Below, in pieces: positions 1 through 64,000 of a DNA stretch of 64,000 nucleotides. The notes under the pieces are model-generated. The model saw nothing but the letters and a program-made list of their open reading frames with translations. It searched no databases and was not told where the DNA came from. This DNA is from a virus. The translations under genes were made by a program, and so were the position numbers. Each line of letters begins with the position of its first letter. Within the stretch, counting starts at the first letter, position 1. The stretch is from positions 1 through 64,000 of the IMG/VR virus record IMGVR_UViG_3300012017_001157. The stretch is one strand, 5' to 3'.

Positions 1-589
1 GCTCTGGCGTGGGCTCTGGCGTGGGCTCTGGCGTGGGCTCTGGAGTTGGTTCTGGGGTTGGCTCTGGGGTTGGCTCTGGGGTTGGGGTTGGCTCTGGGCT
101 TGATGGCGGACCAACGACCCAAGATGTGTTTGTGATTGTCAGCGTGCCAACGCCACAGCATGAATCAAGTGAAAGAACACGGAACCCAAAGGCCCCGCCA
201 GCCGTCACGTAGACCTCAACAGTCCCGCTGGCGCTTTTCGTATTGTTGGCAAGATCGGTCCAAATATCTGCAAGCAAAACCTGCGGGCGGTCAAAGTACG
301 CATTGTCGGTTGTGATAAAAGACCAAGAGAAAGACACCGTCTCGCCGAGGGATGAGTTCGTTGTGATTCCAGTCACGGTGTTTACCCACGGCTGGCCCGG
401 CAGCACGTTATTACTACCATCAATGACAATCGTTCCGTCGGTAAGGATTATGGTTCCGTTTGCGTCTACCTGCTGATCCCATTGATCGGTATCGTCAAGG
501 GCATAAACAGGAGATGTGACGTATCCAAAGAATAAAGCGCTTACAATCAGCCATATGATTGCAGCAGCTACAAACCGCTTCTGGGTCAT
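1..589 (-). CDS. Secreted protein with PEPT-repeat tail, truncated by window edge
   Basis: The reading frame starts at ATG 589 and runs off the left edge, so its C terminus is missing. The first 30 residues form a clear Sec-type signal peptide (a basic MTQKR start, then a hydrophobic stretch AAAIIWLIVSALFFG, then VYA before DDTDQW). A beta-rich domain of about 130 residues follows. The visible C-terminal part is a Pro-Glu-Pro-Thr repeat, typical of an extended linker in exported or wall-spanning proteins. Its start overlaps the stop of the next upstream gene in ATGA. Function is unknown; an exported adhesin or lysis-associated protein is possible because the neighbour is holin-like. Confidence 0.75.
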   Translation of the reverse strand, partial: MTQKRFVAAAIIWLIVSALFFGYVTSPVYALDDTDQWDQQVDANGTIILTDGTIVIDGSNNVLPGQPWVNTVTGITTNSSLGETVSFSWSFITTDNAYFDRPQVLLADIWTDLANNTKSASGTVEVYVTAGGAFGFRVLSLDSCCGVGTLTITNTSWVVGPPSSPEPTPTPEPTPEPTPEPTPEPTPEPTPEPTPE

Positions 590-771
590 TTTCCCTGTCC
601 GGAAAGCCAGGCTACAATCCCACTGACGCCAGTAAGGCCAAGAATGCCAATGACAAATTTGGCAAGTCGATACGCGCCACGCGTTTCTGCCATTTCAACG
701 CGCATGGCAGAAAGCTCCTCCTCGATCTTGTCGAGGCGGTCAAGAATTTGCTGAACGTTGTTCGCAGTCAC
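586..771 (-). CDS. Small coiled-coil plus membrane protein, XhlA/holin-like
   Basis: This 61-residue protein starts at GTG 771 behind a GAGGTG ribosome site. Residues 1-35 form an amphipathic coiled coil (ILDRLDKIEEELSAMRVEM). Residues 38-57 form one membrane helix (FVIGILGLTGVSGIVAWL). This coil-then-helix plan is that of XhlA-type hemolysin/holin-associated proteins in phage lysis cassettes. No endolysin is visible within the window next to it, so the lysis role is inference. Confidence 0.6.
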   Translation of the reverse strand: MTANNVQQILDRLDKIEEELSAMRVEMAETRGAYRLAKFVIGILGLTGVSGIVAWLSGQGK

Positions 772-844
772 ATCGGCACCTCATGTTGTGTGGATGCATT
801 GATGTGTTGCACTATATTATGCGCCTACTTCAAGCGCAAGTCAT

Positions 845-1015
845 TTAACCTCTGCGCGCCCAGCCGTCGCCCTTATAAAAAATGTTTGACGCAGAAAAAA
901 CTTTATTCAGTTCTTTTCCGCACTCTTTATGTATTTTCTTGCTTTCGTCGGACATTGCGTGCATAATTTCTACTTTTTTTTCGCATTTGTCGCAAAAGTA
1001 CTCGTAGACTGGCAT
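845..1015 (-). CDS. FmdB-like zinc-ribbon mini-protein
   Basis: A 56-residue protein begins MPVYEYFCDKCEKKVEIM, the signature N terminus of the FmdB putative regulatory protein family, in which CxxC pairs bind zinc. The C-terminal part (FYKGDGWARRG) matches the family ending FKGSGW. The second cysteine pair is incomplete (only C32 is seen). The start overlaps the stop of the coiled-coil gene in TAATG, so the two are translationally coupled. Its role in phages is not established. Confidence 0.7.
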   Translation of the reverse strand: MPVYEYFCDKCEKKVEIMHAMSDESKKIHKECGKELNKVFSASNIFYKGDGWARRG

Positions 1016-1176
1016 TATTTCTTTTCTTGATCTTTAAACTTAGCCAACTCCGCCTCAAGTTCGGCAATCTTTGCCTGCAGCGCAGCGATCTGCGACTGAT
1101 AGATGTCGCCCTGAACGACCATCGCACCGATCTTCCTAAGGAGATCCTCTACTGTGATCTGAATGTTATCCGACAT
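1015..1176 (-). CDS. Short coiled-coil protein
   Basis: This 53-residue acidic protein has a heptad-like C-terminal half (IAALQAKIAELEAELAKF) predicting a coiled coil. Its ATG lies inside the end of the glycosyltransferase gene (11 bp overlap) behind a GGAGG site. No family was recognised. Conserved coupling with the FmdB-like gene supports it as real. Confidence 0.65.
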   Translation of the reverse strand: MSDNIQITVEDLLRKIGAMVVQGDIYQSQIAALQAKIAELEAELAKFKDQEKK

Positions 1177-1945
1177 TTTGTCCTCCAAAATTTTGACCAG
1201 TGAGGCGACATGCCTCCCTTATTACCGAGTTTACATTACAGTCTAACCCTTCGTCAACATAGGTCAGTTTGATAATGTTTGGGTGTCTTTTGACAATCTC
1301 TGCCACCACCTCTGGGTTTTGATCTGTTTCAATTCTAGCAAGTGCGGCTGGCCCACCTGGCTCTAGGGCATCGGAATGCGGAACACTTAACCACAGGCTA
1401 GAAAACTCCGCATTACCTTCTAGGAGTTTAATAAACGTTTTGTCTATAAGAAAATAGTCATCGTCACCATGGGCGCCCAGATAGGACTGCATTGCGCTAA
1501 TCCAAATCAGTGGAATTCTTGACCCGCTTTTTGAGGCCATAAACCACCCGCACGCGCCAGATAGCCCAACTGGTTCGTGGGGGTGCCACCTGCCATCTAT
1601 CTTCATCCACCTTTGTCCTCGGTACATCCAGAAATCCCGCCCTAGGGGGAGCCATTCGTCCAGTGGTCGCAGGCACATAACGCTGGCATCAGTCCAGACG
1701 CCACCATAGGCATGCATTAGGTATAGCCGGATTAGATCCGAGCGCTTTTGCAGCGACAGGGACCTAGGAGCGATAGCTTCTGGAACATAATCCGTAATGT
1801 TTTTCTCTGTCAGAAGAACTATTTCCCAGTCTGGGTTTAGCCTTACCCATGAATCTAGGCATAGCCTTGCGACACGGGGCGCTTGATCCCATCCTTGAAA
1901 CCATAAAATCCAAATCCTTTTAATCAATTGGGTAAGCCCCCACAT
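1166..1945 (-). CDS. Capsular-polysaccharide-type glycosyltransferase (Caps_synth/OCH1-like)
   Basis: The 259-residue protein reads like the Caps_synth family of sugar transferases: IWFQGWDQAP near the N terminus, NPDWE, then YGGVWTDASVMCLRPLDEW, where the D-A/D-x-D-like acidic pair would bind a nucleotide-sugar metal. It probably transfers a sugar onto a glycan or protein. The start is uncertain: ATG 1945 overlaps the upstream gene by 26 bp, and a TTG lies a few codons downstream. It is the last of three consecutive transferase genes, which suggests one glycan pathway. Confidence 0.75.
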   Translation of the reverse strand: MWGLTQLIKRIWILWFQGWDQAPRVARLCLDSWVRLNPDWEIVLLTEKNITDYVPEAIAPRSLSLQKRSDLIRLYLMHAYGGVWTDASVMCLRPLDEWLPLGRDFWMYRGQRWMKIDGRWHPHEPVGLSGACGWFMASKSGSRIPLIWISAMQSYLGAHGDDDYFLIDKTFIKLLEGNAEFSSLWLSVPHSDALEPGGPAALARIETDQNPEVVAEIVKRHPNIIKLTYVDEGLDCNVNSVIREACRLTGQNFGGQNVG

Positions 1946-3008
1946 TTACATATTCGTATTGATTCCTTCTGACAAGGTTGTTAAACTTAAAGTACATTTT
2001 TCTGTTGGCGTCTCCAAGGTACACCCCAGCATAAGCCTCATATGATTTAATTTTGTTTTCGTTATCTGGATCTGTAAAATATTTCTGCATATTTTTCTCA
2101 ATTTCGTCAAATATGTCCCCTGTAAATCCAGCGCCCCCAGCAAGGTCTCTAACGTTTTCCCTGTTTCCATACTCTTCCGTTTCTTCCTCGCAATACATAT
2201 GGAAAATTGGGCAAGGGACATACGGATAGACTAAGCTAAATCCATTGTTAATCAATTCAATTGACTGAACAATCTCCTCTTCCCAAAACAAAAATTCGGG
2301 GTGCAGCCCAACATGTTGCACGAGAATCCTTGTTGAGAACATAAATGCACCAGTAACCTTGATGGCTGGTGCGAAACCGGTTTCTTTCACAAGTTTTTCT
2401 AGATTCATTGTCACATGGCTTGGGTCTTTATGTCTCCACCTTGGAATCGCGTCCTTTACCCACCACCATCCCGTCATCCAATACGGATAACCGACAACAT
2501 CACTTTCGCTGTAGTCAAGTTCGTAGTTTTTTTGCGATGGATACCAATAGGGCTCGGGAACTCCGGTAACAACTGTTCTCTCATTTTTTGTTATTTTTAA
2601 AGCACGGCTATGTGTTTCAATCAGCTTACTGTCCCAGTCTTTTACGAAATAAGAATGCGCGTCAACCTGTAGAACGTAGTCTTCGTCCCCATACATGGAA
2701 TACGCTGCATTTCTCCCTTTGCCAATCCCATAATTTTCTGCAAGTGGAAAATGCCTAATTATTACATTTGGTATAGAGAATATGTCTGGAGATTCTTGCT
2801 GCTGGCTGGCAAATGCCTCGTCCGTAGATATGTAAGCAACACCTATGGAGACGTCGTTATTTCCTGATCTGTTTTGCAGGCAGGATAATATAGTGACTGG
2901 GAGCTCGGAGTCCCGCTCCAGCACGGATACCGACACATAAATACTTTTTTTTACGGCGTTGCTGGGCATGTGTGTACGGATTGCGTTTTTACTATAGATG
3001 AATGCCAT
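1920..3008 (-). CDS. GlcNAc-type glycosyltransferase (Skp1-transferase-like)
   Basis: The 362-residue protein resembles the family of eukaryote-like GlcNAc transferases (PF11397 as remembered). It has IYVSVSVLERDSELPVTILSCL near the N terminus, GKGRNAAYSMY, and DYVLQVDAHSYF carrying the D-x-H/D metal motif. A membrane anchor is not seen. ATG 3008 overlaps the upstream gene by 58 bp and has no ribosome site. A second ATG at 2969 (residue 14) reduces the overlap and may be the true start. It sits between two other transferases. Confidence 0.75.
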   Translation of the reverse strand: MAFIYSKNAIRTHMPSNAVKKSIYVSVSVLERDSELPVTILSCLQNRSGNNDVSIGVAYISTDEAFASQQQESPDIFSIPNVIIRHFPLAENYGIGKGRNAAYSMYGDEDYVLQVDAHSYFVKDWDSKLIETHSRALKITKNERTVVTGVPEPYWYPSQKNYELDYSESDVVGYPYWMTGWWWVKDAIPRWRHKDPSHVTMNLEKLVKETGFAPAIKVTGAFMFSTRILVQHVGLHPEFLFWEEEIVQSIELINNGFSLVYPYVPCPIFHMYCEEETEEYGNRENVRDLAGGAGFTGDIFDEIEKNMQKYFTDPDNENKIKSYEAYAGVYLGDANRKMYFKFNNLVRRNQYEYVNVGAYPID

Positions 3009-3700
3009 GGTGGATTTACGCCAAGACTGTTGTTAAGGGATATCCCCGGTCGCGCAACGGCACCAGCCTGAACAAAATCTGGGCTCTTAAGGGCTGCAGC
3101 ACTTATCTTTTCATATTTCCCCATTGATTGAACCCTGTCCCCGTGGCACCTTAGCCTCAATGGGTTGTCGGAGTGATCATATCCAATCATGAGCGGGACA
3201 AATTCATCCGCTGGTATAATTGCTTTTGGCGTATTCGCCCTGATGAGAGCATCTGCCCCCTTGGGGGTGATAACGTACGAAGAAAGCCAGTAGGGATATC
3301 TTGGCATAATCAGATCGTCGTCAATTCGGGTAATTTTAGATGGAATATTTTCCATATATCCAAGATATAGGATGTCATATTTCTTTATGGCTCTTTCATA
3401 AAGATCAAACCGTGGCGCAGTTAGCGGTATTGCGTCGTCTTCCAGTATTAAAAGCGGCTCGTTTATTCTCTGGCAAACCCCCCAAGACTGAAAGTGGCTA
3501 ACAAAACACGCAACTTCTTCGTCTGTCGTAATCTTACCGGTGTGTGAATCCCTCCATTCACGGTCTGCGCTCCACCCGGCAGCCCTAGCCTCGTCAGCGT
3601 CTATGGAGGGCATTAGGTCAAACGGTATCCCCCGCATCGCCCAAGAGAAAGACTCAAGCCTGTCTGGTCTTGACTTAAGATTTATGACGCCTATCTTCAT
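2951..3700 (-). CDS. Family 25-like glycosyltransferase
   Basis: The 249-residue protein starts KIGVINLKSRPDRLESF, the hallmark of LOS/collagen-type GT25 enzymes, followed by FVSHFQSWGVCQRINEPLLILEDDA with the conserved E-D-D cluster for metal and sugar-nucleotide binding. It probably adds galactose or a related sugar, but the substrate cannot be read from sequence. The start overlaps the preceding gene by 4 bp (ATGA), indicating an operon. Confidence 0.8.
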   Translation of the reverse strand: MKIGVINLKSRPDRLESFSWAMRGIPFDLMPSIDADEARAAGWSADREWRDSHTGKITTDEEVACFVSHFQSWGVCQRINEPLLILEDDAIPLTAPRFDLYERAIKKYDILYLGYMENIPSKITRIDDDLIMPRYPYWLSSYVITPKGADALIRANTPKAIIPADEFVPLMIGYDHSDNPLRLRCHGDRVQSMGKYEKISAAALKSPDFVQAGAVARPGISLNNSLGVNPPWHSSIVKTQSVHTCPATP

Positions 3701-4515
3701 TTAAATTCTTTCTTTGCCCAAAAGAATTTCTTGTACGGAGCCCTAAATACGCTATTGAGCCGTGCAAAGATTTTTAAACCGCCGCGCTCCAGTTCTGCTG
3801 CGTCTTCTTCTGAGTCAGAAATATATGACGACCAGGACTCCCTTTTAAAAGGAATCACCTGGGCTAAAGGTGTTCCCGCTGGAACAATCCCATCAAAATG
3901 AGGATCTTTGAACACCATCATAAAGTTGATTTGTGGCGCAAATTGGTCAGAATCAATTACCCCAGGGACTATTTCCCAATACTTGCTCGGGTTGTTTAGC
4001 GGCTCCGTAATAATTACAGAATATCCCGGAGGTGTCATAATTCTCCATGGGGTAAAAACTTTTCTTAAGCGCTGACCAGAATTCTGGCATAGCGGGTGGG
4101 TCATGGCCTGTCCGTAGTCATGATGGCTTATTTCTAGGGACGGGATTCTTTCTAGCCGTCTTGGGTGCGTTGCCTCAATCACCACCTCTTCTTGGGGGCA
4201 ATCTGGAACGTTAGTGTTTAAGTCGCCAGTGTATGGCTTTACATACATTTCGGCAGTAGTAACAAGACCGTATCCAAGCGTAAGCGAGTCAAGGATTGGA
4301 ATGCACCGCTTGATGGTGGGCATCTCGTTTCCGTTCAATATGTTAATGCTGTCGTCGTTGTCAGCTAAGCCGTTAAATCCGCCGTGGGACGGCATATCCT
4401 TCCACCAGTCGGCCAGCATCTTTGACATTGGTCGAGGGAGCGACTCTGGGTTTACGTCAACATTGCCCCAGTGACCGTAGTTTGAAAATATCGCTATGCG
4501 CTTATCTTTGGTCAT
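3697..4515 (-). CDS. Uncharacterised phage protein, paralogue A of a tandem trio
   Basis: This 272-residue protein shares the core pattern TPPGYS, a PLNNP turn, DSDQFAPQINF and IPAGTPLAQVIPFKRE with two downstream-encoded paralogues (6235-7092 and 7092-7859). It resembles the DUF6065 group as I remember it, whose function is unknown. All three start with a W-x-x-DMP/NIP element and a CIPILDSLTLGY helix. ATG 4515 overlaps the oxygenase stop in ATGA and is preferred over a GTG three codons earlier. Position among glycosylation genes hints at a role in glycan or adhesin maturation, but nothing proves it. Confidence 0.7.
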   Translation of the reverse strand: MTKDKRIAIFSNYGHWGNVDVNPESLPRPMSKMLADWWKDMPSHGGFNGLADNDDSINILNGNEMPTIKRCIPILDSLTLGYGLVTTAEMYVKPYTGDLNTNVPDCPQEEVVIEATHPRRLERIPSLEISHHDYGQAMTHPLCQNSGQRLRKVFTPWRIMTPPGYSVIITEPLNNPSKYWEIVPGVIDSDQFAPQINFMMVFKDPHFDGIVPAGTPLAQVIPFKRESWSSYISDSEEDAAELERGGLKIFARLNSVFRAPYKKFFWAKKEFK

Positions 4516-5135
4516 ATGGCGCACACCGAATCATGGGCAATAACAGCTGCAATTCTTTGATTTCCCCATAAATCGGACAGGAAATTATTCCCTTTGTTGG
4601 CGTAGATCTGGCTTAATCCCCGCCTCTTATCTCCGGTGTGCCACATCGGCATTGTGTACCTGCGACCAGAAGTTACCATTTCAACCTCGTGCAAATACTC
4701 CCACCCGCCGCTTGGGAAGATCGCCGCGGATAGCGGCTCAGGATGGTACCGCATGTTGTGATTTGGAAACACTATGTCCCCACCAGTAAATTCTCCACCA
4801 AGATAAATAACGCTGCTAAAGATAATATGCTCAGAACCAGTGTGGGAGTCAGTGTGCCCGCCCGCCTCTGCCCCAGCGACCCAAAGGGAGGCGTGACATT
4901 GGGTTGTATAGAGCGGCGGCGCCCATCCAAACTCCTCTCGGTGGGCATCTAGTATTTTGTCAGAATACTTTTTAAGAATCATCTGCGATTCAGAATGATT
5001 TTCAGAAAGCACAGAGATGTTTGGATTGTGGTTGTCAATAAATGGTATGCTTGGACCAGCGTCAATAAGAGAAATCATTCTTGCAGCGTCTTCTGGCTCA
5101 ACAAAATTCTTGATTATTTTGATTCTATGACCCAT
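4512..5135 (-). CDS. 2-oxoglutarate/Fe(II)-dependent oxygenase (prolyl-hydroxylase fold)
   Basis: The 207-residue protein carries the iron facial triad H94-x-D96 (GGHTDSH) and a distal H149, with R158/R159 placed to bind the 2-oxoglutarate carboxylate. The surrounding VIYLGGEFTGGDIVF strand is typical of prolyl-4-hydroxylase-like double-stranded beta helices. It would hydroxylate a protein side chain, nucleotide or small molecule using O2 and 2-oxoglutarate. Such genes are frequent beside glycosyltransferases in environmental phages, consistent with hydroxylation followed by glycosylation. Confidence 0.85.
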   Translation of the reverse strand: MGHRIKIIKNFVEPEDAARMISLIDAGPSIPFIDNHNPNISVLSENHSESQMILKKYSDKILDAHREEFGWAPPLYTTQCHASLWVAGAEAGGHTDSHTGSEHIIFSSVIYLGGEFTGGDIVFPNHNMRYHPEPLSAAIFPSGGWEYLHEVEMVTSGRRYTMPMWHTGDKRRGLSQIYANKGNNFLSDLWGNQRIAAVIAHDSVCAI

Positions 5136-6057
5136 TTTGCTCCTCCGGTCCGCAGGTTTGGTGACGAATCTTTGTGTCTCTTTCGCATTTTATGATTGTC
5201 AAGATAAGGCTTCGGTAAAGGTCAACTTCTAGCTCTTCCTCGCGGTAGTCCATGTGCTTCCATGTCGTTATCATATCTGAGAATACCACATTTGCCCCAG
5301 ACTCTATGGCCAGCCTCCTGAGAAGGCTAGATGGAGTTGAGGAATGAAAAAGGTTTCCTGCAAGCATATCCTGAAGGTACTGTGACTCAGTTTTTGCAAA
5401 ACCCCAGTCTATGATTGCTAGGTAGGTTGTCCCTACCCTTGATAGTATGTTCCTAATGTAGTTTGATTTGGCGGGGGAGTAAGCAAAAACTCCGCTTGCT
5501 GGGTCAACATCGCCGCAGGAGTTATCGTCAAGTTGACAGTTTGGAATATTCTCATAATACGGTACCCCGTTATGCCCGACTGCTAGTTCTTGCAGCGCCC
5601 CCGAGGGGTAAAGCCTTCTCATCACCGTAAACGGGAGCGCGTCAAGGAACTGATTTGCAATGACCACTGCCGTCCCGCCGTCTTTTTCGGGAATTAACCC
5701 ATCATCAATTATTGAGTCACAATGCCCCTTGCGCCGAAGAATCGCCTGAAGCTTTGGGCTAAATTCTGAGCAGACCACCCTTGGAGTTGATTCCAAGTTC
5801 ATTAGATTTAGGACTCCAGAGGATAGCGTCCCAGCCCCGTCCCCGTCAAAACGAAGAGTATCTATTTCCCCAATAGAGGATATCCACCGCCCCAGTGCGC
5901 GCTGAAATACTGGACCGTTTGAGTTGGAGTAAAGCCCCTCAACGACCCAGTTTATATCCCCCTTATATTGACCAGATTCCCCGGTTAATCCATTCTGGGC
6001 AATAAACCTATATCTATGGGGTAGGTTTGGTGTCACTGCTTTGACCCCACTTTCCAA
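5125..6057 (-). CDS. MidA/NDUFAF7-like SAM-dependent methyltransferase
   Basis: The 310-residue protein follows the PF02636 plan (MidA, NDUFAF7). It has an N-terminal QYKGDIN..NGPVFQRALGRWI segment like GDF-x-T-x-PE-x-SPxFG. A glycine-rich SAM loop lies at residues 70-84 (FDGDGAGTLSSGVLN). ANQFLDALPF at 134-143 corresponds to the diagnostic NExxDALP. In mitochondria the homologue dimethylates an arginine of complex I, so a protein-arginine target is conceivable. A replacement of the family NE by NQ at residue 135-136 is notable. The start may be TTG 6057 or GTG 6036. Confidence 0.65.
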   Translation of the reverse strand: MESGVKAVTPNLPHRYRFIAQNGLTGESGQYKGDINWVVEGLYSNSNGPVFQRALGRWISSIGEIDTLRFDGDGAGTLSSGVLNLMNLESTPRVVCSEFSPKLQAILRRKGHCDSIIDDGLIPEKDGGTAVVIANQFLDALPFTVMRRLYPSGALQELAVGHNGVPYYENIPNCQLDDNSCGDVDPASGVFAYSPAKSNYIRNILSRVGTTYLAIIDWGFAKTESQYLQDMLAGNLFHSSTPSSLLRRLAIESGANVVFSDMITTWKHMDYREEELEVDLYRSLILTIIKCERDTKIRHQTCGPEEQNGS

Positions 6058-6238
6058 TTGGACATTCAGAATGCGGAAGTTGAGCCTTTAGCTTCATAAA
6101 GCATAGGCACTTCTTGCACTGACCAGAAAGGCGGATAAAGTGATCGCAAGACCTGCAAGCGCTGAGACGCTCTTCAAGCACCTCGTCTTTCACTCTTCCA
6201 ATATTTGGGTTGAGCATATCCCACGGCTTTGAACTCAT
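6014..6238 (-). CDS. Small four-cysteine zinc-ribbon phage protein
   Basis: From ATG 6238 the product is 74 residues with CRSCDHF and CKKCLCFMKLK followed by CPIGKW. This is a common small phage protein pattern (LEERLSxCRSC..CPIGKW) whose function is unknown. Two CxxC pairs suggest zinc binding. The chosen ATG overlaps the preceding stop in ATGA; the longer frame from 6286 lies inside the upstream gene and is less likely. Confidence 0.7.
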   Translation of the reverse strand: MSSKPWDMLNPNIGRVKDEVLEERLSACRSCDHFIRLSGQCKKCLCFMKLKAQLPHSECPIGKWGQSSDTKPTP

Positions 6239-7092
6239 TTTGAACCACCAACTTCTTTGACTGACTCTCCGTGCATAACTGGGCACCTTCCCTCCGCGGG
6301 GATGCCGCTGGCTGGCTGGTGTTCGGTAATATCGTTATATGTCTTTTTCTTCCAGAATAGTTTTCGGTATGCACCGCCAAATACATTTCTGGTAAGTTGT
6401 ACATATTTAGCTCGGTGGGATGGCTCAAACGGAAGCCTCTTGGCGCTCCACTCTTCTCTCTTTATTGGGATTATTTGGAATATCGGCGTTCCCTTTTCAA
6501 TGACCCCAGTAAATTTCTTGTCTAAATAAAATGTTATTTCTGATCGGAGCGGGAAATCATCAGCGTCCACAATGGCAGACATTGTTCTAAATGGAAGATC
6601 ATTTCGGTTTAGTGGATGAGTTATAAGAACCGACCACCCCTTAGGAACGCCAAACTCAAACGGCTGAATCCAGAGATATGGGTTTGGCTCGTACCCTTCT
6701 GGGGCCGGGAATCCAGACATAGAATTAGGGTTCCTTGGGCTCCTTGCTGGCTCCCAAAGGAATTGCTGGGGCCATGCGATCCTCGTTTCCCCACGCTCAT
6801 TCCTTGTTATCTGGAGGTCTGTTGAAAGCTCCTGGATGAATCCCGCAGTAAACGCATCAATCAGGGGGACGCACGCCTTAACGGTGTGGTTGTATTCACT
6901 ATTGTTCTGGTTAAATTTTTCCATTCCAGGAACGTATTGCGGAATGTTTTTATACCATTGGGGGATGTAGTCCTTTGCTGGCATTGGGTGAACAAAGCCG
7001 GTTCCTTCAAGCTGCAGTTCCTCCGGTCTCCACGTAACGGTCTTCCCTGCGGGGCGATTAAAAATAGAGGAGATTGCATTTTTTATATTCAT
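6235..7092 (-). CDS. Uncharacterised phage protein, paralogue B of a tandem trio
   Basis: The 285-residue protein aligns by eye with its neighbours through W-x-x-NIPQYV, CVPLIDAFTAGF, GWSVLITHPLNR, DADDFP and IEKGTPIFQIIPIKREEW. It lacks the exact TPPGYS of paralogues A and C (PKGWS instead) and has a longer C-terminal tail. It is coupled to paralogue C by TAATG. Function is unknown. The trio probably arose by tandem duplication, with a later insertion of the zinc-ribbon, MidA-like and oxygenase genes. Confidence 0.7.
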   Translation of the reverse strand: MNIKNAISSIFNRPAGKTVTWRPEELQLEGTGFVHPMPAKDYIPQWYKNIPQYVPGMEKFNQNNSEYNHTVKACVPLIDAFTAGFIQELSTDLQITRNERGETRIAWPQQFLWEPARSPRNPNSMSGFPAPEGYEPNPYLWIQPFEFGVPKGWSVLITHPLNRNDLPFRTMSAIVDADDFPLRSEITFYLDKKFTGVIEKGTPIFQIIPIKREEWSAKRLPFEPSHRAKYVQLTRNVFGGAYRKLFWKKKTYNDITEHQPASGIPAEGRCPVMHGESVKEVGGSK

Positions 7093-7859
7093 TACTTAAA
7101 TTCCTTTTTTTGCCAGAAAAACCTTTTATATACCGAAGAAATATATGTGCTGAACACTCTTTGCTGATGATTGATTTTATCTAGATCCTCTGGGGTAGCC
7201 TCTGTTTCCAGTTGCCATGACTCTCTTTTAAACGGGAAAACCTGGACGACTGGTGTTCCGGCTGGGATAATTCCCTGCCAGTCCTCTTTCTCAACAACAA
7301 ATGGAAAATTAACAACATTTGTATAGGTATCAGTATCTACAACCCCTGGCAGGGCGGTAAAGAAACCATTCGGATTATTCATTGGTGGAATAAATAGTGT
7401 TGAATAACCAGGGGGCGTTACGATATGCCATGGGCTGATGTATTTAAAAACGTCGCGGTTCTGGTATTTCTTTGCTATTGGGTGTTCTTTTGCCTGACCG
7501 AACGAGTGCCCCTCCAGTTGCTTTCCCCCACTGATTCCTGGTCTCCAGGCTGTCCTGAATTGCGTTCCGGTATTTTCATTAGCCTCATTTTTAATAGCAT
7601 TTATCTCTACATAGATGTCCTGATCGGTAACCAAGACATATCCAAGGCTCATGCTATCCAGTATCGGTACACACCTTTTTATGGTGGAGTTGTAATCGCC
7701 ATCATTGCTCATTGACTTCTCGTCTGGCTTGGCCCCTCCCCATCCGCCATATGCAGGCATGTCTTTCCACCACTGAGGAATGTTTTTTCCAATCGGGGTC
7801 GGCCAGAACTCCTTGAGCACTGGTCTTTCAGCAATGAACTTAATGGTTTTATCGCTCAT
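7092..7859 (-). CDS. Uncharacterised phage protein, paralogue C of a tandem trio
   Basis: The 255-residue protein carries the same pattern as paralogue A: PIGKNIPQWWKDMPAYGG, TIKRCVPILDSMSLGY, IVTPPGYSTLF, PMNNP, DTDTYTNVVNFPF and IPAGTPVVQVFPFKRESW, ending FFWQKKEFK. A ends almost identically (FFWAKKEFK). That two such similar copies flank a more divergent one suggests duplication and specialisation. No catalytic signature is visible. Confidence 0.7.
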   Translation of the reverse strand: MSDKTIKFIAERPVLKEFWPTPIGKNIPQWWKDMPAYGGWGGAKPDEKSMSNDGDYNSTIKRCVPILDSMSLGYVLVTDQDIYVEINAIKNEANENTGTQFRTAWRPGISGGKQLEGHSFGQAKEHPIAKKYQNRDVFKYISPWHIVTPPGYSTLFIPPMNNPNGFFTALPGVVDTDTYTNVVNFPFVVEKEDWQGIIPAGTPVVQVFPFKRESWQLETEATPEDLDKINHQQRVFSTYISSVYKRFFWQKKEFK

Positions 7860-8420
7860 TTAGCGATCTACCTTTTGGTTAAGGATTGCTTTTATTTTTT
7901 CAATTTCACTTCTTAGCTGCTCAATTTCATTAGAGATATTTACGGCAAGTTCGGCTACGGCTGGATTTTCTTCCTTGCCGCAACCTTCGCATGCCTGCTT
8001 TTCTCCAGCCGCTGCCGACGCAGTGCTGGGCTGGTCGCCGCGAAGACCGGGCGACTTGCCGTATAGATCAGTCAGGCCCAGATTTGACTCAATTTCCGTA
8101 TCCATATCATTAGCCCACCCGACTACTCGATTAATCGGGCTGCCGTCCTGCGTCATGATAAGGACTGGAACACCAGTTACACCAGCAGAACCAGCAATTG
8201 ACGGACTTCGGTTTATATCAACAGCAAGGATGCTAAGTCCAACATCCTTATATTTTTCTTGAATTGCATCAATAAATGGGCTTGCGTCGTTGCAGAATTT
8301 ACAGGATTCAGAAGAGAAATAGTACAAAACGGAACCTAGGCTCCTGTTCTCGGACAAGAGCTTTGTCCATGGTGTTTCTTGAATTTGTGAGACCTCTGGC
8401 CTGTCAATGTACTGTGGCAC
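7860..8420 (-). CDS. Thioredoxin-fold protein with C-terminal CxxC and coiled coil
   Basis: Residues 20-110 form a thioredoxin fold with the redox motif C40-K-F-C43 and the cis-proline loop VTGVP (P85). A Gly/Ala-rich linker leads to a second CxxC (CEGCGKEE), and the last 40 residues predict a coiled coil. It could reduce or form disulfides in the cysteine-rich adhesin encoded immediately upstream (8442-9941), which is an attractive but unproven partnership. The start is GTG 8420 behind a strong GGGGAGG site. Confidence 0.8.
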   Translation of the reverse strand: MPQYIDRPEVSQIQETPWTKLLSENRSLGSVLYYFSSESCKFCNDASPFIDAIQEKYKDVGLSILAVDINRSPSIAGSAGVTGVPVLIMTQDGSPINRVVGWANDMDTEIESNLGLTDLYGKSPGLRGDQPSTASAAAGEKQACEGCGKEENPAVAELAVNISNEIEQLRSEIEKIKAILNQKVDR

Positions 8421-8441
8421 TTTACCTCCCCTTAAATTTAC

Positions 8442-9941
8442 TTATCCGACTATAACACCGACGCTATCGCCGGATGAAACATAGGTAGTGTACCAGAAGT
8501 CTATCTGGTTTGTCTCCCCTGGGTTTTGGTCTCCAAGCGGGGCAACCCCCATCCCGTGACCAACCGAGGAGAGATAGTCTGTCTGACCAGAGGCCTGGGA
8601 CCCAGACGTCGCAGCGGATGTCGTCCACGCGGCATCGGTATATACCGTAGCGGTGTATGATCCACCAGCCGTCACCACCTTGATGGAGCCCCAGGTTTGA
8701 GTTGAGGATGTGCTGTCATAAAGGGCGGCTGAGGTGTGGTGGTTTGTTCTGGACCCAGAGGCAATCCTGTCCACCTTCAAGTAGTACCTGTACTGATAGG
8801 CTGGAACTGTTGACAGGCATGCGTCATAACAGTCAACGCCGCTTGTTGGCACACATGTGCTGCAAGCATTTGTATTCCCCCCAGACGCCGTGCAAGTGCA
8901 GGTAATGGTTGATTGAACCCCAGTTGTTCCACATGATGTGCAGACCGTGTTGGCAGATCCACAGGTAGTATTTCCGCACGAGTAGGAGCCCCCAGACACT
9001 GGGGTGCAGGCGTCAGTTGCGCATGTGCCAACATATGAATTGCTAGATCCGCAGCTATAGACAGTCTTGAGGTTTCCCCCACTTGCATAATTTCCACCAG
9101 AGATAGCGTTATAGGTAATTGCGTTGTAGTTTGTTTTATAGCCTGTGCACCCTCCTGGGCTGGTAATTGGGTTTCCAGCGTTTGTTCCAGCGGGAGAAAA
9201 TATTGAAGCTCCGTTTTTAGTTGTTCCATTTTTAACGAACTTCGGGTTTCCGGCGTTTGTTCCATTGGTTTTTGATGATGCATATGTGGTGCATGGAGTG
9301 CCAGCGACATTGCCACCTGCTTGATTTCCTCCGGTAATAGGATTATAGTTTGTAGCATTTTCAACAACATCTGATTGGCATGTTTCTGCATTATTCCCTG
9401 ATGGCTGGGCGCAATTCGCTGTTCCGCATACCCTCTGGGTTTCTGCAACCGTTCCAGATGCCCTAGAAGGCACGCCGCTCTCGCTACAGGAGCATGCTCC
9501 GTGGGTTGTGTCGGTGCATCCACACGCAACATTTGATACGAAAGAATTGCTCTGCCCCGTTGTATACACCGTAGGGTTTATGTTCCCGCCGCCGCACCCG
9601 GTGCACGACGTGCATGAGTAGTATCCACCAACACACGTTGTTCCACTTTGATATCTCTCACCATAAACGTAAGAAATCCAGTAGTTACTTGAATCTGCGA
9701 CCCAGAACGCTGCCCCGACGCCGTTTCCTAGCGTCGCGCCAACTCCAGTCTCAATTCCAACCTCTGCATCTGAGTTTGGGATAACACACCATGCAATATC
9801 TGATGACTGGGTGTTGTTTGCGGCATTTGTGGAAATATTCCACTGGGTGGCGTTTTGCCACGAAAGATTACCCGTGTCAGTTGACCCAAGAGTTCCTTGG
9901 CTTGTATCTGCCCTGTTAAATGTATCGGATACCGTTGCCAT
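8442..9941 (-). CDS. Cysteine-rich tail fibre or adhesin
   Basis: The 499-residue protein begins with a jellyroll-like lectin domain (FNRADTSQGTLGS... to about residue 100) and ends with a matching half (YQYRYYLKVDRI onward). Between them lies an insertion of about 280 residues with 26 cysteines, many as CxxC or CGC, and low-complexity Asn/Gly/Ser. The layout suggests a concanavalin-like fold split by a disulfide- or metal-stabilised loop. It is the last gene of the tail-fibre chain and overlaps the previous stop in TAATG. It is a candidate receptor-binding protein. Confidence 0.65.
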   Translation of the reverse strand: MATVSDTFNRADTSQGTLGSTDTGNLSWQNATQWNISTNAANNTQSSDIAWCVIPNSDAEVGIETGVGATLGNGVGAAFWVADSSNYWISYVYGERYQSGTTCVGGYYSCTSCTGCGGGNINPTVYTTGQSNSFVSNVACGCTDTTHGACSCSESGVPSRASGTVAETQRVCGTANCAQPSGNNAETCQSDVVENATNYNPITGGNQAGGNVAGTPCTTYASSKTNGTNAGNPKFVKNGTTKNGASIFSPAGTNAGNPITSPGGCTGYKTNYNAITYNAISGGNYASGGNLKTVYSCGSSNSYVGTCATDACTPVSGGSYSCGNTTCGSANTVCTSCGTTGVQSTITCTCTASGGNTNACSTCVPTSGVDCYDACLSTVPAYQYRYYLKVDRIASGSRTNHHTSAALYDSTSSTQTWGSIKVVTAGGSYTATVYTDAAWTTSAATSGSQASGQTDYLSSVGHGMGVAPLGDQNPGETNQIDFWYTTYVSSGDSVGVIVG

Positions 9942-11341
9942 TAGAAGGTGGCCTCCACGGTGACTGAAAGATCTGCACCTGAAGTGCCAGCGCTTACAAT
10001 CTCAATCTGAAGCACGTCGCCAATGGCAAGAGATGTAACAGTGCTAAGGGATGTGGTGACGACAGCGGCCCCCACAGAAGCGCTTGTATTGCCGTTGGTG
10101 GAGCCGTTCTTCACGAGGCGATAGGTCACGCCAGAGCCGCCACCAGCGTAGGCTCGAGCATTGACAAGCGTGCATGCGATGGGGGAGATAAATCTTGGTT
10201 GCTTTACTCCAGTTGCCAAAGTGCCAGCGATGTGGAATGAAATCGGCATAGGGAGGGCATCAAGCTTTGTCTTGTCTGCTGCGCTCAAGTAGCCAGGGAC
10301 AGACTGTGTTGCCGCCACGACACTTAGTGTATTTCCAGATTTTGAGAGTGCGGCTCCCGCAATAATGGACGCTGCGCCGGTGAATTGCTGCCACGACATA
10401 GAATCAGTTCCTACTTTAATAATTCCGTCTACCCCGGTTCCGGTGTTTACTTGGATATATCCTTGGTTGCCATAATTTGTTCCATTTAAAATGTATACCG
10501 CATCACCGGAATGCACGTAGTCAGCGGGAATGCCTCCGTCAAAATTACTTGCTCTTGTGATTCGCCACGGAGTTCCTGCGCTTCCAGCGTTGCTTACAAC
10601 GTAGATTCCATTATGAGCCTGATTAGTCGCTCCGAAATATAGAAGCCGGTCATTTAGCACCATCTGGTACCCGTCAACCGTTCCGATGGCTCCGTTCGTG
10701 TTTGATTCAATGTAGGCCCCAACACCAGTCCCGCCGTCACCTCCTGCCGATCCAGCTGTGTAGGTTCCGTTGCCGATATTAGACGCCTGCGCTGCCTTTA
10801 CGGCTACGTGCCAGTTAACTCCGGAAGCTAATGCGTCCACATACGCTTTCGTAGCAGCATGCATGTCTTGAGTTGGGTCAACCCCAAGGGTGATTTGATT
10901 GACGGCAGTGTTTGCGCTTCCGTCTCTAAGAACAATTGTGTTGTTGTTGGCAGACGCAGTTGCAGTCGTCTGGGCATTAAGAACGGTCAGCGTATTGCTG
11001 TTTCCGTCAATGGTCTTATTGGTCAGGCTTTGCGTATCGCTTGTGCCAACAATGGCCCCAGACACGCCGTGGGTTGCGGTAAGACCAGCATGGGTGCTGA
11101 CCTTGGTCGTTGCATCTGAGGCCGCAGAAGAGATAGCGTCTGACTCTGCCGTATCAGCTTTTGCCTGTGCCCCGTCTGGGCTTTCGGTTGAGAAGGGCAG
11201 GGACGTCCACGCAGTGCTGCCAGTTCCAATCTTGAACTGCTTGTTGGTGCTGTCGTAGCCAATCTCGCCAGCCGCAAGGGTTGGGTTGACCGAGGCCCAG
11301 TTGGCCGCAGTGTCCCTTCTTGGCTTAATGATGTTTGGCAT
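9941..11341 (-). CDS. Tail fibre protein with repeated shaft domain
   Basis: The 466-residue product starts with a fibre-type N terminus (KPRRDTAANWASVNPTLAAGEIGYDSTNKQFKIG). It carries one copy of a shaft domain with NDRLLYFGATNQAHNGIYVV and W-R-I-T-R-A, shared with the next two fibres, and ends in a beta-rich C-terminal domain. It is presumably a distal tail structure. TAATG couples it to both neighbours. Confidence 0.75.
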   Translation of the reverse strand: MPNIIKPRRDTAANWASVNPTLAAGEIGYDSTNKQFKIGTGSTAWTSLPFSTESPDGAQAKADTAESDAISSAASDATTKVSTHAGLTATHGVSGAIVGTSDTQSLTNKTIDGNSNTLTVLNAQTTATASANNNTIVLRDGSANTAVNQITLGVDPTQDMHAATKAYVDALASGVNWHVAVKAAQASNIGNGTYTAGSAGGDGGTGVGAYIESNTNGAIGTVDGYQMVLNDRLLYFGATNQAHNGIYVVSNAGSAGTPWRITRASNFDGGIPADYVHSGDAVYILNGTNYGNQGYIQVNTGTGVDGIIKVGTDSMSWQQFTGAASIIAGAALSKSGNTLSVVAATQSVPGYLSAADKTKLDALPMPISFHIAGTLATGVKQPRFISPIACTLVNARAYAGGGSGVTYRLVKNGSTNGNTSASVGAAVVTTSLSTVTSLAIGDVLQIEIVSAGTSGADLSVTVEATF

Positions 11342-13080
11342 TACGCGCTCCCGCCGTCAATTGTCTCGTTGGCTATGCTCAAAGTATACCAGGAGATATT
11401 TGTTCCGTCTGTTGTCAAAAGTTTTCCGCTGTTGCTTGCCTGAGAGGGTAGCAGGGCATTGACTGCCCCGGTTGCGGTGGTCTGACCCGTGCCGCCGTAA
11501 GCAATGCCCACCGCTGATCCCTGCCATGTGCCAGTCCCAATCGTTCCAACGCTTGTTAGAGAAGAGGAAATCACGTTTGACCCGAGGGTGGTTGAGGACA
11601 AAACCGATGTTCCGTTTATCTTGAATGAAGAGCCGGTTGGAATGTTTACCGCCGTATCGCTTACAGTCAAGCCAACGGCAAGAGAGGCTCCCGCGTTTGG
11701 GACAACAAGGATTTGTATGTTTCCACCATTTACTAGATCGGTAAAATTCTCTGTAGCAACGGCACGAATTGCACCAGTAGTAGATGTGGCAAAGCCCGTA
11801 GCGCCGTACCCATGGAACGCAATCTCTCCGATAATGTCGCTGCTCTGGGTTGCGGTTGGGGATGCCGCAGTCCCCCTTGTCGCCCTAGCAACGAAGTGCG
11901 GATAGAATCCAGTCCCGTGAGCGTCAAGGACAATGTTTGTGTCTGCCCCATCAACTGAAACCCCTTGAATGACTGTAGTTGAGTTGTATGTTCCAAGCTC
12001 GGCAGGCGATCCTGCGTTGTTATCAACAACAATTTTCCCCGTAACAACTGGATTAGCCGAGGTTGCGTAGGGTGAAGTAATCCACTGTAAACCAGATCCC
12101 TCTGCGGAGTTTGCAATAAGAATTTGATTGTTGCTACCAACAGAAAGCCCAGTTGGAGTTGCGGATGCGCTTGCGGTGAGAATGGAACCCTTGCCAACAA
12201 GAACGCTTTTTGCAACTGCGGCGTCTGCGGTGGTGTTGGCAGAAAAAGCTAGGTCGTATGCCTGCTTGACTGCCGATGCCGTAGCTGCCTTTGTTATTGA
12301 TGTGCTGCTGATCGTGGAGTCAAGATCAACTGCAACAGCATCGTTAACATCAATCTTAAGCCCGTCGCCGTAGTCTACATTTATTGTGTTTACTGATTTA
12401 GATAGACCGCTACCGGTTGTGATTCCGGAAAGACCAGTGAACTGACTCCATACAATGTTATCAGTCCCGATTACATGGGCAGACCAGTAGGCTGTGGATG
12501 TTCCAAACGATGAAAGTATAAAGCCCTGCGACTTATTGATACTTCCAGCTTCTGGATAAACATAAACGGCATCGCCACTGGCAAGCTGACCTGGGACACT
12601 GTTATTTGCATCTGGAGCCCGAGTCAAGAGCCATGTGGTCGCACCTGACCCTTGGCTTGTTACAATATAAATACCGTTTTGTTTGGCATCAGATTGGTTT
12701 TTGACAAGCATCCTATCGCCAGTTGTCGCAAGGGTTCCGTCAACTTCAAGCCTTCCGTTGGTGGTTCCAGATAGTGTTGCGCCAATCCCGTATCCATCTG
12801 ATGCATCGGCTGTTCCGGCAGTATAGGTTGGGCTATTTGGAAGCACTGCAGCCGTTGCGGAGTGCACGCCAGCGTGCCAGTTTAGCCCAGCGGCTATTTC
12901 GGCAACATATGCCCTCGTGGCAATGGTGGTGGTGTCAACGTTGAGCGTGGCTGACCCGCTTGATGCACCCCCGGTAAGCCCCGTCCCAGCAACAACCGCC
13001 GTTATGTCAGCATCAGACCCGCTGGGCGTGGTGACATCAACCCAGTTTCCCGCAGAGCGAACGTATATCCGTTTACCCAT
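11341..13080 (-). CDS. Tail fibre protein
   Basis: The 579-residue protein has the shaft domain near its N terminus (GDRMLVKNQSDAKQNGIYIV, then WLLTRAPDANNSVPGQLASGDAVYV) and long Ala/Ser/Thr/Gly-rich stretches. It also has a GGTGQTTATGAVNALLP motif typical of phage fibre repeats. The start is MGKRIYVRSAG with TAATG coupling to the gene before it. Tail attachment and receptor recognition are likely roles. Confidence 0.75.
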   Translation of the reverse strand: MGKRIYVRSAGNWVDVTTPSGSDADITAVVAGTGLTGGASSGSATLNVDTTTIATRAYVAEIAAGLNWHAGVHSATAAVLPNSPTYTAGTADASDGYGIGATLSGTTNGRLEVDGTLATTGDRMLVKNQSDAKQNGIYIVTSQGSGATTWLLTRAPDANNSVPGQLASGDAVYVYPEAGSINKSQGFILSSFGTSTAYWSAHVIGTDNIVWSQFTGLSGITTGSGLSKSVNTINVDYGDGLKIDVNDAVAVDLDSTISSTSITKAATASAVKQAYDLAFSANTTADAAVAKSVLVGKGSILTASASATPTGLSVGSNNQILIANSAEGSGLQWITSPYATSANPVVTGKIVVDNNAGSPAELGTYNSTTVIQGVSVDGADTNIVLDAHGTGFYPHFVARATRGTAASPTATQSSDIIGEIAFHGYGATGFATSTTGAIRAVATENFTDLVNGGNIQILVVPNAGASLAVGLTVSDTAVNIPTGSSFKINGTSVLSSTTLGSNVISSSLTSVGTIGTGTWQGSAVGIAYGGTGQTTATGAVNALLPSQASNSGKLLTTDGTNISWYTLSIANETIDGGSA

Positions 13081-13292
13081 TATGCGCCTACCAATGCGCT
13101 GATCTCTTCGTCAGTAAGACCAAGAGCAGCCAGTTTAGCGCGTGCGGATTCCTTTGCGGCAATCTTGGCGTCCTCCTCTAGCAATCGGATGTTGAAAGAC
13201 GCTTGCAATTGGGCGGCCTCTTCTGCAGAAATTTCCTCTATTCTTTGCTCGCCAGTTTCACTATCAATTACAACTCTTTTCAAAGACATCAT
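13080..13292 (-). CDS. Small acidic tail-module protein
   Basis: The 70-residue protein (IDSETGEQRIEEISAEEAAQL, ending ALGLTDEEISALVGA) is of a kind often found between fibre genes, possibly a fibre assembly or adaptor peptide. It is helical and acidic. It overlaps both neighbours by 1-4 bp. Confidence 0.65.
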   Translation of the reverse strand: MMSLKRVVIDSETGEQRIEEISAEEAAQLQASFNIRLLEEDAKIAAKESARAKLAALGLTDEEISALVGA

Positions 13293-14602
13293 AATGGACC
13301 CTCACCATAAACTTCTATCGTTAACCCTGCGGCCCATTCATTTGTAACCGCAAAATTAATAGCCGTAATTGCGGCCGTGTTATTCCAATGGAACGCTCCC
13401 GATGACCACTGAACCCTATCGGATGCAGACTGACCCCCTCCGAGATAGTGACCATGCTTTGGTAGGGTGGTTGAGGAATAATTAAAAATACTGATCTCGT
13501 AGTGCGCCGAGTTATCCCAGGTGTTGTCCTTCAGGGGCTGTATTCCTGGGCTAAGGTAAAAAGCCGTGCCGTACCATGGGTAGTACGAGCTCGCGTCTAG
13601 GGTCAAAGTTTGTGACACGAAGTTGCTATATGAGCCGTTAAACTGCACTTGAACGTATGAATCGGCTGAAGATGCACTCTTTCCGTTTCTAAGTATTATC
13701 CTAAGGTTCCTCCACCCCTGCACAAGACTTGTTACGCCAAAGCTAGAGGCAGCTGAGGACAGTGTCCCACCAGCCAACATCGTGCCCTCTACTCTCGCCC
13801 AAATCGGAGATCCACCATATGACGTTAACACCTCGCCTGCATTTCCAATACCAAGCCGAGCAGGCGTGTTGGCAGACGAGGCGTAGATGATGTCGCCAGT
13901 GGTCGTGGTCAGCGTCTTCGGGATTGCGCCGTTGGCGAGGTCGTATGCAGCCTTGACCGCTGTCGGTGTCGCCGCTAAGACGCTTGACGTCGTTGAGGTT
14001 GAGTCAGAGAGCTGCACTGCGCCGACGACGCTCGTGCTTGCCGCAGCGATGCTGATTGCTGGCGTCGCTCCGCCAGAGGAGGCGATAGGCGCCGTGCCGG
14101 TGACCGACGTCACCGTGCCTGTTGCGGGCGCGGCCCACTTCAATCCAGTCGCTTCTGCTGAGTCAGCCGTCAAGACGTAGGTATTCGTCCCAACAGGAAG
14201 CCGTGCGACGGTATCGGCAGCCGTCGCTGCGATGAGATCGCCCTTTACGTCAACCAGAGATTTAGGAACAGCTGCAGCGGCGAGGTCGTATGCAGACTTG
14301 ACTGCCGTAGCACTTGCCGCAACCGTGCTTGATGTGGTGCTGGTTGAATCGGTAATTGAGGTTACGGAGGCAACCTCATCGTCAGAGTCAATCCAGATGT
14401 CGCCGTCGCTTGGGCTTGATGGCTCTGATGACTGGTAGAAGACCCCAGAGCCACCAGCGCCAGATCCAACCTCTACCCATGCCGCCCCGGTGTACACGTA
14501 GATCTTGTCGTCTGACGTGTTGTAGTAGAGGTCGGCCTCTGACGGTGTTGAGGGCGCGCTGCTATAGCGCGGGAGATTTACCTTGTTAAGTAGCTTTGGC
14601 AT
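13289..14602 (-). CDS. Tail fibre protein
   Basis: The 437-residue product starts PKLLNKVNLPRYSSAPSTPSEADLYYNTSDDKIYVYTGAAW, a common fibre N-terminal domain. It carries two internal repeats around STSVVGAVQLSDSTSTTSS and AVKAAYDLA, and ends with a beta-sandwich-like C-terminal domain (from GTMLAGGTLSSAA). It is part of the fibre chain; likely trimeric by analogy with other fibres. Confidence 0.75.
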   Translation of the reverse strand: MPKLLNKVNLPRYSSAPSTPSEADLYYNTSDDKIYVYTGAAWVEVGSGAGGSGVFYQSSEPSSPSDGDIWIDSDDEVASVTSITDSTSTTSSTVAASATAVKSAYDLAAAAVPKSLVDVKGDLIAATAADTVARLPVGTNTYVLTADSAEATGLKWAAPATGTVTSVTGTAPIASSGGATPAISIAAASTSVVGAVQLSDSTSTTSSVLAATPTAVKAAYDLANGAIPKTLTTTTGDIIYASSANTPARLGIGNAGEVLTSYGGSPIWARVEGTMLAGGTLSSAASSFGVTSLVQGWRNLRIILRNGKSASSADSYVQVQFNGSYSNFVSQTLTLDASSYYPWYGTAFYLSPGIQPLKDNTWDNSAHYEISIFNYSSTTLPKHGHYLGGGQSASDRVQWSSGAFHWNNTAAITAINFAVTNEWAAGLTIEVYGEGPL

Positions 14603-14622
14603 CGGGCCCTCCTAGCGGGGGT

Positions 14623-16401
14623 TTACCCGATTATAACAACCCTGTACTGGTTGCTGCTTGGGGCAGAGGCAAAGTCCAGAACAACGGTGCCGTTCGGGGT
14701 TCCCGTGGTCAATCCGACGGTAATATCTGGGTAGACCTTCTCGCCGTTAGAGGTCTGGAACACTTCAGCGGATACCCAAATGTTTCCAAGACCATGCGAG
14801 ATGGTGTAGGTCGTTGCAGCACCGTCGCCAAGTTGCGCGGTGTACTTTGTCGTTCCACCAAGTGCCGTAAGGGCTGCGGCGGCAGTAATCTGACCAGTAC
14901 CGCCATTTGCGATTGGAAGCGCACCAGTGACGGCAGCAGACTGCGCAAGGTCAATAGCGCCAAATGCTGGCGATCCACCAGCGCCCGGAACCCGAAGAAC
15001 TTGATTGGCAGTTCCTGCTGAAGTTGCACCGATAGTGCTTGCCCCGTTGCCGAGCAGTACTCCACCAGATGTCAGGGTGCTTGCGCCAGTACCGCCGTTT
15101 GCGACTGGAAGCGTGCCAGAAACTTCTGTGGTGAGTGAAACTGTGCTTGCGGTCGTCAGCGCATCTGTGCCACCAGTTGACTTAACGATACCAGCGGTGA
15201 ATGTTGCGGCGCCAGTACCACCACGGGCAACGCCAAGCGTGCCGCTTGTCAGCTTATCAGTGCCGTGGTTTGGAATGTCTGAAGCAACAAGTGATCGGAA
15301 TGAAGGGGCAGAAGGCCCACCAGTTGCAGGACCAGCGAATACTGCGTTGTCTGCTGCAGTTGTGGCGCCAGTACCACCCTTGGCTACTGGAAGGGTTCCA
15401 GTTACTGTTGAAGTTGAAACATCAACAGCGCTGGTTGCGAGCTTCGCAGAGGTGATCCCAGCATCCTTAACACGAAGGATGTCAGAAGAAATCTCAATGG
15501 TTGAGTCGTCAACGTTGACCGCAAGGTCAGTTCCTGTGAGGGTAAGTCCAGCGCCGCCCGTAACTGCGCCAGAACCAGAGAACTGCGTAAAGACCAGTGC
15601 AGTAGTTCCAAGGGTAATCACTGCATCGGTCGTCAAGACCCAACCAGTGTTCCCGTTTGCTGTTCCTTCCTCAACGAAGGTGAACAGTCCTGGGGTTACC
15701 TCTGCGCTTGCATCGGCATCAGTTGCGCGAACTGCCGCGCCGGAAGACTGGACGACGTAGATACCGTTTTCGGAGCCGGTTGATTGATTCTTGACAAGGA
15801 CGCGGTCGCCAGTGGCAAGCGTGATCCCGTCAATTGCGTCGCCGTTTTCAAGGGCGGTGGCAAGTGCGACGTTTGCAGTTGTAGCAACTCGGACAGATGC
15901 CTTGACATCAAGCCCAGAGGCTACGCCATCAACATATGCCTTAGTGGCTGCGTCGGTTGCGTTGGCAACTGCACCGGAAATGCTTACGCTTGTTGCGCTA
16001 ACGGTCCCAGCGGTGAAGTTTCCTGACGCATCGCGCTTAACAATCGTGCTTGCGGTGTTGGCGTCGGTAGCATTGTTGACGAGCGTGTAGTGCGCTGCCG
16101 ACATTGAGCCCGCAGCGGCGCCATCTGCCGCCAAGATGCTGATTGTTGCAACGCCATTTGCAAGGGAGACCTGGATTGGAGCGGTTCCAGAAAGACTGTC
16201 AATAGACCCAACAGACTCCCACGCGGTGCCGTTGTAGACCATGAGGCCAACTGGGCCGTCATTGGAGTCTGAGTTGTAGTAGATCTGGCCCGTGACAGGC
16301 GAAGACGGCGGGGTGGCAAGAACCTGAATGGTTGCATTGCGAAGCTCATTCTTCTGTAGGTCTAGGAAGCTGCTAAGCGTTAGACTCGTCAGGACTTTCA
16401 C
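14623..16401 (-). CDS. Large tail fibre with GGTG repeats
   Basis: The 592-residue fibre starts with LDLQKNELRNATIQ and a PVTGQIYYNSD head. It has a shaft domain (GDRVLVKNQSTGSENGIYVV at roughly 200-220), then four GGTG repeats (PVAKGGTGATT, GVARGGTGAAT, PVANGGTGAST, PIANGGTGQIT), and a C-terminal tip with YTISHGLG. GGTG repeats are characteristic of phage fibre shafts. It is the longest fibre gene and probably the main side or tip fibre. Confidence 0.8.
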   Translation of the reverse strand: MKVLTSLTLSSFLDLQKNELRNATIQVLATPPSSPVTGQIYYNSDSNDGPVGLMVYNGTAWESVGSIDSLSGTAPIQVSLANGVATISILAADGAAAGSMSAAHYTLVNNATDANTASTIVKRDASGNFTAGTVSATSVSISGAVANATDAATKAYVDGVASGLDVKASVRVATTANVALATALENGDAIDGITLATGDRVLVKNQSTGSENGIYVVQSSGAAVRATDADASAEVTPGLFTFVEEGTANGNTGWVLTTDAVITLGTTALVFTQFSGSGAVTGGAGLTLTGTDLAVNVDDSTIEISSDILRVKDAGITSAKLATSAVDVSTSTVTGTLPVAKGGTGATTAADNAVFAGPATGGPSAPSFRSLVASDIPNHGTDKLTSGTLGVARGGTGAATFTAGIVKSTGGTDALTTASTVSLTTEVSGTLPVANGGTGASTLTSGGVLLGNGASTIGATSAGTANQVLRVPGAGGSPAFGAIDLAQSAAVTGALPIANGGTGQITAAAALTALGGTTKYTAQLGDGAATTYTISHGLGNIWVSAEVFQTSNGEKVYPDITVGLTTGTPNGTVVLDFASAPSSNQYRVVIIG

Positions 16402-16411
16402 GGGCGTCTCC

Positions 16412-16711
16412 TCAGTTTAGGTAGGCATAGCCGCTAAAAGCCGCGGCAAAGGCTAGGGTAATCTGATTGTCGGAGTCATACAAGACTTCCCCTATCTGGA
16501 CGTTCCCGCCACTGTCAACAATTGTTACAGATGGCTTTCTGCCGAGGCTGTGAGATATCGTCCATGTGGAAGAGGCGGAAGATTGAATGTGAACATATGT
16601 TGATGGCTGAACAACGGATGTTCCAGTTGTTGCCGTAACTGTTGTCTGCGACTCCGAAACAGTGGCAGAGCCGTTAGTGTCGGTAATGATTACATTAAAG
16701 TCTTCGCTCAC
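16412..16711 (-). CDS. Small fibre-tip domain protein
   Basis: The 99-residue protein ends in a widely distributed phage tip domain (TWTISHSLGRKPSVTIVDS, then AFSGYAYLN). The same TISHSLG/TISHGLG element ends the large fibre next door. It probably forms a small tip or decoration on the tail. Its start overlaps the upstream stop in ATGA. Confidence 0.75.
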   Translation of the reverse strand: MSEDFNVIITDTNGSATVSESQTTVTATTGTSVVQPSTYVHIQSSASSTWTISHSLGRKPSVTIVDSGGNVQIGEVLYDSDNQITLAFAAAFSGYAYLN

Positions 16712-17055
16712 CTAGTCACCTCCCCGGAAACCTTAAAATCCCCCTCGATGACCCTTATTGCCACCCCTGAAGTGGAAACAATTTCAAGGTCGTATTTGTA
16801 GTTTCCAGATGGAATTCTTGCCGACGTTGCGGCAGGGATTGTTATTTCTATTTCTCCGTTTGCCTGCAAAACAAGCCCGCCGCCGCCTGTCGTCAAGGAA
16901 AGATACTCATCGGGTGAGCTTTTTGACTTCCGAACCTTCATTCTCCCAGTATAAGAGCTAATGTTTATAGGCGTGTTGTTTGAGTCCGTGTATGTCACAA
17001 CCCGGACAAATGTGGTTCCCTGCTCAAAAATAATGTCATAGATGTTGGCTGGCAT
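16708..17055 (-). CDS. Baseplate/upper tail BppU-like N-terminal domain protein
   Basis: The 115-residue protein (IYDIIFEQGTTFVRVVTYT, then GRMKVRKSKSS, IPSGNYKYDLEIVS, VIEGDFKVSGEVTR) matches the beta-sandwich domain found at the start of many phage tail modules, which attaches fibres to the baseplate. It is the first gene of the leftward fibre operon and lies divergently from terminase. Confidence 0.7.
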   Translation of the reverse strand: MPANIYDIIFEQGTTFVRVVTYTDSNNTPINISSYTGRMKVRKSKSSPDEYLSLTTGGGGLVLQANGEIEITIPAATSARIPSGNYKYDLEIVSTSGVAIRVIEGDFKVSGEVTR

Positions 17056-17095
17056 GCTTGGATTGTGGCAGAAATAGTAAGAAAGTCAACATACG

Positions 17096-17124
17096 TTGGT
17101 TTTGCTGTGCCTTTACTGTATGAT
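17096..17124 (+). promoter_or_regulatory. Promoter of terminase operon, leaderless
   Basis: A -35-like TTGGTT (17096-17101), a 17 bp spacer and TATGAT (17119-17124) lie directly before the small terminase gene. The ATG at 17131 is only six bases beyond the -10 box, and no Shine-Dalgarno sequence exists, so the transcript is probably leaderless. Confidence 0.6.
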
Positions 17125-17130
17125 GTCGCC

Positions 17131-17664
17131 ATGGGAAAACCAGGAAGAAAGCCACAGGCCCAAATTGACGCTCTGCGGGAGAAGATCACGCAGTTGCTTC
17201 TTAATGGCGTCCCGACTGCCCAAATAGCCACCGCTACCGACCTTTCGGTACACACTGTTCGCGAGCACATTCGCAACATCCGAAAGAAGTGGGCCGAGGA
17301 TCAGCCCGATCAGATACTTACCAGGGCGGAACTCGTCCAGAGGGCAAGAATGATCGGCCAGCAGGCAGCAATCGGGGCCTCAAAGGCAAGGGGCTCAGCC
17401 ATGGAAGTTCAATACCTTAAGATACAAATTGAAATACTAGACAAGGTTGCTAAACTGACAGGAGCTTATGCTCCAGTAAGACAAGAGGTCACAGGAGCCG
17501 ATGGCTCTGCTATTGAGATCTCAAGGTCTCCTCATGAAATTGATAGCCTTACAGCAAATGAACTTTCGGCAAGACTGAAAGTTTGGGCAGAGGATTTGGA
17601 GAACAATGTCGGAAACGAAGAAGCGCAAGCAAAGCAAGTCGAAAGCAGCCAACCCGCCGAGTAA
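17131..17664 (+). CDS. terS: Terminase small subunit
   Basis: From ATG 17131 the product is 177 residues and opens with a basic MGKPGRKPQ segment followed by a helix-turn-helix (VPTAQIATATDLSVHTVREHI), the usual DNA-recognition domain of small terminases. The rest is helical. A longer frame from GTG 17065 would include promoter sequence and is rejected. The gene overlaps the large subunit by 59 bp, which fixes its identity. Confidence 0.8.
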   Translation: MGKPGRKPQAQIDALREKITQLLLNGVPTAQIATATDLSVHTVREHIRNIRKKWAEDQPDQILTRAELVQRARMIGQQAAIGASKARGSAMEVQYLKIQIEILDKVAKLTGAYAPVRQEVTGADGSAIEISRSPHEIDSLTANELSARLKVWAEDLENNVGNEEAQAKQVESSQPAE

Positions 17665-19075
17665 TGAGCAGTATCGGGAATGGCTTCGCGGTCAAGCGAC
17701 TAAATCCGATGCGGCATTTGCGGAATATGTAAGCGGCCTTATTTTCCCTCGCCACCTAAGGGAAATGGAACAGTTCCTTAACGCCCGTGAGCGAGCTTTG
17801 GTTTTGATGCCACGAGGCCACGCAAAGACTACAATGCTTATTCACAGAACCGCAAGAATGATTGGGCTAACCGAAGGAAAGATTCGAATTGGCGTAGTCA
17901 CTTCAGTGCTCTCTGACGCCCTTGCTCGATCAAGGGCAATTAAAACAATTATTGAGTCTTCTGCTTTTGCGGAGATTTTTCCCTGGGCAAGAAGCGGGGT
18001 TGCTGGCGGAAAGTGGACAGACGAAGTTTGGAATATCAAGGGTGTAAATCTTGGAAAAGATGCAACCTGTTTTGCTGACGGCCTGACATCTATCAAGCCA
18101 GGACCGCGACTCGACCTGCTCATTGCGGACGACATCGTGGGCCTCCGGGAAAACGCGACTCCAACTCAACGCACTAAAGCAAGTGAGACCTACTGGCAGG
18201 TAATTGATCCAATGCTCGTGCCGGGTGCAACAAGGTGGTACATCGGAACAAGGTGGCATGAGGACGACTTTTACGCCGAGCTTGAAAGCAAGGGGATTCC
18301 AACCTATCTACGACGTTCGCTTGAAGAATCAGGGCCGCTATGGCCAGAGATGTACACCGTTGCTGACCTTGAGCAGAAAAGAGAAGAGCTAGGAACCCCA
18401 ATTTTTAACTTGCAATATCAAAACGACGTCACTTCGATGGGTGGAAACATCTTTAGGTATGAGTACTTCAAGTATGTTGATCAAATCCCTCCTGGGGCAA
18501 GAAGGGTTGGGGTCGACCTCGCAGCATCGGAACGGGAACGATCTGACTACACTGCCGCCGTTGAGGTTCTTGAGGACGAGGAGCACAATCTTTACGTTCT
18601 TGGCGCATATAGAACCAGAATCCAGCAAGGTCATCAAAAATGGCTAACTGGCATCGAGAAGGACGGGACACTTATCGACGACCCAAGCAGTCCGCGTCTT
18701 CTTTGGCCAGCCAGATATGTTGGGCTTAAGGGGCAGAAAGACGTGTGGGGCGAAGAGCCAAGAAGGATCACCGAAATCAACATTGAGGCAGTTCAGTACC
18801 AGTCAACGTTTGTCAGAGAAATGGTCACTGAGACCAGGCTTCCGGCCAGGGGTGTTCGCCCAGAACGAGACAAGGTATTTAGATCGAGATCTCTTGCGGC
18901 ACGATACGAGGCCGGAAAGGTGTTTCACCTAAAGGGCGGCCCCGGGATCAGGCAGCTTGAGTCCGAAATGATGTCGTTCCCAAACAGCGAGCACGATGAC
19001 CTTGTTGACGCCCTTGTGTACGCTGCTGACGTTGGGAACTCTGGCTTCTACTTTACCTCTGCAAAAAGAGGCTAA
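17606..19075 (+). CDS. terL: Terminase large subunit
   Basis: The 489-residue packaging motor has a Walker A variant PRGHAKT (69-75), Walker B LLIADD (171-176), coupling region GTRWHEDD, and a RNase H-like nuclease with D304 (VGVDLAASE), E394 and the C-terminal HDDLVDALVYA (463-473). It pumps DNA into the prohead and cuts concatemers. The start ATG at 17606 sits inside terS with a GGAGA site. Length is normal for the family. Confidence 0.95.
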   Translation: MSETKKRKQSKSKAANPPSNEQYREWLRGQATKSDAAFAEYVSGLIFPRHLREMEQFLNARERALVLMPRGHAKTTMLIHRTARMIGLTEGKIRIGVVTSVLSDALARSRAIKTIIESSAFAEIFPWARSGVAGGKWTDEVWNIKGVNLGKDATCFADGLTSIKPGPRLDLLIADDIVGLRENATPTQRTKASETYWQVIDPMLVPGATRWYIGTRWHEDDFYAELESKGIPTYLRRSLEESGPLWPEMYTVADLEQKREELGTPIFNLQYQNDVTSMGGNIFRYEYFKYVDQIPPGARRVGVDLAASERERSDYTAAVEVLEDEEHNLYVLGAYRTRIQQGHQKWLTGIEKDGTLIDDPSSPRLLWPARYVGLKGQKDVWGEEPRRITEINIEAVQYQSTFVREMVTETRLPARGVRPERDKVFRSRSLAARYEAGKVFHLKGGPGIRQLESEMMSFPNSEHDDLVDALVYAADVGNSGFYFTSAKRG

Positions 19076-19704
19076 ATATTACGATCAAGAATGATATTTT
19101 CTTGATTCAGTAAAGCAACAGAAAATCCGTAAGGCTCGTAGTGGGCAACAATTTCAGGAACTCTACCGTCATGCTCAATGCACATCATTTCAGTCATAAA
19201 CTCATCTGGGTTTACCTGCATTGAAAGGTCGGAGGATGTGCCTTCAACGTCTATCGAGATAAACTCGATAACAGGCCTTTTTGATTTTGCAAGATCAAGG
19301 GCTTCCCTCATTGTAATAACAGGAACATATATTTCAGAAAATTCAGCCCTTACATTTGGTATGCTTTCTACATAGTCTTTCCACTTTTCGTAGTTTTCCG
19401 TTTCCATTGTTGAAACTCCGGAATTTGGAGATTCCCACATCAAGCGTACTCTTTCGGTGGCGTTTTTGTCGCCAGTAATCATCGCATTAACAAGGGTCAT
19501 ATTTGGGTCGCCCCTATAGAGGTCGAAAAGCCTTGAAAAAGAGAAGGAAGATCCGTCAACTAAGATACCTGACCATCCAAGCTCAGCCAGCCTTCTGGTG
19601 TTGCTGAGGTTCAATCCGTCGTAAGCCCCAACGTCTAAAAACGACCCCGTCCTGCCACTAAACTTGGCAATAATGATCTCTTCTTCATTGTTCTGCGAAT
19701 ACAT
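19072..19704 (-). CDS. FkbM-family methyltransferase
   Basis: From ATG 19704 the protein has 210 residues. Its SAM-binding motif is DVGAYDG (24-30), followed by NTRRLAELGWSGILVDGS and the late FISIDVEG strand, which is the FkbM O-methyltransferase pattern. Sugar hydroxyls are the usual targets, so it may modify the glycans made by the phage transferases. It is convergent with terL (4 bp overlap). The frame continues upstream to 20010 but that part lies inside the next gene. Confidence 0.8.
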   Translation of the reverse strand: MYSQNNEEEIIIAKFSGRTGSFLDVGAYDGLNLSNTRRLAELGWSGILVDGSSFSFSRLFDLYRGDPNMTLVNAMITGDKNATERVRLMWESPNSGVSTMETENYEKWKDYVESIPNVRAEFSEIYVPVITMREALDLAKSKRPVIEFISIDVEGTSSDLSMQVNPDEFMTEMMCIEHDGRVPEIVAHYEPYGFSVALLNQENIILDRNI

Positions 19705-19705
19705 G

Positions 19706-20080
19706 TTACTCAGTGTATCTCCAAATAGTTTCCTTGCGGCACTTAAGGCATCCAAAAAAAACCATTTTCTCAGAAAGGCTCGACCTTGACTGCTCTTTTG
19801 GGATCTCCTTTGTTCTTTCTCCACACCTGGAGCAAGACCACATGCCGGGAAGCCTAAATTCGTTCCCAACAAGCCTGTACTGCCAGACGTCACGATCCTT
19901 GTTGGGGTGCCTTCTGTTCTCAATCTTGTGGCCCTCTTCGCGGAGCTCTCGAAGGCGCTTAAGACCCTCACTTCCCCCAACCTCAGGGCTGGCAATCCTT
20001 GGGCCGTCAATCCATACGTTAATGTTTTTCATAAGCAGATCAAGCACTGCGTCTTTTCTAGTCATTTTGTTCTTATTCAT
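19706..20080 (-). CDS. Winged-helix protein with C-terminal zinc ribbon
   Basis: Residues 8-70 form a winged helix (DAVLDLLMKN..IDGPRIASPEVGGSEGLKRLRELREEG..WQYRL). The C-terminal half carries CSRC and CLKC, a probable zinc ribbon. It is likely a DNA-binding regulator. It has a good GGGAGG site and its own promoter (20124-20153). Confidence 0.7.
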   Translation of the reverse strand: MNKNKMTRKDAVLDLLMKNINVWIDGPRIASPEVGGSEGLKRLRELREEGHKIENRRHPNKDRDVWQYRLVGNEFRLPGMWSCSRCGERTKEIPKEQSRSSLSEKMVFFGCLKCRKETIWRYTE

Positions 20081-20123
20081 GCCTCAATACCTCCCTGTAT
20101 GATACGCCAGTGTAGGCGCAAGG

Positions 20124-20153
20124 ATGATACAAGCAACGCATAGGTTTTGTCAA
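20124..20153 (-). promoter_or_regulatory. Sigma70-like promoter, minus strand
   Basis: On the minus strand TTGACA (20153-20148), an 18 bp spacer and TATCAT (20129-20124) precede the winged-helix gene by about 45 bp. The 18 bp spacing matches the promoters of the plus-strand cassette array further right. Confidence 0.6.
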
Positions 20154-20165
20154 TGCCGGAGAAAC

Positions 20166-20828
20166 TCAACGATTTGCCCTTGATCCTGCTTCCAATATGC
20201 CTGGAATATCACCGAAAATCTCTGGGAAATGCGGCATCAATTGGGTCCAAATCATTTTGCCTATTTCTTGGGCTTCTGGCTGAGCGGATGAGTGCATCCT
20301 GAGCATGAGAATGTGCCTCCACTCCCTTAAATTTGATTTCATAATAAGCCTTGTTCTGGTTGCGTTTGGAAGCACATACCGGGCAAACTGACTTTTCACC
20401 CCCGCAGCCCGAAGGGTCCTGTATGCGGCCAGGGAGGCCTCAGTTGACTCCCGAAAGACCCCTGCAAGTTCTTCATTAGCTTCAACCTCGGGGGGCATGA
20501 AAAAGAGGGCTTCTGGGGTCTCTTCATCGTACTTTACGTACCTTTGACTTTCTTGCTGGAATGAAGCAAGTCGATGGCGGACAAGCTCGTGGCTAACCAC
20601 CCTAGAGCACTCAATTGCGAAGGTTGCGTCAACCATTTCAATCATTGACTGATGCCCGGACTCTATCCAGCGCCTAATGATATCCCTGTCACCCATCTTT
20701 TCAAGGGATTTTCTGCCGTAGTCAACTCTTCCGGCGTACTCAATCAGGTCAAGGGGGGACTCAAAGGCAAGATCCTGGTCACTGCTCCAGGGCTTCGTCA
20801 TTGAGATCAATTTTACCGACGGTTTCAT
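20166..20828 (-). CDS. thyX: Flavin-dependent thymidylate synthase ThyX
   Basis: The 220-residue enzyme makes dTMP from dUMP using FAD, NADPH and methylene-tetrahydrofolate. The diagnostic ThyX motif RHRLASFQQES is at residues 84-94, followed by QRY. SGHQSMIE near residue 58 and the C-terminal LPNATRTRLIMKSNLREW also match. A GGAGG site before ATG 20828 fixes the start, although the upstream gene overlaps by 50 bp. Phage copies raise thymidylate supply during replication. Confidence 0.95.
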   Translation of the reverse strand: MKPSVKLISMTKPWSSDQDLAFESPLDLIEYAGRVDYGRKSLEKMGDRDIIRRWIESGHQSMIEMVDATFAIECSRVVSHELVRHRLASFQQESQRYVKYDEETPEALFFMPPEVEANEELAGVFRESTEASLAAYRTLRAAGVKSQFARYVLPNATRTRLIMKSNLREWRHILMLRMHSSAQPEAQEIGKMIWTQLMPHFPEIFGDIPGILEAGSRANR

Positions 20829-21000
20829 GCTCCTCCTTTTTTATTTCCTCCATAATGATTTTTATTGACCTGTCAAGGCCTAGCAGATATGCCAGCCTGC
20901 TTACCGAGTCAACTTTTCCAGGGATCTCTTTAGACTCTTCGGTCAGGGCTGCAACAATCAGCCTAGTGATTCTTCTTACGGATTTTCTAGCTGCGCTCAA
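20779..21000 (-). CDS. Hypothetical small helical protein
   Basis: The 73-residue basic-then-acidic helical protein starts at TTG 21000, inside the end of the upstream gene, and overlaps thyX by 50 bp. No family was recognised. Its place in a tight run of overlapping genes supports translation. Confidence 0.5.
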   Translation of the reverse strand: MSAARKSVRRITRLIVAALTEESKEIPGKVDSVSRLAYLLGLDRSIKIIMEEIKKEEHETVGKIDLNDEALEQ

Positions 21001-21388
21001 TTTCCATACCCCTCACAAAGGCCTTGAGCTCCTTGTTCACTCGGTCCGTTGCGTCTGGAAGGGTCATCGCCGCCGCAAGGACCTGATTGCTTTCACCCCT
21101 GACTGAAAACCTAATATCAAACGTCCACACACCATACCCATCAGACGGGGAAAAGTACTTTATTGTCACTTTTTCTTTGTCCTCTTCTACGCCGTAAATT
21201 CCAATGATATTGGCAACCGACTGATAGATTTGTTGAACTGCAAAGTCGGTTTGATCTTCAGCGTTTTTCTTTTTTACGCTGCGGACCGTTGCAAAAAACG
21301 CGGCCTCATAAAAACTCTTGGATTCCTGACTGCTTGTCTCTGCCCAAACAAGAGGGATCTCTTCGTGCTCCATATCTGGATCATACAT
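20987..21388 (-). CDS. Hypothetical protein
   Basis: This 133-residue protein has a mixed alpha/beta pattern with a central IIGIYGVEEDKEKVTIKYF strand-rich part. No motif or family was recognised. It sits between the mini-gene 21410-21589 and the small helical gene in the thyX operon. Confidence 0.6.
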   Translation of the reverse strand: MYDPDMEHEEIPLVWAETSSQESKSFYEAAFFATVRSVKKKNAEDQTDFAVQQIYQSVANIIGIYGVEEDKEKVTIKYFSPSDGYGVWTFDIRFSVRGESNQVLAAAMTLPDATDRVNKELKAFVRGMEIERS

Positions 21389-21409
21389 CCGATATGGGAA
21401 TTTTCTAGA

Positions 21410-21589
21410 TTATTGAAGGCTGCTTATGACTTCGCGGCAAGTTTCGATGACCCTGTCAAGGTCTTTTCCGTTTGCGCTGCCTGCAATCCTTTTTTCTCGC
21501 TTGTCCCAAATGACGGCAATCCACTCTTGGCCGTGCTTGCCAAGGTGGATAATTTCATGTCTTGACTTTGGGTCATTTGCATCTGCCAT
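21410..21589 (-). CDS. Small protein encoded out of frame within the Nmad1 gene
   Basis: A 59-residue frame starts at ATG 21589 behind GAGGAG and ends at TAA 21410. It looks like a genuine folded mini-protein (HEIIHLGKHGQEWIAVIWDK, then DLDRVIETCREVISS). It overlaps the 3' end of the Nmad1-like gene by 166 bp in another frame. Its natural composition and ribosome site make it at least as credible as the overlapping tail of that gene. Confidence 0.6.
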   Translation of the reverse strand: MADANDPKSRHEIIHLGKHGQEWIAVIWDKREKRIAGSANGKDLDRVIETCREVISSLQ

Positions 21590-21924
21590 TTTGTCTTCTC
21601 CTCAAGTGGGCCGCCCCAGCAGCCCCGCTTTACCGCAATTGCGATTAGGGCATAGTTTGCAATATCAAAAAGAGCGTCCTCAAACGCCTCGTCTCGATGT
21701 TTATCGTCAATTGCGTCTAAGCGGACCTTGCCGTCGACAATGGTGCCATTCAAACTTTTCATGACTCGAGACATCTTGTCGTTGGCGACCCTGCTCAGAA
21801 CGCCATATAAGCCTAACTGTTGAATGTTTGCATTTCCATACTTGGCCTGTCTGTCAATCATAACGTTCCAGGACTCATTAAATATCTCCGCAAAGACCTC
21901 CTGGAAGGTTTTCCTGTCCCCCAT
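21424..21924 (-). CDS. Nucleotide-modification-associated domain 1 (Nmad1/DUF1599)-like protein
   Basis: From ATG 21924 (TAATG coupling) the product is 166 residues. Its N-terminal 110 residues match the Nmad1/DUF1599 pattern: RQAKYGNANIQQLGLYGVLSRVANDKMSRVM, then DDKHRDEAFEDALFDIANYALIA. This family is associated with modified-nucleotide metabolism in phages. The last 50 residues are low-complexity and overlap another gene, so they may be a fortuitous extension. Confidence 0.7.
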   Translation of the reverse strand: MGDRKTFQEVFAEIFNESWNVMIDRQAKYGNANIQQLGLYGVLSRVANDKMSRVMKSLNGTIVDGKVRLDAIDDKHRDEAFEDALFDIANYALIAIAVKRGCWGGPLEEKTKWQMQMTQSQDMKLSTLASTAKSGLPSFGTSEKKGLQAAQTEKTLTGSSKLAAKS

Positions 21925-22121
21925 TAGGCAATACCTGATGCTGCGGCAATCCACATAATTGCCGCCACATTGGCAACAAATATGGTTATTGCCACAAAAA
22001 GCGCAACGTTTCTATTTGTATCTGACTCTCTGTTGACAATTGACATGATCAGGCTTGTGTGCCAAAGCGTTGAAAATCCTAACGCTACAATGATTGGTAG
22101 CGCGAAGTCTACGATCGCCAT
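21924..22121 (-). CDS. Two-helix membrane mini-protein
   Basis: The 65-residue protein has two hydrophobic helices (about residues 5-26 and 40-62) joined by a polar NRESDTNRN loop. This is a class II holin-like or general small membrane topology. It starts after an AAGGAG site at ATG 22121. Confidence 0.65.
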   Translation of the reverse strand: MAIVDFALPIIVALGFSTLWHTSLIMSIVNRESDTNRNVALFVAITIFVANVAAIMWIAAASGIA

Positions 22122-22122
22122 T

Positions 22123-22293
22123 TTAAATCTCCTTTTTTTGTTTCATTACCATTGGGAGGCATTCCTTGCAGACGCTTCTGTTTTGGAACCCATTACCCCT
22201 GTCCATACCAAGGCTAATAATCTCAAGCTTCCTCATCTTGCAAATATCGCAAAGACGAAGACGCTCTTTATCCACCCTATGCCCTCTTAGCAT
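22123..22293 (-). CDS. Two-CxxC zinc-ribbon mini-protein
   Basis: The 56-residue protein has LCDICKMRK and VCKECLPMV, two CxxC knuckles about 25 residues apart, as in treble-clef or ribbon zinc proteins. It ends two bases before the membrane mini-gene begins. No function is known. Confidence 0.65.
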   Translation of the reverse strand: MLRGHRVDKERLRLCDICKMRKLEIISLGMDRGNGFQNRSVCKECLPMVMKQKKEI

Positions 22294-22471
22294 GTTGCTT
22301 GCAAGTATAGCGCCTCACATCGGTTTTTGCAAACCCGTGAAAGGTAATCTCTCGGTACGCCCAGATATCGTTGGACATAAGGGATCGACCGCACTCGTAG
22401 CAAGTCTTGCTCGTAAGCAAAACTCTTGGGGGCGGTCCCGATTGCTTCTTTACTGCTGTTTTTGCTGCCAT
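22277..22471 (-). CDS. Small zinc-finger-like protein
   Basis: The 64-residue basic protein carries CYECGRSL and a later CKQH, enough for a CCCH zinc site. It overlaps the next gene by 17 bp. Function is unknown; nucleic-acid binding is possible. Confidence 0.6.
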   Translation of the reverse strand: MAAKTAVKKQSGPPPRVLLTSKTCYECGRSLMSNDIWAYREITFHGFAKTDVRRYTCKQHAKRA

Positions 22472-22509
22472 CTCAATAGGTTATCACATGCAAAAACAAA
22501 AAAGCTTGT

Positions 22510-22629
22510 TCAGAAATTCTGATGGTGTAGAGTCTTTTGTGCGGCGGCTTCCATGCCCCGCCGCTGGGGCTTGTGCCCCTTGGCCGCTCTGGTGGTTTCC
22601 TCCTTTTCCACCAGGGCGGCCCTTTTCAC
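22510..22629 (-). CDS. Possible basic mini-protein coupled to ParB-like gene
   Basis: A 39-residue basic frame starts at GTG 22629 overlapping the ParB-like stop in GTGA. A strong 14-bp-arm hairpin (22565-22622, stem GGCCGCC..GGTGG) lies in its 5' half and could instead be an RNA structure following the ParB-like gene. Coding is uncertain. Confidence 0.35.
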   Translation of the reverse strand: MKRAALVEKEETTRAAKGHKPQRRGMEAAAQKTLHHQNF

Positions 22630-23294
22630 TCCGGAACGTCTTTCCCCTCAATCAACCAGAGGAAGAATCCAGTAGCGGTTCCTTTCTTTTCGACATACCT
22701 CCTGTAGGCATTCACCAACGGCTCCGCCTCTTGTCGCTCAAGCCTCAACTCAATGCCACCAATCTTTACAATCATCGACATATTTGGGTCCAGCTGCGGC
22801 GCGACCCTCTGGGCGATGGTGCCGTCAACCGAGTCCGTGTACTGCGTTGTGATTGCATTTGGGTCTGAAGGGATTGCAATGGTTGACGGGCGCAACATTT
22901 CGTTTTCTGGAATATCCATGTCGTCTGCATAGCCGCTTGCGATAAGGAGGTCCTGTTCGTCAAGGCTTGCAATCAACTCTTCCAAAGCTTCTTCGTCGTA
23001 GTACCCAAGGTCTTGCGTGCGGTTGTCCGCCAACGCAAACGCGGTTGCGGTTTTTTCATCGTCATCCACCCAGACAACGGCAATTTGCTTCCAGCCAAGT
23101 CGCTTAGCGGCTTCAAACGTGTGGTTTCCGGCGATGACCTCTCGCGTTGACCTGTTTGCAACAATCGGCTTTCGCTGGCCGAACTTTGCAAGCGATCGCA
23201 TTACGGCGTCAACGTTGCCCTTTCTTGGATTTTTTCCCCACGGCTTAAGTTCTTCGATTTTTGCGGCCAGCGGAATAAGGTCGTCAATGATCAC
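22626..23294 (-). CDS. ParB/Srx-fold protein A
   Basis: The 222-residue protein has the ParB-like nuclease fold: LKPWGKNPRKGNVDAVMRSLAKFGQRKPI, then VIAGNHTFEAAKRLGW (the GNH-R-motif) and FALADNRTQDLGYYDEE. Phage proteins of this type are often fused or adjacent to methyltransferases or act on nucleotides. No methylase domain is present. A second, shorter homologue lies at 28034-28552. Confidence 0.8.
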   Translation of the reverse strand: MIIDDLIPLAAKIEELKPWGKNPRKGNVDAVMRSLAKFGQRKPIVANRSTREVIAGNHTFEAAKRLGWKQIAVVWVDDDEKTATAFALADNRTQDLGYYDEEALEELIASLDEQDLLIASGYADDMDIPENEMLRPSTIAIPSDPNAITTQYTDSVDGTIAQRVAPQLDPNMSMIVKIGGIELRLERQEAEPLVNAYRRYVEKKGTATGFFLWLIEGKDVPE

Positions 23295-23664
23295 TGCTTA
23301 CTTCCTCTCTTCTTTGGACGGCAAGGCGAAGTGCGCGCATTGACTCTGCCGCGATCTCAAACGTCTTTGCCATGTTTTCTATTGACTGCAATAGATTGCT
23401 TTCTGCGTCTCTGATTTCTTTTGCGATGCGCGAGTCCCGTGAATCAATGTCATAAAAATCTCTGATAATCATTTTTCTGATTTTTGATCTTGCCGGAACG
23501 CCGAGCGACGCATAGCACCTAAGAGTTTCTGGCGTAACGCCGTATTCTTTCGCAAGCACCTTGCATGCGCTGGTGATGTCGGAAATTTCTCTTGGCGCCT
23601 TGGAAAGCAAAACCTTTTGCACCATCCACGCGTCAACTTTTGTGTTTTCCCTAATGAACTTCAT
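23284..23664 (-). CDS. Hypothetical helical protein, HTH-like
   Basis: The 126-residue helical protein includes SACKVLAKEYGVTPETLRCYASLGVPARSKIRK, which resembles a helix-turn-helix. It may be a regulator or terminase-like small subunit. The ATG lies behind AGGAG, with TATACT about 45 bp upstream acting as a plausible -10. Confidence 0.55.
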   Translation of the reverse strand: MKFIRENTKVDAWMVQKVLLSKAPREISDITSACKVLAKEYGVTPETLRCYASLGVPARSKIRKMIIRDFYDIDSRDSRIAKEIRDAESNLLQSIENMAKTFEIAAESMRALRLAVQRREEVSSDH

Positions 23665-23714
23665 GCTGCTCCTTTCGGGCCGAAATCAACGGCCAGGGCG
23701 GAAGTATACACGAA

Positions 23715-23876
23715 TCACAGGTAGTCGGAGCAGGAAGCGTAATAACCGCACCTGCAAACCAACTTACACTTGTTATCAATCAGTCTTTCGCCGCAATTTG
23801 GGCATGTTCGTATAATATCTTCCGGATCTGCCTCTTGTGTTTTTTCTTGCTCAGAGTTGTGATTTGGTCTTGACAT
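23715..23876 (-). CDS. Zinc-ribbon mini-protein (CPNCG...CRCG type)
   Basis: The 53-residue protein ends CPNCGERLIDNKCKLVCRCG and CSDY, a pattern seen in many small bacterial and phage proteins with a two-site zinc ribbon. It is the last minus-strand gene before the divergent palindrome region. Confidence 0.65.
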   Translation of the reverse strand: MSRPNHNSEQEKTQEADPEDIIRTCPNCGERLIDNKCKLVCRCGYYASCSDYL

Positions 23877-23964
23877 GGAAGGTTTCCTGTATACAATAAA
23901 ACCAGTATCTCAGGTACTAGATGGTTCTTATGGATACCAGTATACCTGGTAACAGTATTTCTTA

Positions 23965-24107
23965 GAATAACCTTGAACTTTCGGGTACAGCTATCCATAT
24001 GGTTCCTTCGGTACTACGTACCTCAGGACCCATATGGATACTGTACCCGGTTATTCCTTGTTCTTAAGAACCTTCGGTATTTCATACCTCAGGTTCTTAA
24101 GAACAAG
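23965..24107. repeat. Two back-to-back palindromes with a shared tip
   Basis: Hairpin A spans 23965-24056: outer arms GAATAACC/GGTTATTC, then CGGGTACAG/CTGTACCCG, then ATCCATATGG/CCATATGGAT. Hairpin B spans 24057-24107 with perfect 16-bp arms (24057-24072 and 24092-24107, both containing GTTCTTAAGAAC). Both tips read TTCGGTAyTwCrTACCTCA. The stems differ while the tip is conserved. The element fills the divergent intergenic region between 23876 and 24259. Candidate roles are origin, partition or transcription boundary. Confidence 0.75.
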
Positions 24108-24187
24108 TCATAACCCTTTTACCCCCTTTATCCCTACCCTTTTTCCCCCGTTGACCGATTTTAAGTGCTTTTCACAATGAGGAGGAT

Positions 24188-24216
24188 TTGACAGGGGCTA
24201 ACATATCGGCTAACTT
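24188..24216 (+). promoter_or_regulatory. Sigma70-like promoter
   Basis: TTGACA (24188-24193), 17 bp and TAACTT (24211-24216) precede the HTH gene by about 42 bp. A GGAGT site lies before its ATG. Confidence 0.5.
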
Positions 24217-24258
24217 GGCAATGGGCATGGAAGACCCCAAGCAGAAAAGGAGTACGTC

Positions 24259-24612
24259 ATGGAAAAGGAAAAAACGGTCTCTATCGCCGAAGCGGCAGAG
24301 ATTCTCGGAGTCAGCTACTCTGCAGCGGTGCAGGCATCTAGGCGCTACGGATGGGCAAAAGTTAGCGCAGGTCGTGGCCCAAAGGGTGGTCGCCCAAGGA
24401 TCATGTACAACCGATCTGAGGTTGAGAAGTATGGCGCAAATAGAAACCGCCAAACTTTCAAGTCCAAGAAGTTGGACGTAACGCTTCTTGACGCTGTTCG
24501 GGCAGCGGCTGAGACGCGAAAGCCAATCGGCAGAATTGCCAAGGAGCTGGGGGTGAGTCACTTCCTTGTTGGCAGCGCAGCATACGAGCTTGTTGCTCGC
24601 GGAAAGAAGTAA
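24259..24612 (+). CDS. HTH DNA-binding protein
   Basis: The 117-residue protein has an N-terminal excisionase-like helix-turn-helix (SIAEAAEILGVSYSAAVQASRRYGW) and a second one near the C terminus (PIGRIAKELGVSHFLVGSAAYELV). The middle is basic. It is probably a transcription or replication regulator and could bind the palindromes just upstream. Confidence 0.7.
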   Translation: MEKEKTVSIAEAAEILGVSYSAAVQASRRYGWAKVSAGRGPKGGRPRIMYNRSEVEKYGANRNRQTFKSKKLDVTLLDAVRAAAETRKPIGRIAKELGVSHFLVGSAAYELVARGKK

Positions 24613-24627
24613 GGAAAAACATTGCGC

Positions 24628-24703
24628 GCCGTCGTAGCTCAGTGGATAGAGCAAGGGACTTCTAAGCCTTTGGTCGCAGGTTCGATTCCTGTCGACGGCG
24701 CCA
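24628..24703 (+). tRNA. tRNA-Arg (anticodon UCU)
   Basis: The 76-nt gene folds into a cloverleaf. The acceptor is GCCGTCG/CGACGGC with G73 and encoded CCA. It has a D arm GCTC/GAGC, anticodon loop CTTCTAA (UCU) and T loop TTCGATT. The anticodon stem has one mismatch at its closing pair. It reads AGA and AGG codons. Confidence 0.9.
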
Positions 24704-24712
24704 TTTTTCTGG

Positions 24713-24718
24713 TATAAT
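24713..24718 (+). promoter_or_regulatory. -10 box of a leaderless gene
   Basis: TATAAT at 24713-24718 is followed by six bases and ATG 24725, with no Shine-Dalgarno site. The tRNA 3' end is 9 bp upstream, so transcription may also run through from it. Confidence 0.5.
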
Positions 24719-24724
24719 GCGAAT

Positions 24725-25066
24725 ATGAACAGGTCAATGGCCCTGGCTATTTTGCAGGGCAAGAAGGCTCAACTGACCGTTGGTGACAACTGGCGGGAAA
24801 TTGTTGACCCGAATTTCTACGTTAACTCTGGCTGGCCAAGCGATTGGGTTAACGAGTTTCACAGGAGCCATCAAGCAGAAGGTGGCGCGGTGCATGGAGT
24901 CTGGCATCTCGAGTTCCTTCGCGGTCTGTGCAAGGCTCTTGAGATAAAAACAAACCCAGAAGTTGGCGCATACTCTGAGGCGAGACACATGGCATTAAAA
25001 ATTTGGGAGAAGATATACGAAATGAAGGAGACGCAAAATGAAGCATCGAAAAAGGAAGCCAGTTAG
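24725..25066 (+). CDS. Hypothetical protein
   Basis: The 113-residue protein (DNWREIVDPNFYVNSGWPSDW, then GGAVHGVWHLEFLRGLCKAL) has no recognised family. It is apparently translated from a leaderless message. Confidence 0.55.
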   Translation: MNRSMALAILQGKKAQLTVGDNWREIVDPNFYVNSGWPSDWVNEFHRSHQAEGGAVHGVWHLEFLRGLCKALEIKTNPEVGAYSEARHMALKIWEKIYEMKETQNEASKKEAS

Positions 25067-25250
25067 CCAGATGGGAAATGCAGAACTTAGCAATCTGCAC
25101 AAGACAAGAAGCCTTACTTTTAGTTGGGTTGCTTTTCTTGACGGAGAGAGCGACAGGACGGTTGAAGAGTATCTTCGCAATGCAATGCGTGGAATCTCTG
25201 AGATCGACAAGGAGATGGATCGTAGGGAGATGAAGATTCGATGTCACTAG
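25038..25250 (+). CDS. Hypothetical small protein
   Basis: The 70-residue protein begins with a basic KHRKRKPVSQMGNAELS stretch and continues as a helix. It overlaps the preceding gene by 29 bp and the DPBB gene by 10 bp. It is preceded by GGAGACGC. Not recognised. Confidence 0.55.
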   Translation: MKHRKRKPVSQMGNAELSNLHKTRSLTFSWVAFLDGESDRTVEEYLRNAMRGISEIDKEMDRREMKIRCH

Positions 25251-25738
25251 TGATGGCTGTCAGGACGGTGCTTTTTTCAGCGGCGATAATTTTCTCCGCC
25301 CCAGCACTTCCGACATCTGTCACTTATGCATTATCCCCTGACCAGCGAGACAGTTGGTACGACGAGGAGCCGTCGGAGTCACACGACGGCAAAGCAATTC
25401 TTGGTCTTGCAACGTGGTACGACGCAACAAAAAATAACGCGTGGTACACACTTCCAAACAAGTGGGGCGATGCCATAAAGCTTTATGGTGCTGCTGGCCC
25501 AAAATTAAGAAAAATCATGGGCCACAAGTACATGGGCAAGCCGTACGCAATCAGAATCACCTCTCTTGTAAGCGGCGAGAGCGCAAAGGTTTGGGTGGCT
25601 GACTATTGCGGTTGCCAAGGGAGAAAGAAAGACCCAGACGACACGCGACTTATTGACCTGGCACCAGAGGTCTGGGAGCGCCTTGGCGTGGATCTTGGGC
25701 GAGGGGTAATGAAGGTCTCAATAGAGATTTTAGATTAA
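25241..25738 (+). CDS. Secreted double-psi beta-barrel (RlpA-like) protein
   Basis: The 165-residue protein has an N-terminal signal sequence (VRTVLFSAAIIFSAPALPTSVTYA). The barrel follows with LATWYD, PYAIRITSL, VWVADYCGCQG, DTRLIDLAPEVWERLG and GVMKVSIEIL. RlpA-like barrels bind or cleave peptidoglycan; the catalytic acid could be D in VADYC. It may act on the host envelope at lysis or modify the cell surface. Confidence 0.75.
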   Translation: MSLVMAVRTVLFSAAIIFSAPALPTSVTYALSPDQRDSWYDEEPSESHDGKAILGLATWYDATKNNAWYTLPNKWGDAIKLYGAAGPKLRKIMGHKYMGKPYAIRITSLVSGESAKVWVADYCGCQGRKKDPDDTRLIDLAPEVWERLGVDLGRGVMKVSIEILD

Positions 25739-25761
25739 CTAAAGCTAGACCGTCAAATAAC

Positions 25762-25782
25762 TTATACACACTTGTGTATAAT
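25762..25782 (+). promoter_or_regulatory. Operator-like inverted repeat over the -10 box
   Basis: TTATACACA (25762-25770), CT, and TGTGTATAA (25773-25781) form a perfect 9-bp inverted repeat. Its right arm contains the TATAAT (25777-25782) of the epimerase gene, whose ATG is 7 bases downstream. A bound protein would block the promoter. Confidence 0.55.
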
Positions 25783-25789
25783 GCCGCCC

Positions 25790-26791
25790 ATGAAGAGAAT
25801 TGTTGTGACCGGGGCTGGCGGATTTATCGGCGGCTGGCTTACTGCGCGCCTTGCGGCAAACCCAATGAACCACGTTGTAGCCGTGGACAAGAAGCCGCTA
25901 AAGGAATGGGAGCAGGAAAGCACCTCTGAAGTTGTTCCGGCTGCCGATCTTTCTAACCCAAATGTATGCAAACTGATTACCCGAGATGCCGACGAGGTTT
26001 ATAATCTTGCGGCAGACATGGGCGGGATGGGCTTTATCGAGCACCACAAGGCGGACTGCATGCTCTCAGTTCTTGTAAGCACGAACATGCTTGTTGCCGC
26101 CAAGGAGAACAACGTCAAGAGATTCTTCTATTCCTCAAGCGCGTGTGTGTACGCCGCAGACAAGCAGACCGACACAGATGTCACCGCGCTTAAAGAGGAA
26201 GACGCGTATCCTGCAATGGCTGAAGACGGATACGGCTGGGAAAAGCTTTTCTCGGAAAGAATGGCGCGACACTTCCGCGAAGACTATGGTCTCGAGACAA
26301 GGGTTGCGAGATACCACAATGTTTACGGTCCAAAGGGAACGTGGACTGGAGGCCGAGAAAAAGCGCCAGCAGCAATCTGCCGAAAGGTTGCCACCGCTGT
26401 AATCACCGGAAAAAACGAAATTGAAATTTGGGGCGATGGAGAGCAGACGCGTTCGTTTATGTACATTGATGATTGCGTTGACGGGACGATTAAAATTGCT
26501 CAGTCCGACATTGTAGAACCACTGAATCTTGGCTCATCAGAGCTTGTTTCCATAAACCAGTTAGTTTCTATCGTAGAAGACATCGCTGGTGTAAAACTGA
26601 AAAGAAGTTACAACCTTGACGCGCCAAAGGGAGTGCGCGGAAGAAACAGCGATAACACGAAAATTCAAGAACTGCTTGGCTGGCAACCATCAATATCTTT
26701 GCGTGACGGGCTGAAAAAGACATACGCGTGGGTTTATGACCAGGTTGCTGAATCGATTGCCAGCGCGAAAGAAAAGGAGTGTGGCTCATAA
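25790..26791 (+). CDS. GDP-mannose 3,5-epimerase-like SDR enzyme
   Basis: The 333-residue extended SDR has TGAGGFIG (7-14) for NAD, NLAADMGGMGFIE (72-84), SSSACVY (115-121, with C119 equivalent to the catalytic cysteine of plant enzymes) and Y148xxxK152. GTWTGGREKAPAA and GVRGRNSDN also match plant-type GDP-mannose 3,5-epimerase closely. It would make GDP-L-galactose or a related GDP-sugar for the adjacent transferases. ATG 25790 is chosen because the longer frame would translate the promoter. Confidence 0.85.
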   Translation: MKRIVVTGAGGFIGGWLTARLAANPMNHVVAVDKKPLKEWEQESTSEVVPAADLSNPNVCKLITRDADEVYNLAADMGGMGFIEHHKADCMLSVLVSTNMLVAAKENNVKRFFYSSSACVYAADKQTDTDVTALKEEDAYPAMAEDGYGWEKLFSERMARHFREDYGLETRVARYHNVYGPKGTWTGGREKAPAAICRKVATAVITGKNEIEIWGDGEQTRSFMYIDDCVDGTIKIAQSDIVEPLNLGSSELVSINQLVSIVEDIAGVKLKRSYNLDAPKGVRGRNSDNTKIQELLGWQPSISLRDGLKKTYAWVYDQVAESIASAKEKECGS

Positions 26792-27345
26792 TGGGAGAGA
26801 AGAGGCTTTCAATACTTATCCCGACGCTTCAAAAAAGAAGCAAGCTTTGCCAGGAGTTGACCGACGAGCTGACAAGGCAGTTGACCACCGAAGTCGAGTT
26901 TATGCTTCTCCCGGACGCTGGACAACGAACAATCGGAGAAAAAAGAAACGCACTTCTTGAGGCGGCCCAGGGCGACTATGTTGCATTTATTGATGACGAC
27001 GACATGATTAGCCCAGACTACATTGATAAGGTCATGAAGGCGCTTGAGGAGGACCCAGACTGCGCGTCCCTTACTGGCCTTATTTACCAGGGGAATTCTT
27101 CCCCGAGAACCTTTGTTCACTCCATCGACTACGAGGGTTGGTACACGAAGGATGGTATTGACTATCGATACCCAAATCACCTAAACGCCGTCAAGAAAAA
27201 GTATGCTCTGAAAGTTGGGTTCCCGGAAATTAACCACGGAGAAGACCGAGCCTACTCCGACAGAATTCAGCAGTATCTGAAGAAAGAATCAAAGATCGAG
27301 GGAGTGATTTATCACTACTACCCCGGCGGATCTAGGGAAAAGTGA
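26791..27345 (+). CDS. Family 2 glycosyltransferase
   Basis: The 184-residue GT-A protein has LSILIPTLQKR, GEKRNALLEAAQGDYVAFIDDDDMISPDY (metal-binding D-D-D-D) and INHGEDRAYSDR. It is short for the family, consisting of the catalytic domain alone. TAATG coupling to the epimerase suggests it uses the sugar made by that enzyme. Confidence 0.85.
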   Translation: MGEKRLSILIPTLQKRSKLCQELTDELTRQLTTEVEFMLLPDAGQRTIGEKRNALLEAAQGDYVAFIDDDDMISPDYIDKVMKALEEDPDCASLTGLIYQGNSSPRTFVHSIDYEGWYTKDGIDYRYPNHLNAVKKKYALKVGFPEINHGEDRAYSDRIQQYLKKESKIEGVIYHYYPGGSREK

Positions 27346-28034
27346 AACTTCTTATAAAGTTCCCAACCAGGCAAAGGCCAGCTCTTTTCTTTGAAACTCT
27401 TTCAAAATATATTTCGATGTCCTCTGGTCTTCACCAGATCGAATATGTCATTTCAATGGACGAGGATGATGTCAGCATGAACAATGAACAGGTAAGAGAT
27501 CGGCTAAACGGACTTATAGACGGCGGCGTTGACATTAAGTATTTTTACGGAAACTCAAAAACCAAAATTGAGGCGATTAACGCAGACATGGACAAGGCCA
27601 GCGATGATTGGGACATGGTGTTTAACGGACAGGACGACATGATCCCCACCGCGGAGGGGTACGACGACGTCATGCTCACGCGGCTCTTTGAACTGTTCCC
27701 CGACACCGATGGCGCAGTCTGGCTAAACGACCAGTACATGGGCTATGACGAAAACTGCACAATCGTTGCTGCTGGCCGAAAGTACTACGAGCGATTTGGG
27801 TATCTCTACTACCCGGGATATGACTCAGTCTTTGCTGACAACGAGTACACAGAGGTTGGGAAAGCGCTTGGAAAACTGGTTTATGTTTCTGACCGAGTTG
27901 TCAAACACGACTGGATTGGCAAGGACCAGTCTCTCGACCCGCTTCTCCGAAGAAACGAAGAGCCAACAAAGTACGCGGCTGACAGACTGATCTTTGAAGA
28001 CAGGAAATCAAAGGCCTTTCCTAAGGATCGCTAA
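27342..28034 (+). CDS. GT-A-fold glycosyltransferase
   Basis: The 230-residue protein has LLIKFPTRQRPALFFETL, YVISMDEDDVSM, KIEAINADMDKASDDWDMVFNGQDDMIP and the late VKHDWIG histidine. That makes it a second GT-A enzyme, with D-E-D and Q-D-D acidic motifs. It starts at GTG 27342 overlapping the previous stop (GTGA). It forms a four-gene run with the epimerase, the GT2 enzyme and the ParB-like gene. Confidence 0.75.
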   Translation: MKLLIKFPTRQRPALFFETLSKYISMSSGLHQIEYVISMDEDDVSMNNEQVRDRLNGLIDGGVDIKYFYGNSKTKIEAINADMDKASDDWDMVFNGQDDMIPTAEGYDDVMLTRLFELFPDTDGAVWLNDQYMGYDENCTIVAAGRKYYERFGYLYYPGYDSVFADNEYTEVGKALGKLVYVSDRVVKHDWIGKDQSLDPLLRRNEEPTKYAADRLIFEDRKSKAFPKDR

Positions 28035-28552
28035 TGCGAATCACGGAAGAAAGTCCGGTAACGCTAAATCCGCATCCAGACAACCCTCGGGCCGGAGATG
28101 TTGGCGCGATTGTTGAATCCATCAAGAAAAACGGTTGGCACGGCGTTGTGGTCTGCCAACAAAGCACAAGAAGAATATTGGTTGGAAACCACCGAGTAAA
28201 AGCCGCGCTTATCTTGGGTTTGGAAAAAATTCCCGTTCAGTGGGCAGATGTTGACGATAACAGGGCAAAGGCGATACTCCTTGCGGACAACCGCGCCTCT
28301 GACCTTGGCGGATACGACGACGAGGTTCTGGCAAGGCTGGTTTACGAAACTGCTGTCGACGGTCTCCTTGATTCTACTGGCTACGACCTTGAAGACATGG
28401 ACAGGCTGGTGCGTCAGGCAATGGAGCCTGGGCCCATGGACCTAGACGAAAAAAAGACAGAGTGCCCAATGTGCGGGCACAAGTTTTACGCGGTTGCGCT
28501 TGGCGGTAGGCGGGGGAGACGGTCTGCCCACCCAGGCGGGTCAAAGTCTTGA
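28034..28552 (+). CDS. ParB/Srx-fold protein B with CxxC tail
   Basis: The 172-residue protein has LNPHPDNPRAGDVGAIVESIKKNGWHGVVV, ILVGNHRVKAAL (GNHR) and ILLADNRASDLGGYDDE. After residue 140 comes CPMCGHKF, a half zinc knuckle. It is a shorter paralogue of the protein at 22626. TAATG couples it to the glycosyltransferase. The last 22 codons overlap a convergent gene. Confidence 0.8.
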   Translation: MRITEESPVTLNPHPDNPRAGDVGAIVESIKKNGWHGVVVCQQSTRRILVGNHRVKAALILGLEKIPVQWADVDDNRAKAILLADNRASDLGGYDDEVLARLVYETAVDGLLDSTGYDLEDMDRLVRQAMEPGPMDLDEKKTECPMCGHKFYAVALGGRRGRRSAHPGGSKS

Positions 28553-28716
28553 GGAACGTTTTTCCAGCAAATAGAAATTGAGCTTTTCTCTGATATGAAC
28601 ATCACCGCATCTAGTGCCTCACCCGGGGTGAGTGCGACGTGGGTTTGACCGTTTAATTCAACGCTCCAAACCTCGACATGCCCCTCGACCCGGGTGATCG
28701 TTGCAATGCTGCTCAA
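28486..28716 (-). CDS. Hypothetical small protein convergent with ParB-like gene
   Basis: The 76-residue product starts at TTG 28716, overlapping the thioredoxin stop (TTGA). Its beta-rich N terminus (SIATITRVEGHVEVWSVELN) looks natural. The final 20 residues lie in the antisense overlap with the ParB-like gene and may not be constrained. Confidence 0.5.
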   Translation of the reverse strand: MSSIATITRVEGHVEVWSVELNGQTHVALTPGEALDAVMFISEKSSISICWKNVPQDFDPPGWADRLPRLPPSATA

Positions 28717-29015
28717 AGGGCAAACTTTCTGATCATCTCTTCCGCTCGGGTCATTCCCGTGATTGCCGTTGGGGCAGCGGCTTCCTTAAAAATCAAAACC
28801 ATTGGAATGCTCTTGATGTGGTATTCGGCTACCAGTGCCGGGTTGCTGTCGACATTGACTTTGATGATTTTCACGTTTGGACGCATTTCGCTTAGCCGCT
28901 TCAGTTCTGCGTCGATGGCCTTGCATGGCTGGCACCAGGGCGCCCAGAAGTCTACGATGGTCACCTCGGGCCCGATAAGGCCCTTGAGGGTTGGCTGGGT
29001 AAGGTCTACGATCAT
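28713..29015 (-). CDS. trxA: Thioredoxin
   Basis: The 100-residue protein is a complete small thioredoxin: VDFWAPWCQPCKAID (active site C28-Q-P-C31), KVNVDSNPALVAEYHIKSIPMVLIF with the cis-proline. It may supply electrons to ribonucleotide reductase or other enzymes of the phage or host. The QP dipeptide differs from the usual GP. Confidence 0.9.
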   Translation of the reverse strand: MIVDLTQPTLKGLIGPEVTIVDFWAPWCQPCKAIDAELKRLSEMRPNVKIIKVNVDSNPALVAEYHIKSIPMVLIFKEAAAPTAITGMTRAEEMIRKFAL

Positions 29016-29082
29016 GGTCTCCTCCGCTCTATAATTTATGAGAGTAGATTATCGCACACCAGAAGTCTGATTTCATCTCTGG

Positions 29083-29088
29083 TATGCT
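29083..29088 (+). promoter_or_regulatory. -10 box of a leaderless gene
   Basis: TATGCT (29083-29088) is followed by six bases and ATG 29095; there is no ribosome site. This matches the leaderless layout at 17131, 24725, 25790 and 62011. Confidence 0.45.
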
Positions 29089-29094
29089 CTGAAA

Positions 29095-29547
29095 ATGTCA
29101 AAATCAAAGCCCTCCAGGGAGTTCTCGTTTACGCTCGTGGTCCCATCAGAGATGCCGACGTTGATCCGCACCTCGTGGGACCCGACGCTTAACTTGATTC
29201 AGGATGTGATAGACAGATATCACATACCCCTTAAGAGGGTAAAGCTTCACTACCACAAGAAGACGCGTAAGGTGTGGGGCTCAAAGCATCCGTACGGGAC
29301 GAGCATCTATTCACATCACGAGATCACGCTCTGCTCCCAAGATTTCGACACGGCGTTGCACGAGGTTGCGCACGTCTGGGCAAGAAACCCCCACACCGAC
29401 AAGTGGGCAAGATGTTATCTAAACTTGCTAGAGAAGTATCTTCCACCAGAGGATTTTCAGTTGAAGTTAAAGAGGGCAAGAAAACTTTACAAGCCGTGTG
29501 AGCGCATGGCGCACCTGTTTGAGTTTGATGAAGATGATACCGATTAG
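29095..29547 (+). CDS. HExxH metalloprotease-like protein 1
   Basis: The 150-residue protein has ALHEVAHVWARNPHTDKW, an HExxH zinc site with a distal H/D. It resembles small SprT- or ImmA-like metallopeptidase cores, but no downstream zinc ribbon is visible. A target cannot be inferred. It overlaps a second HExxH gene. Confidence 0.65.
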   Translation: MSKSKPSREFSFTLVVPSEMPTLIRTSWDPTLNLIQDVIDRYHIPLKRVKLHYHKKTRKVWGSKHPYGTSIYSHHEITLCSQDFDTALHEVAHVWARNPHTDKWARCYLNLLEKYLPPEDFQLKLKRARKLYKPCERMAHLFEFDEDDTD

Positions 29548-29953
29548 GATTGTCTACAGCGCACCCATTAGCGAAATCTGGAACAATGTTATCACCTTCG
29601 CGCAAAAGGTTGCCGAACTTGAGAGCATCGACATCGTGGAGATAGAGACCGGGGAGTCCGACGAGGAATGCGCTTTTGCCTCGGTTCACGAAAAAAAGAT
29701 TTATCTTTTTTCGACATCTCGTGCTGTTGTCCTGCATGAACTTGCGCACATAGAAACCAATCAGGGTCACACGTACGATTGGATTGTTTGCTTTGCCTAC
29801 CTGTGCAAGAAATATCTTACTGAGCAAGAATACCTGGGGGAAATGTACAAGGCGGAAAAGAGATACAAGTCCGCCCATGGTCTTGTGCAGTTTCTTGCCT
29901 CCCGAGATTCCCTTGACGAAAAGACACGCTGGGCGTGGGGTAAGACCAAGTGA
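29528..29953 (+). CDS. HExxH metalloprotease-like protein 2
   Basis: About 141 residues from ATG 29528 (ATG 29534 is also possible). VVLHELAHIETNQGHTYDW supplies HExxH and the distal residues at the same spacing as in the preceding gene. The two proteins share WxxCYLxLLEKYL/VCFAYLCKKYL after the site, so they are paralogues. Two tandem copies are unusual in a phage. Confidence 0.65.
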   Translation: MKMIPIRIVYSAPISEIWNNVITFAQKVAELESIDIVEIETGESDEECAFASVHEKKIYLFSTSRAVVLHELAHIETNQGHTYDWIVCFAYLCKKYLTEQEYLGEMYKAEKRYKSAHGLVQFLASRDSLDEKTRWAWGKTK

Positions 29954-30099
29954 GCAAGAACTGGGAGCAGCGACAGCGCAAGGTAGAGAAGCGCAGCAAG
30001 GGGATGCGGATGAACGGGAAGGGTACCGTGAGACAACAGAACGAACTCCGCGAGCGCGAGAATCGCCGTCGAAGCGAAGACGACACTGACCGCACGTGA
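29950..30099 (+). CDS. Highly basic mini-protein
   Basis: The 49-residue protein (NWEQRQRKVEKRSKGMRMNG onward) is almost entirely charged and predicted helical. It starts at GTG 29950 overlapping the previous stop (GTGA). Small basic proteins of this type are common in actinophages and may bind DNA. No family is certain. Confidence 0.6.
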   Translation: MSKNWEQRQRKVEKRSKGMRMNGKGTVRQQNELRERENRRRSEDDTDRT

Positions 30100-30198
30100 G
30101 GGATCGAAGCCCGTAGGGGCGAGACTCGCCGCAGCGAGGCTCGACCGTGAGGCGAGAGCCCGACCCGAGCGCAGCGAGGGGCACGCCCAAAGGAGCAT

Positions 30199-30228
30199 TT
30201 GACAATAGAAGCCGATAGGACTTATACT
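30199..30228 (+). promoter_or_regulatory. Strong sigma70-like promoter
   Basis: TTGACA (30199-30204), 18 bp, TATACT (30223-30228), then a GGAGG site before ATG 30248. It follows a GC-rich stretch with two GCAGCGAGG repeats (30131 and 30170 region). Confidence 0.7.
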
Positions 30229-30247
30229 CAAACCCCAGGAGGTACGT

Positions 30248-30511
30248 ATGGCCTTAGGAATGCTAGAGAACGAACGAGAACGAGCAGAGATCGCCAAGAT
30301 GGATCTGCAATCAGTCTACGGGCTGTGGAAGGAAGGGAAGCTCAGGCTCGCCCTTGCACGCCATGCAGCACAGGTGTGTGAATGCGATTGTGGAAATCGT
30401 GTGCAGTTGATGTGTGGGCAGAGCAACCACTGGGAGATGCGCCAATCCCTCGCATACGGTATGAAAGCCGATGGAGAAACGGTGCATGAGGGGATTATTT
30501 CTCAGGGGTAA
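30248..30511 (+). CDS. Small protein with cysteine cluster
   Basis: The 87-residue helical protein has VCECDCGN and a later C, possibly metal-binding. The N-terminal ENERERAEIAKMDL is charged. It has its own promoter and ribosome site. Not recognised. Confidence 0.6.
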   Translation: MALGMLENERERAEIAKMDLQSVYGLWKEGKLRLALARHAAQVCECDCGNRVQLMCGQSNHWEMRQSLAYGMKADGETVHEGIISQG

Positions 30512-30731
30512 GCGATTGCTGTTTATGCACAGCGTTGTGGATATCTGATCGTGAATGTGCATAATGATGGGGTTGATGAATATAAAAGAGATGATAGTTT
30601 TGGTAGAGGGCGTGGCGGGTCGAAAACACTGCGACACCCCCCGCCCGAATCCCTCCCTCAACGCCCCTAGCGCATTCGTTGCGTTTTCCCTCGCAAACGT
30701 GAGTTATTGCAGCGCCTAATAGGGGGTTATT

Positions 30732-30920
30732 ATAAAAACAGCAAACGGCAGCGAGCCTACTCCCAGACCACTAGGGATTTGCAACTTCTGCAACGAGGTT
30801 GCCCTGGTCTACGAGCAAGAAGATGAATCAAAAACGTTATTCGTCGTGTGCATGCGATGCATTAAGGACATCACTGCGGCACGGGACCCATACGGTTTCT
30901 ACCGGGAGCCAGAAGACTGA
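30732..30920 (+). CDS. Zinc-ribbon mini-protein with non-canonical start
   Basis: A frame of about 62 codons contains LGICNFCNEVALVY and VVCMRCIKDITAARDPYGFY, two CxxC pairs typical of a treble clef. No ATG, GTG or TTG is available between the in-frame stop at 30720 and the domain. The start must be ATA 30732 or ATT 30729 behind GGGGG, or the gene is a remnant. Confidence 0.5.
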   Translation: MKTANGSEPTPRPLGICNFCNEVALVYEQEDESKTLFVVCMRCIKDITAARDPYGFYREPED

Positions 30921-30994
30921 GTTATTTCGCCTCCTATTAAGGCTTCAGTTATTCGGCAGCCTATAATGCATAGAAGTTATTCACGATGCATATA

Positions 30995-31071
30995 CGGGGA
31001 CGTAGCTCAACGGTTAGAGCACCGAGCTTATATCTCGGCGGTTCCTGGTTCGAGTCCAGGCGTCCCTACCA
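30995..31071 (+). tRNA. tRNA-Ile (anticodon UAU)
   Basis: The 77-nt gene has acceptor GGGGACG/CGTCCCT (G1-U72 wobble), A73 and encoded CCA, anticodon stem CCGAG/CTCGG with loop CTTATAT (UAU), and T loop TTCGAGT. UAU reads AUA directly. Most bacteria instead use a CAU tRNA modified to lysidine. Confidence 0.85.
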
Positions 31072-31267
31072 CACACCAGTTATTCACATCGCATATAGCG
31101 GGAGTTATTTCGCTTGCTATTAGGAGGGGGTCCGCAGGGCACGCTCAGACGTCGACGTAGGTGCCGATTTGCGCCACGGAGAGACGCGTTTATGTCGGGG
31201 GTAGTAGTTAGATACCCTTTGAGTTATTCAGGGGCTTATTATGCGAAGTTCCGCCGCCGCCCCCTGG

Positions 31268-31666
31268 CTAGAAAATTTGGCGAGGGTCGTCAGCCTGGTC
31301 GGGAACGAATCCCTTCTTCTCCAGTCCCTTGAAACAGAACTGGCACAAGAATGCTCCATATTCCTGCACGGTCGATGGGATCATGGTATAAAACGGCAGG
31401 CCTGGGTATCTGTCCTCACAGTCATAGCATTGATACTGTTCAATATCTTGGATGCGATCCTTCCCCTGGTCTGCGTCGATCTTCTCTCGCAGCCATTCGA
31501 GATCTTCTTCTGTCGGAGTGATCACGCCTCGGTCGCGAACGTCCATCCAATATCCAGATCGACCGTAGTGGGTCGACATGAAGCGGTATAACTCTTTCTT
31601 GGTCATGTTCCGAGCATCGGCCCACGACTCAACGATTTGGCGGAACTCTTTTGTTGATTGATTCAT
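31268..31666 (-). CDS. Small protein with C-terminal zinc ribbon
   Basis: The 132-residue protein has a helical N-terminal half (KKELYRFMSTHYG) and CYDCEDR and CQFCFKGL as a zinc pair. It is the last gene of a seven-gene leftward operon starting near 33300. Function unknown. Confidence 0.65.
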   Translation of the reverse strand: MNQSTKEFRQIVESWADARNMTKKELYRFMSTHYGRSGYWMDVRDRGVITPTEEDLEWLREKIDADQGKDRIQDIEQYQCYDCEDRYPGLPFYTMIPSTVQEYGAFLCQFCFKGLEKKGFVPDQADDPRQIF

Positions 31667-31821
31667 CTTCGGATCGCCGTCATCGCGACGTAGCCAAGGG
31701 TTATTCCCACAATGCCTAGAATCCCGGCAACGTTGGGTGGTGCTGGTACTGCGGCTCCAACAAATCCAAATACTGCTCCAACACCTAGTCCAGTGGCCAA
31801 CGAGATTATTTCCTGCATCAT
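31663..31821 (-). CDS. XapX-like membrane mini-protein
   Basis: The 52-residue protein has two membrane segments around a VPAPPNVAGILGIVGITLGY core, the signature of XapX-domain (DUF1427) proteins. Both ends overlap neighbours by ATGA. Its role is unknown; XapX proteins are small membrane proteins sometimes linked to transport. Confidence 0.7.
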   Translation of the reverse strand: MMQEIISLATGLGVGAVFGFVGAAVPAPPNVAGILGIVGITLGYVAMTAIRR

Positions 31822-32036
31822 ACGAGGATCTCCTTGATTGCTTCGGAAATCAGGTTCCGTGCCTCTGCCACAGTCATCAGTGGCGTGATGTCATAGTCCA
31901 CGATTACTTCGCTACAGTCAAGGCATTCCAACGCAAGGTTGTGTATGCCGCTGTGGTCGAATAGTAACTGATCGTTCTTCTCGAGGTCGGGGCCGTACAC
32001 CCCGACCTCAATGTGATGACCCTTGTGTTCGCTCAT
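31818..32036 (-). CDS. Hypothetical small protein
   Basis: The 72-residue acidic protein has LECLDCSEVIVDYD (CxxC half-knuckle) like its neighbour at 32033, suggesting a shared ancestry. It overlaps neighbours by 4 bp on both sides. Confidence 0.6.
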   Translation of the reverse strand: MSEHKGHHIEVGVYGPDLEKNDQLLFDHSGIHNLALECLDCSEVIVDYDITPLMTVAEARNLISEAIKEILV

Positions 32037-32329
32037 ACTTCCACCAAGTCGTAGTCTTCTGCGCGCTCGTCCAGAATGCGCTCCAACTTATAGGACTCAA
32101 TGTCGCCGACAAACTCGCTGACCGACTTGCCACAGTCGTAGCACTCAATCGACGAGATGTAGCCACCGCCTTCTCCCATTGAGTAATCATTGGCGATGCC
32201 CAGTTGTACACCACCCATCCCCGATGGGGTATTGAACGCCTCAAACGATACGGAGATGTTGCCGAGGAAGTAGATCCCCTTTCGATCTCCATCGACGTGT
32301 CCAAGGTCACATGATTTATGAACCAACAT
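32033..32329 (-). CDS. Hypothetical small protein with CxxC
   Basis: The 98-residue protein has IECYDCGKSVSEFVGD, parallel to the LECLDCSEVI of the next gene, and an earlier C. A zinc site shared between chains or with another C is possible. No family was recognised. Confidence 0.6.
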   Translation of the reverse strand: MLVHKSCDLGHVDGDRKGIYFLGNISVSFEAFNTPSGMGGVQLGIANDYSMGEGGGYISSIECYDCGKSVSEFVGDIESYKLERILDERAEDYDLVEV

Positions 32330-32338
32330 ACCTACCTC

Positions 32339-32533
32339 CTAAATGATTGTGTGGATTCCGTCTTCGTCAATCCACTCAGTTTCGAATACCTCTGGGAGCG
32401 CATACGCGTCCCACTCGCTAATGGGCGTAGCCTCGGCAATCCGCATCGCCTCACCACGCGCCTCTGGAACGTCCTTCGCCTCAATCTCAACGTCGAGATA
32501 GAGCGGGTACTGTACCTTCACCGTGAACTTCAT
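32339..32533 (-). CDS. Hypothetical small beta protein
   Basis: The 64-residue protein (KFTVKVQYPLYLDVEIEAKDVPEA) looks like a small ferredoxin-like or single-sheet domain of the type KxVVLQHTGYREFEVEALD in 36013-36189. No function is known. Confidence 0.6.
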   Translation of the reverse strand: MKFTVKVQYPLYLDVEIEAKDVPEARGEAMRIAEATPISEWDAYALPEVFETEWIDEDGIHTII

Positions 32534-32925
32534 GCTTCGACTCCTTCCTTGCCGTAGCGAGCGCAGGACTCACAGCCCTCGCACTCCTCATTACCCAAGA
32601 CCACCTGCGCTGCGTGGAAGATCTCCTCGCAGGAGAAGTCATGATCACATGAGATCGTGGACTTGATGTTGTCGTCCATGCTGACCCGCGTAAGGAACGC
32701 GTCCTTCTCGCGGTTCTCGACTTGGAGAACATCCCACCCATAGCAGATCTCTGCCGCGGCGAATCGACCATCAAGCGCGTCAAACGCATTGTGGTAGTAC
32801 GCCACGGTGAGCCCCTGCTTGTTCATCTCAAACAGGATGAACTTATCGAGGTTTTCCGTTTCGCGGTACCAGATCGACAGGTTCTCATTTGCGGTGATGC
32901 TTTCGTCATGAATCAACTCCCACAT
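32530..32925 (-). CDS. Hypothetical protein with C-terminal cysteine cluster
   Basis: The 131-residue protein ends CEGCESCARYGKEG, a probable metal site. The rest is alpha/beta without a recognised motif. Overlaps the following gene by 4 bp. Confidence 0.6.
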   Translation of the reverse strand: MWELIHDESITANENLSIWYRETENLDKFILFEMNKQGLTVAYYHNAFDALDGRFAAAEICYGWDVLQVENREKDAFLTRVSMDDNIKSTISCDHDFSCEEIFHAAQVVLGNEECEGCESCARYGKEGVEA

Positions 32926-32926
32926 G

Positions 32927-33169
32927 CTACAACTCCTCGTTGATCAGGAACGGCTCGCCTTCGGTGCCGTCTTCATTGACCTCGACGATCGACGTGGCAA
33001 TCGAGTTGCCTTCCAAGAACGTCCACTCGCCAAGGCCTTGATCCGCGGCATCTGCCGCAATCGCGGTAAGCAACTGCTCACCTTCCAAGCCAAGCAAGTC
33101 GCCGTCCTCATAAGACAACTCTGCCAAGAAGTCATCGACCTTCTGGATGAATACGCGGTATCGCTTCAT
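32927..33169 (-). CDS. Hypothetical acidic protein
   Basis: From ATG 33169, which has an AAGGAGG site seven bases upstream (the ATG at 33175 is too close), the protein has 80 residues, starting KRYRVFIQKVDDFLAELSYEDG. It is acidic with no recognised family. Confidence 0.6.
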   Translation of the reverse strand: MKRYRVFIQKVDDFLAELSYEDGDLLGLEGEQLLTAIAADAADQGLGEWTFLEGNSIATSIVEVNEDGTEGEPFLINEEL

Positions 33170-33181
33170 GGTCATACCTCC

Positions 33182-33253
33182 TTACAGCCCGATAAACCAA
33201 AGCAGGAACCAACCCGCTCGCTTTGACCTTCGCCCCATGCGCCTTCGTGCCAT
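33182..33253 (-). CDS. Arginine-rich single-helix membrane peptide
   Basis: A 23-residue frame with GGAGG eight bases before ATG 33253 encodes a basic N terminus (MARRRMGRRSKR) and a hydrophobic end (GWFLLWFIGL). Its stop overlaps the ribosome site of the next gene. It is the first gene after the promoter at 33302-33331, so it may be a leader peptide or a tiny membrane effector. Confidence 0.45.
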   Translation of the reverse strand: MARRRMGRRSKRAGWFLLWFIGL

Positions 33254-33301
33254 TGCGTACCTCCTTGTTATTGCGCGCCGTCATTTGTGCGGCGTGAGCG
33301 G

Positions 33302-33331
33302 AGTATGGCACAGAAGTTATAAGGCGGTCAA
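33302..33331 (-). promoter_or_regulatory. Promoter of the leftward 31.3-33.3 kb operon
   Basis: On the minus strand TTGACC (33331-33326), 18 bp and CATACT (33307-33302). It drives at least seven overlapping genes down to 31268. AGTTATA/AGTTATT motifs lie nearby (33313, 33352). Confidence 0.6.
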
Positions 33332-33412
33332 GTTGGCCTACCGAAGTTCAGTTATTATTCGGGGGTCGTTTTGGGGGAGGACTTGACAAGATGTTTTTTT
33401 TGGGGTAGCCGA

Positions 33413-33475
33413 GCTTCCGCAGAAGCGAGGGTCGAACCCGAGGGCTTGACACAAGTTATAGCGATCGCTTACAAT
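33413..33475 (+). promoter_or_regulatory. Cassette element P0: divergent hairpin plus promoter
   Basis: A short inverted repeat GCTTC/GAAGC (33413-33426) followed by TCGAAC (33432-33437) precedes TTGACA (33446-33451), 18 bp and TACAAT (33470-33475). The leader has a hairpin CTACGGC/GCCGTAG and an AAGGAGG site. It is the least conserved member of the array. Confidence 0.65.
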
Positions 33476-33514
33476 CCCCCTACGGCAGTTAGCCGTAGGC
33501 ATAAGGAGGAAGTT

Positions 33515-33847
33515 ATGGCAGTGGAAACAATCGCTCAGTTATTGAGCAGCAGAGATCAGTTGGTCAAGGAGCGACTCGGTTTGAGCCGCGACCAGATTGA
33601 ACGGCACTACCTTCGGACAGAAATGGTTGAACCGCTTATTGGCGCAACGATTATTGGGGGCACGGTGTTAGGCGATGGCGGTGCTGACCCCTACATGCCA
33701 GTGTTATTTGTAGAGCAGGGCGGCAAGCGTTATTCCCTTGTTATTTCATCTGATGATGAGGCGAACGATGGTGGTCGAATCTTCGTAGAGGGTGGACATG
33801 TTGTTATGACCCCTGATGGAGTTAGCGCAATGTCCTTCGATCGCTAA
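33515..33847 (+). CDS. Hypothetical cassette protein
   Basis: From ATG 33515 the protein has 110 residues (ETIAQLLSSRDQLVKERLGL, then a beta-rich IIGGTVLGDGG..LFVEQGGKRYSLVIS half). The longer frame upstream runs through the promoter and is rejected. First gene of the plus-strand cassette array. Confidence 0.7.
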   Translation: MAVETIAQLLSSRDQLVKERLGLSRDQIERHYLRTEMVEPLIGATIIGGTVLGDGGADPYMPVLFVEQGGKRYSLVISSDDEANDGGRIFVEGGHVVMTPDGVSAMSFDR

Positions 33848-33862
33848 AAACGCAAAATTTTA

Positions 33863-33943
33863 GTTCGCCCTCAACTGGCCGCGGCCAGTTGAGATAGAAC
33901 TCTGGCTGGCAACTTGACCGATGGCTAGAAGTTGCCTTACAAT
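33863..33943 (+). promoter_or_regulatory. Cassette element P1
   Basis: GTTC 33863, perfect 22-bp palindrome 33871-33892 with CCGCGG-type centre, TAGAAC 33895-33900, TTGACC 33914-33919, 18 bp, TACAAT 33938-33943. Leader hairpin AGGG-CTT-CCCT, then GGAGG. Confidence 0.8.
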
Positions 33944-33989
33944 CTAGGGGCAGGGGCTTCCCTGTCTGTGATACAAGGAGGAAAGAAAG

Positions 33990-34802
33990 ATGCCTAACTG
34001 GTGTGTGAACCAAGTAGACATTAGCGGCGACGAAGCAGAGGTCGCAAGGTTGGTTGAGTTTGTGAAGGGCAGCGAGGGCGACTTCGACTTTGCGAAGATT
34101 GTGCCGCCACCCGATAGCAAGTTCTACGCAATCAACGAGGGTCAGAACGATTTCCAATGCGGCTGTAAGCAGGTGTGGGTTGAGCGAGATGACCTACCAG
34201 AAATCGTTTCGTACACCGATAACGACGGCAAAGATGTAATGCGAAAGCAGGGCGAGTGGTGCGTTGATGGTATTCCAGTTGTGAAGGAAGAATCAAGCAA
34301 CGGCACAATCCAAGATGATACCGCCCTGATGTTTGGCGGTACGCCAGTGTGTCCGATTCACAAGGTCAAGCAGAACTCATCGCACCCAGACTGGTGGTAC
34401 AACTGGAATGTTTCTAACTGGGGCTCCAAGTGGAACTGCGGTGAAGTATGGAGCGACCGCGGCGATGACGATAGCAAGATTGACGGAATCGTTTCGTACA
34501 ACTTTGATACGGCTTGGGCTCCTGCGGAGCCTGTGATTGCCGCGCTCGCCAAGCAGTTTCCAACGCTCGCAATCGCTCACCGATACTGCGAAGGCGGTAT
34601 GGGTTTCGCGGGTGAGATTGTGTACGAGAACGGAGAGGTTGTAAGCGTAAGTGATTACAACGCAGATGATTTGCCAGACGAAGCATGGCACAAGGGCGAG
34701 GACGACGAGATTGAGTACGGCGAGCGTGATTATGATGCCGTACCAATGAACGAGTTTGAGAAGTTCTGTGATAAACACTTCGGCGGCGTTGTCGGGGGCT
34801 GA
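33990..34802 (+). CDS. Api92/YubB-like (DUF1281) protein
   Basis: The 270-residue protein begins PNWCVNQVDISGDEAEVARLVEFV, the N-terminal signature of Api92/DUF1281 proteins, and continues with repeated W-rich sequence (DWWYNWNVSNWGSKWNC) and a C-terminal YCEGGMGFAGE motif. These ferredoxin-fold proteins are common in phages and plasmids with unknown function. A terminator (34852-34884) follows. Confidence 0.75.
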   Translation: MPNWCVNQVDISGDEAEVARLVEFVKGSEGDFDFAKIVPPPDSKFYAINEGQNDFQCGCKQVWVERDDLPEIVSYTDNDGKDVMRKQGEWCVDGIPVVKEESSNGTIQDDTALMFGGTPVCPIHKVKQNSSHPDWWYNWNVSNWGSKWNCGEVWSDRGDDDSKIDGIVSYNFDTAWAPAEPVIAALAKQFPTLAIAHRYCEGGMGFAGEIVYENGEVVSVSDYNADDLPDEAWHKGEDDEIEYGERDYDAVPMNEFEKFCDKHFGGVVGG

Positions 34803-34851
34803 TTAGATACAGGGCTGATGAAATCACAGCGTTAGCCCGAGTGTGAATAAG

Positions 34852-34884
34852 CCTCGCCAGAAATGGCGGGGCTTATTTATTATT
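34852..34884 (+). terminator. Intrinsic terminator after Api92-like gene
   Basis: CCTCGCCA/TGGCGGGG stem with GAAA loop and a T-rich tail (34853-34884). Confidence 0.75.
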
Positions 34885-34954
34885 GTTCGCGCCCAGACAC
34901 CGGCGGGTGTCTGGGGTAGACCATTTGACAGGTCGCTATGACCCGTGAGAAAAT
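34885..34954 (+). promoter_or_regulatory. Cassette element P2
   Basis: GTTC 34885, arms CCAGACACC/GGTGTCTGG (34893-34914), TAGACC, TTGACA 34925-34930, 18 bp, GAAAAT 34949-34954 (weak -10). Leader hairpin TCGGG-GATT-CCCGA then GGAGG. Confidence 0.75.
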
Positions 34955-34994
34955 CAAGTGGTCGGGGATTCCCGATAGAAAGTAAGGAGGCTGT

Positions 34995-35540
34995 ATGCCG
35001 CTCAACTGGTCAGTAAAAAATGTAAAGAACGCGGACGATGTTTGCTACCGAACGGCAACAAGGAGCAGCGCCCATGACGGCACGACTCGCGGTGAGGAGT
35101 ACCTTCATCCGATCACCAACTCGATTATCTGGCACACGATGAGCATTGGGCTCAACGAGATCACGCCAGAGAATCTTGACGAGTGGGAGAAGCGCATGGC
35201 GCTCGCTTACTCGGTCGCATGGATCGACAAGAGCGTTGTGTTTGCTGGGTATGAAGACGACGGAAACATCAAGTGTGCACCGCGCATGATTACCAGAGCA
35301 GACTTGGAGCAGCACATCGGACTGGAAACCAACGCTTCATACGAAACCGCTGGCGCTTGGCGCAAGCGCGTTATGGAGCGCATGGAGCATGAGGGTCTGA
35401 AAGAACTGAAATACGCAGAGGAGCACAACCCTGATCTCGACGCAATCACGCACAAGGAGAGCATCGAACTGCGCGACGCAATCCGAGCGGGAAAGATTAC
35501 AAAGGAAGAGGCTGCGCTGCCAGAGAATCAGCCAGTCTGA
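34995..35540 (+). CDS. Hypothetical cassette protein
   Basis: The 181-residue protein (NWSVKNVKNADDVCY, then HTMSIGLNEITPENLDEWEKRM, C-terminal charged helices) is not assigned to a family. It is one of the largest cassette products. Terminator 35563-35597 follows. Confidence 0.65.
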   Translation: MPLNWSVKNVKNADDVCYRTATRSSAHDGTTRGEEYLHPITNSIIWHTMSIGLNEITPENLDEWEKRMALAYSVAWIDKSVVFAGYEDDGNIKCAPRMITRADLEQHIGLETNASYETAGAWRKRVMERMEHEGLKELKYAEEHNPDLDAITHKESIELRDAIRAGKITKEEAALPENQPV

Positions 35541-35562
35541 TCTTCGAGATCAAGTAATCAAG

Positions 35563-35597
35563 CGGGCCGCCTTCGGGCGGCTCGTTTGTTTTTGTTC
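35563..35597 (+). terminator. Intrinsic terminator
   Basis: GGGCCGCC-TTCG-GGCGGCTC stem-loop followed by a T-rich run (35563-35597). Confidence 0.7.
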
Positions 35598-35663
35598 TCG
35601 CCCAAGGAGCTGCGGCTCCTTGGGGTAGAACGCTTGACGGCTGGGCTTTGGGTATGCGACAAT
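35594..35663 (+). promoter_or_regulatory. Cassette element P3
   Basis: GTTC 35594, arms CCAAGGAGC/GCTCCTTGG (35602-35623), TAGAAC 35626-35631, TTGACG 35634-35639, 18 bp, GACAAT 35658-35663. Leader hairpin CGGCA-CT-TGCCG, then AAGGAGG. Confidence 0.8.
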
Positions 35664-35702
35664 CCACTAGGCGGCACTTGCCGTTGTAGTAAGGAGGCTA
35701 AA

Positions 35703-36020
35703 ATGGCAGTAAGTTGGGACAAGGTTGAGGAGATGGTGGGAATCGCAAAGGGTATCGGCTTTGACGATTGCCACAAAATCTATGTTCTGCTTGACGACGC
35801 GCAGGTGGAGCAGATGAAGGAGTATGGCTACACGACGCTCATTGAGGCAAAAGATTCCGACCCTAACGAAATGTTGAGTACGATTATGGAGTGGTACGAG
35901 AACTCTTGCTCGCTGCGATTCGTTCAGGCGATTGCGACCGTACACCCAGACAAGAATCCTAACGATGGATTCTTCTCGTTGATTGAGCAGGGCGCAGAGT
36001 GGGAGGGCGACAATGAGTAA
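35703..36020 (+). CDS. Hypothetical cassette protein
   Basis: The 105-residue acidic protein (SWDKVEEMVGIAKGIGFDDC, DDAQVEQMKEYGYTTLIEA) is not recognised. First of three overlapping genes in one cassette. Confidence 0.65.
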   Translation: MAVSWDKVEEMVGIAKGIGFDDCHKIYVLLDDAQVEQMKEYGYTTLIEAKDSDPNEMLSTIMEWYENSCSLRFVQAIATVHPDKNPNDGFFSLIEQGAEWEGDNE

Positions 36021-36189
36021 GTGGATCGTTGTCCTACAACACACTGGCTATCGCGAGTTTGAGGTGGAAGCCTTGGATCAGGGCGAGGCAGAGGGCAAGG
36101 CGTTTGAGTTGGCAGAGGAGCCAGCACCTTGGGACACTACGCCAGAGATTATTGTTTGGAGCGCGGAGGAGATTACCGATGAGCGGTGA
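36013..36189 (+). CDS. Hypothetical small beta protein
   Basis: The 58-residue protein (KWIVVLQHTGYREFEVEALDQGEAEGKAF) has a beta-then-helix plan like 32339-32533. Overlaps the gene before it by 8 bp. Confidence 0.65.
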   Translation: MSKWIVVLQHTGYREFEVEALDQGEAEGKAFELAEEPAPWDTTPEIIVWSAEEITDER

Positions 36190-36463
36190 ACTTCACGCGT
36201 GTACGCGCTGCTCGGCTCCGCTTGTTTACTCCGATGAGAAAGTCATCGGTGCGTGGAACGGCGAGCCGAACACGCGCTTTGATGTTCTGGACTTTGATCA
36301 GTATGAGAGCGGTGTGCCAGAGGGTTATCTGGTTTACTGCTTGGACTGCGCTCCCTGCGAGTGTGAGTTTCACCCGCCATTTATGTCGGACGCGGAAGCG
36401 CGAGATGAAGGCTGGTGCTTTATCCCGAACTGCGACTTTGTAGAAGCGCACCGACACGCATAA
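36179..36463 (+). CDS. Zinc-binding cassette protein
   Basis: The 94-residue protein has CTRCSAPL, CLDCAPCECEFH and a late C, enough for two zinc sites. It may bind nucleic acid or partner proteins. Overlaps the previous gene by 11 bp. Confidence 0.65.
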   Translation: MSGELHACTRCSAPLVYSDEKVIGAWNGEPNTRFDVLDFDQYESGVPEGYLVYCLDCAPCECEFHPPFMSDAEARDEGWCFIPNCDFVEAHRHA

Positions 36464-36471
36464 AGATAATA

Positions 36472-36539
36472 GTTCGGCTCCAAAGGGCCGCGGCCCTTTG
36501 GACTAGAACTTGACGCAATCTCGGGAAGTATGCGACAAT
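36472..36539 (+). promoter_or_regulatory. Cassette element P4
   Basis: GTTC 36472, perfect 22-bp palindrome 36480-36501, TAGAAC 36504-36509 directly joined to TTGACG 36510-36515, 18 bp, GACAAT 36534-36539. Leader hairpin CGGCA-GT-TGCCG, then AAGGAGG. No terminator between it and the upstream gene. Confidence 0.8.
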
Positions 36540-36581
36540 CCACCTAGCGGCAGTTGCCGTTGAGAAAAAAGGAGGACGCAA

Positions 36582-37547
36582 ATGGCACACGAAGTAGAAA
36601 CGATGGCATACAACGCGGAAAGGGGCGCGCCGTGGCACAAACTCGGCGTTGCCAATAATGGACTCACAACGAGCGCGGAGATGATCGTTGCGGCTGGTCT
36701 TGATTGGGCAGTAAAGCAGCAACCGATCTTCACAACGCTTGACGGCAAGCAGATTGCGATCAACGGCAAGCGCGCAAATGTTCGCAGCACCGATGGTTCG
36801 GTCTTGGGCGTTGTCGGTGATCGCTACACGCCAATCCAGAACGACGAGATGATGTCGTTCGCGGACGCGTTGCTTGACGAGGGCGCACGCTACGAGTCGG
36901 CGGGTTCGCTCAAAGGTGGGCAGATCGTCTTCTCCGCGTTGGAGATTCCAGAGAAGATCAAGATCAAGGGCGACAATGGTGATACCAACACCTACCTTGT
37001 GATTGCCAATGGGCACAACGGCTTGTTCCCACTCAAAGCGATGATTACGCCAATCCGCGTTGTTTGTATGAACACGCTCAACGCAGCGTTGGGCAGCGCG
37101 AAGATGTCGTTCACACTTCGCCACACCGCGAAGATTGAGGAGAAAGTCGCAGAGGCGAAGCGCGCACTCGGACTTGCCGCAAGCGCGGTTGAGGAGTTTT
37201 CGGTCATCGGCTCGCGTATGATCGCGGAGAAGATGGATCGCGACGAAGCGTTCCGCGTGATTACGCGCATCTTCCCGCTGTCGGAGTCGGAGAAGCGTGA
37301 GAAGGAAGTAATGTCGGAGCGAGCGAAGGCAACAATCGCGATTCTCAATAACGCGGAGAATCTAGAAGGTTTGCGCGATACGAAGTGGGGCGTATACAAC
37401 GCCATCGCCGAGTATCTGGACTATGGCGTTTCGTATCGCGGCGGGGTACGCTCTTCTGCTTCGGACGCTCGTGCTTCTAGCGTAATGCTAGACACAGGTT
37501 TCGCAGCGAAGACAAAGCGCGAGGCAGTCCTCGCGCTTTCCCGATGA
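36582..37547 (+). CDS. DUF932 / TIGR03299-type phage-plasmid protein
   Basis: The 321-residue protein (MAYNAERGAPWHKLGVANNGLTTSAEMI, VVGDRYTPIQNDEMMSFADALLDEG, ANGHNGLFPLKAMITPIRVVCMNTLNAAL, LRHTAKIEEKVAEAKRALGLA) matches the DUF932 family found on many phages and plasmids, function unknown. Intact length. Confidence 0.85.
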   Translation: MAHEVETMAYNAERGAPWHKLGVANNGLTTSAEMIVAAGLDWAVKQQPIFTTLDGKQIAINGKRANVRSTDGSVLGVVGDRYTPIQNDEMMSFADALLDEGARYESAGSLKGGQIVFSALEIPEKIKIKGDNGDTNTYLVIANGHNGLFPLKAMITPIRVVCMNTLNAALGSAKMSFTLRHTAKIEEKVAEAKRALGLAASAVEEFSVIGSRMIAEKMDRDEAFRVITRIFPLSESEKREKEVMSERAKATIAILNNAENLEGLRDTKWGVYNAIAEYLDYGVSYRGGVRSSASDARASSVMLDTGFAAKTKREAVLALSR

Positions 37548-37621
37548 TTGAGTTGTTTTGGGGCTTTCTTCTTCTGCTCGCTTCGTTTACATACGCAATC
37601 GTTAGCGAAGTAAGAAAGTAG
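37544..37621 (+). CDS. 25-residue single-helix membrane peptide
   Basis: ATGA-coupled to the DUF932 gene, the frame encodes a hydrophobic helix (LFWGFLLLLASFTYAIV) followed by a charged SEVRK end. It is one of several tiny membrane peptides in this genome. Terminator 37634-37660 follows. Confidence 0.5.
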   Translation: MIELFWGFLLLLASFTYAIVSEVRK

Positions 37622-37633
37622 CCCAAGAAAAAC

Positions 37634-37660
37634 AAGCCCCCTTCGGGGGGCTTGTTTTTT
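37634..37660 (+). terminator. Intrinsic terminator
   Basis: AAGCCCCC-TTCG-GGGGGCTT stem-loop and a T run. Confidence 0.8.
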
Positions 37661-37731
37661 GTTCAGCCCCAAATGGCCGCGGCCATTTGGGTTAGAACCC
37701 CTTGACGGCTGACGGCAAATCTGCTTACAAT
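37661..37731 (+). promoter_or_regulatory. Cassette element P5
   Basis: GTTC 37661, perfect 22-bp palindrome 37669-37690, TAGAAC 37693-37698, TTGACG 37702-37707, 18 bp, TACAAT 37726-37731. Leader hairpin CCCC-GCTT-GGGG, then AAGGAGG. Confidence 0.85.
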
Positions 37732-37772
37732 GGTGTTGCCCCGCTTGGGGTTTGTAATAAAGGAGGCTGGAA

Positions 37773-38222
37773 ATGGGATACGACATCTACTCGCTGCTAC
37801 CAGACCGAAAGGCTGCGGCTGAACACGCAAAGAAGCACCGCTCAATGTGGGTAAACGAGGACGGCTCGTATGACGAGAAGGCTCCCGATACGCTCTACTT
37901 CCGTCTGAACATCTGGGGTATGCCGATGTTGCGTGAGTTCCACGATGCGATTGGCTTTGACGAGGTGAACGAGAATCTACTTGATAATAGCGGCGAGGTC
38001 ATCAAGGACTATGAGTGCCGCGCACTCTCCGAGAAAATCGCGTCTATGAGCGATGAGCAAATCAAAAACGAAATGATTGCCATAATCGCAAACAATCCGT
38101 TTATGGACGACCACACGAAGGCGTTCCCAAGCGAGGAGGCGACTTCGTGGGTTGGTCTTATCCGAGAGTGGCAGGCGTTCTTGGAGAAGTGCGCTGACCT
38201 GAAAGGGTGTGAGGTATTGTGA
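37773..38222 (+). CDS. Hypothetical cassette protein
   Basis: The 149-residue alpha/beta protein (GYDIYSLLPDRKAAAEHAKKHRSMW, then FRLNIWGMPMLREFHDAIGF) is found in many phages in this style but has no recognised function. GTGA couples it to the next gene. Confidence 0.65.
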   Translation: MGYDIYSLLPDRKAAAEHAKKHRSMWVNEDGSYDEKAPDTLYFRLNIWGMPMLREFHDAIGFDEVNENLLDNSGEVIKDYECRALSEKIASMSDEQIKNEMIAIIANNPFMDDHTKAFPSEEATSWVGLIREWQAFLEKCADLKGCEVL

Positions 38223-38419
38223 GCCGCCTATTCCCCACATCTAAACGAAAGCCCTGCGACTGCCCGATGGATAGGCGGGAAGAGCATTGGCTTTGGTCTG
38301 ACTGCGACAAGCATTTAGAGGACTGCTATGTGGTGTGGTGTCAAGAGTGCGACATCTACTCGGCAGACTGCGATAACGGAGGATTGACTTGGCGTGAAAT
38401 CCCAAGCGACTGGAAGTAA
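38219..38419 (+). CDS. Cysteine-rich mini-protein
   Basis: From GTG 38219, 66 residues with CDCPMD, CDKHLEDC, CQECD and DCDN, giving a likely zinc ribbon. GTG start overlaps the previous stop. Confidence 0.6.
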   Translation: MSRLFPTSKRKPCDCPMDRREEHWLWSDCDKHLEDCYVVWCQECDIYSADCDNGGLTWREIPSDWK

Positions 38420-38426
38420 ATAAATA

Positions 38427-38497
38427 GTTCGCCCCCAGATGGCGGCGGCCATCTGGGATAGAACCTCTTGACGGATAGAAGCAAGTGGATTTACAAT
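38427..38497 (+). promoter_or_regulatory. Cassette element P6
   Basis: GTTC 38427, arms CCCAGATGGC/GCCATCTGGG (38434-38457), TAGAAC 38459-38464, TTGACG 38468-38473, 18 bp, TACAAT 38492-38497. Leader hairpin CCCC-GCTT-GGGG, then AAGGAGG. Confidence 0.85.
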
Positions 38498-38538
38498 AGG
38501 GCTACCCCGCTTGGGGTGCTGCGAACAAGGAGGCAACA

Positions 38539-38781
38539 ATGGCGTACCTACAAGGCTCAATGACGATGTGTGGCAACGGAGATTGCTACTACGACCAATG
38601 CGAGTGCGAAACGCACGACCACCCGCTCGTTCAGGAGTGCGAGGGCGAGGAAGTGCTGCGACTTGATAAGCGTTGCCCATTTGAGGGCAAGGAGCGAAAG
38701 TTCCCCTATGGCTGGAACGGCGCAGAATACGCCTATGATGAAGTTCGTAATCTCTGCGATGACTGCTATGGTGCGCTTTAA
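38539..38781 (+). CDS. Cysteine-rich cassette protein
   Basis: The 80-residue protein has CGNGDCYYDQCECETH and a late CDDCYGAL, suggesting two zinc sites. It may bind RNA or DNA. TAATG couples it to the next gene. Confidence 0.65.
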   Translation: MAYLQGSMTMCGNGDCYYDQCECETHDHPLVQECEGEEVLRLDKRCPFEGKERKFPYGWNGAEYAYDEVRNLCDDCYGAL

Positions 38782-39032
38782 TGAGCGACCACTTTGAGAT
38801 TCCTGTTGGCGACCAGCAAGAAGCCGACGAGCGGACGCACCCCTGCGGCGATTGCGGTGAGGTCGTTGAGGATTGGTATCTTGCCGACAACAACTCCTCT
38901 GGGACGCTGCGAGTCTACTGCGGAAAGTGCGAGGAACACCGATCAGACAAGTACGGCTGCGCGATGATTCTTTCCGAAGGCGTGATGTGCCAAGACGGAG
39001 CGTGCGGCTGCGGCGGGACTGGCGTGTATTGA
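38781..39032 (+). CDS. Zinc-ribbon cassette protein
   Basis: The 83-residue protein has CGDCGEVVED, YCGKCEEH and a C-terminal CQDGACGCGG, a classic CxxC...CxxC ribbon with extra cysteines. TAATG overlap with the preceding gene. Confidence 0.65.
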   Translation: MSDHFEIPVGDQQEADERTHPCGDCGEVVEDWYLADNNSSGTLRVYCGKCEEHRSDKYGCAMILSEGVMCQDGACGCGGTGVY

Positions 39033-39042
39033 GCAATAAATA

Positions 39043-39111
39043 GTTCGCCCCCAAGCACCCGCGGGTGCTTGGGCTGGAACATTTGACGGACAGCCCGAGG
39101 TATGGGACAAT
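39043..39111 (+). promoter_or_regulatory. Cassette element P7
   Basis: GTTC 39043, perfect 24-bp palindrome 39050-39073, TGGAAC 39075-39080, TTGACG 39083-39088, 17 bp, GACAAT 39106-39111. Leader hairpin GTCGG/CCGAC then AAGGAGG. Confidence 0.8.
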
Positions 39112-39153
39112 CCGATTGTCGGAAGTACCGACGCTGCGAATAAGGAGGAATGT

Positions 39154-39420
39154 ATGTCAACACCGATCGCTTGGCAGTTTGACGCTTCCGTTCATTGCCT
39201 AGCCTGCGCGAAGGCACGCTTCGGCGATACGCTTGACAGCGAAGACACGAAGGATAACGAGGGCAATAATCTTCACCCTGTCTTTGACTGGGACGAAGTA
39301 AACTGGTGCGGTGAATCTTGTGGGACTTGCCTTGAGTGGGCGATTGATCCCGTTGATCACGAGCCGTTCAGTTGCCTGCTAGGATACGACTGCCGCAAGC
39401 CACAAGCCGCGGCACTATGA
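39154..39420 (+). CDS. Zinc-binding cassette protein
   Basis: The 88-residue protein has CLACAKARFGD, CGESCGTCLEW and a late C, a probable metal-binding fold. Terminator 39457-39499 follows. Confidence 0.65.
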   Translation: MSTPIAWQFDASVHCLACAKARFGDTLDSEDTKDNEGNNLHPVFDWDEVNWCGESCGTCLEWAIDPVDHEPFSCLLGYDCRKPQAAAL

Positions 39421-39456
39421 CTACGGCGTAGGATAGAGCCTCCCCTACGCCCCAAC

Positions 39457-39499
39457 AGAGGGATCAAGTTGATCGCAGCCAACTTGATCCCTCTTTTTT
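39457..39499 (+). terminator. Long-stem intrinsic terminator
   Basis: A perfect 15-bp stem (39457-39471 with 39480-39494) followed by TTTTTT. This is the longest perfect terminator in the array. Confidence 0.85.
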
Positions 39500-39570
39500 G
39501 TTCGCCTCAAACGGGCCGCGGCCCGTTTGACTAGAACCTCTTGACGACCTAGTGGTCGCTGTTGTACCCT
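39500..39570 (+). promoter_or_regulatory. Cassette element P8
   Basis: GTTC 39500, perfect 24-bp palindrome 39507-39530, TAGAAC 39532-39537, TTGACG 39541-39546, 18 bp, TACCCT 39565-39570 (weak -10). Leader hairpin GCGGC/GCCGC, then GGAGG. Confidence 0.75.
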
Positions 39571-39612
39571 TGTCTTGCGGCGAAGTAGTGCCGCAGAAAG
39601 AGGAGGCAAGAA

Positions 39613-39837
39613 ATGGGAAAGGGAGATAAGTCCGACTTCGCGGACTTCTCGTTCGTAAGCGAGGGAAGGATTGCCCTCATCACCCCACTCACAGCAGAGG
39701 CTCGCTCGTGGCTGCGCGATAGGGTGGACTCGGAGGCGACCTATTGGGGTCAGGCTCTTGTCGTTGAGCCGCGCTATGCCGAACCGATTCTGGAAGGAAT
39801 CGCGGCAGACGGATTCTCCGTTCTGGGTTGCGTATGA
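39613..39837 (+). CDS. Hypothetical cassette protein
   Basis: The 74-residue protein (FSFVSEGRIALITPLTAEARSWLRDRV..WGQALVVEPRYAEPIL) has a recognisable small alpha/beta domain seen in many phage genes, unknown function. ATGA couples it to the next gene. Confidence 0.65.
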   Translation: MGKGDKSDFADFSFVSEGRIALITPLTAEARSWLRDRVDSEATYWGQALVVEPRYAEPILEGIAADGFSVLGCV

Positions 39838-40175
39838 GCAGGGAAGACGCAGCCTTCTACACCTATCACGAGGACGACGAGGCGATCAAAGACCTCGGCG
39901 ACTATCTGGTGTTCAGGTGTGGCGTGATGAACATTAGGTACAAACGAGATAATGGGCAGTTTGTCCATCTTCGCACGACGAGGGACTTGGAAGATGTCGG
40001 CATAGACTCCGACGAGAAACTCGCAGAGGCGGAGAAAGACATTGAGCGATTTGAGTGGATAAATAACTCGTGGTTTGAGTTGATCCACAAATCCGAACTA
40101 GGCGAAGGATACGAACACCCTGTCTTCTATTCGTTGAGCGACGCAATCGCTTCCGCAGAAGCACCAGCAAACTAA
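39834..40175 (+). CDS. Hypothetical cassette protein
   Basis: From ATG 39834 the protein has 113 residues (REDAAFYTYHEDDEAIKDLG, LEDVGIDSDEKLAEAEKDIE). Acidic, no motif. Start chosen by ATGA overlap. Confidence 0.65.
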   Translation: MSREDAAFYTYHEDDEAIKDLGDYLVFRCGVMNIRYKRDNGQFVHLRTTRDLEDVGIDSDEKLAEAEKDIERFEWINNSWFELIHKSELGEGYEHPVFYSLSDAIASAEAPAN

Positions 40176-40182
40176 ATAAATA

Positions 40183-40262
40183 GTTCGGCTCCAATCACCC
40201 GCCGGTGATTGGAATGGAACTGAAATAGGTGCTTGACAGGTCTGGCGAGGGTGTGGGAGAAT
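40183..40262 (+). promoter_or_regulatory. Cassette element P9, drives a probable ncRNA
   Basis: GTTC 40183, arms CCAATCACC/GGTGATTGG (40191-40212), TGGAAC 40215-40220, a 12-bp longer gap, TTGACA 40233-40238, 18 bp, GAGAAT 40257-40262. No GGAGG follows. Confidence 0.75.
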
Positions 40263-40267
40263 CCCCT

Positions 40268-40496
40268 TGTCGGAAGCGATTCTAGATGAAGCGACACCGA
40301 CTAGGTGAGACTCTGGACGAGCGAGCAGATGCCGCAGCCAAAAAATGCGGGTATAGAGACGCAAAGGACGATGACCGCTAGGTGCCAATGGATCGGCGGA
40401 GCGGAAGGAAAAGGAGTCGGGGGAAGTGATTAGCCCCCGATGAATAATCCGAAACGAGACCCCCAGAGCGACGGCTCTGGGGGTTTCGTGCTTTAT
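40268..40496 (+). ncRNA. Candidate structured RNA 1
   Basis: Between promoter P9 and a strong terminator lies about 225 nt without a GGAGG-led gene. Predicted stems are 40265-40273/40297-40305, CCGCA/TGCGG (40332-40350) and TCGGGGG/CCCCCGA (40417-40440). A terminator stem CCCCAGAGC/GCTCTGGGG lies at 40461-40482. A 31-codon frame (40286-40381) lacks a good ribosome site and may be coincidental. Confidence 0.55.
40453..40496 (+). terminator. Terminator of candidate RNA 1
   Basis: A long stem around CCCCAGAGC/GCTCTGGGG, extended by flanking CGA/TCG pairs, followed by a partly T-rich tail. Confidence 0.65.
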
Positions 40497-40499
40497 TAG

Positions 40500-40570
40500 G
40501 TTCAGCTGGAACAGGCGGCGGCCTGTTCCAATAGAACCTCTTGACACCTTGCAAGAAGTTTGATTACAAT
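40500..40570 (+). promoter_or_regulatory. Cassette element P10
   Basis: GTTC 40500, arms TGGAACAGGC/GCCTGTTCCA (40507-40530), TAGAAC 40532-40537, TTGACA 40541-40546, 18 bp, TACAAT 40565-40570. Leader hairpin CCCC-ACTT-GGGG, then GGAGG. Confidence 0.85.
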
Positions 40571-40609
40571 GGGTTCACCCCACTTGGGGCGGTAGCAGAG
40601 GAGGCTAAA

Positions 40610-40948
40610 ATGTTCAAGGCTCTGGCAGTTTCACTCAAGGCAAGCGACTTCACGAAGTTCCAGTGCTCGCAGGGCACTTGCGAGGGCGATTGGCTCGTTG
40701 AGCCAAATGTCGCTTCTCGTCTTGACGGATACGATCTGAAGTTCGCTGAAATCTACGGCGATATGTTGGATGGGTTCGCTCAGCCAGACGAGATGATCTC
40801 AACTGAACTTGATGGGACTTACGACAGGTTCGGCAACATCGTCGTCCACTGGCGCAACGATGGATTCATTGACTTCGTTGCCTTCTCAGAGGCGTGGGCA
40901 GCCGAGCGCGAGATGGCTGACATCATCGCGCTCCACCAAGCCGAGTAG
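40610..40948 (+). CDS. Hypothetical cassette protein
   Basis: From ATG 40610, 112 residues (FKALAVSLKASDFTKFQCS, GTCEGDWLVEP, SEAWAAEREMADIIALH). Not assigned. Terminator 40964-40986 follows. Confidence 0.65.
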   Translation: MFKALAVSLKASDFTKFQCSQGTCEGDWLVEPNVASRLDGYDLKFAEIYGDMLDGFAQPDEMISTELDGTYDRFGNIVVHWRNDGFIDFVAFSEAWAAEREMADIIALHQAE

Positions 40949-40963
40949 TCCAGAAAGCAAAGA

Positions 40964-40986
40964 TGCCGCCTTCGGGCGGCATTTTT
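40964..40986 (+). terminator. Intrinsic terminator
   Basis: TGCCGCC-TTCG-GGCGGCA stem and TTTTTG. Confidence 0.8.
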
Positions 40987-41056
40987 GTTCGGCTCCAAGT
41001 GGCCGCCGCCACTTGGAATAGAACCCTTGACGGCTGGCTAGGTGTTCGCTTAGAAT
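40987..41056 (+). promoter_or_regulatory. Cassette element P11
   Basis: GTTC 40987, arms TCCAAGTGGC/GCCACTTGGA (40994-41017), TAGAAC 41019-41024, TTGACG 41027-41032, 18 bp, TAGAAT 41051-41056. Leader hairpin CCCC-GATT-GGGG, then AAGGAGG. Confidence 0.85.
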
Positions 41057-41096
41057 CGGAGTACCCCGATTGGGGCAGAGTAGCAAGGAGGCAGAA

Positions 41097-41378
41097 ATGA
41101 GCAAGGCAATCAAGTTGGCAGAGGCAGCCGAAATGATTCGCAGCAGCAACGGCGCAATCTTCGGCGTGGACTTCGTGAAGCGCACGACGGGCGAGGTTCG
41201 CAAGATGACGGCGCGGCTCGGAGTCAAGAAGCACCTCAAAGGTGGCGAGGCTGCGTATGACGCGGCGGCGAAAGACCTCATCTTCGTCTACGACATCACC
41301 AAGAAGGCGTATCGTTCGGTTGCGCTTGACGCAATCACGGCGGTTCGCTTTGGCGGCGAGGTCTACGAAGTCAAGTAA
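41097..41378 (+). CDS. Hypothetical basic cassette protein
   Basis: From ATG 41097, 93 residues. IRSSNGAIFGVDFVKRTTGEVRKMTARLGVKKHL and YDITKKAYRSVALDAI suggest a small SH3-like beta barrel of a kind common in phages. Basic, possibly nucleic-acid binding. Terminator 41403-41427 follows. Confidence 0.65.
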   Translation: MSKAIKLAEAAEMIRSSNGAIFGVDFVKRTTGEVRKMTARLGVKKHLKGGEAAYDAAAKDLIFVYDITKKAYRSVALDAITAVRFGGEVYEVK

Positions 41379-41402
41379 TCCGACGGAGGTCTGGGCAAGA
41401 AG

Positions 41403-41427
41403 GGCGAGGGCAACCTCGCCTTTTTTG
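41403..41427 (+). terminator. Intrinsic terminator
   Basis: GGCGAGG-GCAA-CCTCGCC stem followed by TTTTTT. Confidence 0.85.
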
Positions 41428-41496
41428 TTCACCTCACACGGGCCGCGGCCCGTGTGATTAGAACTCTTGACGACAGAATAGAAGTCTGCTTATAAT
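41427..41496 (+). promoter_or_regulatory. Cassette element P12, drives a probable ncRNA
   Basis: GTTC 41427, perfect 24-bp palindrome 41434-41457, TAGAAC 41459-41464, TTGACG 41467-41472, 18 bp, consensus TATAAT 41491-41496. This is the strongest -10 box of the array. Confidence 0.85.
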
Positions 41497-41502
41497 CAAG
41501 TA

Positions 41503-41715
41503 TCGGGTCGTGAGGAGACGACTAGTTGGTGGTAAGAATAACCACCCGAGACGATAAGACTGGCGGGCTTTGGCATTGACCAGCAGGGGTGCCGCCAGTA
41601 GTGGACTAGCGAAAGCGAAAGTCCACCTTCGCAAGAGGATAAGCGTCAATGCCGCGAAAGGGTTGGGGGGGTCGCAACTTGGGGGTGGTTCCCCTAGGCG
41701 ACTCCCCTTCATTTT
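41503..41715 (+). ncRNA. Candidate structured RNA 2 with pseudoknot
   Basis: About 213 nt from promoter P12 to a terminator, with no ribosome site and no natural-looking frame. Base pairing visible by eye: a junction closed by TATCG 41501-41505/CGATA 41552-41556 holding stems 41507-41511/41518-41522 and GGTGGT/ACCACC (41528-41546). Stem CTGGCGG/CCGCCAG pairs 41560-41566 with 41592-41598. Its loop segment GGCATTGAC (41572-41580) pairs with GTCAATGCC (41645-41653), which makes a pseudoknot. TGGACT/AGTCCA pairs 41602-41607 with 41620-41625 around a GC-GAAA-GC tetraloop. No known RNA class was recognised. Confidence 0.7.
41662..41715 (+). terminator. Terminator of candidate RNA 2
   Basis: Stem GGGG-GTCGC / GCGAC-T-CCCC (41667-41675 with 41698-41707), inner GGGG/CCCC, then TTCATTTTG. 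Confidence 0.7.
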
Positions 41716-41785
41716 GTTCTGCTCCAAGTTGCCGCGGCAACTTGGATTTGAACCCTTGACAGGTCTGGAACTTATCGCGTAAGAT
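41716..41785 (+). promoter_or_regulatory. Cassette element P13
   Basis: GTTC 41716, perfect 24-bp palindrome 41723-41746, TTGAAC 41748-41753, TTGACA 41756-41761, 18 bp, TAAGAT 41780-41785. Leader hairpin TCGGG-GCTT-CCCGA, then AAGGAGG. Confidence 0.8.
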
Positions 41786-41828
41786 TCTGGTGTCGGGGCT
41801 TCCCGATGAGTAGCAAGGAGGCAAGAAA

Positions 41829-42236
41829 ATGGGCAAGGCAATCAAGTTCGGAGTCGGGGCGTTTGAGGCTGGTGCGCCAACTCCCGCGCTGTTCAACTGG
41901 GTTGAGGTCGTGGACTTCAACGATGACGGCAACACGCTCACCGAACTCTACCGCGTGGGCGAGTGGGACATGACGGAGGTTGCGGTTTCTGGTAAGTATG
42001 GCGCAACGAGCGTCGTGCTCTGGTGCGATGAGGAGGGTCTCTACAACGAGCCAGTCCTCCGCAATCATGCGGCGACATCACTCCGCAACGAAATCCTGCG
42101 CGGATACGCTGACCCGATCTACGGCAACTGCGTACTCACCGCAGAGGACGAGGACGGCAAGACGCTCGCGCTCACCGATGAACAGGCTGCGGAAATCAAG
42201 ACGCTGCTAGAACTGGGCAACTACCCAATCAAGTAG
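41829..42236 (+). CDS. DUF3846-like protein
   Basis: The 135-residue protein has SVVLWCDEEGLYNEPVLRNHAA and ADPIYGNCVLTAEDEDGKTLALT, resembling DUF3846 proteins (NEEG..N..A..DxIxGxxvv) frequent in phages and plasmids, function unknown. Terminator 42258-42290 follows. Confidence 0.6.
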   Translation: MGKAIKFGVGAFEAGAPTPALFNWVEVVDFNDDGNTLTELYRVGEWDMTEVAVSGKYGATSVVLWCDEEGLYNEPVLRNHAATSLRNEILRGYADPIYGNCVLTAEDEDGKTLALTDEQAAEIKTLLELGNYPIK

Positions 42237-42257
42237 CGCGCACAAAATCGGGAACGA

Positions 42258-42290
42258 CAACGGCGGGGAGAAATCCCCGCCGTTGTTTCT
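42258..42290 (+). terminator. Intrinsic terminator
   Basis: CAACGGCGGGGA/TCCCCGCCGTTG stem with a short loop, then TTTCTTT. Confidence 0.85.
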
Positions 42291-42299
42291 TTGTGGAGC

Positions 42300-42362
42300 T
42301 CCAACCTGCCGCGGCAGGTTGGAATAGAACACTTGACGAGCGGCTAGGAGTTCGCTTAGTAT
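42300..42362 (+). promoter_or_regulatory. Cassette element P14
   Basis: Left box GAGC in place of GTTC, perfect 24-bp palindrome 42300-42323, TAGAAC 42325-42330, TTGACG 42333-42338, 18 bp, TAGTAT 42357-42362. Leader hairpin CGGG-GACTT-CCCG, then AAGGAGG. Confidence 0.8.
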
Positions 42363-42403
42363 TCAGGGGCGGGGACTTCCCGCTAGGTAGCAAGGAGGCA
42401 AAA

Positions 42404-42733
42404 ATGAGCGAAGGCTACAATGGCTGGACGAACTGGGAAACTTGGGTCACCAATCTTTGGATTGAGGAGGGGCTGCTTGACCTCTTTGAGGTTGGCGAGC
42501 AGGCGCGCCACTTTGCAGAAACCAACGATAGCGACGGAAACTTCGCAGCCTATGAAATGGGGAGGTGGATTCGCGAGCAGGTTGAGGAGTTCATCGGCGA
42601 GCAGCCCGCGGGACTCGTTGCGGACTTCGTGGGCGGTTGTCTCTCGTCGGTGAACTGGACGGAAATCGCGAGCCATCACACGGACGAAGCGATTCGCAAC
42701 GAGCAGGAGCAGACGGCGAACGCGGAAGCGTAA
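42404..42733 (+). CDS. Phage protein of NGWTNWETW type
   Basis: From ATG 42404, 109 residues. The N terminus YNGWTNWETWVTNLWIEE belongs to a group of small phage proteins (YNGxxNxxTWxxxLW) with no known function. The C-terminal part (DFVGGCLSSVNWTEIASHH) matches members of the same group. Confidence 0.7.
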   Translation: MSEGYNGWTNWETWVTNLWIEEGLLDLFEVGEQARHFAETNDSDGNFAAYEMGRWIREQVEEFIGEQPAGLVADFVGGCLSSVNWTEIASHHTDEAIRNEQEQTANAEA

Positions 42734-42760
42734 ACGAAAGCGGCAGGATTTTAGGTCGGC

Positions 42761-42823
42761 TCCACCCTGCCGCGGCAGGGTGGAATAGAACGCTTGACAA
42801 CCAAGCGGGAGTTCGCGTAGTAT
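42761..42823 (+). promoter_or_regulatory. Cassette element P15
   Basis: Perfect 24-bp palindrome 42761-42784 (left box GTCG), TAGAAC 42786-42791, TTGACA 42794-42799, 18 bp, TAGTAT 42818-42823. Leader hairpin GCGGCA-CC-TGCCG, then AAGGAGG. Confidence 0.8.
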
Positions 42824-42865
42824 TGCCTTGCGGCACCTGCCGTAGAGGTAGCATAAGGAGGCAAG

Positions 42866-43150
42866 ATGTTTGGAGGGGACTTCGGTATCCAGGCAACCTA
42901 TGTGACGCGGTTCGTATCCACACCAGGGCACGGATACCTCGTAGCGGAGAAGGCAATGCTTCGCACGCTTGGTATCGCGGACAAGGTGAGCAACTGCTCG
43001 TATGAGCGCAATGGTAGCGTCTACCTAGAAGAAGATTGCGATGCGCCTCTCTTCATCGCGGCGATGGAGAAGAAGGGATTCTCGGTTTCATACAACTCGG
43101 TCAATGTTGATGATGAGTTCATTGACAAGATGGACTACTATCGCGGATAG
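42866..43150 (+). CDS. Hypothetical cassette protein
   Basis: The 94-residue protein (IQATYVTRFVSTPGHGYLVAEKAML, LFIAAMEKKGFSVSYNSVNVD) is not recognised. Terminator 43171-43209 follows. Confidence 0.65.
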   Translation: MFGGDFGIQATYVTRFVSTPGHGYLVAEKAMLRTLGIADKVSNCSYERNGSVYLEEDCDAPLFIAAMEKKGFSVSYNSVNVDDEFIDKMDYYRG

Positions 43151-43170
43151 CGCGCACAATCGTTAGCAAC

Positions 43171-43209
43171 ACACCAGCGGGATGCTACCCCCGCTGGTGT
43201 TTTCTTTTG
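43171..43209 (+). terminator. Intrinsic terminator
   Basis: ACACCAGCGG/CCGCTGGTGT stem (43171-43200) followed by TTTTCTTTTG. Confidence 0.8.
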
Positions 43210-43288
43210 TTCGGCTCTCGTGCGCCGCGGCGCACGAGACTCTCCCGAAACTAGGGGCTTGACGGATTGGAAATGGCGACTCTATGAT
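43209..43288 (+). promoter_or_regulatory. Cassette element P16
   Basis: GTTC 43209, perfect 24-bp palindrome 43216-43239, CGAAAC instead of TAGAAC, TTGACG 43259-43264, 18 bp, TATGAT 43283-43288. Leader hairpin CCCC-GCTT-GGGG, then AAGGAGG. Confidence 0.8.
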
Positions 43289-43329
43289 GGGGCTACCCCG
43301 CTTGGGGTGGTAGCAATAAGGAGGCAGAA

Positions 43330-43539
43330 ATGTTCAGGTGCGATTGGTGCAGCGAAACAATCACCAGCGAGGACGGCAAGTGGACGGACGAGTTCAGCGG
43401 AGTCTGGTACCACGACTATTGCGGTAAGGAGTTCCGCGACGAACTCCGCGCTGAGGCAGCCGCGCTGCTTGGCGACAAGGACGCGATGATGTACGAGGAC
43501 GATTGGGACGGCTCGCAGTACCTCTGGGATAGGCGATAA
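43330..43539 (+). CDS. Zinc-finger-like cassette protein
   Basis: The 69-residue protein starts FRCDWCSETI and has YHDYCGKEF, a LIM-like CxxC..HxxC site. Acidic C terminus. Last gene of the plus array; terminator 43546-43576 (CCCCCGCA/TGCGGGGG) follows. Confidence 0.65.
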   Translation: MFRCDWCSETITSEDGKWTDEFSGVWYHDYCGKEFRDELRAEAAALLGDKDAMMYEDDWDGSQYLWDRR

Positions 43540-43545
43540 CTAACT

Positions 43546-43576
43546 AGCCCCCGCAGGTCTGGGACTTGCGGGGGCA
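43546..43576 (+). terminator. GC-rich terminator at end of plus array
   Basis: CCCCCGCA/TGCGGGGG stem directly after the last cassette gene. Confidence 0.6.
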
Positions 43577-43591
43577 TAACATTTGTGGGGG

Positions 43592-43622
43592 CATTACGGG
43601 CCGCGGCCCGTAATGTTGGAAC
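43592..43622 (+). repeat. Orphan palindrome P17 without promoter
   Basis: Perfect 24-bp palindrome 43592-43615 followed by GGAAC, but an AT-rich stretch replaces the promoter. It marks the border between the plus and minus arrays. The stretch 43623-43760 also contains GTTAGACATCTAAC, a GCACCC/GGGTGC hairpin and the GC-rich stem CCTCCCCCCG/CGGGGGGAGG (43717-43755) that ends the minus-strand gene. Confidence 0.75.
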
Positions 43623-43760
43623 TTATATTATTCCCCGTTTATATTATTTATGTTATTTACTTATCACTTGTGTGTTAGACATCTAACAACAGCACCCAGG
43701 GTGCTGCGATAGAGCCTCCCCCCGACCACCGCGCCTGCGGCGATCGGGGGGAGGACTCCG

Positions 43761-44141
43761 TTAGCGCCAGCCGTCCTCGTGCTGCGTCAACGGATCGGTT
43801 TCATCTTCGCGCTTCGACGCGTAATCCAGGTTGCGCTCCTTTCGATCTTCCTCGTCGCGCTGCCACTCTTCTTCGCGCTCCTCGACGCACTCCTCGCAAA
43901 GAATCGCGTCGAAGTCGCTGTGCGGCTCAACGCTCGACAAAGCGCTTGTTCCGCAATCCTCACACTCGACGCAATCGTCGCAAAGCATTTGCTCGATCGT
44001 TTCGCGGAAAGAAACTTTCGCCGCGTGCGGAGTGCCTTCATCGATTCCGCAATCCTCACATCGCTGCTCGTCAATGCAGCATTGTTTGCAATCTCCTTTC
44101 TTCGTCATCTCGCATTGTCCGTGTGCTTCACACTCAAACAT
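43761..44141 (-). CDS. Protein with five CxxC-type pairs
   Basis: From ATG 44141, 126 residues: CEAHGQCEM, CKQCCIDEQRCEDCG, CDDCVECEDCG and CEECVEE. Multiple zinc ribbons are likely. The C-terminal third is highly charged. Last gene of the minus array. Confidence 0.65.
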   Translation of the reverse strand: MFECEAHGQCEMTKKGDCKQCCIDEQRCEDCGIDEGTPHAAKVSFRETIEQMLCDDCVECEDCGTSALSSVEPHSDFDAILCEECVEEREEEWQRDEEDRKERNLDYASKREDETDPLTQHEDGWR

Positions 44142-44199
44142 CGTGAACCTCCAATGCTGTTGCGAGGTGCGAGCGCCGCGCGCCCGCACCCCGCTGTGA

Positions 44200-44520
44200 T
44201 TACGCGTTAGCAGCGTCGCGCTGCTTCGCTGTTGCTTTCGCAACCGACTTCATCGCGCTTGCAAGTTTCGCTTGCAGCGCGCTCGTGTTCTCCTCGAAGT
44301 ATGCGAGCGTTGCCGTTGCCGTTGCGAGTGCCGCTTCCGACTTCGCAACCAACTTCTTGTTTGGCTTCGACTCGATCGCAAGTTCCACGAGTGTTGCGCG
44401 CTCAAACTCGACAACATCGGCAGCAAGCGCGCGCTGCTCAATGCTGCGTGCAAGCAACTTGTTGATCACGCCGATCGACTCCGTTGCTGTGCGCTTTGTT
44501 TGCTTTGCTTTCTTGCTCAT
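44200..44520 (-). CDS. Lysine/alanine-rich helical protein
   Basis: From ATG 44520, 106 residues, basic N terminus (SKKAKQTKRTATES) and long Ala-rich coiled coil (KSEAALATATATLAYFEEN). Not assigned; possibly DNA-binding. Preceded by a perfect 14-bp hairpin at 44542-44574. Confidence 0.6.
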   Translation of the reverse strand: MSKKAKQTKRTATESIGVINKLLARSIEQRALAADVVEFERATLVELAIESKPNKKLVAKSEAALATATATLAYFEENTSALQAKLASAMKSVAKATAKQRDAANA

Positions 44521-44541
44521 TGTGCTGTCCTCCAAACTTGT

Positions 44542-44574
44542 GGAGTGTGGAAGCGCCGCGCGCTTCCACACTCC
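44542..44574 (-). repeat. Intercistronic hairpin, 14-bp perfect stem
   Basis: Arms 44542-44555 and 44561-44574 (GGAGTGTGGAAGCG and its complement) with loop CCGCG. It separates two minus-array genes and lacks a U-run, so it is not a classical terminator. A related, imperfect hairpin with the same loop lies at 44166-44190. Confidence 0.7.
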
Positions 44575-44580
44575 TTTGCT

Positions 44581-44940
44581 TCACTCAACGACGCAGGTTT
44601 CTGCTTGGTCGATGTAGATGTCCATACGCGTTGCAACCGCGTCGCAATCCGCGCACTCCCATCGACCGAGAGCAGCAATCTCCTCGTCGTGCTCGTCGCG
44701 ATGCTGCGACAACCACGCGGCAATCTCTCCCGCGTAGTCGTGCGGCGATTCGATTGCGTCGACCGCGTGGTCGGCGGTGTCGAGCGTTCGCGCAAACTCG
44801 ACAACATACTCGTTGAGAAGTTGCGCGTACGCCACACGCGCTTGCAGCGAGTTGCTGCGATTCTCAACAAACTTCCAATGGTGCGTGGTGAGTTGAGCAC
44901 CACGCTCCAACAAGATTGCGATGCGCTTCATCGCTCCCAT
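44581..44940 (-). CDS. Hypothetical protein with CxxC
   Basis: The 119-residue helical protein ends WECADCDAVATRMDIYI, like the WHCIECDAEAHSIE end of 45957-46358, suggesting paralogy. ATG 44940 lies behind GGAGG. It is the first gene downstream of array element E2. Confidence 0.6.
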   Translation of the reverse strand: MGAMKRIAILLERGAQLTTHHWKFVENRSNSLQARVAYAQLLNEYVVEFARTLDTADHAVDAIESPHDYAGEIAAWLSQHRDEHDEEIAALGRWECADCDAVATRMDIYIDQAETCVVE

Positions 44941-45050
44941 CGTGAACCTCCAATGCTACCTGCGACGCTTCACCATCACATCGGCTCCTTCGCCGTAGTG
45001 CCGCCGCTGCACCCATCATCAGGCTTCTACTCCGTGAGATTTTTTTTCTC

Positions 45051-45199
45051 GGGTCGTACGCGCCGGAGGCGCGCCCATGGAACTTATTCCTCTTATTTAT
45101 TTATTTATATTGTGAGGGGGTTAGAGATATAACAGCAGCACAGGGTGCCGCGGTATAACTAACCCCCCTCCCACCGCGCTGGGTGGAAGGGGGGCTAGA
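45051..45199 (-). promoter_or_regulatory. Minus-array element E2
   Basis: Read on the minus strand: GC-rich stem ending the upstream gene (45161-45197), a GCAGCAC/GGGTGC repeat, TATAAATA (45109-45102), GTTC, then hairpin CGCGCC-TCC-GGCGCG (45073-45059). A 100-nt leader leads to the gene at 44940. Confidence 0.65.
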
Positions 45200-45201
45200 C
45201 T

Positions 45202-45510
45202 TTAGGAGATCGTGAAGCAGCGTGCCACGACGTATCCAGAAGCGTAGTCCTCATGCTGACCACACTCCTTGATGATCTCCTGAACGCTCCGATTGTGAGC
45301 GATCTCAAGATTCTCTGACCACTCCTTCAGGTAGAAGTGACCCGTTGGAAGAATCTTCTCAGTGTTCACCGAGAGCGCGCACAGCAGTTCATCTTCAGTC
45401 CACAACGTAACGGCAGTGTTGCCGTTGTGATACAGGACGATCTGAACTTCTGCGTCGTATTCCGTTTCAAATGCGCGAACCTTGATCTTCTTTCCTTCAG
45501 ACTTGAACAT
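45202..45510 (-). CDS. Hypothetical protein
   Basis: From ATG 45510 (behind GGAGG), 102 residues with a beta-rich start (KKIKVRAFETEYDAEVQIVLYHNGNTAVTLW). Not recognised. The longer frame runs through the hairpin at 45533-45563. Confidence 0.65.
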   Translation of the reverse strand: MFKSEGKKIKVRAFETEYDAEVQIVLYHNGNTAVTLWTEDELLCALSVNTEKILPTGHFYLKEWSENLEIAHNRSVQEIIKECGQHEDYASGYVVARCFTIS

Positions 45511-45532
45511 GATTCCCTCCTTCACTAATGGT

Positions 45533-45563
45533 GAAGTGCGAGCGTCGCATTCGCTCGCACTTC
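45533..45563 (-). repeat. Intercistronic hairpin with TCGCATT loop
   Basis: Perfect 12-bp arms GAAGTGCGAGCG/CGCTCGCACTTC around loop TCGCATT. The same loop recurs at 45901-45931 and 48605-48637 with different stems. Confidence 0.75.
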
Positions 45564-45569
45564 GTTTGA

Positions 45570-45878
45570 CTACTTGGCCGCTACCTTTTCGTACGCGCCA
45601 GAAGCGACTTTGTACGAAACGACGCTCAGCACCTTGTCGCCGCATGAAACGCAAAACGGAACATGCTCGTACGTTTCCCTTACGTCCATCTCGCCGACAA
45701 TGTCCTTCGCCGTGAGTGCGCGGATTGGAAACTCAATCTTCGCCCTGATGATCTCATCAAGATCAAATCCAAGTGTTCCGCATCCAAAGCAAACGTAAAA
45801 CTCGCCAATGTCAAACGCTTCAACTTCAATAGTTTCGTCAACGCGTCCGACTGCGCTCAAACTAACTTTCGTCCTCAT
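45570..45878 (-). CDS. Zinc-binding hypothetical protein
   Basis: From ATG 45878 (GGAGAT site), 102 residues with FYVCFGCGTLG and FCVSCGDKV, a two-knuckle zinc ribbon split by a helical insertion. Not assigned. Confidence 0.65.
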   Translation of the reverse strand: MRTKVSLSAVGRVDETIEVEAFDIGEFYVCFGCGTLGFDLDEIIRAKIEFPIRALTAKDIVGEMDVRETYEHVPFCVSCGDKVLSVVSYKVASGAYEKVAAK

Positions 45879-45900
45879 GATCATCTCCTTCAATGCTTGT

Positions 45901-45931
45901 GAGGTGCGAGCGTCGCATTCGCTCGCACCTC
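45901..45931 (-). repeat. Intercistronic hairpin with TCGCATT loop
   Basis: Perfect 12-bp arms GAGGTGCGAGCG/CGCTCGCACCTC, loop TCGCATT, between genes 45957-46358 and 45570-45878. Confidence 0.75.
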
Positions 45932-45956
45932 GTTTGATTGAACTGCGACGAGATTC

Positions 45957-46358
45957 CTACTCGCAGGGTTCCTCGTCGCCGCTCTCAATAGAATGCGCTT
46001 CAGCGTCGCACTCTATACAGTGCCAATAACCAAACTTGCGAGTCATGTACTCCTTCTCTGAAGTTGCGACGTCCATGTTCTCAATGAACTCCGCAACGCC
46101 ATCAAGAAACTTGTGAGGCTTCTCAAGGACGTACATCGCTTCCGCGCCAGTGCTCTTTGTTGCTGCGTACTGCTCAATGATTTCTCGTGAACCATTGTGG
46201 AGCGACCACGCAACATCATCGTAATCATCGTCAGCATCTCTGGCGATGAACTCCCATTCGTGCGTGCGCTCCTCTTGAGCCACGATTGGATTCACGACTT
46301 CACTGACGACTTCAGCGAAGAGGTTTGCGCGCTGTTGCGAGCGTTCCTTCTCGGACAT
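45957..46358 (-). CDS. Hypothetical protein with CxxC
   Basis: The 133-residue acidic helical protein has FGYWHCIECDAEAH near the C terminus, parallel to 44581-44940. Preceded by GGAGGACAGAG. First gene after element E3. Confidence 0.65.
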   Translation of the reverse strand: MSEKERSQQRANLFAEVVSEVVNPIVAQEERTHEWEFIARDADDDYDDVAWSLHNGSREIIEQYAATKSTGAEAMYVLEKPHKFLDGVAEFIENMDVATSEKEYMTRKFGYWHCIECDAEAHSIESGDEEPCE

Positions 46359-46470
46359 CTCTGTCCTCCTTTTTGCTACCGCGCACTTCGGTGTCGCAAC
46401 GGCTCATGCCGCACCGCGTCCGCTGACCCCATCATCGCGTTTCTGTTGATTGAGATTTTTAGGCCGAGGT

Positions 46471-46613
46471 CGTACACGCCGGAGGCGTGGCCATGGAACT
46501 TATTGCTCTTATTTATATTCATATTGTGTGTTAGATATAGAACTACAGGCCCCAGGGGGCCGCGATAGAGCAATCCCCCCAACCGCGGGACCTCGCGGCT
46601 GGGGGGATGTCTG
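46471..46613 (-). promoter_or_regulatory. Minus-array element E3
   Basis: GC-rich stem 46574-46610, GTTCTAT box, TATAAATA (46517-46510), GTTC, hairpin CACGCC-TCC-GGCGTG (46490-46476), then a leader of about 110 nt to ATG 46358. Confidence 0.65.
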
Positions 46614-46955
46614 CTAGACGTAGATCGTTTCGCGTTCCTTGAATCCGTAGATCGCACGCTGACGATTCGCCTTCGCAGTGCCTAGCGCAGCGCGCCTGCT
46701 GCTGATGATCGTGGTGGGGTCAACGTGAATCATCCCATCCTCTACCCACGCGCCTGCGTGACGCGTGTTGTACCGTACTGCGCATTCCAACAGTGCAGTG
46801 CGCAGTGCACGCTCAGTAGTATCAAGCGGCAGCAGTACTGCAGTCCGATCAGTGGAACCCACTGCGTACCCGCGTGCAGGATTCACTGCGCGCATTCCGC
46901 GCGCGCGTACCGTCACGCCGCCTAGCGTGGCGATCAGTGCCAATAGCGATTCCAT
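46614..46955 (-). CDS. Hypothetical protein
   Basis: From ATG 46955 the protein has 113 residues (ESLLALIATLGGVTVRARGMRA, then VDPTTIISSRRAALGTAKANRQ). No family was recognised. The codon pattern is strongly GC-biased. Confidence 0.55.
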   Translation of the reverse strand: MESLLALIATLGGVTVRARGMRAVNPARGYAVGSTDRTAVLLPLDTTERALRTALLECAVRYNTRHAGAWVEDGMIHVDPTTIISSRRAALGTAKANRQRAIYGFKERETIYV

Positions 46956-47047
46956 ACCGTTCCCTCCCGTACTGATGCGACGCCACAGCAGCGCCGCTGA
47001 CCCCATCATCGCCGAGTCATACGGAGAGATTCTTTTTCTGGTGCTGT

Positions 47048-47222
47048 ACGCGCCGGAGGCGTGTCTATCGAACTTATTACTTATATTTAGTTACTTATAT
47101 TCCACAAGAGAGTGCGACCGCCACCTGGGCGCTAGATAAAAAAAGAGAAAAAAATAAAGGAGCGAGCAGGGGGCTCTCTCGTCCCCCTGCTCCCTTGCCT
47201 CGCCCGCCTTTATACGCGGGCC
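47048..47222 (-). promoter_or_regulatory. Minus-array element E4
   Basis: Terminator GAGCAGGGGG/CCCCCTGCTC (about 47165-47195), two TATAAGTA boxes (47099-47092, 47085-47078), GTTC, hairpin ACACGCC-TCC-GGCGCGT (47064-47048, one G-U pair), then about 95 nt to ATG 46955. Confidence 0.65.
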
Positions 47223-47228
47223 GATCCG

Positions 47229-47459
47229 TTAGGCGATCGCGCGGCGCACGATGCCTTGATGGCGCGATGTGGTCACGCTCCATCGCGTGGGGTCAATGCT
47301 CCACACGCCATTGGTAAAATCCGCGATGCATACGCGGTACGAATACACCATGTATTGCGTACCGATCAATTCGCCGCGGAAATTTCCCGTGTGCGAAACA
47401 AACGGTAGCCGCTCCTTGATGCGGTCTATCGCTTGCTTGCGGTTGATCCGCTTGCCCAT
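47229..47459 (-). CDS. Hypothetical small protein
   Basis: The 76-residue basic protein (GKRINRKQAIDRIKERLPF, TQYMVYSYRVCIADFTNG) is not recognised. ATG 47459 lies behind AGGAGG. Confidence 0.6.
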   Translation of the reverse strand: MGKRINRKQAIDRIKERLPFVSHTGNFRGELIGTQYMVYSYRVCIADFTNGVWSIDPTRWSVTTSRHQGIVRRAIA

Positions 47460-47551
47460 TTGCGTATCCTCCTATTGCTGCAGCGCCCTTGCTATCGGGG
47501 CTAGGCACATCATCCCCTATTGATACGGCGCGGTATTTCTTCTCAGCTAGT

Positions 47552-47694
47552 ACGCGCCGGAGGCGTGTCTATCGAACTTATTACTTATATATTGTTACTT
47601 ATATATCTCTTGTGAGTTACACATCTAACAGCAGCACGGGGGGCCGCGACAGAACTTTCCCCCCCACCGCGCGTCCGCGGTGAGGGGGAAGTCC
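47552..47694 (-). promoter_or_regulatory. Minus-array element E5
   Basis: GC-rich stem 47660-47693, CAGCAGCAC repeat, two TATAAGTA boxes (47603-47596, 47589-47582), GTTC, hairpin ACACGCC-TCC-GGCGCGT (47568-47552). Confidence 0.65.
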
Positions 47695-48006
47695 TTACTG
47701 AATCGACTGGATTTGGATTCCCTTGTTGCCTTCCCAGTCGGTACCCTTCTCGGCTGCTACCTTCTCCAATTGCGAAAGGTAGAATCGCTGCTTCTCCAAT
47801 TCGAGACGAGCGCGAAGGTACGCCATTCGGCTGGCGCCAACATTCTCGCTTGCCTTGATCGCATCACCAGCGCTTCCCGTGATCGTTGCGAGCGAAAGAA
47901 TCGCTTCTGCTTTCGCGACAAGATTCTCCGTTTCCGCGAAGATGTCTTGCGCTTCTGCTACCACCTTGCGAAGCGCTTCGATCGCTTCGCCGATTGTCTT
48001 GATCAT
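47695..48006 (-). CDS. Coiled-coil protein
   Basis: From ATG 48006 (AAAGGTGG site), 103 residues, almost entirely helical (GEAIEALRKVVAEAQDIFAET, RARLELEKQRFYLSQLEKVAAE). Similar in build to 44200-44520. Not assigned. Confidence 0.6.
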   Translation of the reverse strand: MIKTIGEAIEALRKVVAEAQDIFAETENLVAKAEAILSLATITGSAGDAIKASENVGASRMAYLRARLELEKQRFYLSQLEKVAAEKGTDWEGNKGIQIQSIQ

Positions 48007-48118
48007 TCCAAGCCACCTTTCTGCTAGACCATTGTGATGTCGCATTCATCACACCGCGCGTCCGCGGCTGCTCCATCATCTCCTAGATGTTGATTCGCGT
48101 TCTTTTAGCGGCGTCGTA

Positions 48119-48262
48119 CTCGCCGGAGGCGAGCCTGTCGAACTTATGTTGTTATGTTACTTACTTATAGTCAGTCAGTTAGAGATAGAACAGCAGCACC
48201 CGGGGGGTTGCGAGAGAACTTCCCCCCGCCCACCGCGCCTGCGGTGAACGGGGGGAGGCCGA
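48119..48262 (-). promoter_or_regulatory. Minus-array element E6
   Basis: GC-rich stem 48222-48260, CAGCAGCACCC repeat, TATAAGTA (48169-48162), GTTC, hairpin CTCGCC-TCC-GGCGAG (48133-48119). Confidence 0.65.
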
Positions 48263-48583
48263 TCAGACGATGACCAGTCGTGCGTTCCAGTCCGTTCCAG
48301 TATTCCATCGTTCGCGTACGATCCACGCGCCGTCCTCATCCTGACGCAACACTTCGTATCCGATCGGATCGAGCGCGTCCTTCAGAATGAAGAATGCGCG
48401 GGTATCGAGTTCGTCGATCCACGACGATGGACGATCCTTCCGAATCGCTTCGATAGCCTTCACGATCCTATCCGATACACGATCGGATTCTGCTTCCATC
48501 CTAGTGCGATTCTCGCGCTCCGTCAGCGTCGAGCGATGCTCATACACGAGCCTCCATTCGATCGGGTTCACGTGCTTCACCAT
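48263..48583 (-). CDS. Hypothetical protein
   Basis: From ATG 48583, 106 residues (NPIEWRLVYEHRSTLTERENRTRMEAE, ending DGAWIVRERWN). Not recognised. Preceded by GGGAGAATC. Confidence 0.6.
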   Translation of the reverse strand: MVKHVNPIEWRLVYEHRSTLTERENRTRMEAESDRVSDRIVKAIEAIRKDRPSSWIDELDTRAFFILKDALDPIGYEVLRQDEDGAWIVRERWNTGTDWNARLVIV

Positions 48584-48604
48584 TGTGATTCTCCCTTCAG
48601 TGAA

Positions 48605-48637
48605 GTGATGCGCGGCGTCGCATTCGCCGCGCATCAC
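48605..48637 (-). repeat. Intercistronic hairpin with TCGCATT loop
   Basis: Perfect 13-bp arms GTGATGCGCGGCG/CGCCGCGCATCAC, loop TCGCATT, between genes 48645-48929 and 48263-48583. Confidence 0.75.
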
Positions 48638-48644
48638 CATCACG

Positions 48645-48929
48645 CTATTGCCAGACGATTCTATTGCGGAAGAATGCTGGTAGTTCGTACCAGACTTCGT
48701 CTTCCACTAGCACTCGCTTCGCTTCAGCGTCGCTGAAGTAGTGAATGCCGCCATAGCCGTCCGCTTCCATCACCATCAGCGCGTTCGCATTCGCGCTAAG
48801 TGCGACGTGGTAGCGGTGCGGCTTCGGACTCATCACGCCTTCCGTATTCACGCAAGTGATCGTGATGACGTCATCAGCATCACCGCGTACGGTGACGTCG
48901 CAACCTTCATCAGGTCGATGCCAAGTCAT
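48645..48929 (-). CDS. Hypothetical protein
   Basis: From ATG 48929, 94 residues (TWHRPDEGCDVTVRGDADDVITITCVN, MEADGYGGIHYFSDAEAKRVL), a small beta-rich domain. Preceded by GGGAGAC. Not assigned. Confidence 0.6.
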   Translation of the reverse strand: MTWHRPDEGCDVTVRGDADDVITITCVNTEGVMSPKPHRYHVALSANANALMVMEADGYGGIHYFSDAEAKRVLVEDEVWYELPAFFRNRIVWQ

Positions 48930-49011
48930 ACCATTGTCTCCCTTCCGAGCCTTCGGTGGCTCGGACTCATCATCGCGCACTCATACAATAGCGTTTTCAT
49001 ACTCGGTCTGT

Positions 49012-49176
49012 ACTCGCCGGAGGCGAGTCCATCGAACTTATTATGTTATTTGTTATTTATATTCATACTGTGAGTTACATATAGAACAGCAGCCCCAGGG
49101 GGCGCGACCGCCACCGAAGTCACATAGGTACAAAGAAGCCCCCGCCCTCCGCGCGCTCGCGGAGGACGGGGGCGGT
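49012..49176 (-). promoter_or_regulatory. Minus-array element E7
   Basis: GC-rich stem 49139-49174, GTTCTATATGTAAC, TATAAATA (49061-49054), GTTC, hairpin ACTCGCC-TCC-GGCGAGT (49028-49012), then about 80 nt to ATG 48929. Confidence 0.65.
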
Positions 49177-49193
49177 TGCGTTCCGTGTGTGTG

Positions 49194-49577
49194 CTATCGC
49201 TTGCCGTAGCGGCGGCGCATCTTCTCATCGGCAACGATCACCGCGAAGATTGCGAGCCACGCCGCGCCCACGCTCGCCACACCCAGAAGGAGCGACATCG
49301 CATCGCCCGCACCCAGGAGCCACGAGATCGCCGTCCCAGCGATTCCAGACACCGCGCAGACCAGACCGAACGCGACAACCTCGCCGTCTGCTTCGCGTGG
49401 ATTCTTCGCGTAGCGGTGTTCCATTGCGAGATCGCCGATCTCGTAAACGAAACCCGCGAACGATACAACGCCGAGAGCCGCGAAACCGAAGAGAACCGAC
49501 AGCACCGCATCGCCGCGGAGAACGAAAGAAAGAGCCGCCGCCGCCATCGGCGAAAGAAGAAGTAGCATCGCGTACAT
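49194..49577 (-). CDS. Four-helix membrane protein
   Basis: The 127-residue protein has four hydrophobic segments (about 1-20, 25-48, 67-90, 93-115) and a basic C terminus (KMRRRYGKR). A holin or host-membrane effector is possible. Not assigned. Preceded by AGGAGG. Confidence 0.65.
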   Translation of the reverse strand: MYAMLLLLSPMAAAALSFVLRGDAVLSVLFGFAALGVVSFAGFVYEIGDLAMEHRYAKNPREADGEVVAFGLVCAVSGIAGTAISWLLGAGDAMSLLLGVASVGAAWLAIFAVIVADEKMRRRYGKR

Positions 49578-49670
49578 TGTGTGTGCCTCCTAACTACTAC
49601 CGCGGCGGCAACGCCACCGCTGACCCCATCATCGCCTATGGTCTTGATCGTGCTTTCTTTGGGGGCGTGT

Positions 49671-49687
49671 AGCATCCGGAGGATGCT
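49671..49687 (-). promoter_or_regulatory. Minus-array element E8, diverged copy
   Basis: Hairpin AGCATCC-TCC-GGATGCT (49687-49671), keeping the TCC triloop but with an unrelated stem and without the AT-rich block. About 95 nt upstream of ATG 49577. The rest of 49690-49820 shows no gene. Confidence 0.6.
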
Positions 49688-49820
49688 CCCAACCCCCAGA
49701 ATGCGTCCTCGACCCCCCTCCCCCACCGTGCGACTAGGGACGCGGCGGATTTTTTTACAGACGAGGGGTTGGCGGTTCTATAATCGCTTGCGGAGGGCCT
49801 TCCAGAAGCCCCGGAAATGC

Positions 49821-50069
49821 CTATTTGCGGCCCGTAGAGCCCTGTTGATTCGCCTGGCGTATCGTGAGCTCCCACGCGAGCCTACAGACCGCCTCGTGAG
49901 GATTTCTTCCTCGTGCCGATACGACCGCCCCTTTTCGGCTGTGCGCGACTGCCATCCAGTCGTTGTCGACCATTGCGCGGTGAACGCCGTGAATGGTGAA
50001 TCCGAATCCAGAAACGGCTGCGTCTGCCTCCTCAAAGGAGAGCATTGCAAAGTCAACCCACTTAGACAT
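49821..50069 (-). CDS. Hypothetical small protein
   Basis: From ATG 50069, 82 residues (KWVDFAMLSFEEADAAVSGFGFTI, AVAHSRKGAVVSARGRNPHEAV), a small alpha/beta domain similar to many phage orphan genes. Overlaps the next by 8 bp. Confidence 0.6.
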   Translation of the reverse strand: MSKWVDFAMLSFEEADAAVSGFGFTIHGVHRAMVDNDWMAVAHSRKGAVVSARGRNPHEAVCRLAWELTIRQANQQGSTGRK

Positions 50070-50319
50070 TCTCTTCTCCGGATACAAGTTTCTGGACTGC
50101 AATCTCTGGGGTCTCGCCGACAGCGCGACGCTTAACGATCCAGTTTCCCTTCGGCGACTCGGTGCCGCGAAGGTAGTCAAGTGCTGTATCGACATTCTCT
50201 GCCTTTGGGTCCCACGCACTAGTGCATACGGCCCATTCCTTTGTCTCGTGCAAATACTCCATGATCGAAAGCACCTCTCCTTCTGGGAGCTGCGCCGCGA
50301 GTCGTTCAATCCTGCTCAT
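50062..50319 (-). CDS. Hypothetical small protein
   Basis: The 85-residue protein (SRIERLAAQLPEGEVLSIMEYL, RAVGETPEIAVQKLV) shares the ETPEIAV/RNPHEAV ending with its neighbour, so the two may be distant paralogues. Not assigned. Confidence 0.6.
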   Translation of the reverse strand: MSRIERLAAQLPEGEVLSIMEYLHETKEWAVCTSAWDPKAENVDTALDYLRGTESPKGNWIVKRRAVGETPEIAVQKLVSGEENV

Positions 50320-51103
50320 TGTCTGTCTCCTTCATATAGTTTGACGCAAGCTTTGCGAAATCTGTTTCGTACCCAAACCCACCGTGGTGAACCGTTCGTG
50401 CGTCCACAAGCACGTTGATGTCGTACCCAATTGCGCGCATGTCCATGCAGAATCCAAAGTCTTCGCCCCAGTGCTCCTTGGTTTCTGGATGCACCATAAA
50501 GCGGAAGAATTCGGTGAGACGCTGATTTGTTAGCGTGTTCTGATACCAGCGGTCTGGATACTTTTCCTGGAAGTCTAGCAGTGCCTCTCGACGAATAATC
50601 ATCGCGCCGGTCCCTGCTCGCTGCGACTTGAGAAGCATTCTTCCGTCAGGGCGTTCTTCGTCAATAGGGAGGAAGTTCATTCCGCCGATGTATGCTGGCA
50701 AATTTTTTGCTGGAATTTCAGGATACTTGCGCAGCACCTCAACCGCTAGTTCGAAATTCGCAATCCTCTTAGCGCACGGAAGGGCCACGATCGACTCGCC
50801 AGACGCAACCGCCCGAAGGACATCCTTTCCCGAAAACTCGATATCCGAGTCAACCATGAAAAGGTGCGAGTAGCCGCTCTCAAGGAATGAGTGCAACAAG
50901 ACATTCCTTGCATCGGTGAGGATCGATGATCCGTGCACCATCTTCCACTTGAACTGAATGCCGTTGTGCATGCAGTCCCGCTGAAGCTCCAGCAACCCCA
51001 TTGTGTTTCCTGGGTGCATCTCGTGGGCGATCGGTCCGCCGGAATAAATCGACGGCAAGTTCTGTTTTGCCTGATTGCGCATTTGCTTTGCCTTCTTACC
51101 CAT
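50306..51103 (-). CDS. GT-A-like glycosyltransferase
   Basis: From ATG 51103, 265 residues. LTDARNVLLHSFLESGYSHLFMVDSDIEFSG contains the D-S-D metal motif. PDGRMLLKSQRAGTGAMIIRREALL and GEDFGFCMDMRAIGYDI complete a typical phage glycosyltransferase. Basic N terminus. Overlaps the preceding gene by 8 bp. Confidence 0.8.
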   Translation of the reverse strand: MGKKAKQMRNQAKQNLPSIYSGGPIAHEMHPGNTMGLLELQRDCMHNGIQFKWKMVHGSSILTDARNVLLHSFLESGYSHLFMVDSDIEFSGKDVLRAVASGESIVALPCAKRIANFELAVEVLRKYPEIPAKNLPAYIGGMNFLPIDEERPDGRMLLKSQRAGTGAMIIRREALLDFQEKYPDRWYQNTLTNQRLTEFFRFMVHPETKEHWGEDFGFCMDMRAIGYDINVLVDARTVHHGGFGYETDFAKLASNYMKETDNEQD

Positions 51104-51749
51104 TGACAACCTTCTCCTTCTTTGAGTAGTTCCACGAATCTTCATCGCCGAGAGCGGCCCACCGTTCGCCCTCTGCAGAGAACAGTTGCGTGCTGACCTT
51201 GAAGTCCGGCATCTTCGGATTCTTAAACACCGCCGCCTCATCCATCCAGATGACACGGTTGTTCGGCTGCGCGGCAAACTGCCCGTTGTCTAGTCTAATG
51301 AAGTTGTAGGACTTGTGCTCTGCCGGAATGGCAGCCCAGTCGGTGTCCACTTCGTTCGGCTCGGGCTGCACCTGGTCCACCGTAAATAAGTATGAGCCCT
51401 TGTGCCATGCGCCTGCCTTGTCAAGGTACTTGCATGGCATCCCCTTGAGCAGGGTCTTCTCGATGACGGCAATTCCCGAGGAGTTGACATCCCACATCTG
51501 CAAGAGACCCAGCGGAAGATCGGGTGTTGGCGTCTCTGGGTTCTGGACGTACGCGCTAATGGGAAGTTTGTCATACAACGCCCCGTATTCCGGCAGGAAT
51601 GCCTCGATATACAGCGCGCGGTGCCGTGGCGCCTTGACGGTCACCCAGTAGGCTGGCGTGAACTCTCCGTGGCCATCCTGAAGGTCTCGCAAGTATTCCT
51701 TGCGGACGTAGCACGACACGGTTGGGATGTTTGCAATGACGTGCGGCAT
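51096..51749 (-). CDS. Conserved phage protein of unknown function
   Basis: The 217-residue protein begins PHVIANIPTVSCYVRKEYLRD and has FLPEYGALYDKLPISAYV. I recognise this pattern as a widespread phage hypothetical family often near glycosyltransferases or endonucleases. No function is known. Confidence 0.7.
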   Translation of the reverse strand: MPHVIANIPTVSCYVRKEYLRDLQDGHGEFTPAYWVTVKAPRHRALYIEAFLPEYGALYDKLPISAYVQNPETPTPDLPLGLLQMWDVNSSGIAVIEKTLLKGMPCKYLDKAGAWHKGSYLFTVDQVQPEPNEVDTDWAAIPAEHKSYNFIRLDNGQFAAQPNNRVIWMDEAAVFKNPKMPDFKVSTQLFSAEGERWAALGDEDSWNYSKKEKVVNG

Positions 51750-51928
51750 TATGAGCTCGCCTTGATTTTATCTCGATACTTCTTGGCGGCCTGGCGCATG
51801 TATTCTCTCCGCCTTTCAAAATCTTCAATTTCCACATTGCACGCGATGCACATTGGGTGCTTCCTTGAGTAGTAGAATTCGCCGTCGTTTGGCCACCACT
51901 CTAGACATCTCGTGCACTTGCGTATCAT
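51749..51928 (-). CDS. Zinc-finger mini-protein, endonuclease VII-like N terminus
   Basis: The 59-residue protein has RKCTRCLEWWPNDGEFYYS and CIACNVE, the zinc-knuckle part typical of recombination endonuclease VII proteins, but the catalytic DH-x-H part is missing. Probably a small DNA-binding protein. TAATG couplings at both ends. Confidence 0.6.
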   Translation of the reverse strand: MIRKCTRCLEWWPNDGEFYYSRKHPMCIACNVEIEDFERRREYMRQAAKKYRDKIKASS

Positions 51929-52068
51929 TAGCTAACAATCTCCGCAACGACCCAGATGATTGCGAATGCAACAAGCGCGTAGAAAAATGATTCTACGGGC
52001 GTCGTCACATAGATTTCGTTGTGTTCATACTTGTAGCGCTGATCATCAACCTTGCGAATCTTTTTCAT
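51928..52068 (-). CDS. Single-helix membrane mini-protein
   Basis: The 46-residue protein has a polar first half and one C-terminal membrane helix (SFFYALVAFAIIWVVAEIV). It overlaps the MazG-like gene by 23 bp and the zinc-finger gene by TAATG. Confidence 0.6.
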   Translation of the reverse strand: MKKIRKVDDQRYKYEHNEIYVTTPVESFFYALVAFAIIWVVAEIVS

Positions 52069-52480
52069 GCTCACTCCTGTTGACGCTGCGATCTACGGAA
52101 AATCCTTTCGGGTATCTGAGGCGGAGCTTCTTCTCGTTCTGAACCGCAACCTCCGAAAGGTCGATCCGAGCAACTGAGGCAATCTCAGCCACATACCAAA
52201 GGATATCACCAAGCTCCTTGGTGATGTAGTCGCGATCGACAGCGTGTCCGTGTCCAATCCACTTCTTGAGGTGATCGATCAGCTCACCAGACTCCCCAGC
52301 AAGGCCCATCGCTGCAATCGCAACGCGCCCCTGTTCTGGGTCGAGGTAGATGTCGCCACGAGCGGTCATGGCAGCGCCTCGCTGGTAATCGTCAAATCCG
52401 CTGGCCCACGCCTTGTGGTCGCAGCAGTTGCCTTCGCTGCACCCAGTACAGCCGCAAGTACACGCGGTTTCGGTAATCAT
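52046..52480 (-). CDS. MazG-like nucleotide pyrophosphohydrolase
   Basis: The 144-residue protein has AAMGLAGESGELIDHLKKWIGHGH and KELGDILWYVAEIA, the E-x-x-E...E-x-x-D metal motifs of all-alpha NTP pyrophosphatases. It would hydrolyse NTPs or dNTPs, or ppGpp by analogy with other phage MazG proteins. The N terminus adds an unusual cysteine-rich segment (CTCGCTGCSEGNCC). Confidence 0.8.
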   Translation of the reverse strand: MITETACTCGCTGCSEGNCCDHKAWASGFDDYQRGAAMTARGDIYLDPEQGRVAIAAMGLAGESGELIDHLKKWIGHGHAVDRDYITKELGDILWYVAEIASVARIDLSEVAVQNEKKLRLRYPKGFSVDRSVNRSEHEKDSQG

Positions 52481-52488
52481 ATTTCCTC

Positions 52489-53061
52489 CTAAAGCAAAAT
52501 TACGGGGATTGTTAACATAAGCGCAACTCCAGTCACCCAGAGGGTTGCGGCAAACGCCACGAGGTAGGAAGCGTTCTTCCTGCTCTTCATTGGTGAGGTT
52601 ACGCCAAGGGCAAACAGGGCAACAGCAAAGATGCCCGTGAGCACCTGCAGGCGGTTGCTGTAGTTCCCCTCAAGCCATGATTCGGCGAGTGGGCCTTCAC
52701 CGCTGTCGTACATCTCGTTGTATGGTCCGTACACGGCGTCCATATACTCGGTGCAGTCTGGCAGTTGGCCTTCCGGGTTTTCCTGCTGGCATGGCACCGC
52801 ATAGACGCTGAACTCATAGGAGCCGCCAAGGTCGGTGTCCCAAGTCAGCAGGTCGGCTCGGTACTTCACCTCTGCCGTGATCCACAGGTTATTTGCGTCC
52901 GCAATAATTAGCTGATAGTCGCCATAGGCGGCAGACGATGCGTTGTTATGGAATGACGCTTGGATTGCCGTCCAGGCGGTGGTTGTCGACACAAGGCCAA
53001 TCAGCAGTACCACTGCAAGTTCCCCTGATATCTTGCTTAAAAACGTCAACACTCTGTTCAT
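52489..53061 (-). CDS. Membrane protein with large exposed loop
   Basis: The 190-residue protein has a first membrane helix (ELAVVLLIGLVSTTTAW), a hydrophilic domain of about 110 residues and two further helices (VLTGIFAVALFALGV, YLVAFAATLWVTGVALMLTI). Not assigned. Confidence 0.65.
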   Translation of the reverse strand: MNRVLTFLSKISGELAVVLLIGLVSTTTAWTAIQASFHNNASSAAYGDYQLIIADANNLWITAEVKYRADLLTWDTDLGGSYEFSVYAVPCQQENPEGQLPDCTEYMDAVYGPYNEMYDSGEGPLAESWLEGNYSNRLQVLTGIFAVALFALGVTSPMKSRKNASYLVAFAATLWVTGVALMLTIPVILL

Positions 53062-53558
53062 TAAAATTGCACCGACTCGTTGATGACAATTGGCTGTGCC
53101 TCGAACGAGGCGAACACAGGCATGCCGGGCTTGATAAATCCACCCTCGATATTGAAGGAAATGTATTCGTCCGCTTCCTCAATGTGGAAGCAGCCCTCAT
53201 GAGTGTCCCCTGGGTTGTTCGCCTCGCAGGTCGACACAAAGTCGTCAAACAAGCGCTGTAGGATCTTGTTGCGGTCGTAGATAGCGACAATCATCTGTCC
53301 GTCAGACCCGTGAAAGATTGTCCCGTGTCCTACGAGGCAATCTTCCCACCCATCGGCGTACAGGACGTCTTCACGCTGTTCAATTGCTGGTCGCGTAATC
53401 GTTGTTTGCTCTTCCATGCCCTCAATCCTCCATAGTCCATACTCTTGTCCATGCTCGGTGAACCCGATCACTCGTGCTGTTCCGTCGTCTAGTGTATCTC
53501 GATAAAGTTTGACGTGCACGCCGTTTACTGTGGCGGTGCAGATCGCTCTGCTGTTCAT
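53061..53558 (-). CDS. Hypothetical protein
   Basis: The 165-residue acidic, beta-rich protein (GVHVKLYRDTLDDGTARVIGF, MIVAIYDRNKILQRLFDD) has no recognised family. TAATG couples it to the membrane gene downstream. Confidence 0.6.
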   Translation of the reverse strand: MNSRAICTATVNGVHVKLYRDTLDDGTARVIGFTEHGQEYGLWRIEGMEEQTTITRPAIEQREDVLYADGWEDCLVGHGTIFHGSDGQMIVAIYDRNKILQRLFDDFVSTCEANNPGDTHEGCFHIEEADEYISFNIEGGFIKPGMPVFASFEAQPIVINESVQF

Positions 53559-53851
53559 CTGTAATTCTTGATTCTTTCTAGTGAGTTTTCATGTATCGGT
53601 TCGCTTACGTGCCATGCGTCTAGCATCCAGGCCGCCCAAAACCGTGGGCGAACAGCGGGGACTACCCGTGTGGCAATCAGTTGCCTGTAGCGGCGGTCGG
53701 GAAGCAGGCGAATGATGGTAGTAGCGAGACTAGCCGCTACCTCAGTTTTTCCCAAAAAAAATTTCGAGAGGCCATCGTAACGAAGTTGGTTATAGGGGAT
53801 CACAATGATCGATCCGTCTACATTGGCGATAACCATTCGACCCTGCTTCAT
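53555..53851 (-). CDS. Hypothetical basic protein
   Basis: From ATG 53851, 98 residues (GRMVIANVDGSIIVIPYNQLRYDGLSKFF, then a basic C-terminal half). The longer frame runs through the hairpin at 53880-53919. Not assigned. Confidence 0.55.
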   Translation of the reverse strand: MKQGRMVIANVDGSIIVIPYNQLRYDGLSKFFLGKTEVAASLATTIIRLLPDRRYRQLIATRVVPAVRPRFWAAWMLDAWHVSEPIHENSLERIKNYR

Positions 53852-53879
53852 CTTGAGCCGCGCGCGAGGATAACTAGTT

Positions 53880-53919
53880 CTCGTACCCAAGAGCCAATGA
53901 TGTAACCCTTGGGTACGAG
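53880..53919 (-). promoter_or_regulatory. Perfect 12-bp intercistronic hairpin
   Basis: Arms CTCGTACCCAAG (53880-53891) and CTTGGGTACGAG (53908-53919) with a 16-nt loop lie between the SSB-side genes and gene 53555-53851. There is no U-run; a processing or attenuation structure is possible. Confidence 0.55.
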
Positions 53920-53942
53920 TCTCCGAAGGAGAAGCAACACAA

Positions 53943-54044
53943 TTATCTATTGACGATTCTGAACCAAAGGGTCCAGAGGGCCAACGTGAGCGTGGAGCCG
54001 ACAACGACTGCCGCCACGTAACTAAAGAACGTTCCGAGATCCAT
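53943..54044 (-). CDS. Single-helix membrane peptide
   Basis: The 33-residue frame (DLGTFFSYVAAVVVGSTL then a WTLWFRIVNR end) is coupled to the SSB stop in TGATG. One membrane helix. Part of a series of tiny membrane proteins. Confidence 0.5.
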   Translation of the reverse strand: MDLGTFFSYVAAVVVGSTLTLALWTLWFRIVNR

Positions 54045-54421
54045 CAGAACGGAACCTCGGAAAAGTCTTCTTCAGGCGCGGCCTGCTTGACTGCGCCAGC
54101 GGCACCCTTGCCCTTGGCAAGAAGATCAAATGTGCGCGCCGTGATCTGAATGGAAGACTTGGACTCGCCGCTGCGGGTCTGAAAAGTCTTCACGGACGGA
54201 ACGCCTTCAACGCACACAAGATCACCCTTGTCGAGCAGCTGTACAGCAAGTTCTGCCTGCTTCTCCCAAATGGATACGTCGTACCAATTGGTGGTCTCTT
54301 CACCGCCGCGCTTGTTCTTTACCGCAACGCTGAACGATGAAACGTTCTTTCCTGTCTTGGTGTTGCGAAGTTCTGGCTTGCTTCCAAGCCTGCCAGTTAC
54401 TTCAATCCTTTCCTTTGCCAT
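54044..54421 (-). CDS. ssb: Single-stranded DNA-binding protein
   Basis: The 125-residue OB-fold protein has EVTGRLGSKPELRNTKTGKNVSSFSVAV, WYDVSIWEKQAELAVQLLDKGD and an acidic tip ending EEDFSEVPF, the partner-binding tail of bacterial SSBs. It protects ssDNA and recruits replication and repair proteins. Confidence 0.9.
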   Translation of the reverse strand: MAKERIEVTGRLGSKPELRNTKTGKNVSSFSVAVKNKRGGEETTNWYDVSIWEKQAELAVQLLDKGDLVCVEGVPSVKTFQTRSGESKSSIQITARTFDLLAKGKGAAGAVKQAAPEEDFSEVPF

Positions 54422-54422
54422 T

Positions 54423-54818
54423 TCACTTCTCCTGACTTAGGACCAGTCGGACATATTCTTCCGCTGCTCCAAATTCCATTTCCCAAACTCGTGGGATAAA
54501 CCATCGGTCATTGACGACCAATCCAGCCGCTACCGCATCTAGCGTTAGCTTCAATAGATTATCAGCATCCATCGGTCTTTTCAAATGCGCCCAGATGTCG
54601 ATGACAATCCTCTTCCCGTCTACCGGCAGGAAGTCCGGCCTTGTGACTAACGCTTTCTGTGTCGCATATGTCACGATCTCCTTCCATGCTTTTGCTTCTC
54701 GTGTCATGTAGATAATTTTGCCCGCAACGCGATACGCGCGGTTCCATGATGGCGGTCTTCCTACAAGGACAATCTCAAGCCCTTCCGTCCAGCCTTCCAA
54801 GCCTGATACGCTGGTCAT
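54423..54818 (-). CDS. rusA: RusA-like Holliday junction resolvase
   Basis: From ATG 54818, 131 residues: GRPPSWNRAY, then DIWAHLKRPMDADNLLKLTLDAVAAGLVVNDRW with D84, D86 and D104, the RusA catalytic aspartates. It resolves four-way junctions before packaging. The start overlaps the helicase-loader gene by 44 bp. Confidence 0.85.
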   Translation of the reverse strand: MTSVSGLEGWTEGLEIVLVGRPPSWNRAYRVAGKIIYMTREAKAWKEIVTYATQKALVTRPDFLPVDGKRIVIDIWAHLKRPMDADNLLKLTLDAVAAGLVVNDRWFIPRVWEMEFGAAEEYVRLVLSQEK

Positions 54819-55431
54819 CCCCGCCCACCTTGATGGCGCGACAGGTCTGCTGTAGTCGGGAGATGAGAGCCCCATATCCAAGGGCATCGAGTTCGTCAAG
54901 GCCGCGGTTCGTCGTGGCGATCGTCGCGAGACAGGCACTATATCGGCTCTCAACAAGGACGTAGAGTCGCTCTGCCGCCCAGTCGGTTGCCTTCTCCTTC
55001 CCAAGATCATCAAGGACCACGACGCTTGCGCGTGTCAAACAAAAGTCAAACAAGTTCATGACTTCTGGATCATTGTACTTCATTGACTGGCGAATCCGAT
55101 CTAAAAAGATCGGCACATTGATAAAGCGAACTCCACCAAGACCAGCGGCAACTTTCTCTCGGACTGACGCCACGGCAAGGTGGGTCTTTCCCGTACCTGG
55201 CGGCCCAACAAAAAGAAGGCCCCGCTCCCCAATCGGTGCCTTTGCCCACTCCATTGAGGCCTCAAGGGCCGTCTTAGAGCCACCCTGCGCCTCGAAATTT
55301 GCGAAGGTGCTGTCTAAGTACCTTTTTGGGATTCCAACGCCTAGAAGCGCTTTTTCGAGGTCCTGTGGCGGCTTGCTCTCGCCCCACATGATGTCCTCCA
55401 GGTATACAACTTCGGTGCTACTTGTTGTCAT
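54775..55431 (-). CDS. DnaC-like helicase loader AAA+ ATPase
   Basis: The 218-residue ATPase has Walker A GPPGTGKT (76-83), Walker B VVVLDDLG (137-144) and sensor ATIATTNRG. GIPKRYLDSTFANFEA is the typical start of DnaC/IstB-type loaders. It would load the host or phage replicative helicase at the origin. Confidence 0.9.
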   Translation of the reverse strand: MTTSSTEVVYLEDIMWGESKPPQDLEKALLGVGIPKRYLDSTFANFEAQGGSKTALEASMEWAKAPIGERGLLFVGPPGTGKTHLAVASVREKVAAGLGGVRFINVPIFLDRIRQSMKYNDPEVMNLFDFCLTRASVVVLDDLGKEKATDWAAERLYVLVESRYSACLATIATTNRGLDELDALGYGALISRLQQTCRAIKVGGDDQRIRLGRLDGRA

Positions 55432-55504
55432 TATCGCGCTCCACCGCAGCGGCGACCAAGAGGATCACCGCGACGAGCAACATAAACAGTGCTGGCTGTA
55501 ACAT
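55418..55504 (-). CDS. 28-residue membrane peptide
   Basis: Starting one base after the upstream stop behind GGAGG, the frame encodes one hydrophobic helix (LFMLLVAVILLVAAAV) and ends within the helicase-loader start. Translational coupling to the loader is possible. Confidence 0.5.
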   Translation of the reverse strand: MLQPALFMLLVAVILLVAAAVERDNDNK

Positions 55505-56197
55505 CTACTCCTCCAACTGTGCATCACGAACAGATGATGTTGTGTGCACCCTCTTCTTACTGCCTTTTCCGATCGCTGTCAAATATGCAATTGGGTCGCC
55601 CTTGAGGTCGCGCAGTGCCGCGTCGCAGATGGCAGACATTAGCGCGGGAATTCCACCTGGATATTCGCGCATCAACTTTGCAATGCGAGCGTAGTCGGTT
55701 CTCTGTGGAACGATGCCATTCATCTGCCCCATGAATTCAACAAGTCTTCCCTGTCGGTTCGGCCCTGCCACAATGTATTCCATCCACTCTTTCATGCTCC
55801 GAACCTTGACTTGTGCATCGTGTTCGTCGCGAAGACCGAGACGGTTCAGTCGGTCGCGAGCGGCCGCTGCAAGCGCCTCCCTTGCCTCACGCATTCCATC
55901 AGATGGAACCTGCCACTCGTCCCAATCGTGCACCACGAGTCCGTCGAGAAGCCCAACGCGTCGGAAGTGCGGAAGGAACTTTGTGTTTTGCGATCCGACC
56001 ATTGCTTCAATGTGCTGATCGGACTCAAACACTCCGTCGGTTTCTGATGCCGCGCACAGCAGAACAATCCATGCCCATCGCGCGTTGTTATCTGGCAGCC
56101 GCCAAAGTTTCTTGTGTCGCGGAAGATCGCTGTAGCATCTCCAGTAGACGCGAGCGTCTCCCATCTCCTCAAGAGGAATAATCGGTGTCATGCCCAC
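55505..56197 (-). CDS. Phage replication initiation-like protein
   Basis: The product is 230 residues from GTG 56197 (GGAG seven bases upstream) or 228 from ATG 56191. The N-terminal winged-helix pattern (YWRCYSDLPRHKKLWRLPDNNARWAWIVLLCAASETDGVFESDQHIEAMV) and the VHDWDEWQ end match phage replication-initiator/replisome-organiser domains. It lies next to the helicase loader, as such genes usually do. Confidence 0.7.
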   Translation of the reverse strand: MGMTPIIPLEEMGDARVYWRCYSDLPRHKKLWRLPDNNARWAWIVLLCAASETDGVFESDQHIEAMVGSQNTKFLPHFRRVGLLDGLVVHDWDEWQVPSDGMREAREALAAAARDRLNRLGLRDEHDAQVKVRSMKEWMEYIVAGPNRQGRLVEFMGQMNGIVPQRTDYARIAKLMREYPGGIPALMSAICDAALRDLKGDPIAYLTAIGKGSKKRVHTTSSVRDAQLEE

Positions 56198-56199
56198 CG

Positions 56200-56295
56200 C
56201 TAATCTCCTTCTGGATCGCAATCCATGCAGTAGCTGTTTTCTTCTCCGAACTCACCAATGAATTCCGCACCACAGTTTTTGCACGTGCAGATCAT
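56200..56295 (-). CDS. 31-residue zinc-ribbon peptide
   Basis: The peptide has CTCKNCGAEF and YCMDCD, a minimal two-knuckle ribbon. It overlaps the nuclease stop in TAATG. Very small for a stand-alone zinc protein. Confidence 0.55.
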   Translation of the reverse strand: MICTCKNCGAEFIGEFGEENSYCMDCDPEGD

Positions 56296-57167
56296 TATTT
56301 TTCCCAGTCAGGCCAAAGGTCTTTCTTCAGTGCCGGGACCAGATTGTACAGCTCTTTTCTCTTTTCGGGAATCTGCTGCGGGTGGCTCTCCCACTTATCG
56401 CACAGTTCCTTGAATTCGCAGTTTGCATGCGCAAACGCCGTTGGGTTCGGATAGATCGCGCCCTTCTCGATTGCGTCAAGGAACGCGCGAGCCCCGATGT
56501 ACATCTTGTCAATATCTTCCTGAGTGCGGGTAGTGGTTCTTCGATCAACATTCACGCCCTTAGCCGAGTTGCTAATGATATTGAATGTCACCGATGGGTC
56601 GTGGTCATAGTTTTGGCGAACAGCATTCACATAGGCGGTTGCCTGAATGTCTCCGCGCTCTCGATCCTTCTCCCACCTTCTCTGTGCGGTCTTGTGCTCG
56701 ACTACGCGGAGATCTGTGGTGAGCATGTCGAGATTTGTCTTCAACTTCATCGGAAGCTTCCCAAGTTTAGAGTGGGAAATCTCCGACATCATTGAGTGCT
56801 CAACATACTTTGCAGTCCAGTCGTCGCCCTCAAGAACAGCAGCCCGAAGCATCTCTTCGCCACTAAAGCCCTCGCTAAGGATATCGCGCTCTTTTTCTGC
56901 GCCCCAGTCCACCTGCGCCGACTCTATTGACCAAACTTTTCGATAGTGATCGAACACCGGCGTAAGGTCGCCATTTCGCTTGCCGCCCGTAATGGGCTCG
57001 TACCATCGCTGAAGTCCGGCGTGGACCGAGGTGCCCAGGGCGAAGTACGCCGTCGTCCTGTTGGTCCACATACCGAGCCGATACTTGTACCACCAGCGAA
57101 GTGGGCACGAAAGGAATTCGCGCAACTCACTTACACTGATGTGCTGCGGGTTTCTCTCCTCAATCAT
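56295..57167 (-). CDS. PD-(D/E)XK nuclease (RecB/Cas4-like)
   Basis: The 290-residue protein has SVSELREFLSCPLRWWYKYRLG (QxxY-type start with C21), D147 and VVEHKTA (E157-x-K159), and C-terminal cysteines in ANCEFKELC. This is the PDDEXK_1 plan, here with three of the four iron-sulfur cysteines visible. Probably a 5'-3' exonuclease pairing with the annealing protein next door. Confidence 0.8.
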   Translation of the reverse strand: MIEERNPQHISVSELREFLSCPLRWWYKYRLGMWTNRTTAYFALGTSVHAGLQRWYEPITGGKRNGDLTPVFDHYRKVWSIESAQVDWGAEKERDILSEGFSGEEMLRAAVLEGDDWTAKYVEHSMMSEISHSKLGKLPMKLKTNLDMLTTDLRVVEHKTAQRRWEKDRERGDIQATAYVNAVRQNYDHDPSVTFNIISNSAKGVNVDRRTTTRTQEDIDKMYIGARAFLDAIEKGAIYPNPTAFAHANCEFKELCDKWESHPQQIPEKRKELYNLVPALKKDLWPDWEK

Positions 57168-57763
57168 CCGACGAGCTCAGCTCGGCGAGCGCGGAATCTC
57201 TTGATCAAGAACTCACGGGAAAGTTCGTCAATATCAACACCGTCGGCGTTCGACTCATTGATCGACTTTCCAATCTCAGTAAGTTCATCAATCGTCTTCG
57301 CCTTGGCGAATGCATCGACAAACTTCTGGATGTGTGGCGGGAGTGCGACGTCTTCGTCAAAAACCTCAGCGGCGGCCTTTGCTGCTGACTTTCCGCCCTT
57401 TGACTTGATCTCGTCGTCAGACGCGATTCTCTTTGACGGAAGGCCAGCCATTACCAACGCGCGACCAACTGCCGATGTCTCGCAATTCTCAATCTCTGAG
57501 CCGCGGGTGTACGGCGTTGCGCCAGGAATCTGCATTGCGCTGTGTCCAATTCCCGCTGGGCGATCATCCATAAAGCCAAGTGCATCGTCAGGTCCGTTGT
57601 CGCCCTTAACGCCGCGATATGCTCGCGCCTCTACGACTACACGCTTTTCGGTGTGCTCAACAATTCTGGTTTCAATGCGTGCGTTGGGGTACGCCTCGTA
57701 CCATGCGCGGATTCGCTCTGCGACATCCACGTAATCCTTAAGTGCGCTCTTATCGAATGCCAT
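57164..57763 (-). CDS. ERF/Sak-like single-strand annealing protein
   Basis: The 199-residue protein has DVAERIRAWYEAYPNARIETRI, PGATPYTRGSEIENCETSAVGRALVMAG, which is the ERF/Sak3 core (PYTxGSExxNAETSAxGRA). The C-terminal third is a charged tail that could bind SSB. It works with the exonuclease in phage recombination. Confidence 0.8.
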   Translation of the reverse strand: MAFDKSALKDYVDVAERIRAWYEAYPNARIETRIVEHTEKRVVVEARAYRGVKGDNGPDDALGFMDDRPAGIGHSAMQIPGATPYTRGSEIENCETSAVGRALVMAGLPSKRIASDDEIKSKGGKSAAKAAAEVFDEDVALPPHIQKFVDAFAKAKTIDELTEIGKSINESNADGVDIDELSREFLIKRFRARRAELVG

Positions 57764-58031
57764 TTGCTTCCTCCTTATTCAAATACTCATCGAGGTCCTC
57801 GAAGAGTCTTCCTTCTTCAATCCCGAGAAATTCAGAGATCTTCTTGCGCATCGGGCCACTGATAGGCGCCTGACCATACTGCACCTGATTTAGGTAGCCG
57901 TACGATACGCCAAGATGCTTGGCGATGTATCGCCTCTTGATCCCAGTTTCTTCTAGGAGTTTCCACACCCGAGCAGTTTTCTTCCTCTGAATAATGCGCT
58001 GCTCCGCAAAATTCGGACCAGTTTGCTTCAT
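57750..58031 (-). CDS. Cro/CI-like HTH repressor
   Basis: The 93-residue protein has LLEETGIKRRYIAKHLGVSYGYLNQVQYGQAPIS, a lambda-repressor-like helix-turn-helix. It probably binds the palindromic operator at 58501-58524. Start ATG overlaps the previous stop (TAATG). Confidence 0.75.
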   Translation of the reverse strand: MKQTGPNFAEQRIIQRKKTARVWKLLEETGIKRRYIAKHLGVSYGYLNQVQYGQAPISGPMRKKISEFLGIEEGRLFEDLDEYLNKEEANGIR

Positions 58032-58273
58032 TACCCTTCCTTGCTTTCTAGCACTGGATTTGCAACCCAGTCCTCCATCGCTATCGAGATGCCCCTACGA
58101 TACGCCAAAATGTCATCGTATGCAACTAGCGTATCAAGGTCGTTGGATGCGGCGTTGGCCGCCTCAAACGCAATCATCTCCTTCGGCTTAATATGAGCGC
58201 TCTCGTCAAGAGATTGCTGGAGATACTCCCTGAACTTGCTCCGACCGAGCAGCATCAGTTCCATTTCCTGCAT
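58031..58273 (-). CDS. Hypothetical small protein
   Basis: The 80-residue helical acidic protein (SKFREYLQQSLDESAHIKPKEM) is not recognised. It lies between the repressor and the zinc protein. Confidence 0.55.
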   Translation of the reverse strand: MQEMELMLLGRSKFREYLQQSLDESAHIKPKEMIAFEAANAASNDLDTLVAYDDILAYRRGISIAMEDWVANPVLESKEG

Positions 58274-58484
58274 TTTCGTCCCTTCCCCTGCCGTGCACAG
58301 TGCACCTATCTAGAACACACTTTGAGGTGTTTGAGCCGGGGGCCTCAATGGCCTCCGCTAAACCCATCACCCTGCCGCCAGGATTACAGTGCGCGTTCGC
58401 ACAAAAATACACCTTCAGCCGTAGCTGAAAGAGCGTCCCGCCACATGCGTAGCAAGACAATCCGAGGGCACCCTTATTGGACAT
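58206..58484 (-). CDS. Zinc-binding small protein
   Basis: From ATG 58484 (GGAGGGG site), 92 residues; the N-terminal part (LSCYACGGTLFQLRLKVYFCANAHC) is a clear zinc ribbon. The last 23 codons overlap the next gene out of frame and may be unconstrained. It is the first gene after the operator-promoter at 58501-58536. Confidence 0.6.
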   Translation of the reverse strand: MSNKGALGLSCYACGGTLFQLRLKVYFCANAHCNPGGRVMGLAEAIEAPGSNTSKCVLDRCTVHGRGRDENAGNGTDAARSEQVQGVSPAIS

Positions 58485-58500
58485 ATGCCCCTCCTTTCAG

Positions 58501-58536
58501 GATATCATCTTACTTGATGATATCACCCTTGGTCAA
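58501..58536 (-). promoter_or_regulatory. Promoter with operator overlapping -10
   Basis: Minus strand: TTGACC (58536-58531), 18 bp, TAAGAT (58512-58507). A perfect 9-bp inverted repeat GATATCATC/GATGATATC (58501-58509, 58516-58524) covers the -10 box. The HTH gene 57750-58031 is transcribed from here, so autoregulation is likely. Confidence 0.7.
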
Positions 58537-58683
58537 GCCTGCGTTGGGTAGGCACCCAATGTGATATTTGCGATTGCCTCTTTTCACAATAGGACCTAGG
58601 CCCCTGCCGATGATCCCCGCCGACTTCGCCATGCACTGGCGATTGTCGCATCTTGGTCTAGGAAAGCTCTCCACTTCGATCAT
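58510..58683 (-). CDS. Small cysteine protein
   Basis: The 57-residue protein has RCDNRQCMAKS and a later YHIGCLPN, a possible C-x4-C...C zinc site. The end lies in the operator-promoter. Not assigned. Confidence 0.55.
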   Translation of the reverse strand: MIEVESFPRPRCDNRQCMAKSAGIIGRGLGPIVKRGNRKYHIGCLPNAGLTKGDIIK

Positions 58684-58972
58684 ATTCAAATCCCTCTAAG
58701 TATTCATACAGTGCCTCTCGCCACTTGCGAGAGGATTCTGTTTTCATTTTATGATGCCACCCGCACAGCGTCACCAGATTCCACATCTCCGAGGGGCCAC
58801 GCTTGCCAAAGCCAGAGTTAAAGACGTGGTCAAGCTCAAGGACGATCTGCCCGCCGGACCCGAACTGGCTGCCGCACTCATCGTGCATTCCGACTCGAGG
58901 ACCAATGCAACCCCTGTCCCTCTGCAGGACATCTTTCCTCATCCCTGGAGTAACCGGATCTTTATGCCCCAT
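58658..58972 (-). CDS. HNH endonuclease
   Basis: The 104-residue protein has LELDHV (D48-H49), NLVTLC (N65) and WHH (H73, H74), a full HNH triad, plus cysteines C22/C33/C70. In tailed phages HNH proteins next to portal and terminase assist packaging. Here it lies next to the portal, with TAATG coupling to the mini-gene upstream. Confidence 0.85.
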   Translation of the reverse strand: MGHKDPVTPGMRKDVLQRDRGCIGPRVGMHDECGSQFGSGGQIVLELDHVFNSGFGKRGPSEMWNLVTLCGWHHKMKTESSRKWREALYEYLEGFEYDRSGELS

Positions 58973-59112
58973 TAGACCTTCTTAGATCGCTTGGCTTTCT
59001 TCTTTGGGCGATCCTGCTCTTGCGCAACCGGTCGCGGCTTTACCCCGTCCGCCTTCATGACTCGACAGGGGATACAGAAGCATGGCTGCTGGTGGTAAAA
59101 CTTATCTGCCAT
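58972..59112 (-). CDS. Basic mini-protein with CxxC
   Basis: The 46-residue protein has QQPCFCIPCRVMK and a lysine-rich tail (RPKKKAKRSKKV). Likely binds nucleic acid. It is coupled to the HNH gene by TAATG. Confidence 0.6.
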   Translation of the reverse strand: MADKFYHQQPCFCIPCRVMKADGVKPRPVAQEQDRPKKKAKRSKKV

Positions 59113-59118
59113 AGAGAC

Positions 59119-61266
59119 CTATCGCTTTCGCTCTTTGGCCTCAACTGACCTCATCACCTTATTCGACCAGGCCTTTCCCGGATCACCGCCCCAAAGAGCC
59201 CAGGCAATTCTTCCAGCAGATGGGAATCCCTTTTGGCCAGGAGCCCAGCCTTCGCCCTTCTTGTCGACTTCGTGACGTGCAAGGTATGCGCGCATCTTTC
59301 TCACTCTTGCAATTGTCATCTTGTTTCCCGTGAGCATTCTTGCGGTTACTTGACCAGGTCCAATTCCGCCTCTGCCAAACTCTTTTCGCCAATCAAGCCC
59401 ACGTCGCGCTTCTGCCTTTACTCCGGCAGGAACATTAAGGTTGATTGTGTCGGCCTTTTCAACTTCAATATCTCCAAGGTTTGGAATTGCTGCGCCAGCA
59501 GCCTTGTAGGATGAATCGGCTGATGGGTCGTAATAGGAAACGATTGCTGCGCCAGCCCGAATGATCTCGCTGACCTTCTGTCTCTTGAAGTAATCAATTG
59601 CACTTGTCGGGAAGCTGCTTTCATAAACCTCGGCGTCAAATCCCGCTTCGGCAAGCTGACTTCTAACAAAATCAACTTGTCCCTTTGTCGAGGTGATTGC
59701 AACCACCGAAGAACCGCCCTCAACAAATCCATCTATTGCGTCAATGATGTGTGAAGGGCACTCGTCACTGAGCAACGCCTCTGCGTCAACGAGAACAACG
59801 CTCTTCTTAGACGGTTGCTGATTTGGATTCATTTCAGGATTCGGCTTAGACTCAAGTTGGTCTTTGCCCTGATCTGGCTCTTGGCTCCCTGCCCCGTTGT
59901 TTCCGGCCCCGCCATCCGGGACGTCTCCACCAGGTGTTGGCTCCTGTTCTGGCGCGTCGGGATCGCCAACCTTACCCTTAAGGTAGAGCTCGTAATATCT
60001 CATTGGCATATACCCAAGCGGGCTTGGCATCCATACTTCATCGCCCATCAGCCCAACGCCTTCCTGCCCGCGCTCCTTGAGCGCGTCATTGAGTCGAAGC
60101 CATGGAAGTCCGGCAAGTGCTGCCTTGTAGTAGTCAGCAACTGTCTGCGCAGACTCGCGACCAACATCAGTGTAGACAAATCGCAAGCCCTTGTCATAAA
60201 GCCAAACAACTTCTCTAGTGATGTAGTCCGCAATAAGTTCGCAAAGCGGAGCAATGCCGTTGTCGGCAGTGAACGCCGCGCCGTACTCTGACGAACTCTT
60301 GTTCACGTCAAAGTTTAGCCCGATGTCTTGCGCCTGAACGCCGAAGACTGCGCAGATCTTGCGTGCAAGATAGATCTGCCACTCCATGAACTGCATGTCT
60401 CGGTTTGACTGCGCCATAGGAATCCACTTGACCCCCTTGCCGCCACCGGTGATCGCGGTCTGGCTCTTGCCTGCGATTTCGCCTTCCCAATAGTTCTTGA
60501 AGGCATCAACCTGATCAGGGCGAACGCCTTCGCCAAGATCAATAATTCCCGGTGGGGTCGCCTGCTCAACAATGTTGTTGTTGTACTTAGCCGCCCGAAG
60601 GTCCGCCTCAATGGTCTCAGCAAGAACCTCTAGCGGTGAGAGGCCGAGCGGGGAATACGTCACTCGGTTTCCCACAATGACAATCATCTCTTCGTTCAGG
60701 TACTCGGCAATGATCTTTCCGGTCTCGTCGTATTCAAAGTATCGCGGCTTCTTTAGGTTTGTTCCGTCCCAGTCCGGGTCGAAAGCGATTCTTGCACCAT
60801 CTTTTGGCCAAAGGTTCTTAACCGGTCTTCCGCTTCTTCCCGCCCGCGCCCCGACAGTATGTTCTTTCTCAATGCAGCCCTGATCCAGGACAAGAATATC
60901 CTCAACGATTGGCTCGATGAATGACCTCCACGAATCAAGACGCGTATTTGGATCTCGCAAAAGATCCTTAATCGTCTTTACGTTTGCTTCGTTGACTTCA
61001 CCGTTGCCATCAATGCTGACAATGTCCCACTTTGCGCGGCTGATCTGCTGCCTGCGAAGATTAATTGCAGATCTAATCCATGGGTTTGTTCGGGACCACT
61101 TGCGAAGCTGATTAACTGAACGCTTCTGCACAGTACCCTTGCCAGCGCCTCGCGCGTAAGGCTGCGAGTCGTAATTTGGAATAAGGATTGCATCCTTTAT
61201 TGCTTGAACATCAGCTTCTGCTTGCGTGCTTTCAACTTGGCGCTTTACGCGCTCCCACGGCATCAT
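59119..61266 (-). CDS. Portal protein with two C-terminal fused domains
   Basis: Residues 1-430 are an HK97-type portal (RTNPWIRSAINLRRQQIS, VLDQGCIEKE, FMEWQIYLARKICAVFGV, LNFDVNKSSSEYGAA). After a Pro/Gly/Asp linker, residues about 490-630 resemble a HAD-like phosphatase or receiver fold (KKSVVLVDAEALLS, VVAITSTKGQVDFV). The end (GVKAEARRGLDWRKEFGRGG, RKMRAYLARHEVDKKGEG, SAGRIAWALWGGDPGKAW) is a conserved phage head module. ATG 61266 (TAATG) is chosen. The portal forms the DNA gate of the capsid. Confidence 0.8.
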   Translation of the reverse strand: MMPWERVKRQVESTQAEADVQAIKDAILIPNYDSQPYARGAGKGTVQKRSVNQLRKWSRTNPWIRSAINLRRQQISRAKWDIVSIDGNGEVNEANVKTIKDLLRDPNTRLDSWRSFIEPIVEDILVLDQGCIEKEHTVGARAGRSGRPVKNLWPKDGARIAFDPDWDGTNLKKPRYFEYDETGKIIAEYLNEEMIVIVGNRVTYSPLGLSPLEVLAETIEADLRAAKYNNNIVEQATPPGIIDLGEGVRPDQVDAFKNYWEGEIAGKSQTAITGGGKGVKWIPMAQSNRDMQFMEWQIYLARKICAVFGVQAQDIGLNFDVNKSSSEYGAAFTADNGIAPLCELIADYITREVVWLYDKGLRFVYTDVGRESAQTVADYYKAALAGLPWLRLNDALKERGQEGVGLMGDEVWMPSPLGYMPMRYYELYLKGKVGDPDAPEQEPTPGGDVPDGGAGNNGAGSQEPDQGKDQLESKPNPEMNPNQQPSKKSVVLVDAEALLSDECPSHIIDAIDGFVEGGSSVVAITSTKGQVDFVRSQLAEAGFDAEVYESSFPTSAIDYFKRQKVSEIIRAGAAIVSYYDPSADSSYKAAGAAIPNLGDIEVEKADTINLNVPAGVKAEARRGLDWRKEFGRGGIGPGQVTARMLTGNKMTIARVRKMRAYLARHEVDKKGEGWAPGQKGFPSAGRIAWALWGGDPGKAWSNKVMRSVEAKERKR

Positions 61267-61505
61267 TACCACGAGTCTTGCTCCTTCGGCTTTCTTGTTC
61301 TCCAGGACCTTATCGCATTAGAAACAGCCATGCCATCAAGGTCCTTGTTGACAATCTGTCTAGCTTCTGTGTAATTAAAAGGTATAAGTCGCACTCCGTC
61401 AACTATACCAACTCCTTTAAATGAAGGAAGCCTTCCCCACCATTTTGGCACAACGAACTTGCCGTCTTCAAACTGCAGCTCGATGCTCTCGCTAATGTCA
61501 AGCAC
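61266..61505 (-). CDS. Hypothetical small protein upstream of portal
   Basis: The 79-residue protein (ISESIELQFEDGKFVVPKWWGRLPSF) is not recognised. It may be a small head-assembly factor. Linked by overlapping stops and starts to both neighbours. Confidence 0.55.
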   Translation of the reverse strand: MLDISESIELQFEDGKFVVPKWWGRLPSFKGVGIVDGVRLIPFNYTEARQIVNKDLDGMAVSNAIRSWRTRKPKEQDSW

Positions 61506-62011
61506 TACTTTTCGCCTTCCTCGTCGCCTTCGGACTCATTGTTTGAGCCAATCGCAACCATGGCCATCTCGAGCCCTGCATAATCTTCCATATCAAATGG
61601 GTTTTCCTTTCGGAAAGTTTCCCAGAAGCCATCGTACTCCTTGTCGTTAACATGTTCCAGCCTTGTGAGTTCTTCTTCGACATGGCGCTGGTATTTGATC
61701 TGCTGGGGAACGCTTCGTTTAACCCTTGAAAGCACCTTGTGGCACTGCTTACAAACGGAGTATCTTTTTTGACCCTTTGCTCTGGGGACCATTGGCTCTG
61801 GAATAAGGTCTTGCTCCATATGGTCCTCACCGACCATTATTGTGCATAGGGCGCACCTTGGATGCGCCCGATGTATCTCCTCGTATCTTCTCATGACTGG
61901 CGCCAGGGTCTTCTGGATGCGCCGTATAGCCAGCACGATATCGAGAATACCGCCCTCAGCGTCGTTTAGCTCTAAGCACAACCGGCACTTGACTGCCGTA
62001 TCTTCACACAT
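61505..62011 (-). CDS. Zinc-binding protein, head module
   Basis: From ATG 62011, 168 residues: CEDTAVKCRLCLEL, HPRCALCTI and YSVCKQCHKVL give three zinc knuckles. The C terminus is acidic (NNESEGDEEGEK). The longer frame from 62026 would translate the -10 box; a leaderless start is preferred. First gene of the portal operon. Confidence 0.65.
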   Translation of the reverse strand: MCEDTAVKCRLCLELNDAEGGILDIVLAIRRIQKTLAPVMRRYEEIHRAHPRCALCTIMVGEDHMEQDLIPEPMVPRAKGQKRYSVCKQCHKVLSRVKRSVPQQIKYQRHVEEELTRLEHVNDKEYDGFWETFRKENPFDMEDYAGLEMAMVAIGSNNESEGDEEGEK

Positions 62012-62017
62012 GCGGCA

Positions 62018-62046
62018 ATTATACATAGACCGTAAATACTAGTCAT
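62018..62046 (-). promoter_or_regulatory. Leaderless promoter of the portal operon
   Basis: Minus strand: ATGACT (62046-62041), 17 bp, TATAAT (62023-62018), six bases, ATG 62011. No ribosome site. A TTGACA on the plus strand (62046-62051) lacks a good -10. Confidence 0.6.
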
Positions 62047-62207
62047 TGACACGCTATGGTAGATTCATGTAGGAAGCAAAGGTCTTGCAATAATGAATAT
62101 AAGAGGGGATGATTCGGTGGTGCTTATACGGGACTATCTGCTGACACCGATGTCTAACAGGGGTTCCGATCGGCCTGTCGACGGCCATAAGAATTGGGGG
62201 TCTGATC

Positions 62208-63809
62208 TTGGACTTTAAAATTTACACCAACGCCCTGAAGGCCTATGAGTCTGAAAATGGCGAGCGATATGTAACCGGAACAACTTCTTCAACAATTCGG
62301 GACCTGCATGGCGATGAGATGTCGCTGGATGCCCTGAAGACAATGGCTGAAACAGCCAGACAGAATATGACGGTGTTCCTCAATCATAATTACAATGTCC
62401 CAGAGGACCTTTTTGGCTCCGCCACGGATGCCCAGATTGTTAGACGATATGACAGCGAAACAAACGAAGAGGTTTATGACCTCGATCTCAATATTCGGGT
62501 GGTAAACGAAGACGAAAACCCAGAGGCGCTTCGCGCTTATCGCGCAATCAAGCGCGGGGTTAAGCTTGGTCTCTCCATTGGAGCCCGCGTTGAAAAGGCG
62601 CGTCGCAAGGCTGCCGAAGGAGACAGGCCCGAGTCAATCCTTATTGAGAAGGTTCGCCTACTTGAGGCGAGCGTTGTTGGCATTCCTGCCAACCAGAGAT
62701 CCTACCTGCAGAACGCAGTAAAGAGCCTCCGCTCTGGTAGCGTCGATATTAACGAGCTTGAGGGCGTGATCGAAGAAGAGAAGCCAGAGACAGAAGTAAC
62801 CTCTAAGGCAGAGGCTGGCTCCGTCATTGCTGGGGACTGGGTTCTCTGGTCAAATGAGGACGGCGAGACAATGTGCGGCGCTGTTGAGTACGTTATGACC
62901 GAAGGCACCCTTGGTGCTGAAGGTTCAGAGTATTCAATTGAAGCCACACCAGAAGATCCAGCAGCTCTTGTTCGCATTTATGAGGGCGAAGAGGGGAACT
63001 GGGAAGCAACCGAGATGCTCGTTGGCCAAAAGGTCAGCGCTCTCACCAAAATTAATCCGCTCCCTATGGCGGAAGAAGACGAGGAGACAGAAATGTCAGA
63101 GACCGAGAAGGATCTCTTCGCTGGGGAGGTCGTTGAGACCGCCGCTGGGGACGAGACCAATGATCTAGAGAAGAAGACCCGCGTGACCGTTACGGTCAGC
63201 ACGGATTCTGAAGAGAAGCAGCCAGCTGCCGCATCTGTTGCTCCCTCCGCTCCGGATGCGGCAGCCGCGGACTCAGAGGAGAAGCTTGATGAAATCAAGG
63301 CTTCTGCCGAAGATGTGGCCGATGGCGAAGTTACTGAGAAGGTAGAGGACGAGAAGGAAGTCGTTGAGGAGGAGCCTGTCGACGCCAATGTCGAGGCCCT
63401 GCAAGAGCTCGGCGCTGAGCTCGTTACCGGCGACGCTGAAAAGTCCATTGCCGATGAATCATCCGTACAGCCCGAAGTGGCCGAGGCGGTTGTTATTAGT
63501 GTCGAGACCGAGGCCTCTTCCTTTGAGGAAGTGGAGTCGATCGCGAAGTCAGCTCTCGATGCAGCCAATGCTGCTCAGGAGGAGGTTACCGCCCTCGCGG
63601 CAAAAGTGACCGAGCTCCTTGAGTCGAAGGCCAAGGTCGAAGAAGATCTTGCGAAAGCGCTCGATCTTATTGATCGCATTAGCGATCTTGGGATCGGTCG
63701 AAAGTTCGTCGACAGGAATTCACAGAAGGTCAACGTCAAGGCCGCAGAGCGCGCGCCTTGGTTGAGCCCATATGTTCAGCGCGTCCTTGAGGCGCAAGAC
63801 GAGGAGTAA
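62208..63809 (+). CDS. Prohead protease fused to acidic scaffold
   Basis: From TTG 62208 (GGGGG site), 533 residues. Residues 1-190 are a phage head-maturation protease (YVTGTTSSTIRDLHGDEM, FLNHNYNVPEDLFG, RAIKRGVKLGLSIGARVEKA, LLEASVVGIPANQRS; H55 near LNHN and S at LSIG are probable catalytic residues). Residues 190-530 are a long acidic, Ala/Glu/Val-rich coiled-coil scaffold. A fused protease-scaffold is known in HK97-like phages. Confidence 0.8.
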   Translation: MDFKIYTNALKAYESENGERYVTGTTSSTIRDLHGDEMSLDALKTMAETARQNMTVFLNHNYNVPEDLFGSATDAQIVRRYDSETNEEVYDLDLNIRVVNEDENPEALRAYRAIKRGVKLGLSIGARVEKARRKAAEGDRPESILIEKVRLLEASVVGIPANQRSYLQNAVKSLRSGSVDINELEGVIEEEKPETEVTSKAEAGSVIAGDWVLWSNEDGETMCGAVEYVMTEGTLGAEGSEYSIEATPEDPAALVRIYEGEEGNWEATEMLVGQKVSALTKINPLPMAEEDEETEMSETEKDLFAGEVVETAAGDETNDLEKKTRVTVTVSTDSEEKQPAAASVAPSAPDAAAADSEEKLDEIKASAEDVADGEVTEKVEDEKEVVEEEPVDANVEALQELGAELVTGDAEKSIADESSVQPEVAEAVVISVETEASSFEEVESIAKSALDAANAAQEEVTALAAKVTELLESKAKVEEDLAKALDLIDRISDLGIGRKFVDRNSQKVNVKAAERAPWLSPYVQRVLEAQDEE

Positions 63810-63811
63810 AA

Positions 63812-64000
63812 ATGTCTGAAGTACGAGAGAAGTTGGATGACGTCGCGAAGGGCCTAGAGTCCCTCAACGGCGCTCCGATCGGCCGAGATCTCGATGTCGA
63901 GAAGAAGTCCGATTTTGATCCTGCTGAGGCCTATGCCGTTCAGCGCGAACTTCGCAAGAAGTTCTCGAAGATGAGCGCATCGGAACTCAACGAGATGCTT
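63812..64000 (+). CDS. Probable major capsid protein, truncated
   Basis: The frame starts at ATG 63812 behind GAGGAG and runs off the right edge after 63 residues (REKLDDVAKGLESLNG, FDPAEAYAVQRELRKKFSKM). Position directly after protease-scaffold suggests the capsid gene. Too short to identify by motif. Confidence 0.5.
   Translation, partial: MSEVREKLDDVAKGLESLNGAPIGRDLDVEKKSDFDPAEAYAVQRELRKKFSKMSASELNEML

Follow-up and report, generated by a model that had tools for sequence, protein, structure and literature searches.

Twin abutting hairpins with identical tips form a conserved structured element in a small family of uncultured tailed phages

The window, meaning the whole stretch of 64,000 nucleotides analysed here, is part of a 73,042-bp IMG/VR virus record, with portal, terminase, protease and tail genes present. 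Approximately 380 bp separate a leftward gene for a Zn-ribbon protein from a rightward HTH gene, and it is within this gap that the pair of hairpins lies (Table 1). Flanking the region, in opposite orientations, are two ParB-like genes (22626-23294 and 28034-28552) that belong to one broad family. Further afield, the minus strand at 51096-51749 encodes a protein sharing about 50% identity with one from cyanophages and pelagiphages whose annotation varies between PurM and ferredoxin, while positions 1-85 of the window consist of a 12-bp tandem repeat in about 7 copies.

Table 1. Features at and around the hairpin pair; hairpins, tips and the G-rich block are described as read on the minus strand.
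Feature	Positions	Strand	Description
MerR-like protein	23284..23664	minus	126 aa; second gene of leftward operon
Zn-ribbon protein	23717..23878	minus	53 aa; first gene of leftward operon, start near 23878; frame read from sequence
Promoter-like P1	23870..23897	plus	TTGACA-16-TACAAT; conserved in all homologues examined; points at hairpins
Region C	23898..23981		between P1 and hairpin A; fast-evolving; recurrent CTYAGG words
Hairpin A	23982..24049	minus	68 nt, one bulged base; 9 bp, bulged G, stem, G.A mismatch, 4 bp, tandem G.A, 5 bp, 3-nt loop
Tip module of A	24007..24025	minus	TGAGGTAC-GTA-GTACCGAA
Hairpin B	24049..24115	minus	67 nt; 6 bp, tandem G.A, 17 bp, tandem G.A, 5 bp, loop GAA
Tip module of B	24073..24091	minus	TGAGGTAT-GAA-ATACCGAA; invariant across all relatives
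G-rich mirror-symmetric block	24122..24149	minus	GGGGGAAAAAGGGTAGGGATAAAGGGGG; fits G-quadruplex pattern
Promoter-like P3, for HTH gene	24188..24216	plus	TTGACA-17-TAACTT; position conserved
HTH protein	24259..24612	plus	117 aa; N-terminal Xis/BldC/MerR-like winged HTH and second three-helix HTH-like part

Each hairpin comprises approximately 32 paired layers closed by a 3-nt loop; the tips are identical, no linker separates the two, and base 24049 is able to pair in either. These boundaries count the non-canonical G.A layers of the minus strand as stem. The initial annotation had described two abutting hairpins with a shared tip and unrelated stems, and this description holds, the pair being larger and more regular than it stated. 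Its lengths of 92 nt for A and 51 nt for B are corrected to those of Table 1, which are essentially equal, and the perfect 16-bp arms it gave for B exist only as the middle of a longer stem, in which a tandem mismatch is followed by 6 more pairs.

Compared with dinucleotide shuffles, the pair has a folding z-score of about -15 as RNA and about -14 as DNA, which excludes chance as the origin of the hairpins, and B and A are the top two short-loop inverted repeats by score within the window. Other long perfect or near-perfect inverted repeats lie mid-genome, at 44542-44574 (perfect arms of 15 bp), 39454-39497, 40454-40489, 43715-43754 and 49138-49173, and are probably terminators. An intrinsic terminator was rejected for the twin hairpins, where neither strand carries a GC-rich hairpin with a T run. 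Repetitive mobile hairpins (REP or IS ends) were likewise rejected, with one locus per genome and no dispersed copies.

A 23-nt tip pattern retrieved 12 other IMG/VR phage contigs, a two-tip pattern the same 12 and one chance match, and a relaxed one-tip pattern again those 12, every one of which carries exactly two tips at a spacing of 66 nt; this tip-to-tip distance is kept in all nine variants compared. A covariance model placed a single locus in each of four long relatives and none in eleven further phage records, either relatives or controls. When 84,980 bacterial and archaeal genomes were scanned with the pattern, all 14 matches were devoid of the twin-hairpin structure and resembled chance or coding sequence. 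Rfam holds no family for the hairpins at gathering or permissive thresholds, only the two tRNAs being matched, and a weak miRNA-precursor match falls far below the cut-off of that family. The phages are presumably of freshwater origin, going by their IMG sample numbers, and database matches point to several unrelated host groups. The hairpin pair is an unregistered structured element, held at a fixed spot, of a small family of uncultured phages.

Across the family, pairing has been retained while sequence has changed. In the alignment, whose sequences represent about five lineages so that sequence counts overstate the number of events, 99.3% of cells are paired and both sides have changed in 17 of 53 pairs, a number reached by none of 500 shuffles. 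On four of five measures no shuffle (0/500) scored as high as the alignment, and sliding the partners by 1-3 columns as a control reduced pairing to 29-48%. A separate RNAalifold run gave 20 compensated pairs. Such compensatory change beyond chance is what is generally expected of structured noncoding RNA. Sequence is conserved in the tip alone, for both hairpins of 13 of 13 phages; the stems, of which those of A and B are unrelated to each other, vary freely among phages and keep only their complementarity. Repair of quasi-palindromes is an unlikely cause of the complementarity, since the G.A mismatches stay conserved instead of being corrected.

The exceptions to Watson-Crick pairing distinguish the two strands. 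Read on the minus strand, the cells comprise 555 Watson-Crick, 78 G.A, 6 G.U and 1 U.U pairs with no A.C, whereas on the plus strand every wobble change becomes A.C, nearly all other mismatches become C.U and there is no G.U. The tandem mismatches, found in both tips, in the outer loop of B in the window's group and in A of several relatives, are all 5'-GA/3'-AG on the minus strand, an arrangement known for good stacking. Tolerance of G.U with absence of A.C is the signature of a structured RNA, drawn here from about four independent events (L005/L006/L009; L006; L014; L013) in about five lineages. In addition, the minus strand folds 4-13 kcal/mol better than the plus strand in 11 of 11 homologues. 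On the basis of this mismatch pattern and the folding energies, the minus strand is very probably the one that folds.

Conserved promoters, on the other hand, are confined to the opposite strand. P1 reads into the hairpins, which begin approximately 80 nt downstream, and P3 is also on the plus strand; upstream of the hairpins on the minus strand no sigma70-like promoter is shared among the homologues, although a phage-specific promoter would be invisible to such a test. Because promoter strand and folding strand are opposed, a role at the level of DNA stays in contention and RNA cannot be claimed firmly. Part of the conservation of P1 may be coding because its -35 element overlaps the start codon of the Zn-ribbon gene. 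Within region C, the partial third copy of the tip reported near 23908 proved to be merely a recurrent CTYAGG word: neither RNAalifold nor inspection by eye found a conserved third hairpin across the relatives, in whose upstream regions these words occur in 0-3 copies against fewer than 0.1 expected.

Beyond hairpin B, the G-rich block forms a near-perfect mirror repeat which is more conserved than the surrounding sequence and nearly as conserved as the hairpins. It is identical in 8 other contigs and missing in L004, L008 and L012. In L014 it has diverged with both halves changed together, retaining the mirror symmetry, the G runs and the fit to the pattern. The block is a companion and no obligatory part of the element.

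Among the neighbouring genes, the HTH gene is the constant associate, as the initial annotation supposed, and always co-occurs with the element in the same contigs. A search with its protein, run twice, returned the same 12 contigs, while terminase relatives at 67-73% identity are without the element and, in the stretch examined, without the HTH gene; the element is confined to phages with this gene. The adjoining tRNA that had also been singled out is not a fixed neighbour, lying about 400 bp further off in L014. In an AlphaFold2 model of the HTH protein (six sequences; mean pLDDT 78, pTM 0.46), a winged HTH is accompanied by a second part of three helices, and a conserved GGRPR stretch joins the two HTH-like parts, recalling the paired-type DNA-binding arrangement. 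Foldseek returned no match to the model at E 0.001 or better, and the best partial fits of its N-terminal part, which are weak, are to Xis and BldC DNA-binding domains. The protein probably binds duplex DNA, for which the CTYAGG words in region C are a possible target; only co-occurrence links it to the hairpins. Named phage records contain no relative of the HTH or the Zn-ribbon protein. The Zn-ribbon/MerR-like pair is more widespread than the hairpins, being present in many distant relatives (L069, L070, L072, L087 and others) directly beside the small terminase gene, with the hairpins absent. From this it seems that the pair moved, or gained the hairpin region, in the window's clade.

Three roles had been proposed for the locus at the outset, namely a replication origin, a partition or centromere-like site, or a regulator site recognised through the tip. 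The last of these survives, as the tips alone are conserved in sequence, while the other two find no support. The GC skew, suggested as a check on the origin, tracks gene strand to the left and right of the site alike, with no independent switch; the replication-type genes are at 54.8-56.2 kb, where no clear iterons were seen. A parS-type site would be accompanied by a ParA/ParB pair and repeated copies; each genome carries one locus, no ParA was present among the proteins scanned and the neighbouring ParB-like genes have their matches in broad ParB/nuclease families.

The interpretation preferred here, tentatively and with a chance somewhat short of even, is that the element is a minus-strand structured RNA acting as a two-ended binding scaffold. 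Its observed basis lies in the structure, the compensatory evolution, the 66-nt tip spacing, the single-copy locus and the G.A and G.U signature of the minus strand. The two hairpins, equal in length and free of a linker, could form, by end-to-end stacking, a single rod of about 63 layers that bears at each end the identical module of tandem G.A pairs, GGUAY/RUACC and a 3-nt loop. Encoded in a clade of tailed phages, the folded strand would act as RNA, either as the leader of the Zn-ribbon/MerR-like operon or as a short RNA of its own, and a phage or host protein may bind both tips, with the two-ended scaffold controlling how the divergent gene blocks are expressed. Against this stand the near-perfect P1 reading into the hairpins while no minus-strand sigma70-like promoter is conserved, the small number of wobble events and the 3-nt loops, which are unusual in conserved RNA and common in DNA hairpins. 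Such loops, which in the window follow GNA when read on the minus strand, would suit the main alternative, held here to be somewhat unlikely: a hairpin site in DNA, formed either by the minus strand folding while single-stranded or by cruciform extrusion of both strands. It would lie beside a melted or quadruplex-forming G-rich block and be recognised by a protein of replication, priming, recombination or regulation. The z-score as DNA, the promoter pattern and the conserved mirror block adjoining on the same strand are in line with this, as is the Y-GA-R context of the tandem G.A pairs in the tips, which is favourable in DNA; 63 layers, moreover, correspond to 6.0 turns of B-DNA at 10.5 bp per turn. 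However, the replication-type genes are about 31 kb off, the skew tracks gene strand, and the proteins scanned included no recombinase, relaxase or virion RNA polymerase, while the cruciform form predicts no bias between G.U and A.C, where approximately four of four events are one-sided. Integron attC and other folded single-strand recombination sites are also imperfect hairpins of variable stem sequence in which one strand is recognised; attC itself was rejected, with no RYYYAAC/GTTRRRY core boxes at the hairpin bases, no integrase found and a single fixed locus. N4-type single-stranded hairpin promoters share the 5-bp stem and 3-nt loop of the tip, but the arms of the element run to 32 layers and the window has no gene for a giant virion RNA polymerase.

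Transcription from P1 would instead yield a plus-strand leader or short RNA off a strong early promoter, possibly an antitermination element of the put type followed by a Rho-site-like stretch. P1 and its distance from the hairpins agree with this, as does the C-rich, G-poor sequence right after hairpin B, and HK022, likewise a phage, has in its putRNA a pair of neighbouring stem-loops that contain non-canonical pairs and lie close to an early sigma70 promoter (PMC9378689). The A.C and C.U mismatches on the plus strand and its poorer folding in every homologue make this quite improbable. Furthermore, putRNA, which binds the zinc-binding domain of the RNA polymerase beta' subunit and suppresses termination, is approximately 70 nt and is transcribed from the promoter just upstream, whereas the element is 134 nt, about twice that size, with different tips and a selected strand opposite to the strong promoter, and its equal arms and twin tips are absent from put. 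Least probable, and very doubtful, is a double-stranded operator for the HTH protein, in which the tips would serve as two 23-bp imperfect palindromes between divergent promoters. The constant company of the HTH gene, the weak likeness of its product to Xis and BldC domains and the sequence conservation of the tips speak for it; it leaves unexplained why the stems change in sequence yet stay complementary, and the G.A signature outside the tips.

Returning to the minus-strand RNA, ROOL and GOLLD are conserved structured RNAs encoded by phages, of unknown function and often near tRNA genes (PMC12286853). They differ from the element in being several hundred nucleotides long (GOLLD often >800) and elaborately branched, and the element has no Rfam match. 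It is also conceivable, though unlikely, that the element belongs to a new class of control elements in phages: a rigid rod of nucleic acid with two ends and a fixed arm length, whose identical G.A-capped tips would bridge two copies of one protein and switch between the leftward and rightward gene blocks. The element combines strong covariation with a locus that is compact and tractable, and it raises a clear question, namely which factor recognises a pair of identical tips kept at constant spacing. As an RNA, it would join the few conserved phage RNAs whose function is unknown, as a small type with two arms; as DNA, it would be a rare folded-strand site within a tailed phage genome.

Follow-up and report, generated by a model that had tools for sequence, protein, structure and literature searches.

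A new phage RNA family with a multi-hairpin fold supported by compensatory changes and a predicted contact between two hairpin loops

What is made from a phage cassette that has a promoter and a terminator-like end, yet holds no gene? The stretch of DNA analysed here (the window) covers 64 kb out of a 73-kb IMG/VR virus record, and between 36.4 and 43.3 kb it carries a succession of small gene cassettes in which every unit has a promoter of the TTGACN-18-TATAAT type; this region holds 17 promoter-like sites, compared with 3.9 expected in shuffles. One cassette is without a gene and sits between a 93-aa protein (phrog_2267, for which Pfam WYL_2 gives a weak match that misses the family's cut-off, E 0.005) and a DUF3846 protein. 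It had been predicted to encode a novel structured RNA, here RNA 2, behind a TATAAT −10 box and ahead of a strong terminator, and both signals are present: a sigma-70-like promoter, TTGACG-18-TATAAT, lies at 41467–41496 (plus strand, as are all parts of RNA 2 below; 11/12 matches to promoter), and a long hairpin with a U-rich tail occupies 41666–41719. A simple terminator scan did not return this hairpin, presumably owing to the internal loop that it contains. The tail (UUCAUUUUGUUC, 41708–41719) is absent from the tails of other lineages and is, by its letters, a probable intrinsic terminator in the window lineage only. The cassette boundaries (window 36482–43200) are perfect zero-loop palindromes, for example at 41437–41458, 41724–41745, 42304–42325 and 42764–42785, in which the centre is fixed (GCCGCGGC or GGCGGC) and the arms vary from cassette to cassette; each is followed by (T)AGAAC and then by the TTGACN promoter. 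This pattern is also seen in 15 IMG/VR stretches, and the palindromes may be structured boundaries or sites of recombination.

To find homologues, we collected relatives of the DUF932 protein encoded nearby, and nhmmer then detected RNA 2 in six distinct contigs. A motif common to these six, GACGATAAG...GATAAGCGTC, was scanned across IMG/VR. In total 37 IMG/VR contigs carry RNA 2 (36 and the window's own), two of them, L145 and L350, in truncated form. A covariance model built from the homologues (R1) gave full-length members 95–179 bits and chance pattern matches at most 12.5 bits; in the window it matched the core of RNA 2 (41502–41669) at 164 bits. RNA 2 was single copy in 19/19 whole records searched, and the sole match among 35 further records, picked for DUF932 or the cassette boundary, had already been counted (G007). 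Relaxed scans of viral sequence added no member when the GACG/CGUC letters were relaxed and one, the truncated L350, when the 3' half was, and blastn against GenBank phages and plasmids gave no true match. In GTDB genomes 38 exact-pattern matches were inspected as possible bacterial homologues and rejected, the rest of RNA 2 being absent from them. A literature search, with subscription papers outside its scope, did not find the family.

We looked for protein-coding conservation across the homologues and found no frame that is open in all members on either strand. The distance between two anchors of RNA 2 ranges from 86 to 103 nt and varies by non-multiples of 3. Since no frame is kept across members, we regard a 127-aa minus-strand frame in the window as incidental. 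A candidate small protein, with an SD-like AGAGG in the H1 loop before a TTG, was likewise set aside: in L061 it stops at codon 4 (TTGGCAGATTGA), and its frame is not kept.

RNA 2 was also predicted to match no known RNA class, and an Infernal-type check against Rfam 15, run on the window and on homologue loci, agrees with this. Among 4,227 families, including tmRNA, 6S, RNase P, group I intron, GOLLD, ROOL, raiA and phi29 pRNA, none reached its gathering cut-off for RNA 2. The scan of the whole window found two tRNAs only, the RNA 2 region with E up to 10 gave two chance matches (10.6 and 9.3 bits; cut-offs 40 and 42), 12 homologue loci yielded one unrelated tRNA, and the L160 region gave nothing credible. 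ARAGORN reported only tRNA-Arg at 24628 and tRNA-Ile at 30996 in the window, and RNA 2 is neither tmRNA nor tRNA-like. We conclude that RNA 2 is a genuine new phage RNA family outside Rfam, of a general kind (structured phage RNA without known function) that is already known.

Folding energy gave a first measure of structure. For the plus strand the predicted energy is −93 kcal/mol (z −3.8, 0/200 shuffles as stable), although the reverse strand of the region scores z −3.6 as well; the energy alone therefore proves little, and homologues were required. In a structural alignment of 23 distinct sequences (the window and 22 further), standard pairs fill 93.5% of pair cells, compared with 73.2 ± 0.9% after shuffling, and drop to 30–45% when partners are slid. 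Two-sided changes occur in 28/37 pairs, and the covariation score is 0.584 versus 0.212. Because a model-made alignment is biased toward structure, 300 alignments simulated on the estimated tree were used as a phylogenetic null, and all 16,110 column pairs were ranked by an APC-corrected G statistic. The top 13 are all predicted stem pairs, drawn from hairpins H1, H2, H4, H5, H6 and H7; three of them have E ≤0.017 and 11 have E <1. For RNA 2 as a whole, then, the paired segments change with compensation among homologues, as in a structured non-coding RNA, and model R1 confirms the fold: read from these compensatory changes, RNA 2 is a multi-hairpin folded RNA.

The two inner hairpins of the original prediction are found at the 5' end. 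H1 (41507–41522) has the stem GUCG/CGAC and the loop UGAGGAGA, with 100% of cells paired and two-sided change in 4/5 model pairs; in one subgroup (L065, L059, L062 and L149) it is swapped for a longer branched hairpin with ~45 extra nt. A linker seen as conserved in the alignments, UAGUU (41523–41527; UGGUU in the L065 group), leads to H2 (41528–41546, stem GGUGGU/ACCACC), again with 100% of cells paired and two-sided change in 4/5 pairs. The predicted "closed junction" can be drawn differently. The 3' side of its outer helix, UAUCG/CGAUA, never varies, and this helix competes with a pairing between GACG and CGUC. GACG-AUAAG (41550–41558) is invariant in all members, and the alignments show an invariant AUAAG-CGUC-A (41639–41648) on the 3' side of the junction. 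It is plausible that GACG pairs with CGUC at 41644–41647 and closes a four-way junction, although the letters are invariant, so that covariation is silent on this pair. If they do pair, AUAAG at 41554–41558 and AUAAG at 41639–41643 oppose each other as a symmetric 5×5 internal loop.

Three hairpins lie between these invariant segments. H3 (41559–41599) consists of the stem ACUGGCGG/CCGCCAGU, an inner UUGG/CCAG and an apical loop with ACCA (41579–41582); all 8/8 pairs show two-sided change and 80% of cells are paired, one bulged subgroup being imperfectly aligned. H4 (41601–41626), with the stem GUGGACU/AGUCCAC, an inner 2-bp stem and a GAAA tetraloop, contributes two helices to the covariance analysis and is the hairpin that had been predicted to hold an inner GNRA tetraloop. 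H5 (41627–41638, CUUC-GCAA-GAGG) is stacked directly on H4, is 100% paired and includes the second-best covarying pair overall. In two otherwise near-identical RNAs (L138:1277–1447 and L148:1005–1189) the H5 tip is replaced in one by a hairpin 15 nt longer, which suggests, from this comparison of sequences, that H5 tips are swapped or tolerant of insertions. Further 3', H6 (41651–41663) is a short stem, GCC/GGU, with the loop GCGAAAG, and its pair 210–219 ranks 5 of 16,110. H7 (41666–41707) is the long terminator-like hairpin, in which four inner pairs covary and the apical loop is GUGGU (41685–41689). H5 and H6 had escaped the original description, as had a contact between 41579–41582 and 41686–41689.

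This contact takes the place of the pseudoknot first proposed, a 9-bp pairing of GGCATTGAC (41572–41580) with GTCAATGCC (41645–41653). In the window itself the two segments are complementary, but among the aligned sequences the nine positions form standard pairs in 15, 12, 11, 2 (of 22), 6, 22, 3, 23 and 22 of 23. The pseudoknot thus fails at three positions (2/22, 6/23 and 3/23), and its segments change without compensation; L152 keeps an identical GTCAATGCC, but its loop, GGGTCTAACC, is not complementary. A search of viral contigs for the exact pseudoknot pattern returned 41 stretches, none of them related judging by their flanks. Long perfect complementarity in one genome can be coincidence, and a handful of relatives decides.

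In its stead, ACCA in the H3 loop (41579–41582) faces UGGU in the H7 loop (41686–41689), with standard pairs in 89/92 cells. Two adjacent positions show two-sided C-G to U-A changes, in different lineages: the pairing becomes ACUA/UAGU in L143, L151 and L155, and AUC/GAU in L140 and L166. The register was spotted by eye before testing, and manual alignment was used for the 7-nt and 5-nt H7 loops; ranking over all windows was meant to offset the former, and the contact came out as the best among 942 loop–loop windows, with 0/300 simulated alignments as good. When the UAGUU linker was tried opposite the H3 loop instead, the pairing was poorer than with the loop of H7. The H3–H7 contact is therefore supported by covariation, which does not separate pairing within one molecule from pairing between two.

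The phages that carry RNA 2 fall into two groups, with terminases of phrog_38 in group A and phrog_2 in group B. Three records (G005, G009 and G013) have 12–19 proteins in common with the window, whereas three others (G014–G016) share 0–2 with it and 11–20 among themselves, and differ from it in terminase (phrog_2), head protein and connector. The window kind of terminase occurs in 8/19 records only, some of which may be fragments. Compared with GenBank, the similar terminases among the matches listed are all below 28% identity. Judged by gene content, RNA 2 is an accessory element in two groups of phages whose terminase, head and portal genes are unrelated. Since these otherwise unrelated groups of environmental phages have both kept it, and its shape is shown by matching mutations, they very probably use it.

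RNA 2 lies downstream of RNA 1, a second conserved non-coding cassette (window 40263–40500, terminator loop GCGACGGC) that has no match in Rfam at a permissive threshold and no sequence relation to RNA 2 that we found. The RNA 1 profile finds all window-related members (the window, L059–L062, L065, L138–L139, L141, L144, L146, L148–L149, L152 and others); RNA 1 is limited to this group, with no match in G005, G009 or G013–G016. It ends ~10–110 nt upstream of RNA 2 in L138, L139, L144, L148, L149, L152, L160 and L168 (copies at L160:5863–6123, L168:2221–2480 and L138:939–1200, for example), and the two RNAs may be made together in some phages.

The genes flanking RNA 2 differ by lineage on both sides, and so do its expression signals. 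The window group has RNA 2 between a promoter of its own and a U-rich tail, and a separate promoter precedes the downstream gene; the lineages L065, L059, L062 and L149 share this promoter arrangement. Before RNA 2 in the L138 group lies a promoter-like TTGACT site, and in several lineages neither promoter nor terminator is evident. A general linkage to the Sm-like WYL_2 gene was considered and rejected, because proximity of this gene to RNA 2 is confined to close relatives of the window, and in L147 the distance is 2.6 kb. In L063 a run of short repeats (GTTACGAGTTACGAG...) lies downstream of RNA 2 (10219–10320).

We favour, at somewhat better than even confidence, the reading that the cassette encodes a stable trans-acting non-coding RNA of ~205–215 nt, present in one copy per phage, compact and binding through its junction. 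GACG/CGUC would close a four-way junction around H3, H4 and H5 and leave the invariant AUAAG/AUAAG and UAGUU segments accessible; the H3–H7 kiss would clamp the 3' hairpin onto the body to give a compact, nuclease-resistant particle. During infection a protein (or RNA) of the host or the phage could then dock on the invariant junction, and RNA 2 could serve as decoy, guide or regulator. In the window lineage transcription would run from its own promoter and end at H7, whereas in other lineages RNA 2 would need excision from a polycistronic transcript. The high-copy sponge, decoy or anti-defence role first suggested is speculation.

Six lineages (L061, L063, L143, L147, L151 and L155) have RNA 2 4–9 nt past a stop codon with no evident promoter, L140, L143, L147, L151, L155 and L166 have no U-run 3' of H7, and in group B the next gene follows without a terminator. 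In such lineages RNA 2 would be processed or would act in cis. Possible, if unlikely, is therefore that RNA 2 works in cis on phage mRNAs, as a structured block in a 3'-UTR or between cistrons that serves in end protection, as a processing site or in terminator read-through. The variable flanking genes argue against this, as does the window group, where RNA 2 is a separate unit between promoter and tail, and the conservation of the junction exceeds the need of simple end protection. Placement directly 3' of stop codons would also suit a ribozyme of a new class, with the junction as a catalytic core that cleaves the transcript and so explains its release from polycistronic mRNA; the invariant unpaired GACGAUAAG / GAUAAGCGUCA and UAGUU stand beside freely covarying stems, as such a core might. 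We think this improbable, given that Rfam ribozyme families do not match, that no conserved cleavage-site context was found beyond a 5' UCCG, and that the window group has its own promoter.

The pairing of the H7 loop with H3, and the tail that follows H7 in the window group, could instead point to a riboswitch or attenuator, with the kiss and termination at H7 in competition. This, too, is improbable: RNA 2 does not consistently precede genes of one functional class (it stands before DUF3846 in the window and before other genes elsewhere), the following cassette carries a separate promoter, and several lineages are without the U-run. Phi29 packaging RNA is a small phage RNA with loop–loop pairing, and a similar ring built by inter-molecular kissing loops would fit the phage origin and the loop pair of RNA 2, but is hardly credible for an RNA that sits among small accessory genes, has no Rfam match and is not tied to one packaging motor, the terminases and portals of its two carrier groups being unrelated. 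A trans-acting RNA fits better than a riboswitch or packaging RNA with two unrelated groups, different neighbour genes, and either its own promoter and terminator or a place after a stop codon.

A trans-acting RNA 2 would still differ from described phage RNAs. Phage small RNAs in general resemble the window group's free-standing promoter–RNA–terminator unit, but RNA 2 is highly structured, has an invariant multi-helix junction with no exposed antisense seed recognised, and in some lineages is without promoter or terminator. GOLLD and ROOL, ornate phage and prophage RNAs that form RNA-only homo-oligomers via kissing loops, are likewise structured non-coding RNAs without known function, largely from environmental sequence and with conserved kissing loops; they are, however, far longer (GOLLD members often >800 nt) and often lie near tRNA islands (PMC12286853). 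RNA 2, by contrast, is ~210 nt long and has no adjoining tRNA genes.

The invariance of the junction while the stems change freely is typical of RNAs that work through their junction. Distinctly unlikely as we hold it to be, RNA 2 may represent a new class of phage RNA machine, its junction a catalytic or protein-binding core directed against the host, kept by unrelated phages and often paired with RNA 1; if true, it would be, for instance, a ribozyme of a new kind or an RNA that traps a defence or expression factor of the host. To our knowledge only a few structured RNAs encoded by phages have been described, most of them without an assigned function. RNA 2 is small, with a covariation-supported fold, a defined tertiary contact and exact positions to mutate, and its role in these phages is directly testable.
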